Positions 1 to 32,167 of a stretch of DNA of 32,167 nucleotides are shown here, piece after piece. Under the pieces are notes generated by a model, which searched no databases, had not been told where the DNA came from, and was given only the letters and a program-made list of their open reading frames with translations. Both the position numbers and the translations under genes were made by a program. Origin of the DNA: Thermoplasmata archaeon (lineage in GTDB: Archaea; Thermoplasmatota; Thermoplasmata; Thermoplasmatales; Thermoplasmataceae); NCBI GenBank assembly GCA_021785735.1, contig JAJYEP010000008.1, positions 1 through 32,167 on the forward strand, read 5' to 3'. Every line of letters begins with the position of its first letter. Positions within the stretch are counted from its first letter, which is position 1.

Positions 1-1884
1 CTGAATGCTTGAAGACAGATAATTTGTAAAACTCAAGTTCCCCAAGACGTTACCGTTCTGACTTACCGTAGTAACATTGACTTTGCCGCTGGCGTTTATG
101 GAGAGAAGGTAAAACGTATTCCCTGCATTGTTCACGGTGAGAGACACTACTGTCATATTAATCAGTGTGACGTTCCTAACAAAATGGAAGGTGGATGCAT
201 CTATTATTGACAGGCCGTTTGAAGTGGGAACGTAGAGATAACCATTCGCCGGATCATAGTACATCCCGGTCTCTGCTGAAACGTTCTTCATAGTGTAAAC
301 CTGACTTTTTCCGCTCGTCAGATTCATATTCGCCAAAAGTCCTTTTCCAGCTATGAATTGAAACCCGGTTACAAAGAGATGATTTGAAACGTTATCAAGA
401 GCCATTGAAGTCAGTCCATACGGGGCGGGAGCAAAATACATTGTATTATATCCGGGACGTGTTATGGGCACTCCATTAAGTGTCGGAACAAAAGGAAGCA
501 AAGAGGTTTCTGCTTTTATGAAAGACGCATTTGACGGAGACTCAAACGCGATGTCAAACGCGTTTCCCGATCCGGAGACCGAAAAATTCATGGTACCGGG
601 ATATGCAAGATAGCCATTCGCTCCCGTAACTGTAATGTTGTAAGTGCCGTTTACAAGCTCCAGGGTATTGCTGCCAGATCCAGAATAATTGAAAGTTCCC
701 AAATTTTCAACATTAAGGTACCATTGGTTGCCAGAAGGGAGCCCCGTGGAAACAAACGTCACTGGAAAAGTCCCATGCATACTGTATGGAAGGTTGTAGC
801 CAAGTGTGGTGGTATTCCTCTCAAATATCCAGTAGAAATGGTTGACTTCTGGAAAATTGTCAAACTGAAAACCGAGAACAACATTCAACTTTCCATTCGT
901 GTTAAGCGGTTCATGGGAAACATTCTGCAGTACATTATCAATGGATATGGAAGTAGCGCTGCCGTTCAAATATCCTGTCGCAAAGATATGATATACATAA
1001 GGGCTGATGGACTTGGAAACATTATATGTATAAGTCAGACCATTTCCATTCCAGAGGCTAAGGCCAAGCATGTTGGAGTCGTTTTCAGCCCATCCCGCAG
1101 TCATTACTGGACGGTCATTGTTGATTCCTCCATTCCCGAATCCAGCCCCCCCGAGGAAGAATGTTGTAGAATCATTAGAAGTGGGGGTGTTCATTATACC
1201 ATACGCCTCAACTTCGCCGGGGTAGGGAAATGCCGTTTGGGAGAACAGGTCATTTCCATTGTTGACAAATGTTATGCCGTTGTTAATAACGAATGTACCA
1301 GCTGTTGCCTGTGCAGTATTCCATATGGAGTTCTTTACTGCGGTGCCAGAGAAATTGTCGTAGAAGTTGAACACATGCGACCCGTCATCATACATGCCAT
1401 ACAAGCTTGTAAATTCCGGTGCCTCACCCGTGGAGAAGTTATTGAAGGCGTTGCTTCCAACTGGAAGAAAATTCATGTGGATATCCAGAGACCCACCCAC
1501 AGCTATTGTAGAATTCAGTCTCAGCCAGTATGTGGTGTTACTGTCGGTACTGGAATTTCCGGATTGCAGCCAGGACGGGATCCTCGCGCCGCTGGTGTAG
1601 CTGAACCATATATTCGACAGGTTTCTATTCTCATACACAGAAAACATTGAGCTGTTTACAACAATCATCTCGTCGAATGGAGTTGGTGTCGCGGACGATC
1701 CGTTGTTATGTATAACTATGGTAGTCTGGTATCCGCCGGAATATGATACTAGCGGAGAAATGACCGGAATAGCTCCCAGGTGGGAACTCCCAGCAGTGGA
1801 AGTGGCATTGGCCATTCCTGTTCCAGAAGCAAACAGGGATAGCACAAGCAGCACCGAATATAGTATCTTAAATCTGGTATCCAT
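1..1884 (-). CDS. Large secreted/surface protein, 3'-truncated by the window edge: signal peptide, DUF2341-like region, thermopsin-type Ig-like repeat, YVTN-like beta-propeller start
   Basis: Read codon by codon on the minus strand from ATG at 1884 (MDTRFKILYSVLLVLSLFASGTGMANATS...) to base 1 with no in-frame stop (628 codons). Contains YTSGARIPSWLQSGNSSTDSNTTYWLRLNSTIAVGGSLDIHMNF (DUF2341-like), FPVTFVSTGLPSGNQWYLNVENLGTFNYSGSGSNTLELVNGTYNITVTGANGYLAYPGTMNFSVSGSG (repeat common in Thermoplasmatales surface proteins) and LYVPTSNGLSIIDASTFHFVRNVTL (YVTN-like blade). Rich in N-x-S/T sequons. Confidence 0.9.
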   Translation of the reverse strand, partial: MDTRFKILYSVLLVLSLFASGTGMANATSTAGSSHLGAIPVISPLVSYSGGYQTTIVIHNNGSSATPTPFDEMIVVNSSMFSVYENRNLSNIWFSYTSGARIPSWLQSGNSSTDSNTTYWLRLNSTIAVGGSLDIHMNFLPVGSNAFNNFSTGEAPEFTSLYGMYDDGSHVFNFYDNFSGTAVKNSIWNTAQATAGTFVINNGITFVNNGNDLFSQTAFPYPGEVEAYGIMNTPTSNDSTTFFLGGAGFGNGGINNDRPVMTAGWAENDSNMLGLSLWNGNGLTYTYNVSKSISPYVYHIFATGYLNGSATSISIDNVLQNVSHEPLNTNGKLNVVLGFQFDNFPEVNHFYWIFERNTTTLGYNLPYSMHGTFPVTFVSTGLPSGNQWYLNVENLGTFNYSGSGSNTLELVNGTYNITVTGANGYLAYPGTMNFSVSGSGNAFDIAFESPSNASFIKAETSLLPFVPTLNGVPITRPGYNTMYFAPAPYGLTSMALDNVSNHLFVTGFQFIAGKGLLANMNLTSGKSQVYTMKNVSAETGMYYDPANGYLYVPTSNGLSIIDASTFHFVRNVTLINMTVVSLTVNNAGNTFYLLSINASGKVNVTTVSQNGNVLGNLSFTNYLSSSIQ

Positions 1885-1900
1885 AGTAAAGTAAAAGTTA

Positions 1901-1912
1901 TTATTATATAAA
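1901..1912 (-). promoter_or_regulatory. Putative TATA box of the surface protein gene
   Basis: Minus strand TTTATATAATAA is centred about 23 nt upstream of ATG (1884), a spacing consistent with a leaderless transcript. Confidence 0.5.
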
Positions 1913-1924
1913 CGTTACTTTCAT

Positions 1925-2084
1925 ATCTGCCGTGCTGATTAACTATTTTAACGACCTGGCCCCCGAGCTGCTTTATTTCCTCATATTCCGAAGTTATTTT
2001 TTCATTTCATGCAGTCGGTTCTAATATTGCCGATAGAGAATAAAACGCTATCAAGATTATCCTCCCTTATCACGACCAGGCCTT
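1925..2084 (-). pseudogene. Possible decayed coding fragment with a frameshift
   Basis: Minus strand reads KGLVVIREDNLDSVLFSIGNIRTDCMK* and, after a one-base shift near an A-run at ~2000, EKITSEYEEIKQLGGQVVKIVNQHGRYESN. Both halves look protein-like but are in different frames. Confidence 0.3.
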
Positions 2085-2182
2085 TCTAATATTTCACCGG
2101 GGGGTTGTTTCCAGCAGTCATTTCAGATGATGAGCGTATCTTGAATGGTTAAAGGGATCTTACTATGTATAGAGTTTTCGCA

Positions 2183-2485
2183 TCATCCCATCGACAGAAA
2201 TCTTCCTTTCCCATATCCTGAAGTCAGCAGGGTATATACTAGTGCAATCCACTTGATCCACCGCCTCGTCCGCCAAAACAATACGAGGAGAACGCTAACA
2301 GCCAACGGCACCAGACCGCTAGGAAGGTGGTGGGGGTCAAGGTTACCCATCTTCTGAGAATAGGCAGGAAGGATTTTGATCTCCGGCATTTCCATGAAGA
2401 TTTGCGAATGCATTGAGATCCAAACGTCATTCTGAGCATTCAAGTATTCAAACCCAACCTCTGTGATTTTGTCTTTGATGGCCAA
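2183..2485 (-). CDS. Hypothetical protein with one predicted hydrophobic segment; may be a gene remnant
   Basis: 100 aa ORF with hydrophobic stretch LVPLAVSVLLVLFW...WIALVYTLL. No family recognised. Confidence 0.25.
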   Translation of the reverse strand: MAIKDKITEVGFEYLNAQNDVWISMHSQIFMEMPEIKILPAYSQKMGNLDPHHLPSGLVPLAVSVLLVLFWRTRRWIKWIALVYTLLTSGYGKGRFLSMG

Positions 2486-2519
2486 TTCTCAAAAGCGAGT
2501 CAGAATGAGTTCGATCATA

Positions 2520-4379
2520 TTAGTATGATTCCAGTTTTTCCCTCAGTTTATAGAAACGATCCCAGAGTTCAGCTGGAAATCTATCGCCAAAGCTCCTGAA
2601 AAATGGTTCGATCTCGTTGAGCTCAGACAGGAATCCATGCGTATCGACAAACGTCAGTTTTTTCATCGTCTCCTTTGTAACGATGCCATTGCATTCAAAC
2701 GCATCAGGATCCGGGACGTATCCGATCGGGGTCTTTATTGCATGTTTTTCCTGCCCTGTTGATCGGGCTATGACCCAGTTCAGAACATACATGTTGTTTG
2801 AATAACCGGGCCACATGAATTCACCTTTCTCATCCTTTCTGAACCAGTTCACGTTAAAAATTGCCGGAGGATTTCTGAGTTTTTTCTTCATTTCGAGATG
2901 ATGCTTAAAGTAATCCGCCATATTGTACGCCAGGAAAGGCCTTATTGCCATGGGATCGTTCCGCAGCACTCCCACCTTGCCAACCGCTGCAGCTGTCGTT
3001 TCAACTCTTTGCATTGCGCCTATAAGTACTCCGTCTTCCCAGGAGAGTGCCTGGTAAACGAGAGGAATCAGATCTTTCCTTCTTCCACCATAAAGGAACG
3101 CTGTAACAGGGACTCCTCTCTGGTTTTCAAAGTCTGGGGACAGATGTGGATACTGCAGGATTGGCGTTGTAAATCTGCTGTTCGGATGTGCTGCATTACT
3201 GCCTTCCACATATGGCTTACCCGTCCAGTCCGTGAGATTCGCCGGCTTACTCTCCAGCCCTTCCCAGTAGGGATTACCGTCACTATCGACTGCAACATTG
3301 GTGAATATGGTGTTTCTGTTGAACGTTAACATTGCATTGGGGTTTGTCCTGTAACTGGTTTGCGGTACAACTCCAAAGAATCCGTACTCGGGGTTCAGTC
3401 CATAAAGAGAACCGTTCTCCTCGTGCATCCATGTTATGTCGTCACTTATCAACCACGATTTCCAGCCGTTCTTCTTCATTTCTTCCGGTGGTTCTATCAT
3501 GGAGAGATTGGTCTTTCCGCTTGAGCTGGGAAAAGCCCCCGAAATGTAGTATGTGCTCCCGTCCGGTTTTGTTATTCCTGTCAGCATCATGTGCTCGGCC
3601 ATCCACCCCTCCCTCCTTGCAAGAATAGAAGATATCCTAAGTGCATGACACTTCTTGCTGAGCAGTGCGTTGCCGCCGTAATTCGTGTTCACGGAGATGA
3701 TGAGTCCGTTACCGCCATTCTTATCCGGAAAATGCGCAATATACCTGTTATCCGGATCTAATGCTGCGGTCGCATGAATTCCCAGCACGTATCTCCCGTG
3801 TTTTGCGATTGACTCCACAGCGTTCATTCCGCTCCTGGTGATGATATTCAGGTTAGCAACCACGTAGAGGCTGTCGGTGAATTGGAATCCTGCGCTGCCA
3901 TAGGGCGACAGGTAAGGTCCAAGCCAGTAGGGCACAACATACATGGTTTTGTTCGTCATTGAATTGTCCAGTAATCTCCAGAGTTTGTCCATGGCAGTTT
4001 CTGAATTCATCCAGTTGTTTGTCGGACCAACATCTGCAGGTGACCCTTCAGTGCAAATATAGGTGTCTTTTTCAGTTCTGGCAACGTCCGAGGTGCTGCT
4101 TCTGTGAAGAAATGAATTCGGATAAGTTTCCTGGTTAAGTCGGATTAAGGTGCCATCGCTTACCATTTCCTCCTGAAATCTTTTTGTTTCTGACTCTGTC
4201 CCTTCAACTATCACCACGTTGTTTGCTCTCGTGAGTTCTGAAATAGACCTGATATCTTTTATAATTTCCCCGGTCAGGACAGGGTTCAGTTCGTTAAGTC
4301 TCGACAGCACTTTCGAAGAGAGCAGTGCCTCTATGGATATTCTGCTCTTGCGATTATTTTCTATATCATATTCAATCAT
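2520..4379 (-). CDS. pckG: Phosphoenolpyruvate carboxykinase (GTP)
   Basis: 619 aa; kinase P-loop region GAFPSSSGKTNLSMIEPP, WLISDDITWM, NNWMNSETAMDKLW and C-terminal GTP-PEPCK features (NPPAIFNVNWFRKDEKGEFMWPGYSNNMYVLNWV). Confidence 0.95.
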   Translation of the reverse strand: MIEYDIENNRKSRISIEALLSSKVLSRLNELNPVLTGEIIKDIRSISELTRANNVVIVEGTESETKRFQEEMVSDGTLIRLNQETYPNSFLHRSSTSDVARTEKDTYICTEGSPADVGPTNNWMNSETAMDKLWRLLDNSMTNKTMYVVPYWLGPYLSPYGSAGFQFTDSLYVVANLNIITRSGMNAVESIAKHGRYVLGIHATAALDPDNRYIAHFPDKNGGNGLIISVNTNYGGNALLSKKCHALRISSILARREGWMAEHMMLTGITKPDGSTYYISGAFPSSSGKTNLSMIEPPEEMKKNGWKSWLISDDITWMHEENGSLYGLNPEYGFFGVVPQTSYRTNPNAMLTFNRNTIFTNVAVDSDGNPYWEGLESKPANLTDWTGKPYVEGSNAAHPNSRFTTPILQYPHLSPDFENQRGVPVTAFLYGGRRKDLIPLVYQALSWEDGVLIGAMQRVETTAAAVGKVGVLRNDPMAIRPFLAYNMADYFKHHLEMKKKLRNPPAIFNVNWFRKDEKGEFMWPGYSNNMYVLNWVIARSTGQEKHAIKTPIGYVPDPDAFECNGIVTKETMKKLTFVDTHGFLSELNEIEPFFRSFGDRFPAELWDRFYKLREKLESY

Positions 4380-4626
4380 GAGATCACATTCTTCCTGTAT
4401 GATCCCCGAGGTGTTAAAGCAACAATCAGGGATATTTCTCCAAGGTCTTTACCTGAGAGTGATTGTTTCTTGATCTCCATGACGGATATTTAACTTTCCT
4501 ATTTTCAGTCGCTCTGGTTTTCCAGCATTTTTCCTTTTATTTTCAGGGTCTTTCTGGCATAATTTTTTCCGGCGTGCATCGATACGTTCCATATTAATGC
4601 GGGATAAGCATTAACTGAGGATCTTC

Positions 4627-5406
4627 GTGAAAATTCATCTGCCCAGGGAACACGGGCTAACGGTCATATGGATTGTTGTCTTTCTTCTTTCTATTCTGGT
4701 CTCGAAGCGGCATTCATACTATGGGATATTTACGCTCGCTTTCCTGATCCCTTCCCTCTTCATTTACGATCCTTTCATCTCAGCCCTCAGATTGTGGTCC
4801 TCCGGAAAGAATGTAAAAATATACCTGCGAAAAAATTACCCTTATGTTGTTATCTTGCCGTTGGCAATTCTTCTGTGGTTCATCTTCGGCATATTCTTTG
4901 AAAAATTTCCGCCCCTTTCTCTGTCGATCTTTCTTGCCATCGCGGCGCTCTATTTCTTTTCATTTTATACTGGAGAAAGAAAGTTTTCCTCGATGATACT
5001 GTCAGTATCTGCCATCACATCGCTCCTGCTCCTCATGGTATCCGCCTTTGATCTTGATCTGAGCAGTTCGGAGATAAGGTTGTTTCTAGCCTTGTCGGCA
5101 AGTGAAATCCTCATCGCAGCAGGGCCTCATGAAATCATGCAGTCAAGAATTCAAAAATACAATTATGTTCATGGTTATCTTTTCGGAATAGTGCCTGTTT
5201 ATCTGGCTGCTGTACTAATATTGATCTTTGGTTTGATGGCCTCGAATATTATTATGACGGCACTGTTTCTGATCCTTCTAACTTTGATTCTGCTTTCTTA
5301 TCTGCTGATTAAAGACTTGCAAATTAAGAAAATAGGGATCGTTGTTGCTGTTTACAACCTGGTTGTCCTGATGTCGTTTGCATTTTTCCTCTTTGCATCG
5401 GTTTGA
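4627..5406 (+). CDS. YwiC-like integral membrane protein
   Basis: 259 aa, multiple TM segments, N-terminal KIHLPREHGL motif typical of the YwiC-like family; GTG start. Confidence 0.65.
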   Translation: MKIHLPREHGLTVIWIVVFLLSILVSKRHSYYGIFTLAFLIPSLFIYDPFISALRLWSSGKNVKIYLRKNYPYVVILPLAILLWFIFGIFFEKFPPLSLSIFLAIAALYFFSFYTGERKFSSMILSVSAITSLLLLMVSAFDLDLSSSEIRLFLALSASEILIAAGPHEIMQSRIQKYNYVHGYLFGIVPVYLAAVLILIFGLMASNIIMTALFLILLTLILLSYLLIKDLQIKKIGIVVAVYNLVVLMSFAFFLFASV

Positions 5407-5454
5407 TCTAATAAAAATGCAAAACCAATTATAGTGTGTTTGGCATGTGCGTAT

Positions 5455-6303
5455 ATGGCATTGGAAGCAGTCGAGGTATTACTCGGTTTTATTCTGTTCA
5501 TCCTGATAATAATAATGCTATCGGGATTGCACATTCTTAAGGAATGGGAAAGGGGAATTGTACTGACTCTTGGGCGGTATGGAGGAATAAAGGGACCCGG
5601 AATAATCTTTGTGACCCCTATAATAAGCAAGGTGACAAAGGTCTCCACAAGAATTCAGGCAGTGGCATTCAAGTCCGAAGCATCGTTTACAAAGGACAAT
5701 GTTCCGGTAAACATAGATGCGGTTATGTATTTTCAGATCATTGATCCACAGAAAGCGATACTCAACATTGAAAATTATACGATTGGAACCAACCTTTCCG
5801 CACAGACCACCATAAGGGAGGTCGTGGGAAAGTCGTCTTTTGATGATGTACTGTCAGAGCGTGAGAAAATTGCCGAATCAGCAAGAGAGATAATTGATGA
5901 AAAGACTGAGCACTGGGGGATCAAGGTCTCGGCTGTGGAGATTAGGGATGTGATTGTTCCGCAGTCTCTTCAGGAAGCCATGTCAAGACAGGCCTCTGCC
6001 GAGAGGGAAAGGAGATCAAGGGTCACGCTTGCCATTGCAGAGGTGGAAGCTGCACAGAAAATGGTTGAGGCTGCACTTCAGTATACAACCAATCCCATCG
6101 CATTCCAGCTGAGGTGGATGAACATACTTTACGAGATTGGACTGGAAGGGAAGGGCACCCTGATGATGATACCTATAAATGCGATGCCGGCCGGTGACAT
6201 GACCAATCCGTTGGGTACGCTGGGACTGAAATCCGTCGCAGACACTCTCAGGGGCAATATAAGCGCACAGACCCAGAAGGATAACTCAAACAAGCCAGCT
6301 TAG
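5455..6303 (+). CDS. Stomatin/slipin, SPFH (band 7) membrane protein
   Basis: N-terminal TM followed by LKEWERGIVLTLGRYGGIKGPGIIFVTPII..STRIQAVAFKSEASFTKDNVPVNIDAVMYFQI...SAVEIRDVIVPQSLQEAMSRQASAERERRSR. ORF track starts at GTG 5434; ATG 5455 is the likely start. Confidence 0.9.
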   Translation: MALEAVEVLLGFILFILIIIMLSGLHILKEWERGIVLTLGRYGGIKGPGIIFVTPIISKVTKVSTRIQAVAFKSEASFTKDNVPVNIDAVMYFQIIDPQKAILNIENYTIGTNLSAQTTIREVVGKSSFDDVLSEREKIAESAREIIDEKTEHWGIKVSAVEIRDVIVPQSLQEAMSRQASAERERRSRVTLAIAEVEAAQKMVEAALQYTTNPIAFQLRWMNILYEIGLEGKGTLMMIPINAMPAGDMTNPLGTLGLKSVADTLRGNISAQTQKDNSNKPA

Positions 6304-7040
6304 GGAGATGCTGTCCGGCTTATCTCTATTATATCTGCGATGGAGAGTGAGCCGGGCCTTCTTTCCATAAATTTTTCAGGGCAGTCTGCCAGGATTGACC
6401 TTATCATTTTCCTCTTATTTGAGAACAGTTTTTTTGTAAATTCGTCAATCCTCAGTATTTCGTCTTCCGGATACTCATTTTTCCTCGTGAGCAGTATTAT
6501 GGAGGAATCAACCTTGGGAACCGGCTTGAAAGATTGCCTGCTCACGTTATGAACTATTTTCACAGAATACCTGAGGGATGTTGATACAGAAAGCCGTGAG
6601 TATTCTTTATCCCCTGCTCTGGCAATCATTCTTACAGCGAATTCTTTCTGTGTCATCAATACCGCTCTGGAGAACTCGTGCCTGTAAAGTGCGAAGATGA
6701 TTTCAGAAGATATCATGTATGGAATGTTACCGATGATCTTCTCAACTTTCATTCCGGGCAGATCTAGAAAATTTTCCTTTATCACCTGCAATTGACCGGA
6801 ACAAATTTCTCTGGAGTATCTGGCATTTAGAAGACCCACGAAACGATGATCAGCTTCGACGGCAATAACCCTGCAGCCGCTCTTTAGCAACAAATCCGTA
6901 AGAATCCCCTCGCCTGGACCTATTTCAAGAACTGTGTCGGTTTTTTCCAGCGACAGGGCATTAACCTCGATTTTCGCAATGTTTGGATCGTTCAGGAAAA
7001 CCTGCCCGTATTTCTTAGCATAATTTGGTTTTGTGCTCAT
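6300..7040 (-). CDS. ksgA: rRNA small-subunit adenine dimethyltransferase (KsgA/Dim1)
   Basis: KKYGQVFLNDPNIAKIEV, VLEIGPGEGILTDLLL, IIGNIPYMISSEIIF (NIPY catalytic motif). Confidence 0.95.
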   Translation of the reverse strand: MSTKPNYAKKYGQVFLNDPNIAKIEVNALSLEKTDTVLEIGPGEGILTDLLLKSGCRVIAVEADHRFVGLLNARYSREICSGQLQVIKENFLDLPGMKVEKIIGNIPYMISSEIIFALYRHEFSRAVLMTQKEFAVRMIARAGDKEYSRLSVSTSLRYSVKIVHNVSRQSFKPVPKVDSSIILLTRKNEYPEDEILRIDEFTKKLFSNKRKMIRSILADCPEKFMERRPGSLSIADIIEISRTASP

Positions 7041-7594
7041 TTTGATACGAACATCTTGTATTTTTCAAATCTCTCTTCAAGTTCCTGGATAATCCTGCCG
7101 ACTATCATTTTCTGGGGATTGTGAACGGTCTTCACTCTTTCTGTAAGATCTTTAAAAGATTCAAACGGCTTTTTCTTCCTCTCTTCTATAATGCTCCACA
7201 TGGTCTTGTTTCCGAGACCGGGAAGAAGCTCGAGAGAGTGCAGTCTCGTGTTAATTGGCTGTGCGGTGTTGAAAAACCCTATGTACTTGGATTCCTGCTG
7301 ATTTACAAGAGTCTCCAGTATAAATGGCAATTCATTCATAGCAGCGCTCGTCAGGTCCTTGTAGGAGATCCTCCTCTTGACCGAGAGTATTTTGGTTCGC
7401 ATCTCAAGATTGCTACCAATATATATCCTGTCTCCCACAGAAAATATTGCATTATTCTTTGGGATAAGTTCCAGAAGCTTGAATTCGTCCTCGCCGATTG
7501 CTATCAGGATTGGTGTTTTTTTATAGCTCCTGTCATCGGACCTTCCCTGGGGAAGGTAATCAAGTACATATGCATATTCTTCCACAAAAAACAC
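7037..7594 (-). CDS. DUF655 family protein (archaeal, HhH-containing)
   Basis: EEYAYVLDYLPQGRSDDRSYKKTPILIAIGEDEFKLLELIPK, LHSLELLPGLGNKTMWSIIEERKKKPFESFKDL; sits between rpoF and ksgA as in many archaea. Confidence 0.9.
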   Translation of the reverse strand: MFFVEEYAYVLDYLPQGRSDDRSYKKTPILIAIGEDEFKLLELIPKNNAIFSVGDRIYIGSNLEMRTKILSVKRRISYKDLTSAAMNELPFILETLVNQQESKYIGFFNTAQPINTRLHSLELLPGLGNKTMWSIIEERKKKPFESFKDLTERVKTVHNPQKMIVGRIIQELEERFEKYKMFVSK

Positions 7595-7600
7595 CAGGCC

Positions 7601-7912
7601 CTACTCAACGAGTTCCTGTAAATAGTCCAGAAGATTATTTAAATCTTTTTCGTTTATCAAAACTCCATAGCCGGATAAAATTGACGTGATTTCCTCTTTT
7701 GTCCTGGGAACTATATCGACCAGCTTCACCGCAACGTCTTCCTTGAGGGAGTATTTATTCTTGATTTCCTTAACAGCCTTCTGAGATCCGTTCTTGATCT
7801 TAAGGAACTTCTCGGTATATGAAACTGTCTGGGCCTCGGTATCGGTGAGATTTTCCTTTCCGGATAGTATCCGGTAAACCTCGGGGATTGGGATATACTC
7901 CTTTTTTGTCAT
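7601..7912 (-). CDS. rpoF: RNA polymerase subunit F (Rpb4)
   Basis: 103 aa; HRDC-like fold signature KYSLKEDVAVKLVDIVPRTKEEITSILSGYG; between rpl21e and DUF655. Confidence 0.85.
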   Translation of the reverse strand: MTKKEYIPIPEVYRILSGKENLTDTEAQTVSYTEKFLKIKNGSQKAVKEIKNKYSLKEDVAVKLVDIVPRTKEEITSILSGYGVLINEKDLNNLLDYLQELVE

Positions 7913-7931
7913 CTTTGCATCCGAGTCCGGT

Positions 7932-8231
7932 TTAAGCCTGTACTACCTTCTTCAAATGAGCCGGTCCTGCCAGTATCTGCTTTTCCACCGATCCGACGTT
8001 AATTGATACAAGATAGCATTCACCCTGTTTCTTTACCACGGTTCCTGTATATCCATGGAAATTATGAAACGGCATACCCTTATGGATTGATGAGTTTATG
8101 ACAATGGAGGCTTTATCGCCAATTTCGAATGACTTCATAAGTTCGTTTACAGTTGGCAAACCCCTCTCTTTTATCTTCCTTCGCATTTTCATTCTTGATC
8201 CAGATCTTGGACCATGTGACATCTTCGCCAT
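7932..8231 (-). CDS. rpl21e: 50S ribosomal protein L21e
   Basis: SHGPRSGSRMKMRRKIKERGLP...GMPFHNFHGYTGTVVKKQGECYLVSINVG. Start overlaps the pus10 stop (TAATG); an alternative start is at 8222. Confidence 0.95.
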   Translation of the reverse strand: MAKMSHGPRSGSRMKMRRKIKERGLPTVNELMKSFEIGDKASIVINSSIHKGMPFHNFHGYTGTVVKKQGECYLVSINVGSVEKQILAGPAHLKKVVQA

Positions 8232-9403
8232 TATTTTTCACCCCTGTGAATCTTTATTACGTCCAGTTCTTCCACTTTAAGAGGAGCTCCATATATCTCT
8301 GATATGCTCGGACTGGTTCTTCCTTCATCCCCGTTTACGAGTTCTTTAATGTAGGTCCCTGCCTGTGCCCTTATTTCCAGTGATGCCTGTTTTCCGTTGA
8401 TTTCAAGCACCCTGACTTCCTCGACGGTTCTTGCCCTTACGAGATCGGATCTCCTTCCGGAAACTCTTAATGGTGTTCTTTGATATATAACTTTTCCAGT
8501 GAATTTATCCAGGGATGTATGGAGCTTCACTGCATCTATTGTTTCTATAGAAGATATCCTGGCCAAGTAAGTTTTGGTATAACTGCTCTCCTTCAGACTC
8601 TTCACTGCTTTTTTATCCGTGAATTCCAGATTGAGTATCTCCAGAATGTCTGAATTCCTGTTAACTTCCTGCTTGTACTCCTCGAGATCTATCTTCCTGA
8701 CTTTAGGATTCATTCCCTCTATGACAAATTCTCTTCCATTGCCAAGCATCCTGACGTCGACATCTTCTCTCCCTGCACCATGAAGCCTGAAGTCTGTTGC
8801 GTTTGAGAATATGATGAGGGGTTCACCGATCAGTTCCTCGAGAGATTTTGACTGGTTGTACTCCTTATGTATCCACCTCGTTTGAGGCGTGTCCCTTCTG
8901 AATTTCCTGTACACGCCATAAATGTAAAGACTTTTTATCTGCAGTTTGAGGGAATCATACTTCAGATTAAACTGAAGGGCAATATCAGGATCATTCTTTT
9001 CGAATTCCTTGCCCGTTCTCGAACTGATCAACTTGCCAAGTTCGCGGTTAAATTCCTTCTTTATGCTTTCAGAATGTGCTTCTGCGCCTTTCTGAACTGA
9101 TGATTCAAGTGCCACTGTCTTATCATCGAATGTGGACCCGACCAGGAACGTATCATACTCATAGTCCTGTGTCAGGTCTGAAGCCATGTTAAAATATCTG
9201 TCAAGATTCCTGAAGATGCCGCCACATATTTCACAATTATCCTCTGATTCAAATCTGAATCCCGGTTTGTCCAGAACCGAGATCAAAAATTCTATAATTA
9301 ATCCCCTTGTCGAATTATCCAGATCGCTGCCTACCCTTGCGTATACTCTACCAGCGCATCTCACACATATCCTGTGAGAAAGAAGGTTTTGGAAAATGAC
9401 CAT
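8231..9403 (-). CDS. pus10: tRNA pseudouridine synthase Pus10
   Basis: N-terminal CVRCAGRVYARVG..CEICGGIF; GAGREDVDVRMLGNGREFVIEGMNPKVR; C-terminal EIRAQAGTYIKELVNGDEGRTSPSISEIYG. Confidence 0.95.
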   Translation of the reverse strand: MVIFQNLLSHRICVRCAGRVYARVGSDLDNSTRGLIIEFLISVLDKPGFRFESEDNCEICGGIFRNLDRYFNMASDLTQDYEYDTFLVGSTFDDKTVALESSVQKGAEAHSESIKKEFNRELGKLISSRTGKEFEKNDPDIALQFNLKYDSLKLQIKSLYIYGVYRKFRRDTPQTRWIHKEYNQSKSLEELIGEPLIIFSNATDFRLHGAGREDVDVRMLGNGREFVIEGMNPKVRKIDLEEYKQEVNRNSDILEILNLEFTDKKAVKSLKESSYTKTYLARISSIETIDAVKLHTSLDKFTGKVIYQRTPLRVSGRRSDLVRARTVEEVRVLEINGKQASLEIRAQAGTYIKELVNGDEGRTSPSISEIYGAPLKVEELDVIKIHRGEK

Positions 9404-9411
9404 CTTGGCCT

Positions 9412-9546
9412 TTACCTTACTATTATGACTTTTTCTATGTTAGGTCTCTCCTTGATGAAGACCCTGGAACCGCATTCGCATTCTATTTCTGCTGTTCCAT
9501 AAGATTTCTCGAGGGGACGACCACACCTTATGCACTTGTACGTTAT
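9412..9546 (-). CDS. rpoP: RNA polymerase subunit P (Rpb12), 44 aa, non-canonical start codon
   Basis: Minus strand reads (ATA)ACG TAC AAG TGC ATA AGG TGT... = [M][43 protein letters not shown]. CxxC...CxC zinc ribbon and the C-terminal RVFIKERP match RpoP. No in-frame ATG/GTG/TTG after the upstream TGA. Missing from the ORF track. Confidence 0.85.
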
Positions 9547-9794
9547 GCCACCTCTTCGATGACTTCAGACTGAATGCTTTCAGGTGTGTACGAGCCGCCG
9601 GCAAATTTGTGATGGCAGTGCCTGCATTCCCATATTCCTGATGCAAGACGCTTAACCTTTTTCTGCTTGCACGCAGGACAAACGTAGAATGACGATTTTT
9701 GTTTATATATTTCATTCCAGGCTTTTCTTACAGTTACTCCATATCTTGGACCGAATCTCCCGGCTGCGCCCACTTTCAAAGTTCTTCTTGACAT
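9543..9794 (-). CDS. rpl37ae: 50S ribosomal protein L37Ae
   Basis: [71 protein letters not shown]. Confidence 0.97.
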
Positions 9795-9802
9795 TTACCA
9801 GT

Positions 9803-10585
9803 TCACCCGAAATATTTCTCTCTTAAAGATTTTCCCACATTGCTGGATGTTATAATAGCTTTCTTTATTTCATCCATGGTAAAGAAACCGACATCTCCCT
9901 TTTGCATGGCCTTTATGTGCCCATCTTCCGAGGTGGTAACGGTTATTCTTCCCTGGGATATCTGTTCCTCTTCCAGATCCGGATCAACAACCAGTGAATC
10001 GCCTATCTTGGCCATTGTAACAGATATTGGCGTGCATGTCGTTGGAACCGTAAAGTCCTTGCCGCCTATTGAGGATGCCGGGACAATGGCAGTTTTCAGT
10101 GCAGAAACGGATGCCAGAGTACACGCATCTATAAGATTTCCGTCAAAGTCCAGCACATTTATGTCAATGAAGACTATCCAGACCTTGGCTGCAGGCTCTA
10201 TCACCAGCTTCTGGAGATCGATCATTTTGCTTTCCCTGATTCCCCTGTCTACCACCCTTGCGAGTTCAATGGACATCTCATTGGGAGGCCCTGATTCAAA
10301 AGTGGGGAATGCCATTGGAAGAAGTTCCACGTTTGTTGTAAGAACTCCCTGATTCGGAGTGTCTGGGAAAGGTTCTCCTGCCTCTATCTTTACACCAGCA
10401 ATAACCTTGGTTTTCCCCAGAGTTACCATGGAAGATCCCGCAGCCCTCACTATGTAATTTGGTGTGATGGTGGCTTCCCTGAACTGATCCAAGTTCCTGT
10501 CATCGGATCTCTTTCCCTCCTTCAATCTTCTCATGATGTAGCTTCTCTTTATCTCTGAGAGTATACCTAACTCATCTCTTGGCAT
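9803..10585 (-). CDS. rrp42: Archaeal exosome subunit Rrp42
   Basis: RNase PH fold: GKRSDDRNLDQFREATITPN...AGSSMVTLGKTKVIAGVKIE, VVDRGIRESKMIDLQKLVIEPAAKVWIVFIDINVLDFDGNLIDA. Confidence 0.95.
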   Translation of the reverse strand: MPRDELGILSEIKRSYIMRRLKEGKRSDDRNLDQFREATITPNYIVRAAGSSMVTLGKTKVIAGVKIEAGEPFPDTPNQGVLTTNVELLPMAFPTFESGPPNEMSIELARVVDRGIRESKMIDLQKLVIEPAAKVWIVFIDINVLDFDGNLIDACTLASVSALKTAIVPASSIGGKDFTVPTTCTPISVTMAKIGDSLVVDPDLEEEQISQGRITVTTSEDGHIKAMQKGDVGFFTMDEIKKAIITSSNVGKSLREKYFG

Positions 10586-10587
10586 TT

Positions 10588-11337
10588 TTATTCACCAACT
10601 TCCCCGGTTGAGGTTTCAAATTTATTCTTAAGGGCGTCCCTCTGAATCTGGTTTATTCTCTTTATTGCATTCATTACCATGCCCGTGGCCTGATCAAATT
10701 CCTCCACCGACATGTCTCCATCCATCTGCATTAAAACCACTTTGCCGCTTTTCGGAAGAACTGCTATTGGCAGGTCGGCCTGCCCGAAGTTGTCTTCTTC
10801 CTTGCAGAGATCAAGAACAATATGACCGTCAACCTTGCCTGCTGTGCATCCTGTAACGAGGTCTCGCATTGGTATTCCGGCTGATGCCACAGCTACTGCT
10901 GCTGCGGTGAGACCAGCAATTCTGGTTCCCGCGTCTGCCTGCATGACCTCTATGAATATGTCAATCTGAGCTCTGGGAAACTGTTCCACCATTATTGCAG
11001 ATTCCAGGGCCTCTGATATGACCTTTGAGATCTCCATTGATCTCCTGTCCGGGCCCGGCCTCTTTCTTTCGTCCACAGAGTATGCTTCCATGTTGTACCT
11101 TGCCTTTACCACTGCCTTGTTTATGTCCTGATTGTGCTTTGGATAGGCTTCCCTTGGTCCATAAACTGCTGCGATGATCTTGTTTCCGCCCCATTCTATA
11201 AGCGCAGATCCGTCTGCACGATTCAAAACATCTGTTTCTATCTTTATTGGTCGAAGTTCCTCTGGACTTCTTCCATCTATTCTCAGTCCCTTTTCATCTA
11301 TTAACTTAATATCACTTACTGTTCCCACTAATCTCAC
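10588..11337 (-). CDS. rrp41: Archaeal exosome catalytic subunit Rrp41
   Basis: GLRIDGRSPEELRPIKIETDVLNRADGSALIEWGGNKIIAAVYGPRE, YSVDERKRPGPDRRSMEISKVI. Start uncertain (GTG 11337 or GTG 11328, the latter better spaced from a GGTGA motif); overlaps rrp4. Confidence 0.95.
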   Translation of the reverse strand: MRLVGTVSDIKLIDEKGLRIDGRSPEELRPIKIETDVLNRADGSALIEWGGNKIIAAVYGPREAYPKHNQDINKAVVKARYNMEAYSVDERKRPGPDRRSMEISKVISEALESAIMVEQFPRAQIDIFIEVMQADAGTRIAGLTAAAVAVASAGIPMRDLVTGCTAGKVDGHIVLDLCKEEDNFGQADLPIAVLPKSGKVVLMQMDGDMSVEEFDQATGMVMNAIKRINQIQRDALKNKFETSTGEVGE

Positions 11338-12001
11338 CTTTCTTGCTCTTCAAATATTCTGCTATTCTGTCTGTCAGTCCAATTGTGTGTGCTTCATTCT
11401 TAACGATTTCTATTGCAGAAATCGCAAGCATGACATTTTCCGGAGGCCCATCAATCCAGATAAGCCCATTCTGCCCTACAACTATTCTGGTGCCGGTCTC
11501 ATCCTTGATCATGTTGACCATGGTTCCGCCCTTTCCTATTATCCTTGGCACCTTTGGAGACGGTATTGACACAATCGTGCCACCTTCGAGTTTCCTGAGC
11601 CCCACGTCTTTAAGGGTCAGCCAGCTTTCGTTTATTTCGTTGATCGAGAGGACTTTGGCATAAATGTAGTCTCCCGTATTTATGTATCTCTTGAGATCGC
11701 CGGCATTCGTGCGCCATGGAACGTCATTTATGTGAAGAAGCGAAGTGTAAGGGGCACTTATATCTGTGATCCACATCGAAGGCCCTATCTCTATCACTTT
11801 CCCTATCACCTTGTCTCCCCGTCTCGGCATGTATGCACCGTTGAACGGAACAACGTCGACAAACTGTTCACTCTTCTGGAGAACCCCGAAATACTCTGAA
11901 CAGAACTGCCCTTCACCACACTTGTAAAGACCGTATCTGGCCTTTGCCCCCTGAAGATCGATCTGATCTCCTGGAAGCACTATTTCTCTTACCTTCATCA
12001 T
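11312..12001 (-). CDS. rrp4: Archaeal exosome RNA-binding subunit Rrp4
   Basis: S1 domain RRGDKVIGKVIEIGPSMWITDISAPYTSLLHINDV and KH domain PRIIGKGGTMVNMIKDETGTRIVVGQNGLIWI. Confidence 0.95.
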   Translation of the reverse strand: MMKVREIVLPGDQIDLQGAKARYGLYKCGEGQFCSEYFGVLQKSEQFVDVVPFNGAYMPRRGDKVIGKVIEIGPSMWITDISAPYTSLLHINDVPWRTNAGDLKRYINTGDYIYAKVLSINEINESWLTLKDVGLRKLEGGTIVSIPSPKVPRIIGKGGTMVNMIKDETGTRIVVGQNGLIWIDGPPENVMLAISAIEIVKNEAHTIGLTDRIAEYLKSKKGEISGNSK

Positions 12002-12198
12002 TTAACCACCTAGTTCAAGTTATAACTAACAGCACCAAAAATCCTTCATATGGGATCATTACATAAATTCCTTATTTCTGGATTAAAATAATGCTTTTCG
12101 TCCAATTCCCTTCAACTCTCTTATATGGTTTTATCTTAATTCAATATTTATTTTTTCTCTTTCCATTACGCATATCAAAAATGGATCACTGTCATTTC

Positions 12199-12471
12199 TT
12201 AATCTCTGGTGTTGATGACTTGACCCTTAATCTGCCTTGAATGCTGATCTTTTTCATATCCTCTGACTGATTCCTTTCTTTCATAATGCTCAAAATATGT
12301 TTCGAATAAATCAACCATGTGATCCTGAGTTTTAGCCCTGCATTGAATAGTTTCAAATACACTGAATGATTGATTATAGCAAAGATGCAGACGGTTGAAC
12401 CTTGTCACATATGCCTGACGATAACCGGTAGGAGATGCAGAATATGCAATCTTCCAACCTGTAGTGCACAT
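12199..12471 (-). pseudogene. Possible transposase C-terminal remnant, tentatively IS6/IS240-like
   Basis: 90 aa ORF with upstream in-frame extension; RFNRLH...FETIQCRAKTQDHMVDLFETYFEHYERKESVRG weakly resembles the C-terminal DDE/YNFIRPH segment of IS6-type transposases. No intact ORF, no inverted repeats identified. Confidence 0.25.
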
Positions 12472-12515
12472 CTCAACTCCTTTGGAATCTGTGAAAGCTG
12501 TTCAGGAAAGCGCTT

Positions 12516-13991
12516 CTAGTAAGAATATTCTGGAATTTTATAATTCTGAAGCCACTCCATATCGCTCTGATATATCTCCCGTATATCATTTAGTTGATAG
12601 AACATCATCGCGATTCTTTCTAATCCCATTCCCCATGCAATGACAGGTTCCTTCAGCCCAAGAGGTTTGGTGACTTCAGCCCTGAATATGCCGGATCCGC
12701 CAAGTTCCATTTCCTTTCCATTTATAAAAGCAATGGCATCCATGCTGGGTTCCGTATAAGGATAATAAGACGGAACAAATTTGATCTCTCTGAATCCCAA
12801 TTTTCCATAGAAGGTCCTCATAAGAGACTTCAGTGTTGACAGGTTTGCATCCTTGGCATAGTATGCCCCCTCAATCTGATGGAGTTCCGCAAGATGTTTC
12901 CAGTCCACGCTTTCATGCCGGAATACCTTTTCTATCGAAAAAATGGAAACGGGCGGCACTGTATGTTTATAGAGGTATCTAACTGTGCTGACTGTGGTGT
13001 GGGTTCTCATCAGGAATCGCTTTGATTCATGGGGATCGAAGGAATACCCCCATCCGGTGTAACCCCTGACTCCTTTCTCGTGTGTTTTCTTAACCTTCTC
13101 AATTATTTCAGGGAATTCAATTTCAATGCTACCCTGCGGCTTAACGTAAAACGTGTCCTGCATCTCTCTAACTGGATGATCCTGTGGAACGAATAGGGCG
13201 TCCATGTTCCACGCTGCGCTCTCCACATAGTGCCCAGGCATCTCGCTGAAACCCATCTCCAGAAATATGCGTTTTATTCTCCTGATCAGTATGGTGAGCG
13301 GATGGTAAAAACCGCCGTTGATCTTCTCGACAGGGACCTTGAGATCGTAGCCTCTGAATTCAGAATTCTTCCAAACACCTGACGATATTATTTCAGGTGT
13401 GAGAGCCTCTATTTTGTTCAGGTTAATACTCCCTGCGAGAAATTTTCTCCCGTTGTCGTTTATATACACGAAACGTTCTAGTTTCTTCTTCTCAATCAGT
13501 ATGTTTCCCCTTCGCCTGAAATGATCTATCATTTCAGTGTCCCGACTCGATCCCAGCGTTTTGATAGATTCAAGGAACTGTTTCCTCTTAACGATGGCAT
13601 TTTCCAGATCCTGGTTTTCTTCGTAGATAAGTGCGCCCATTACTGGCTTAATATTGAATCTGCCCAACTGTGCGAGCGCGATCTTGCTCTCCTCTTGGTC
13701 CATAAAATTCTTAATCCCAGAAAGATCGATTTTACCATCCGTCTTGATACGCCTGTATAGTCTTTCCTCAGGCAGCCCCTTTTCCAAAAATTTTTCACCT
13801 TCTTGACCCAAGGTATAGGTAATTCTCTCTTCTCTTTTAACAGAGATAAGATCCTTTACCTCCAGATAGGAGACGGCGCTTGATATCTCCCTCCTGTCAA
13901 GGCCGGGAACCTCAATATCATTCTCGCTTACGAAGTCGTTACGCCTGGATAGGAAATCCAGCACTTTTATCTCGTTGTTGCTTAATTCCAT
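12516..13991 (-). CDS. pheS: Phenylalanyl-tRNA synthetase alpha subunit
   Basis: Class II motifs: HPLTILIRRIKRIFLEMGFSEMPGHYVESAAWNMDALFVPQDHPVREMQDTFYV, FLMRTHTTVSTVRYLY, EKVFRHESVDWKHLAELHQIEG, ELGGSGIFRAEV, WGMGLERIAMMF. ORF track start (14156) overlaps the divergent gene; MELSNNEIKVL at 13991 is a more likely start. Confidence 0.92.
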   Translation of the reverse strand: MELSNNEIKVLDFLSRRNDFVSENDIEVPGLDRREISSAVSYLEVKDLISVKREERITYTLGQEGEKFLEKGLPEERLYRRIKTDGKIDLSGIKNFMDQEESKIALAQLGRFNIKPVMGALIYEENQDLENAIVKRKQFLESIKTLGSSRDTEMIDHFRRRGNILIEKKKLERFVYINDNGRKFLAGSINLNKIEALTPEIISSGVWKNSEFRGYDLKVPVEKINGGFYHPLTILIRRIKRIFLEMGFSEMPGHYVESAAWNMDALFVPQDHPVREMQDTFYVKPQGSIEIEFPEIIEKVKKTHEKGVRGYTGWGYSFDPHESKRFLMRTHTTVSTVRYLYKHTVPPVSIFSIEKVFRHESVDWKHLAELHQIEGAYYAKDANLSTLKSLMRTFYGKLGFREIKFVPSYYPYTEPSMDAIAFINGKEMELGGSGIFRAEVTKPLGLKEPVIAWGMGLERIAMMFYQLNDIREIYQSDMEWLQNYKIPEYSY

Positions 13992-14086
13992 TCTGATCTG
14001 CACAATGTGATCTTGATTTAATAACATTCGCCGGGAACCGTTTCGTTCGATGTTTACACTGACACATTCGTGAGATGATAAATTCA

Positions 14087-14097
14087 ATATATTTTTA
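14087..14097 (+). promoter_or_regulatory. Putative TATA box for the cyclase-family gene
   Basis: ATATATTTTTA centred about 22-24 nt upstream of ATG 14114. Confidence 0.4.
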
Positions 14098-14113
14098 CGT
14101 GATAGGTAATCTA

Positions 14114-15028
14114 ATGTCAGAATGGTTTGAAAGTGGAGAAGCATGGTATCCGTCAAAATGGGGTGAAGGAGACCAGCTTGGAACCCTGAATCTGCTCAAT
14201 GAAAGTCGCGTGATGCGGGCAATTAAAACGGTAAGAAAAGGCAAAGTGATCCAACTTTCCCACAGGATTTTTAACGGAATGCCCGGCAGGTATTCTGCCC
14301 ACGGACCATTTTTTCACCTCTTGTCGCAGAGAGTTTATGATAACAGACCTCCCATGAGGGAACCTACCAAGAACAAGTTTGGAGGTGCGCTTTGCAGACT
14401 CGAAATGGTGGATCATCTGGGAACTCATCTTGATTCTCTCAATCACATTGCATTTGATAACAAGTTTTACAACGGATTTGATGCATTTCAGGAATCTACA
14501 ACATTTGGCACTTATAATCTGGGAATCGATGGGGTGCCATCGATCGTCACAAAAGGGATTCTAGTTGATTTAACTAATGAAAAGGAGAGGATATTGAGCC
14601 GCGGGAAACCCATAACGGTTGACGAAACGAAAAAATTTCTTGCAGATCATAATATTTCTGTGGAGCCGGGAGACGCTATTTTCTTCCATACTGGAGTTTC
14701 GACACTCTGGGAAACTCCGGAAATATACAACCAGTATTTCGATTCCTCCCCGGGAATCGGGTATGATCTCTCCAAGTGGATAGCCGAAAACGATATCTCT
14801 GTTACAGGTTCAGATACCCCGTCCACGGAGGTTGTTCCCCCTGAGATCAAAGGCACAAGACTCCCTGTTCACCAGTACCTAATAACAAAGTCCGGGGTGA
14901 GAATGATAGATAACATTAAGCTGGATGAACTGGCAAGAGAGAAAATTTACGAATTCATGTTCATCTGCGCACCCCTGAAAATAAGAGGATCAACCGCCTC
15001 CCCTGTTGCCCCAGTTGCGATATTCTGA
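14114..15028 (+). CDS. Cyclase-family metal-dependent hydrolase (kynurenine formamidase-like)
   Basis: WGEGDQLGTLNLL, HLGTHLDSLNHIAF (HxGTHxDxxxH), GDAIFFHTG...ISVTGSDTPSTE...PVHQYLITKSGVRMIDNIKLDELA. ORF track starts upstream at 14075. Confidence 0.85.
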   Translation: MSEWFESGEAWYPSKWGEGDQLGTLNLLNESRVMRAIKTVRKGKVIQLSHRIFNGMPGRYSAHGPFFHLLSQRVYDNRPPMREPTKNKFGGALCRLEMVDHLGTHLDSLNHIAFDNKFYNGFDAFQESTTFGTYNLGIDGVPSIVTKGILVDLTNEKERILSRGKPITVDETKKFLADHNISVEPGDAIFFHTGVSTLWETPEIYNQYFDSSPGIGYDLSKWIAENDISVTGSDTPSTEVVPPEIKGTRLPVHQYLITKSGVRMIDNIKLDELAREKIYEFMFICAPLKIRGSTASPVAPVAIF

Positions 15029-15173
15029 TCTTCGGGATTGGCGGGATAAATATTTTTGGAGTTTCAAGCGATTGGAAGAAACGTGATTCCAGGATTTGAA
15101 TCCTTCATCAATCTTTGAACGTTTAAATTTTGTAAAAATATAACTATGACAATAGAATACCTGTACGTTATAT

Positions 15174-16433
15174 TTGAAGACGTTTGAAGAACTGGGGATA
15201 AGGCCTGAACTCACCTCCTCCCTCAAGAAAATGAGTTTTATAAATCCAACAGAGGTACAAGAGGTCGTTATACCCTTGATTCTTTCTGAGGATGACGTGA
15301 CAGTTAGGTCAAAGACTGGTTCCGGGAAGACTGGGGCATTTTTAATACCAATCATTGACAGGATAGAGAAGAGATCCCTGCCTGAAGCACTTGTTGTGCT
15401 TCCGACCAGAGAACTCGCATTGCAGGTTTCTGATGTTGCACAGAAGATGAGCAAGGCATACAAGCTGAAGGTTGCAACGGTTTACGGTGGAGCATCCATT
15501 AACGTGCAGATAAACTCTCTGAAGATGGGTGCAAACATTGTCGTTGGAACACCGGGAAGAATCCTTGATCTTATAGAGAGAAAGGATCTCGATCTGAGCG
15601 GTTTGAGATTTCTCGTGCTGGATGAGGCAGACATAATGCTTGACATGGGTTTCATTGACGATATCAAGCTAATAATATCCCATACACCAAGAAGCAGGCA
15701 GACCCTTCTTTTTTCTGCCACAATGCCGAAAGAGATCGTGGAGCTTGCAAAGAAATACATGAACAGGGAAAGAAAGAACATCACCATAGGAGAGGAGGAA
15801 AAGGTAACCGTGGAAACCATATCTCACTACTACAGCGTTACCGACCAGGACAAGAAGTTTGCGATGCTTATGGCGTATTTCTCGCAATACAAACCTGCAA
15901 AATCCATAATTTTTACCAACACAAAGGACATGGCGGACAGGATATATGCCACCATGAAGAAAAACGGTTTTTCAGCTTCACTAATACATGGAGACATTTC
16001 ACAGGCTGAAAGGGAAAGGGCCATGAATGCTTTCAGGGGTGGGGAAAACGTGCTTGTTGCCACCAACGTGGCTGCAAGAGGTCTCGATATACCGGATATT
16101 ACGGATATTATCAATTACGATGCCCCCGATGATCCTGTTGCCTATATACACAGGGTTGGAAGATCGGCGAGAATGGGCAAGGAAGGCCGTGCATATACCA
16201 TAATAAACGATTCACAGAAGAGACTTATAAGAGAAATCAAGCAGAGGGCAAACATCGAGATGGTAAGAATAGAGATGGATATTGACGAATTTGCCGATAT
16301 GAAGGTAGTTTCCAGAGGCATGGTCAGAAGAGAAGATAGAAGAGGCCAGGGGTCAACCAGAAGAGGGGATCACGGAAGAAGGGATACGGGACGTAGAAGA
16401 GAGGGAAACTACAGAAGCAGACAGTACTACTGA
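15174..16433 (+). CDS. DEAD-box RNA helicase with RG/R-rich C-terminal tail
   Basis: SKTGSGKTGAF, PTRELALQV, VGTPGRILDL, VLDEAD, LLFSATMP, VATNVAARGLDIPDI, HRVGRSARMGKEG; TTG start. Confidence 0.95.
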   Translation: MKTFEELGIRPELTSSLKKMSFINPTEVQEVVIPLILSEDDVTVRSKTGSGKTGAFLIPIIDRIEKRSLPEALVVLPTRELALQVSDVAQKMSKAYKLKVATVYGGASINVQINSLKMGANIVVGTPGRILDLIERKDLDLSGLRFLVLDEADIMLDMGFIDDIKLIISHTPRSRQTLLFSATMPKEIVELAKKYMNRERKNITIGEEEKVTVETISHYYSVTDQDKKFAMLMAYFSQYKPAKSIIFTNTKDMADRIYATMKKNGFSASLIHGDISQAERERAMNAFRGGENVLVATNVAARGLDIPDITDIINYDAPDDPVAYIHRVGRSARMGKEGRAYTIINDSQKRLIREIKQRANIEMVRIEMDIDEFADMKVVSRGMVRREDRRGQGSTRRGDHGRRDTGRRREGNYRSRQYY

Positions 16434-16441
16434 ATCTGACT

Positions 16442-16717
16442 TCAGCCGGTTCTCTTTATGATATGATAACCGAATTGAGTTTTTACTATACCGGAAATTT
16501 CTCCCTTTTTGAGATCAAAGGCAGCTTTCTCAAATTCCTTGACCATGGCTCCCCTGCCGAACGATCCCAGATCGCCGCCCCTTTTTCTTGTCCCATCTAT
16601 TGAATACTGCTCTGCGAGTTTGGCGAAGCTTTCCCCTTTCTGAAGCTTTGCGAGAACCTCTTTTGCCGTGCTCTCCTTCTCTACAAGAATGTGCGAACAT
16701 TTTATTTTTTCTGCCAT
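16442..16717 (-). CDS. Parvulin-type peptidyl-prolyl cis-trans isomerase
   Basis: 91 aa: [85 protein letters not shown]. Confidence 0.95.
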
Positions 16718-16816
16718 GAAGTGATATGGTTTTCTCTAATATAACAGCTTGATCTTTCTGCATTTGCCCACTATCCTATATGACAAATTTAATCTGTAGT
16801 ACATAATACGTAAATA

Positions 16817-18070
16817 TTGGAAACCAGAAGATCTATTCCATTCCTGCTCTCGCTGAATTCTGTCCATTTGGGTACAAATTATCTGTGGATATCCTTCGAA
16901 AGCCTTATACTGCCTCTTCAACTGGAAGTTGCAACCGGAACTTCCACCCCTGGACTTGAGCTTGGCATAATTGCTTTCATTGCAATTGCTGTCGGAGTAT
17001 TTATTTCATTATTTTCTGGAGTTTTGAGCGACAATCACAGTATACTCTGGGGAAAGAGAGGACCATACATCATCCTGGGATCGATCTTCACCGTGGTTGC
17101 GGTCGCCTTCAGCCTGATCCCCATACAATCTGTTCTGGTGGTTTTTGTCATATTTCTCTCCATCCAGATAGGTTCCAATGTGTCCTCTGGAGCTTATCAA
17201 CCCCTCCTCAGAGATCTAATACAGGAAAATCAAAGGGGAACTGCTGCCGGAATAAATGGCGTTTTTACGCTCGCAGGCACTGCCATGGGCCTTGGACTGA
17301 CGGGCTATCTTATTTCCGCGGGAGTGTTCTCATTTTCTCTCATTGTAATTGTCATAGTGCTGATGGGAACCGCAATCATCACGACTCTCACTGTCAGAAA
17401 AGATGATGCTGCTTTGCCCAGAAACACCTTTCACCCTCTGGAAGTCTTTCTGGAAATATTTAATCCTAATAAAACTGCCCCTGATTTTTTCTGGCTTGTG
17501 GGAGCCAGCTTCCTGTTCTTTCTCGGAATAACCGGTTTGAGTTTCTTTGAACTGTATTATTTCAGCGATGTGCTTGGATCGTCAGATCCTGCCGGACTTG
17601 TTGCGATTTCCGGAATATTTGTACTGGTGTTTTCTGCACTTGGCGCTGCCCTATTCGGATCGCTTTCCGACAGGTATGGACGATGGAAGATTCTTATTTT
17701 ATCCACCATCACGGCTGGAATTGCCACGGCACTTATCCCCTCTATCCCCACATTTACCAATTTCCTCATTCTCGGATCGTTTATAGGCATCAGCTACGGA
17801 ACCTATTTTACCGTTTCCAAAGCCCTTGCAAGCGATATGGCACCCCCGGAAGACGCGGGAAAGTACATGGCATATTATAACATAGCCGTGGGAGGTTCTT
17901 CTGCGTTTTCCACACTCTTTTATGGTATAATACTGGACATTTTTGGAACCTCATACACCACAGGCTTTACAACGATATTCGAAATGTCGGCTGCATTCTA
18001 CTTCATAGGTCTCTTCTTCCTTTACAGACTGAGGAGAGACAGGAACAACAGCAATAAATTATTCGTTTGA
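16817..18070 (+). CDS. MFS transporter (paralog 1)
   Basis: Twelve-TM-type hydrophobicity; MFS-like loops LSDNHSILWGKRGPYI and GSLSDRYGRWKI; YLWISFESLILPLQ shared with the next gene. Confidence 0.9.
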   Translation: METRRSIPFLLSLNSVHLGTNYLWISFESLILPLQLEVATGTSTPGLELGIIAFIAIAVGVFISLFSGVLSDNHSILWGKRGPYIILGSIFTVVAVAFSLIPIQSVLVVFVIFLSIQIGSNVSSGAYQPLLRDLIQENQRGTAAGINGVFTLAGTAMGLGLTGYLISAGVFSFSLIVIVIVLMGTAIITTLTVRKDDAALPRNTFHPLEVFLEIFNPNKTAPDFFWLVGASFLFFLGITGLSFFELYYFSDVLGSSDPAGLVAISGIFVLVFSALGAALFGSLSDRYGRWKILILSTITAGIATALIPSIPTFTNFLILGSFIGISYGTYFTVSKALASDMAPPEDAGKYMAYYNIAVGGSSAFSTLFYGIILDIFGTSYTTGFTTIFEMSAAFYFIGLFFLYRLRRDRNNSNKLFV

Positions 18071-18105
18071 ATATATTAATAAAATCGTGAACATTACTGA
18101 AAGAT

Positions 18106-19341
18106 ATGGATTCGTCGCCAAGGCTCACCAATCGATTCATCATTGGATACAATCTGCTCTACCTTGGCGTGAATTATCTCTGGATATCCTTTGAGGCCCT
18201 GATCCTGCCATTGCAGGTAAGTTCAGTTGTCAACCCCGCTGAGATGGGCATAATGCTTGGTATGACGGCATCGGTCGGTAATGCCTTTGGAATTTTTGGC
18301 AACCTGTTCTCAGGTATATTCAGCGATCGCATCAGGTTCTGGAAGGACAAGCGATCCCCCTACATTATAGCGGGCGTGACCGTGGTCTTTTTCACATTGA
18401 TTGGAGAGACCATTGTCACTAAATCTATTTACGAGGTGCTTGCCGGTTACATACTGCTGCAGGCTTTTTCCAATCTTGCGATAGGTGCCACGCAGCCCAT
18501 TCTGGCTGAAATAGAGAGCAGGGAACAGAGGGGTACGTCGGCGGGAATAAACGGCCTGTTCAGTTTGATAGGCTCCGCGCTTGGTTTCGGCATAACATCG
18601 TTTTTTCTAGCATCTCCCCTCCGGAATGGAGACTTATACTCCATCGCTGCCGGTATTGCGATCACCGGAGCCGGAACCATATTTGCAATCAAGAACCGGA
18701 GGTTTGTGTCCCTTGGATCCAACCTGAGCAGGTTGAGAATACGTCTTGCGAGGATCAGAAAAATACCAATCAACATGAGGAAATTCTCAAGGCTCATTAT
18801 CGGAAGTTTTTTCGTGTTTTCCGGCATCACTGGCCTGACTTATTTCGAGCTCTATTTCTTCAAGGAAATTCTCAATGTAAGCGATCCTGCCACGTATGTG
18901 GCAATTGCCGGCATTCTTGTCCTTGCAATTTCAGCTGTGTCGTCAATAGCGCTTGGTCATTTTTCCAACAGGATAGGAAGGTGGAATATTGTCGTGGCTG
19001 ATGCTGCCATCGCATCTATCCCCACGCTAATAATACCGTATTTCAGATCCTTCTACATTTTTCTGCTACTGGGTTCTGTCATTGGAGCCACCTACGGTAC
19101 ATTCTACAGTGTTTCTTTTGCGATAGCTGGAGATCTTGTTCCTGAACATGAGTCTGGAAAATACATGTCAATTTTCTACCTCGCGCTTGCGGGTGCATCT
19201 ACAATCTCACCTCTAATATACGGCCTTATGCTCTTCATTTTTAACCAATCCTCGTCTTCCGGTTTCGTGGCGCTTTTCACAACATCCTCTTTGTTTTATA
19301 TGATAGGTGCTGTAGTACTTTACCTAGCCTCCAAGTCTTAG
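18106..19341 (+). CDS. MFS transporter (paralog 2)
   Basis: YLWISFEALILPLQ, FSDRIRFWKDKRSPYI, EQRGTSAGINGLFSLIGSALGFGIT, GHFSNRIGRWNI; collinear with paralog 1. Confidence 0.9.
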   Translation: MDSSPRLTNRFIIGYNLLYLGVNYLWISFEALILPLQVSSVVNPAEMGIMLGMTASVGNAFGIFGNLFSGIFSDRIRFWKDKRSPYIIAGVTVVFFTLIGETIVTKSIYEVLAGYILLQAFSNLAIGATQPILAEIESREQRGTSAGINGLFSLIGSALGFGITSFFLASPLRNGDLYSIAAGIAITGAGTIFAIKNRRFVSLGSNLSRLRIRLARIRKIPINMRKFSRLIIGSFFVFSGITGLTYFELYFFKEILNVSDPATYVAIAGILVLAISAVSSIALGHFSNRIGRWNIVVADAAIASIPTLIIPYFRSFYIFLLLGSVIGATYGTFYSVSFAIAGDLVPEHESGKYMSIFYLALAGASTISPLIYGLMLFIFNQSSSSGFVALFTTSSLFYMIGAVVLYLASKS

Positions 19342-19404
19342 TTATTCGACGTCAACAGAATTACTGCATAAAACAAATTTTATCTGTGATCAGATTACGC
19401 ATAA

Positions 19405-20172
19405 GTGAAAATCTCCATAACATCATGGAATGTGAATGGAATCAGGGCGGCCCTAAAAAATGGGCTCGTTAAAACTCTAAATAAAATAGATGCTGACATA
19501 GTATGCCTCCAGGAAGTCAAGGCTGACGAGGCTTCCCTTCCGGAAGAGATCGGGAACCTTGGATATTCGGTTTTTATAAATCCCGCAGAGAAGAGAGGTT
19601 ACAGCGGCACACTCTCCCTTTCCAGATCTACACCGCTTTCTGTCGCGAAGGGCATAGGTTCAAAAAAGTTCGATTCTGAAGGCAGGGTGCTTGCTCTGGA
19701 ATTTCAGAATTTCTGGGTCATTAACACATATTTTCCCAATTCGCAGAGGGGTTTGACGAGACTGGATTACAAGCTTGAGTACAACAAAAATTTTGAGAGA
19801 TGGTTAGAAGATCTGAGAAAAACCAAACCCCTCATAATTTGCGGAGATTTCAATGTTGCCCATGAGGAGATAGATATTGCCAGACCGAAGGAAAATGAGA
19901 TGAATGCGGGTTTCACCGTTCAGGAGAGGAAGTGGATGACCGAATTTCTCTCCAGAGGTTACCTGGATACTTTTCGTATGTTCAACAGAGAAGGCGGCAA
20001 TTACACTTGGTGGTCATACAGATTCAATGCCAGAGAGAAAAATATAGGCTGGAGAATAGATTATTTCATTGTTTCCCATGAACTTGAGAAGAATGTTGTG
20101 AGTTCAAGCATACTCTCTCAATTTGGAGGTTCAGATCATGCGCCCATAATAATGGAACTGGCATTTCCATGA
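19405..20172 (+). CDS. xth: Exodeoxyribonuclease III / AP endonuclease
   Basis: SWNVNGIRAALKNGL, DIVCLQEVKADE, NTYFPNSQRG, GDFNVAHEEIDIARPKENEMNAGFT, WRIDYFIVS, SDHAPI; GTG start. Confidence 0.95.
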   Translation: MKISITSWNVNGIRAALKNGLVKTLNKIDADIVCLQEVKADEASLPEEIGNLGYSVFINPAEKRGYSGTLSLSRSTPLSVAKGIGSKKFDSEGRVLALEFQNFWVINTYFPNSQRGLTRLDYKLEYNKNFERWLEDLRKTKPLIICGDFNVAHEEIDIARPKENEMNAGFTVQERKWMTEFLSRGYLDTFRMFNREGGNYTWWSYRFNAREKNIGWRIDYFIVSHELEKNVVSSSILSQFGGSDHAPIIMELAFP

Positions 20173-20254
20173 TTATTCTTCAGCCTGATCTCTATCCCGA
20201 TGGTTTAAACCTGGAATGATAAACTTTTTTCACTGTCTCATCTTCACTTCGTAA

Positions 20255-22243
20255 ATGAAAATATCCAGAACACTTTGGAATGGCATTCATAAGGTTTCCA
20301 TAAATGATTATATTCCTGTGGTGGACTATAAATTCTCTGGGAAATCTCCTGACAACAGCCAGGAATTCTATATGGTGGAGGAAATCGGAGAATCCCTGCG
20401 CATCACGATGTCTTTAGCAGTCAGGGAGCATGTTCTGGGATTGGGCGAGAGAGCTTATGACATTGACAGGAGAATGGGGAAATTCAAGTCATGGAACAGT
20501 GATGCCTTTGCATACGAATACAGGAAAGATCCACTTTACGTCTCCATACCTTTTTTCATGACTGTGCTGAAGGGAAGTGCCAGAGGGTACTTCGTAAATT
20601 TTCCAGGACTGATTGATTTTGATTTCGGGGTGGAAAATTACGATAAGATCACCATCACCGTTCACTCACTGTCAGCCGATTTTTACATCATAGACGGCCC
20701 CTCAATAGAAAGCGTGATTGAAAGATACACGGATCTTACAGGGAAGCCGTTCCTGCCTCCTAGATGGTCACTGGAGCATCAGATAAGCAGATATTCGTAT
20801 TATCCTCAGGAGAAAGCACTTGAAATTCTTGACGAATATCTGAAGGAGTTCAGGGTTGGAGCACTCTATCTTGATATAGATTACCAGGACTCGTATAACA
20901 CTTTCACCTGGGGCAGCTGTTTTCCGGATCCTGAAAAATTCAGAAAAGATCTCGAGGACCGAGATGTGAAGCTCGTCACGATCATTGACCCCTATGTGAA
21001 GGTTGATCAGAATCTACCTTTATTCAAGGAGAGCATTGGCTTTCTTTGCCAGAGAGAATCCGGAGAACTGTATGTTGAAAGATCATGGCCGGGTCTCGTT
21101 GCGTTTCCTGATTTTTATGACGCCAGAACACGGAAGTGGTGGAGCACTCACGTATCCAGATGGCTCAGGACATCTGGAGACGGAATCTGGATTGATATGA
21201 ATGAACCCAGCCCATCCGCAAACTGGAATCTGGATCGCGATCATGGAGGAATGCTAATCCACAGGATTGGAGACAGAATTGTACCTCATTCCGAGGCAGC
21301 AAACGCTTTTCCATATTTTGAGGCAATGGCCACGTTTGCAGGAGCCAAGGAAGCCATGGAGGAACCTTTTGTCCTGTCAAGATCTGGCTACTCGGGTATT
21401 CAGAGCTTTGCTGCCATATGGACCGGAGACAATACCTCGGGAACGAAAGATTTGAAGTTGCAGATCTCCCTGATCGCTTCACTTTCCCTATCCGGCCTAC
21501 CCGTATCTGGTTGTGATCTTGGAGGATTCATTGGTAAAAGCGACCCGGATCTGGTTGAACTGTATTACAGAATGGCACTGTTCTTCCCGTTTTACAGAAA
21601 CCATAAGGCAAAAGGCGAAAATGATCAGGAGCTCTTCAGGTTTCCAGAGAAAATCAGAGACAGTTTGAGAAAGTGCATCGATCTCAGATATTATTTCATA
21701 CCATATATTTACTCCATTGAGATGGAAAGCCACCTTTCGGGTCATCCAGTTATAAGGCCGCTTTGCTATGAATTTGCGGATGATGAGGATACCTATATCA
21801 TTGATGATCAGTATATGATAGGAAAGAGCCTGATGTATGCACCCTTGCTGGAATCCGGAAAGACGCAGAGAACTGTTTACCTGCCTGATGGGGAATGGTT
21901 CAATTTTTGGAGCGGAATCTATCATTCTGGCCCTGCCTACATTACCTCAAACGATGAATATCCGTTATATATAAGAAACGGCTCCGCGTTCACTGTTGGG
22001 TTTGAACCTCCTTTTGATCTTGTTGTTGCGGGAAACGCAGAATTCCATGACTCAGTCGCTGGAAAAATTCGGCACAGAAATGGAAGCATTGATCTGGAGA
22101 GAAGCACGGAAATTTCTAAAGTATTTTATTATTCATTTGGAGAGGATCAAAAAGGAATCAGACATGAAAAGGAAATTGGCGAAACTGTCGACCGAATTTC
22201 AATTGATGATATCCTAAGGGGGAAACCCGGAACCACCATCTGA
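20255..22243 (+). CDS. Glycoside hydrolase family 31 (alpha-glucosidase-like)
   Basis: VLGLGERAYDIDRRMGKFKSWNSDAFAYEY, ALYLDIDYQDSYNTFTW, DGIWIDMNEPSP (nucleophile Asp region), WTGDNTSGTKDLKLQISLIASLSLSGLPVSGCDLGGF, ALFFPFYRNHKAKG. Confidence 0.95.
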   Translation: MKISRTLWNGIHKVSINDYIPVVDYKFSGKSPDNSQEFYMVEEIGESLRITMSLAVREHVLGLGERAYDIDRRMGKFKSWNSDAFAYEYRKDPLYVSIPFFMTVLKGSARGYFVNFPGLIDFDFGVENYDKITITVHSLSADFYIIDGPSIESVIERYTDLTGKPFLPPRWSLEHQISRYSYYPQEKALEILDEYLKEFRVGALYLDIDYQDSYNTFTWGSCFPDPEKFRKDLEDRDVKLVTIIDPYVKVDQNLPLFKESIGFLCQRESGELYVERSWPGLVAFPDFYDARTRKWWSTHVSRWLRTSGDGIWIDMNEPSPSANWNLDRDHGGMLIHRIGDRIVPHSEAANAFPYFEAMATFAGAKEAMEEPFVLSRSGYSGIQSFAAIWTGDNTSGTKDLKLQISLIASLSLSGLPVSGCDLGGFIGKSDPDLVELYYRMALFFPFYRNHKAKGENDQELFRFPEKIRDSLRKCIDLRYYFIPYIYSIEMESHLSGHPVIRPLCYEFADDEDTYIIDDQYMIGKSLMYAPLLESGKTQRTVYLPDGEWFNFWSGIYHSGPAYITSNDEYPLYIRNGSAFTVGFEPPFDLVVAGNAEFHDSVAGKIRHRNGSIDLERSTEISKVFYYSFGEDQKGIRHEKEIGETVDRISIDDILRGKPGTTI

Positions 22244-22255
22244 TATATACTAAAA

Positions 22256-23062
22256 TCAATGGGATTGAATTTTTGCGCCTTCGATAAAAGATTGTAACTT
22301 TGGTTTAATCTCTGATCGCATTTTTTCTGCTATTTCCCTTGATTTGCCTTGCATCTCTGGTATTACTATATCGCAGTTGATGGAATCATTGAGGCTATTC
22401 TTTACCCTGTTGCATATCCTTGACCTGATTTGCAACCCCATCTTGACAAAATCTTTGCTTATCTCCTCGGACTGAACCAGGCTCAATTCGTCAGGAGTTG
22501 TGATAAGAAAGAAACTCGTTTTTGAGAGATCATTCCACACTTTGTTGGCGAGATCTCTCCATTCGTTTAGTATTTCAAGGGCATGAGATTTCCCAAATTT
22601 CTCCTTTATTTTGAGATAATACTGAATATCCCTCCCCAGATGGTTGTAAAAATCCCTTTCCACGTTCAGCAGATGCATTGTGGAAGATGATGCAGGAGTA
22701 TCCCATACCACGTAATCATACTCGCCGGAATTTTCTATTTCAGTTAGGTTTGATATCATAAATTCTTCCGCAACGCCCGGAGCTGTAGAGATGTGCTGCA
22801 GTACAGACTCATCAGTATTGATGAATTCATTTATAATAGAAAGCGCATCTTTCCCGTATCTGTCTACCCATCTCCTTGCAACCTCCTCCTCCGATAACTC
22901 AAGGAATTTCACTTTGTCATTTTCAGAAAATATATACCTTAACGATGGCATGAAATCAGTCGAAACGATAATAGTTCTCCCCATGTTAGAAAGTTCCAGT
23001 GCAAATGCAGATGATATTGATGTCTTTCCGACACCGCCTTTCCCTATAAATGCCAGAATCAT
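22256..23062 (-). CDS. ArsA/Get3-like P-loop ATPase
   Basis: FIGKGGVGKTSISSAFALELSNMGRTIIVSTDFMPSLRYIF, YDYVVWDTPASSSTMHLLNVERDFYNHLG, FFLITTPDELSLVQSEE. Confidence 0.85.
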   Translation of the reverse strand: MILAFIGKGGVGKTSISSAFALELSNMGRTIIVSTDFMPSLRYIFSENDKVKFLELSEEEVARRWVDRYGKDALSIINEFINTDESVLQHISTAPGVAEEFMISNLTEIENSGEYDYVVWDTPASSSTMHLLNVERDFYNHLGRDIQYYLKIKEKFGKSHALEILNEWRDLANKVWNDLSKTSFFLITTPDELSLVQSEEISKDFVKMGLQIRSRICNRVKNSLNDSINCDIVIPEMQGKSREIAEKMRSEIKPKLQSFIEGAKIQSH

Positions 23063-23172
23063 GATGAGTTATTGCCTGCCTGGTTAATTATGGTGCTGTT
23101 TCTCGGATGCCTCATTGTTTGAAATGTGCCCTCAAATTTTTGATCCGAGCATGTTCAGCATATTTTCGTTCT

Positions 23173-23916
23173 CTACTGAATCGCGCTGTCTTTGATTTTT
23201 TGAGTACTGCTTGCACCTATTCTGAATCTTTTCGGATCAGCTTCTCTTCCAGAGGCCTGAAGCAGGTTTATTGCATCAGAGTACGAATGGATCCCTCCTG
23301 CGGCCTTTATTCCAATGCTGGGATTGTATCTGGCTGAAAATTCTGCCATCATCCTGACATTTTCAACTTGTGCACCGGTCTTGTTGCCCAGTGATGCGGC
23401 ATATTCTTTATCCTCAAATCCAGTTCCTGTCTTGATAAAGTCTGCGCCTGACTGCATAACTATCCTGTAAAGTTCCTTTTTTTCGTCCAAGGTTGTATAC
23501 GCATCTTCGACTATTATCTTGATAACTCTATTATTGTTATGAGCTGCCTGCACAACTTTCTTTAGGTCTTCCTCCACAAGATTGAACTGCTTGGATTTTA
23601 CAAAACCTATCTGAACAACAATGTCCAGTTCTTCTGCCATTTTTGAATATTCATTGATCATCATGATTCTTGATTCGGTAGTTCCAGCACCGAATGGAAA
23701 ATCGACTACAACTGCAATTTTCAGATCAAAGTGCTTTGCGTTAATAAATTCCCTCGAGTATTTAAGGTAATTCGGTTCAATACATATGGAGTAGGTTCCC
23801 AGGTTAACTGCTTCTTCTATTAGTTCACGTATGCTTCTCTCTGTCTCAATAGGTTTCAGTTTTGTGTGATCAACCATCTTCAGTACTTTTTCGACGCTTA
23901 CCGATTTATGATTCAT
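23173..23916 (-). CDS. deoC: Deoxyribose-phosphate aldolase
   Basis: MVDHTKLKPIETE, AVVVDFPFGAGTTESR, KIIVEDAYTTLDEKKELYRIVMQSGADFIKTGTGF, GIKAAGGIHSYSDAINLLQAS. Confidence 0.95.
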   Translation of the reverse strand: MNHKSVSVEKVLKMVDHTKLKPIETERSIRELIEEAVNLGTYSICIEPNYLKYSREFINAKHFDLKIAVVVDFPFGAGTTESRIMMINEYSKMAEELDIVVQIGFVKSKQFNLVEEDLKKVVQAAHNNNRVIKIIVEDAYTTLDEKKELYRIVMQSGADFIKTGTGFEDKEYAASLGNKTGAQVENVRMMAEFSARYNPSIGIKAAGGIHSYSDAINLLQASGREADPKRFRIGASSTQKIKDSAIQ

Positions 23917-24158
23917 TCATTTATCCCTTCGCTTACTGTTATTACCGGGCAGTATTCATTATTTTTCCCATTATCCGCGAATGTTAAAATTACGGTGCTG
24001 GACGCACGAAAATCTTTAGCCGGTCAGGTCATGTTCTATATAGACAACAAAAACTGTCCTGAACGACTGAAATTGCTATTTATACTTGCTATCTTTCATG
24101 AATTAATATAAATATTTTGGTAGAAATATTTTTATACCCTGAAACGGTATTCATTTTT

Positions 24159-25583
24159 ATGGCAGATAAACAACCAGGAACTTATACTACAGACTCTCTG
24201 CCCAGGCTCGACAGGTTGCCTTGGAGTTCATGGCACCTGAAGATGCTTTTAATTCTAGGCGGAGGGATGCTTTTTGAGGGATTTACACTCGGTCTGGGCG
24301 GAGGTACCATTAGCTCCATTGGAAAGGTACTGGATCTGACCTCAATCGAAGGATCGGTCGGGGCGACCTCTGCCTTCCTTGTGGGTGAGTTGGTAGGGGC
24401 TATATACTTGGGGAATCTCTCCGACAAGATAGGAAGGAGACCTCTGTTTATAGCAAGTATGGCTATAATTTTGGCGGGTGCCTTGCTTACAATTGCATCC
24501 TTCAACTTTATATCATTCGCGTTTTTCAGGGCCCTTACAGGATTTGGTGTGGGTGGTGAATTTGGTGCCACGATAGCAGCACTCCAGGAATTCATGCCTT
24601 CGAAGACGAGGGGGCTTTATACAGGAACAGGCAATGCTGTGCTCTATGATCTGGGCGGAGTGGTGGCATCTCTGGTTGCTTACGTGGCTATCAGCGCACT
24701 TCCTCTTAATGTTGGATGGAGGGTTGCCTTTGCCACCGCTGCTATTCTTGCTGCCGTCATTCTTGTTGCGAGGTTTGGGCTTCCCGAATCGCCAAGATTC
24801 CTTGTTGCACATGGAAAGTCTGCCGAAGCTGAAAAGATGGTATCCGGCATTGAATCCAGAATAGAGAAATCTCAGAGTATAAAGCTGCCACCTGTTCAGC
24901 CAATCACTGTTATGGCCGCAGGAGGTACCAAGGAAAGATTCGGAACGCTGTTTGGCAAGTACAAGAAGCGCCTGACTCTGGCGTGGATCCTGAACTTCAC
25001 CGAAACCTGGCCTTATTATGCTGCATTTGGCGTTTTACCGTTCATTTTTACAAAGGTCTTCAAATATCCAGGGGCAAATGTAGGATTGTTGCTTGCCGCA
25101 ATAACGGCGGGCGGTGTTCTGGGAGTCTTCGTTATGTCCTATCTCCTTGATACCCTTGGCAGAAGACCAGTAATAACCATATCCTATGGAATCGCCGGAA
25201 TAATGTGGGTGATAGTCGGGGTAATATACAGTTTTGTTCCATTTTACGGCTTCATCGGGCTTCTGGTGATTGTCTACTTCTTCACCTACTCTGCGGCAGG
25301 AATTCTCTATGTGCAGATTGGTGAAATGTTCCCTACAGAATCAAGGAGTTCAGGACTCGGTACAGCCATCGGATTTGGAAGGCTGGGTGGAATCATAGGT
25401 TCCCCACTCCTCCTCCTCCTGCTTCCGAGCACTCCGGGTACATTCAATCTTCTACCTATCTTCCTTATCACGGGAGTGGTAATGCTGGTTGGTGCCCTAT
25501 CTGAGATAGTACTGGGCCCGGAGATGAAGAAGAAGAGTTTGGAAGAGGCCTCGGCCTTAAAACCTGGCGAAATTGTCGACTAA
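24159..25583 (+). CDS. MFS transporter, sugar-porter type
   Basis: GNLSDKIGRRPLFI, RALTGFGVGGEFGATIAALQEFMPSKTRGLYTG, RFGLPESPRFLVAHGKSAEAEKM, LLDTLGRRPVITI, GEMFPTESRSSGLG. ATG 24159 preferred over the ORF-track start 24117. Confidence 0.92.
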   Translation: MADKQPGTYTTDSLPRLDRLPWSSWHLKMLLILGGGMLFEGFTLGLGGGTISSIGKVLDLTSIEGSVGATSAFLVGELVGAIYLGNLSDKIGRRPLFIASMAIILAGALLTIASFNFISFAFFRALTGFGVGGEFGATIAALQEFMPSKTRGLYTGTGNAVLYDLGGVVASLVAYVAISALPLNVGWRVAFATAAILAAVILVARFGLPESPRFLVAHGKSAEAEKMVSGIESRIEKSQSIKLPPVQPITVMAAGGTKERFGTLFGKYKKRLTLAWILNFTETWPYYAAFGVLPFIFTKVFKYPGANVGLLLAAITAGGVLGVFVMSYLLDTLGRRPVITISYGIAGIMWVIVGVIYSFVPFYGFIGLLVIVYFFTYSAAGILYVQIGEMFPTESRSSGLGTAIGFGRLGGIIGSPLLLLLLPSTPGTFNLLPIFLITGVVMLVGALSEIVLGPEMKKKSLEEASALKPGEIVD

Positions 25584-25701
25584 AATACGAATAACAATAT
25601 ATGGTGGGATTCCCCACCATTTTTGATTTCTCAATTTTTTGCAATAGTGGTATGCTTATTTTGGAATGATTTTTGTCGCGAAACTATATTGTAAGTGCTA
25701 A

Positions 25702-25711
25702 TTTTATTATA
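25702..25711 (+). promoter_or_regulatory. Putative TATA box for the DapA/KDG-aldolase family gene
   Basis: TTTATTATAA about 26 nt upstream of ATG 25732, consistent with a leaderless transcript. Confidence 0.4.
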
Positions 25712-25731
25712 ACGCGGTCGAATTGCTCTTT

Positions 25732-26613
25732 ATGTCGCAGAATCTCCATGGAGCGCTTGCAGAGATTTTTTTGGCTCTTGACGATGAAGGAATTCCTGAT
25801 ACTGAAAATACAAGGAATCACGTCAGATATCTCCTTGCTAACGGTGTCAAGGGTTTTTTTGTGGGTGGTGTGGCGGCCGAAGGTTTTACTTTTAATGTTG
25901 AAGAACGTCTGGCATGGTTAAAAACCGTCGTTGATGAGACAAATGGAAATGTTCCTGTCATCTTCAACATTTCTTCCATCAATTTACGCGATGTAAAAGA
26001 ACTTGCTGGCAAGGCGGTTGATATTGGATGCGATGTCATTTCCTTGACTCAGACTACCCCAGTTTTGTTCGGTGATGCTGAGATATTGAAGTTCTATACG
26101 ACTATTGCTGACACGGTAGATCTTCCTATAATGCTGTACAATGAATCTGCAATCGGAAATACATTGAAGATAGATTTAGTGAAGAAAATTTTCTCAACGC
26201 TTGAGAATTTCAGATATTATAAGGACAGCACCCATAACATAATTGATCTTCATACTCTGTTGTCCATAGAGAGGCCTCCTCAAGTCTTTGCGGGAAGCGA
26301 TGGACTGATTTATGACATAATGGCCTCTGGGGGATCCGGAATTGTTTCCCTCGTGATTGACGTATTTCCGAAACTGATCACAGATATAGTTGATTCATTG
26401 GAGAGAGGCAGTTTTAAGAAGGCTCTCGATCAGCAGAGGTTCATTCTTAAAGTTCGTTCTGTTCTGAAAGCAGGTGGACTGACATCCGGTTACAGGTACG
26501 CATCTGGACTTATAGGTGTTGAGCTGGGGAATCCCAGAATTCCGTATTCCACATTATCCGACAAAGATAAGACTTCAATAAAAAAGGGTCTTGAAGATCT
26601 CGGTCTTGTTTGA
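25732..26613 (+). CDS. DapA/NAL-superfamily aldolase, likely 2-keto-3-deoxygluconate-type aldolase
   Basis: GVKGFFVGGVAAEGFTFNVEERLAW, LPIMLYNES, FRYYKDSTHN (Schiff-base Lys), VFAGSDGLIYDIMASGGSGIVSLVIDVFPKL. Confidence 0.85.
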   Translation: MSQNLHGALAEIFLALDDEGIPDTENTRNHVRYLLANGVKGFFVGGVAAEGFTFNVEERLAWLKTVVDETNGNVPVIFNISSINLRDVKELAGKAVDIGCDVISLTQTTPVLFGDAEILKFYTTIADTVDLPIMLYNESAIGNTLKIDLVKKIFSTLENFRYYKDSTHNIIDLHTLLSIERPPQVFAGSDGLIYDIMASGGSGIVSLVIDVFPKLITDIVDSLERGSFKKALDQQRFILKVRSVLKAGGLTSGYRYASGLIGVELGNPRIPYSTLSDKDKTSIKKGLEDLGLV

Positions 26614-26683
26614 GTATTTTCTCCTTAGACCAGCAGGTCTGTTTTTGACAAAGGTAATAAACTGCTGACGAGTCTGGTCTTGT

Positions 26684-27271
26684 ATGGAATACAAGCATTT
26701 GCCTTCATTCCTTCTCTGGTTTGGAATTTTGTCCATGATATCTGCATTGATCTGGATAACCGCAGCAATTTTGATCAATCCCGGTTTTGACTTTTACACT
26801 GGTGCACTTAGCCAGCTGGGATCTCCCGGTGCAAATTTTCCCTGGGTCTATAATGTAGGGCTCATGTTTACATCAGTCCTCCTCTTTATTTTCGCCATTT
26901 CACTGCTCCTGCATTCAGTGAACAGAATCGAATCCGCTGGAAGTTCGTTTCTAATGATCGCCGCCCTCTTCCTTGCACTTATTGGAATATATCATGGTGG
27001 AACATATCCCCACGACTTTGTTTCATTGTGGTTTTTCATCCTGGCCGATATAGCCATAATCACATGGGGAATAGGACTTGCTCTCCACAATCTGGCATGG
27101 AGCGGGTATATTCTCCTCGTTGCAGCGATTTCAACCGGTGCCGGTTTCGGTTTGAACTGGCCGTCGAGTGCTGAACTCGAGACATTCGGTACTGCTGCCA
27201 TAGCGACTTGGGCCGTCCTCATGATTATTTTTCTTCGGGGAAAATCGGTGGTGCCCGCGGGTTCTGCATAA
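26684..27271 (+). CDS. DUF998 family integral membrane protein
   Basis: 195 aa; GFDFYTGALSQLGSPGANFPWVYNVGLMFTSVLLFIFAISLL, IGIYHGGTYPHDFVSLWFFILADIAII. Confidence 0.75.
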   Translation: MEYKHLPSFLLWFGILSMISALIWITAAILINPGFDFYTGALSQLGSPGANFPWVYNVGLMFTSVLLFIFAISLLLHSVNRIESAGSSFLMIAALFLALIGIYHGGTYPHDFVSLWFFILADIAIITWGIGLALHNLAWSGYILLVAAISTGAGFGLNWPSSAELETFGTAAIATWAVLMIIFLRGKSVVPAGSA

Positions 27272-27325
27272 TTTTTCTCTTATTTTCCGATACTGTTATG
27301 GGATGAGATCAGGCGTCTTTAAGTG

Positions 27326-28261
27326 TTATAACTTCCCCTGACTCTGTGTCCGCTTTGATCTTACGTTAGTTAGAAGATCGACGTTTGTGTAAAATGCCTT
27401 CCCTCTTGATAGATTCCCGTTGCCATTTCTGGAGTTGTTATCCGGGTAGTATCTTACAAATGTGGGATTTCCAAATATTTCCCTGAAGTAGTCAACGCCA
27501 AGGTTCAGATTCATTAGAAATTTTCCCTGCAGCTTACCTATTACAGATTTTATATCTGTGAAGTCATTCTTTGTAAAATTGTAATTATACCATTGTTTTC
27601 CAACATATGGAGGATCAAGATAGAAGAATGCTTCCGGGCTGTCGTACTTTTTTATCAAATCCCTGAAATCCATGTTTTCAATCTTCCAACTTCTGACCCT
27701 ATTTTCTATCGCTGCAAAATTTTCCAGAGTTTTACTTACAAACCGCTGAACTGATTTTTCTCTTGTGGTTGCATAGGTTTTTCCCATTCCTCCAAAGCTT
27801 GAGCTGAACTTGTAAATTGTGTATACAGATCTTTCCTCGATTGTCGGAAGCCTGCCCTGCCATTTTCTGGTCCTGTGTGCAACATTCGGAATAGACTGTC
27901 GATAGGACTCCCATTCCTCTACGTATTCAATCAGACCCCTATCGCTTTGATTTCCTGCTCCATGACCGTTTGACTTCCTCATTCCTTTTGATGCGTGAGG
28001 CTGTTGAAGATAACGCGAAATTTGGGATAGCAACTTCCTGGTTTCATTTGGCTTCTCCTGAATTGCCCTGAACATTTCTGCAAGTTCGATTTCATAATCG
28101 TTATACACATTCATTTCTGCCTTGACGTTAAGGGAGACAGAACCGGATCCGCCAAAGACATCAACCATCATTCTCAAACCGGACATTCTGAAGACCCTGT
28201 AAATCTCAGGGATCAGAACATTTTTTGCACCAGGATATTTTATGAGTCTCAAAAGAGCCAT
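27326..28261 (-). CDS. D12-class (Dam-like) N6-adenine DNA methyltransferase
   Basis: N-terminal LIKYPGAKNVLIPEIYRVF, SAM motif MVDVFGGSGSVSLNV, YNDYEIELAEMFRAI, catalytic FFYLDPPYVGKQWYNYNF. Confidence 0.9.
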   Translation of the reverse strand: MALLRLIKYPGAKNVLIPEIYRVFRMSGLRMMVDVFGGSGSVSLNVKAEMNVYNDYEIELAEMFRAIQEKPNETRKLLSQISRYLQQPHASKGMRKSNGHGAGNQSDRGLIEYVEEWESYRQSIPNVAHRTRKWQGRLPTIEERSVYTIYKFSSSFGGMGKTYATTREKSVQRFVSKTLENFAAIENRVRSWKIENMDFRDLIKKYDSPEAFFYLDPPYVGKQWYNYNFTKNDFTDIKSVIGKLQGKFLMNLNLGVDYFREIFGNPTFVRYYPDNNSRNGNGNLSRGKAFYTNVDLLTNVRSKRTQSQGKL

Positions 28262-28451
28262 TCAGTCAGTTACTTAAGATTCCTGAGATGCATTTAAGTC
28301 TTCCTTTTCTGCGATAGAATACGAATGCTATGTGCAATAATGTTTATCATCGTTGCCTTCTTCTGATCTGAGAACTCCGATTCAAAATTATCAATACAAG
28401 TATGATATTACGAATATACTAATATTATGAATTATTAGGTTGTTGATACAT

Positions 28452-28931
28452 ATGGATCAACCAACCAGATTTCCGACTTTTGAATGCATAATATCCAATA
28501 CTGTTGAAGAGTACGACTCCGAGGTAGAGTTTTTCTTCCTTGTCAAAAACTACCTGTTGTCCACACTGTCCAAGCTAACTTTCCTGGATCCGGAATGGAA
28601 GGATAATTACATCCGGGTAATGAAATTCATTTCTGATCTTTCAGATTCGCTGGTTCATGTAACTGAACCGCCCTCGTATGATTTTCTCGTGAAATTATCC
28701 CTGGTGGATGAGATTGAAGATAACCAGCTTGACAGGTTAATCCGTTCAAAATCGGAGACTGCTGCGGTTGTGGTTGAGGCATCGACAAGAACCAGAGAAC
28801 TGATGTACTGGTACGTGAAGAATTCCAGAGTTGAGAGATTTTCAAAAAGTTTCAACCCAGCACGTTTCCAGGGGTTGCCGTTCCTGAGGCTTGCTCTTAC
28901 ATACAGAAGCATCCAGGTCTCTAAAAAATAA
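28452..28931 (+). CDS. Hypothetical protein, no family recognised
   Basis: 159 aa from ATG 28452 (MDQPTRFPTFECIISNTVEEYD...); AT-rich upstream region, no overlap with other genes, protein-like composition. Confidence 0.6.
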   Translation: MDQPTRFPTFECIISNTVEEYDSEVEFFFLVKNYLLSTLSKLTFLDPEWKDNYIRVMKFISDLSDSLVHVTEPPSYDFLVKLSLVDEIEDNQLDRLIRSKSETAAVVVEASTRTRELMYWYVKNSRVERFSKSFNPARFQGLPFLRLALTYRSIQVSKK

Positions 28932-28947
28932 TGGATGAGATTACAAT

Positions 28948-29973
28948 TTACTTTTCCAGACCAATACTGTTGATTATCCTACCCGAGTTACCGTCTATCA
29001 CCAGTGAAATGGCGTTGTTCTTGTGAACGAACTTCGCAAACCAGACCGGCACGTGAAGCAACTCTGCATCTCCCACATCATCCTGGGTTGAGATTTTTTG
29101 TACCATGTGATAACGCTGATGAACCTTGTCACTTTGCAACTGATCCACAAAGGTCTTTGCCTGATATTTGGCTGAATCCTCACTTATATCCCCATTAAGC
29201 ACTTTTATTCCCTTTGGTATTTTGGAGACATCAAAAACTACTCTGCTTGTGAGATCGAAGGAATAGTCTTTTGGCTGATAGCTGAGCAGTCCTTTAACAG
29301 CAACTACGGGATAATTGTAATTCTGGTCAAGGGTATTTGATCTCAGGTTTCCCCTTCCACCTCCCATTCCACCCATCATCATGCCGCCCATCATGGCTCC
29401 ATCCATCATGCCGATTCCCATGCCCATGCCACGTCCTCTTCCTCCCCCCATTGCGCCACCCATCAGACCCATTAGCATGGCAGTTCCCGCTATGGATCCT
29501 ACCTCAGATGCCTCACTAACATAGGTATATTGCGTTCTTGCTGAAACAGGGACTATCACATAGGGAATGTATGCGAGATTCATTCCCTCGTTTTTTGATT
29601 CTTCCTCGAGATGCTTTCTTAGTAAACCTCTATCCATATAATCCTTTAAAATAGGGACAAGGGAATCACTTGTTGGAATTTTGAGAGGCAACATTGTGTG
29701 CTTTGACATGCTTTTCCAACCGTCATTGTTGAGAGTTATGCTTGCTCCACAATATTCACATGTAATAATCATCTCTCCAAGCTGCGGTTTTATTGGTGCT
29801 CCGCAGCTGGGACACTTTAGTTCCTGCACCTGATTTGATGCAATCACCGGTCGACTATCGCCTGGCTGAGAAGAAGTCTGCACCTGCGTTACCGGAGTGC
29901 CAATTTTGTATCCGCATTTAGGACAAAATTCCGAGTCGTCTGCTATCTGAGCTCCACACTTTGCACAATACAT
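28948..29973 (-). CDS. Zinc-ribbon protein with TFIIB-type ribbon and Gly/Met-rich segment (YdjG-like)
   Basis: MYCAKCGAQIADDSEFCPKCGYKIG, LKCPSCGAPIKPQLGEMIITCEYCGASITL, Gly/Met-rich stretch, C-terminal LLHVPVWFAKFVHKNNAISLVIDGNSGRIINSIGL. AAGGTGATC upstream of ATG 29973 supports this start over GTG 29982. Confidence 0.85.
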   Translation of the reverse strand: MYCAKCGAQIADDSEFCPKCGYKIGTPVTQVQTSSQPGDSRPVIASNQVQELKCPSCGAPIKPQLGEMIITCEYCGASITLNNDGWKSMSKHTMLPLKIPTSDSLVPILKDYMDRGLLRKHLEEESKNEGMNLAYIPYVIVPVSARTQYTYVSEASEVGSIAGTAMLMGLMGGAMGGGRGRGMGMGIGMMDGAMMGGMMMGGMGGGRGNLRSNTLDQNYNYPVVAVKGLLSYQPKDYSFDLTSRVVFDVSKIPKGIKVLNGDISEDSAKYQAKTFVDQLQSDKVHQRYHMVQKISTQDDVGDAELLHVPVWFAKFVHKNNAISLVIDGNSGRIINSIGLEK

Positions 29974-29983
29974 AATGATCACC

Positions 29984-31150
29984 TTAGAGTTGCTTACCGC
30001 AATTTGGACAAAACTTGGTACCTTTTGGAGATTCCACGCCGCAACTGGGGCATTTTATCTTTTCAACCTCGAGAAGTGTTCCGCAGTTAGGACAGAATTT
30101 GGTTCCAGCAGGCGATTCTGTTCCACATTTTGGGCATTTTATGGTTCCCTGCTGTTGCTGACTTTGCAGCGAAGTACCACAGTTCGGACAGAATGCTGCT
30201 GTAACAGGAACAATGGTTCCACACTTTGGGCACTGTTTTGTCTGTGACTGCTGCAATCCGGATGACATTCCTCCCATCATCTGGCCGCCCATAGCGTATC
30301 CCATTCCTGCCCCGGCTCCAAGACCAATACCTATCCCAGCTCCTGCTCCTGCAACTCCAGTAGGATTTTTTGCTGCATCCACCATTGCCTCACCTGCCTG
30401 AAGCTGCAGATAGTTCACTCCAAGAACTGACATCTCTGATCTCTTGTCCACTGCTTTTTGAACTTCATCTGGCAGGTTAATGGTCAATCCTGATAGTTTG
30501 TTGATTTCAACCCCATACTGTGCGAACTGATCCGGTGCAGTTGCCAGAACGACCTGTTCTATATTGAGAAGATTAGCCGGTATATCAGTAACTTTCAATC
30601 CCTGGTCCTTCATTTTGCCGAGCGCATTATATACGAGAATAACCATCTGTTCCTTCAACCTTGAATCCACCTGGTCCGATGTCTCAACATTAAAGGTTCC
30701 CACAAACTGGTTTATGAAGTTTTCCGGATTCGATATTTTCCACCTGTATTCCCCATACACTTTTAAATTTACAACCCCAAAAGTTGGATCGTTGAACTGG
30801 TAAGATTGCGTGCTCCCGAACTTTCCGTCTAGAAATCTCCTCTGAATATAGTAAACTTCGGCCTGCTGTTGAACTCCTGTAAAAAATTTCAGTAGTCCCT
30901 GAACAACAGGCGCGTTGAAATCGGTTAGAGCATATCTGTTCGGCTGATCAAAGTACGTAAGAACCTTCCCGTCTCTAAAAAATACTGCGGTTTCATCCTC
31001 TCTTACCACGATATTGTCGTTGAATCTTATCAGACGGGGGACTTTCCACATTATGTTCCCTTCCTTGTACTGAGTTTCCCAGGCAATGGTTATGGATCCT
31101 GCCACACTTCCGCCTTTATCTGGAATGTTCTTTGATTTTTTTCCAATCAT
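29984..31150 (-). CDS. SPFH-domain protein with three C-terminal zinc ribbons (YdjI-like)
   Basis: MWKVPRLIRFNDNIVVREDETAVFFRDGKVLTYFDQPNRYALTDFNAPVVQGLLKFFTG...VVNLKVYGEYRWKISNPENFINQFVG, then Gly-rich linker and three CPxCG..FCPNCG modules. Confidence 0.9.
   Translation of the reverse strand: MIGKKSKNIPDKGGSVAGSITIAWETQYKEGNIMWKVPRLIRFNDNIVVREDETAVFFRDGKVLTYFDQPNRYALTDFNAPVVQGLLKFFTGVQQQAEVYYIQRRFLDGKFGSTQSYQFNDPTFGVVNLKVYGEYRWKISNPENFINQFVGTFNVETSDQVDSRLKEQMVILVYNALGKMKDQGLKVTDIPANLLNIEQVVLATAPDQFAQYGVEINKLSGLTINLPDEVQKAVDKRSEMSVLGVNYLQLQAGEAMVDAAKNPTGVAGAGAGIGIGLGAGAGMGYAMGGQMMGGMSSGLQQSQTKQCPKCGTIVPVTAAFCPNCGTSLQSQQQQGTIKCPKCGTESPAGTKFCPNCGTLLEVEKIKCPSCGVESPKGTKFCPNCGKQL
29987..30244 (-). 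repeat. Three tandem double-CxxC zinc-ribbon modules encoded in the SPFH gene
   Basis: CPKCGTIVPVTAAFCPNCGTSL / CPKCGTESPAGTKFCPNCGTLL / CPSCGVESPKGTKFCPNCGKQL, spaced about 26-33 aa. Confidence 0.85.
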
Positions 31151-31710
31151 TTCTGTCCACCCCCAGAAATCAATATGTTTTCAACTGTCTCCAGTCTCTT
31201 CTCCCAGTTAGTACGAACCTGGAATATCAAATCTTCCATCGTCTTCGTAATATTCCTCATAGCGCCTGAATCTTTACTGTCTGTATTTTGTAACTGCCCA
31301 GATTCTTCATCTATTTTTGAAGCTGAATCCAGGAAAGCCAGATCATATTGGTAAAGCGACTTAAGTTTGGATTCGTCTATCCTGACAGCCGGGGAAATAC
31401 CCGTATACCCCTGTGCAGAATGAAGAATCTCTCCATCAAGCTGCTGAAGTTTGGATAAAACTGAACCAATCAGTGTTAGATTTTGAAAATTTCCATCGCT
31501 GGCCAGATCACTTCTTACGGATTGCAACTTTGCGATTGAATTATTCAGATTCTCAGAGACCTGTTTTCTTAGTAAGGCATCTGCAACCCTCAGGTCATCG
31601 CCGATCCTGTATTCCTTGAATCCCGGTATATGCAATTGGATCTTTTTTATTATGCCTCGGTTATCTTCAACTACGTTTCGTATATCCGGGTTTGGGTTGC
31701 CTGACTGCAT
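31147..31710 (-). CDS. Predicted alpha-helical/coiled-coil protein, first gene of the SPFH operon
   Basis: 187 aa; IQLHIPGFKEYRIGDDLRVADALLRKQVSENLNNSIAKLQSVRSDL...; stop overlaps the SPFH gene start (ATGA). Confidence 0.8.
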   Translation of the reverse strand: MQSGNPNPDIRNVVEDNRGIIKKIQLHIPGFKEYRIGDDLRVADALLRKQVSENLNNSIAKLQSVRSDLASDGNFQNLTLIGSVLSKLQQLDGEILHSAQGYTGISPAVRIDESKLKSLYQYDLAFLDSASKIDEESGQLQNTDSKDSGAMRNITKTMEDLIFQVRTNWEKRLETVENILISGGGQK

Positions 31711-31920
31711 TGAATGTCGATCTCCATCATGTTAGTTGAGAATATATAATTATGCGGTCTTATAATAACTGGTGTGACGTTTCTCCTGCATCAGAATATA
31801 AATTTGATATAAAAGTCGTTACTGATGAATTCCCATTTCTTTGGACGATATTGAATTTTATCACTAAACGAAAGAATAAGAGCGTTTCCTTCGGTTATGA
31901 AGCTCGTCCATTCTCAACGG

Positions 31921-31932
31921 TATGATTATATA
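31921..31932 (+). promoter_or_regulatory. Putative TATA box for srp54
   Basis: TATGATTATATA about 26 nt upstream of ATG 31954. Confidence 0.4.
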
Positions 31933-31953
31933 GTTTTTTTAACTGAAGATTCG

Positions 31954-32167
31954 ATGGTTTTGGACAGCTTCGGGTCTTCCCTCAGGGAGACTTTGAGAAA
32001 GATAACTGGTGCAAGTTACATCGACAAGGATACGATAAAGGAAGTGGTAAAGGAAATTCAGAGGATTCTGCTGAAAGCCGACGTTAATGTCAAGCTTGCA
32101 CTGGAACTTACCAGGACTCTTGAAAAAAGAGCGAGCGAAGAGAAGCCTCCTGCCGGCATGCTTGAGC
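31954..32167 (+). CDS. srp54: Signal recognition particle GTPase SRP54, 3'-truncated by the window edge
   Basis: ATG 31954: MVLDSFGSSLRETLRKITGASYIDKDTIKEVVKEIQRILLKADVNVKLALELTRTLEKRASEEKPPAGMLE, typical SRP54 N domain; open to the end of the window. Confidence 0.93.
   Translation, partial: MVLDSFGSSLRETLRKITGASYIDKDTIKEVVKEIQRILLKADVNVKLALELTRTLEKRASEEKPPAGMLE

Follow-up and report, generated by a model that had tools for sequence, protein, structure and literature searches.

The stretch of DNA analysed here (the window; 32,167 nucleotides from a Thermoplasmata archaeon) contains three genes, all on the minus strand, which encode in this order a helical protein, an SPFH protein and a protein with two zinc ribbons (Table 1). 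An earlier note on this DNA had described three co-directional genes with an ATGA overlap between the first two, a spacing of about 10 nt before the third and a ribosome-binding motif in front of it, and each of these features was confirmed. In the mechanical ORF list the ribbon gene begins at a GTG codon at 29982 (344 aa). However, nearly every homologue starts at the Met of the sequence M(Y/F)C.KCG, and for this reason the ATG at 29973, separated by 10 nt from the SPFH stop codon, is likely the true start. The TATA-like box upstream of the operon and the GGAG before the helical gene would fit a single transcript for all three genes. The Rfam and tRNA scans gave no match.

Table 1. Features of the three-gene operon (positions in the window; residue numbers refer to the encoded protein).
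Feature	Position	Strand	Length, basis or remark
TATA-like box TTATATATT upstream of the operon	31741..31749	-	Read from the sequence; putative promoter element
GGAG before the helical-gene ATG (31710)	31725-31722	-	Read from the sequence
Helical gene	31710-31147	-	187 aa; sequence and ORF list
ATGA overlap of helical stop and SPFH start	31147..31150	-	Read from the sequence
SPFH gene, YdjI-type (Band_7_1)	31150-29984	-	388 aa; PF13421, E 4e-32
Gly-rich hydrophobic segment GVAGAGAGIGIGLGAGAGMGYAMGG, SPFH residues 262-300	30251..30367	-	Conserved in the SPFH alignment
Three C4 zinc ribbons, SPFH C-terminus (residues 303-387)	29990..30244	-	PF12773, PF13240 and PF13248, three stretches each
Ribosome-binding motif AAGGTGATC before the ribbon gene	29977..29985	-	Overlaps the SPFH stop codon
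Ribbon gene (YdjG-like)	28948..29973	-	341 aa from ATG 29973; hhalign to bacterial YdjG-like proteins
Two zinc ribbons of the ribbon protein (residues 6-26 and 57-81, GTG numbering)	29740..29967	-	PF13240, PF13248, PF12773
Gly/Met-rich low-confidence insert in the core (residues 158-212)	29347..29511	-	pLDDT below 50 over residues 160-209
C-terminal half of the YdjG-like core	28963..29346	-	Ends where the bacterial proteins start their transmembrane helix

Elsewhere in the window, the gene at 5434-6303 on the plus strand encodes another SPFH protein, of the classical stomatin type (PF01145, E 2e-37), and the gene just upstream of it (4627-5406, plus strand; 259 aa, no Pfam match) is a candidate NfeD-like partner. 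The gene at 27326-28261 on the minus strand encodes a D12-class DNA adenine methyltransferase (PF02086, E 7e-20), possibly an orphan, as a scan of its immediate neighbours showed no restriction enzyme. At the contig end (31897-32167, plus strand) SRP54 begins, and this gene resumes at the start of another contig (C4) of the same genome.

The SPFH protein matched Band_7_1 over residues 41-241 with 111.9 bits against a gathering score of 24, and its identity to homologues across archaea was 60-88%. Bacillus subtilis was among the control genomes with PF13421 matches, and the archaeal SPFH profile found the Enterococcus SPFH protein of an SPFH-YdjG-TPM operon (E 1e-29). The earlier description of the protein as a YdjI-like SPFH-zinc ribbon protein was borne out by the Band_7_1 domain and the C-terminal ribbons, although three ribbon units are present instead of one. 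The peak hydropathy of its Gly-rich segment was 1.28, which is lower than in a typical transmembrane helix. The SPFH tree followed the phyla, with Nitrososphaerota forming one clade nested among Thermoplasmatota. Horizontal transfer of the SPFH gene was also considered, and a tree with so long an outgroup branch gives no direction for it.

When the archaeal ribbon-protein profile was aligned by hhalign with six bacterial YdjG-like proteins, the match extended over 298 columns (probability 99.2%, E 2.4e-19). The genes of those proteins come immediately after SPFH genes, on plasmids of Paracoccus, Vibrio, Comamonas, Tsukamurella, Pseudorhodobacter and Enterococcus. This profile match indicates that the likeness to YdjG proposed in the earlier note reflects homology to the bacterial YdjG-like proteins through most of the chain. 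The six proteins were collected partly with what we take to be the sequence of B. subtilis YdjG, which served as a lead and not as evidence; a cloning primer given in PMC8581546 is consistent with its N-terminus. The AlphaFold2 model of the ribbon protein showed a confident ribbon-plus-core structure with a disordered Gly/Met insert, which is smaller in some distant homologues (e.g., loci L072-L080). The core was covered by no Pfam family, and Foldseek retrieved nothing below E 0.7; YpeB, named as a relative of YdjG by Ravi et al. (PMC11237479), appeared only at E 5.6. All six bacterial proteins carry a C-terminal transmembrane helix (peak 19-residue hydropathy 2.0-2.8), whereas this helix is missing from the archaeal proteins, none of the 37 reaching a hydropathy of 1.6. 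The term "TFIIB-type" ribbon can be retained only in the sense of a broad fold, since PF08271 was matched at E 0.045, under the cut-off; weak TFIIB-ribbon matches were detected in 8 of the 37 homologues.

The helical protein had no Pfam match above the cut-off. The NCBIfam profile NF047596 (LIMLP_15305), named after a Leptospira protein, matched it over nearly the full length (E 3e-8, 33.7 bits), yet far below the curated cut-off of 210 bits, and the same profile matched all 44 aligned archaeal members, again below the cut-off. This points to a distant relative of the uncharacterised LIMLP_15305 family, and not to a member of it. The AlphaFold2 model (pLDDT 86, pTM 0.81) consists of an N-terminal helix, mildly basic (mean +1.8), and a four-helix bundle. 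The highest conservation in the aligned family was observed between K22 and D44 (KK.QL.IPG..YR...D.R..D), with the signature K22..PG..YR...D.R..D44. No homologue was found on bacterial plasmids, and the open-access papers searched contained no description of a helical partner of SPFH proteins.

The earlier note had staked its proposal on the gene order being kept in related genomes. We observed this order throughout: at each of the 163 scanned loci that hold both genes, a set in which some genomes occur twice, the SPFH gene was immediately preceded by the helical gene on the same strand. The median gap was 2 nt, and the two genes overlapped by 1 or 4 nt at 40 of 161 loci. None of the outcomes that the note had named as refuting its proposal was encountered. 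The scan with the SPFH protein yielded 80 loci from Thermoplasmatota, Nitrososphaerota and a few other archaea, and the genome searches a further 30, about 110 in total, in which some genomes count twice. All 110 of these loci had the helical gene and nearly all had the ribbon gene, the partial or missing cases including truncated contigs. Since the same genes stand in the same order at about 110 archaeal loci, the cluster is not a chance arrangement. The ribbon gene was directly downstream of the SPFH gene at 99 of 116 loci and upstream at 12. Many loci have one to three YdjG-like ribbon proteins beside the helical-SPFH pair, the distant ones carrying two or three such genes (e.g., L144, L163 and L164). 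A fourth conserved gene was sought among the neighbours and none was found, the commonest further family being present at 19 of the 80 loci.

The pairing was also evident when the two proteins were searched for genome-wide, independently of neighbourhood. In the 61 related genomes, strong SPFH matches and the helical profile were found in the identical 33. In the phylum of Nitrosotalea devanaterra (121 genomes) the helical protein was detected in 67 genomes, of which 66 had a strong PF13421 match, in comparison to 0 of the 54 helical-negative genomes; the Fisher test of this association (P = 6e-34) ignores shared ancestry, and none of these counts is phylogenetically corrected. Among 80 mostly distant helical loci, an SPFH gene was adjacent by profile at 54, and at 12 more a divergent SPFH gene was adjacent or within about 1 kb (Pfam confirmed all four tested), which gives 66 of 80. 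Thus, by order, spacing and co-occurrence, the helical protein and the YdjI-type SPFH protein are a near-obligate pair in the sampled archaea. The exceptions include a weak helical paralogue that stands alone in seven genomes, all from one family (L187-L193); it adjoins a ribosomal protein L15e-like gene and lacks an SPFH neighbour. Within the family of the source organism the module is patchy (15 of 37 genomes) and it is absent from both sampled congeners; therefore, it is not essential. An empty-site comparison with the congeners met a rearranged region upstream of SRP54 in one (G001) and a contig end in the other (G002). At 10 loci in the phylum of Nitrosotalea (L158, L160, L155, L161 and others) the pair is followed by a gene for a small hydrophobic, probably membrane protein, which is a candidate anchor.

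The operon had been described as lacking PspA, and this held true. PspA is not encoded in the operon, and none of the 61 related genomes had a PF04012 match over the cut-off, the only trace being one weak sub-threshold match in an unrelated long frame; the same search gave a match in 9 of 14 control genomes, and the source genome is 77% complete. The YdjH-type TPM protein (PF04536) was likewise detected in 0 of the 61 relatives, with matches in 8 of 14 controls. Hydropathy revealed no classical transmembrane helix in the helical, SPFH or ribbon protein. As for ESCRT-III, Snf7 was found over the cut-off in 9 of the 61 relatives, one of them helical-positive. Snf7 was accordingly rarer in genomes with the helical-SPFH pair (1/33 versus 8/28; P = 0.009 overall and 0.056 within the family, kinship uncorrected).

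The closest known system is pspA-ydjGHI (ydjFGHI) of B. subtilis, where PspA requires YdjI to reach the membrane and YdjG and YdjH are the membrane anchors (PMC8581546). Both systems possess an SPFH protein with C-terminal zinc ribbon (YdjI), a double-ribbon protein with a conserved core (YdjG) and a tight operon headed by a helical protein. However, the archaeal operon has neither PspA nor the TPM protein YdjH, its order is helical-SPFH-ribbon, the helical protein is unrelated to PspA, and the YdjG-like protein is devoid of the C-terminal transmembrane helix. Consequently, a membrane-anchored complex cannot be carried over from the bacterial model. The archaeal operon is similar to the bacterial pairs of Paracoccus, Vibrio, Comamonas and Tsukamurella (and of Enterococcus, with TPM) in that the SPFH gene is followed by a YdjG-like gene and PspA is missing from the loci inspected. 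Because such PspA-free pairs are known in bacteria, the lack of PspA by itself is not new. The bacterial loci differ in that no helical partner was found there and that their ribbon proteins have a transmembrane helix. One Paracoccus plasmid operon (L126) adds genes for a TelA-type toxic anion resistance protein and a DUF2927 protein to the pair. Archaeal ESCRT loci with Meth_adaptin (PMC10936438) also combine an archaeal SPFH protein with a zinc ribbon (SPFH-coiled-coil-zinc-ribbon) in a membrane-remodelling setting, but they contain Vps4, ESCRT-III and adaptin-like genes, none of which is present in the three-gene operon. In the literature examined, SPFH proteins are described with NfeD-type proteins, PspA, TPM and ribbon proteins as their partners (PMC2636767, PMC11237479, PMC9239133).

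Taken at even odds, our reading is that the operon encodes an SPFH scaffold complex on the cytoplasmic side of the membrane, a PspA-free variant of the SPFH-YdjG kind that would help to maintain or repair the membrane. The SPFH protein would oligomerise at the inner membrane face like other SPFH proteins, and the helical bundle would dock on the SPFH domain, probably through the conserved motif KK..IPG.(R/K).YR..(E/D)D.R..D. The helical protein may thus be a client or effector gathered by the scaffold, as YdjI gathers PspA in B. subtilis, and the ribbon proteins may act as adaptors that couple further partners. As none of the three proteins has a transmembrane helix, any contact with the membrane would have to be made by the SPFH oligomer, by the Gly-rich stretches or by way of an unknown receptor. 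A role of the complex in membrane maintenance or repair is suggested by analogy. The wider proposal that the helical family is a general archaeal partner of YdjI-type SPFH proteins, a membrane-acting protein of non-ESCRT-III type that does the job of PspA, appears rather doubtful to us.

Since the regulation of proteases and the assembly of complexes are also among the tasks of SPFH proteins, membrane repair is one of several options. The SPFH and zinc-ribbon proteins could instead be an archaeal member of the pairs of this kind that are widespread in bacteria and act as a chaperone or protease modulator of a client complex, unrelated to membrane stress, with the helical protein as a dedicated assembly subunit. 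We regard this as somewhat unlikely, though more probable than the other alternatives. In its favour, chaperone-like roles in assembly have been proposed for Band-7 and TPM partners (Ravi et al. 2024, PMC11237479), the bacterial plasmid pairs do without PspA, and the archaeal proteins do without transmembrane helices. At the same time, no protease or client gene is consistently adjacent, as is seen from the low frequency of the top further neighbour family. It is improbable that the module is regulatory, with ribbons that bind DNA, RNA or RNA polymerase and an SPFH protein that tethers a transcription factor. A DNA-binding role was suggested for the ribbon of YdjG (Popp et al. 2022, PMC9239133), and the weak TFIIB-ribbon matches would agree with it; however, PF08271 stayed under the cut-off, and in the large conserved core of the ribbon protein no DNA-binding domain was recognised. 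The ribbons of the SPFH protein are of the same type, which would fit protein-protein contacts better.

The earlier note had placed the helical protein where PspA would be expected. As to position this is correct, but a PspA stand-in by descent was rejected by both sequence and fold, and it is very improbable that the protein is a highly diverged PspA/ESCRT-III member and the operon a cryptic pspA-ydj operon. Such a relationship could be seen in the first operon position, the all-helical structure, the mildly basic N-terminal helix and the scarcity of Snf7 in helical-positive relatives. However, hhalign of the helical profile with E. coli PspA gave a probability of 0.2% over 5 columns, the PspA Pfam family was not matched, and the PDB fold search returned nothing below E 0.001. 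Neither by profile nor by fold did the protein match PspA, Vipp1 or Snf7. The top 50 entries of the fold search contained one ESCRT-III structure (the Shrub fusion 5vo5, rank 41, TM 0.33), and the model has two short hairpins in place of the one long hairpin of ESCRT-III. An accessory defence or mobile stress island, to which the patchy presence in the family and the nearby D12 methyltransferase gene could point, is the least credible explanation, given that PADLOC matched none of the three proteins, the SPFH protein had no phage match, its tree follows the phyla with Nitrososphaerota as one clade, and no defence genes stood out among the neighbours.

The literature on acid adaptation of Nitrosotalea does not mention SPFH genes. 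The carriers of the module nevertheless include acidophilic lineages with cultured members, Nitrosotalea among them, in which membrane upkeep is of interest. The unstudied helical partner is the interesting part of the operon. The pairing gives the first functional context to an uncharacterised helical family distantly related to LIMLP_15305: wherever this family occurs in the sampled archaea, a YdjI-type SPFH protein can be expected with hardly any exception. If the helical family did take the place of PspA as a general archaeal partner, SPFH scaffolds would work with interchangeable effector proteins. Moreover, the SPFH-YdjG core is found in archaea in the absence of PspA, of TPM and of the usual membrane anchor, which implies that its basic job is separable from PspA.
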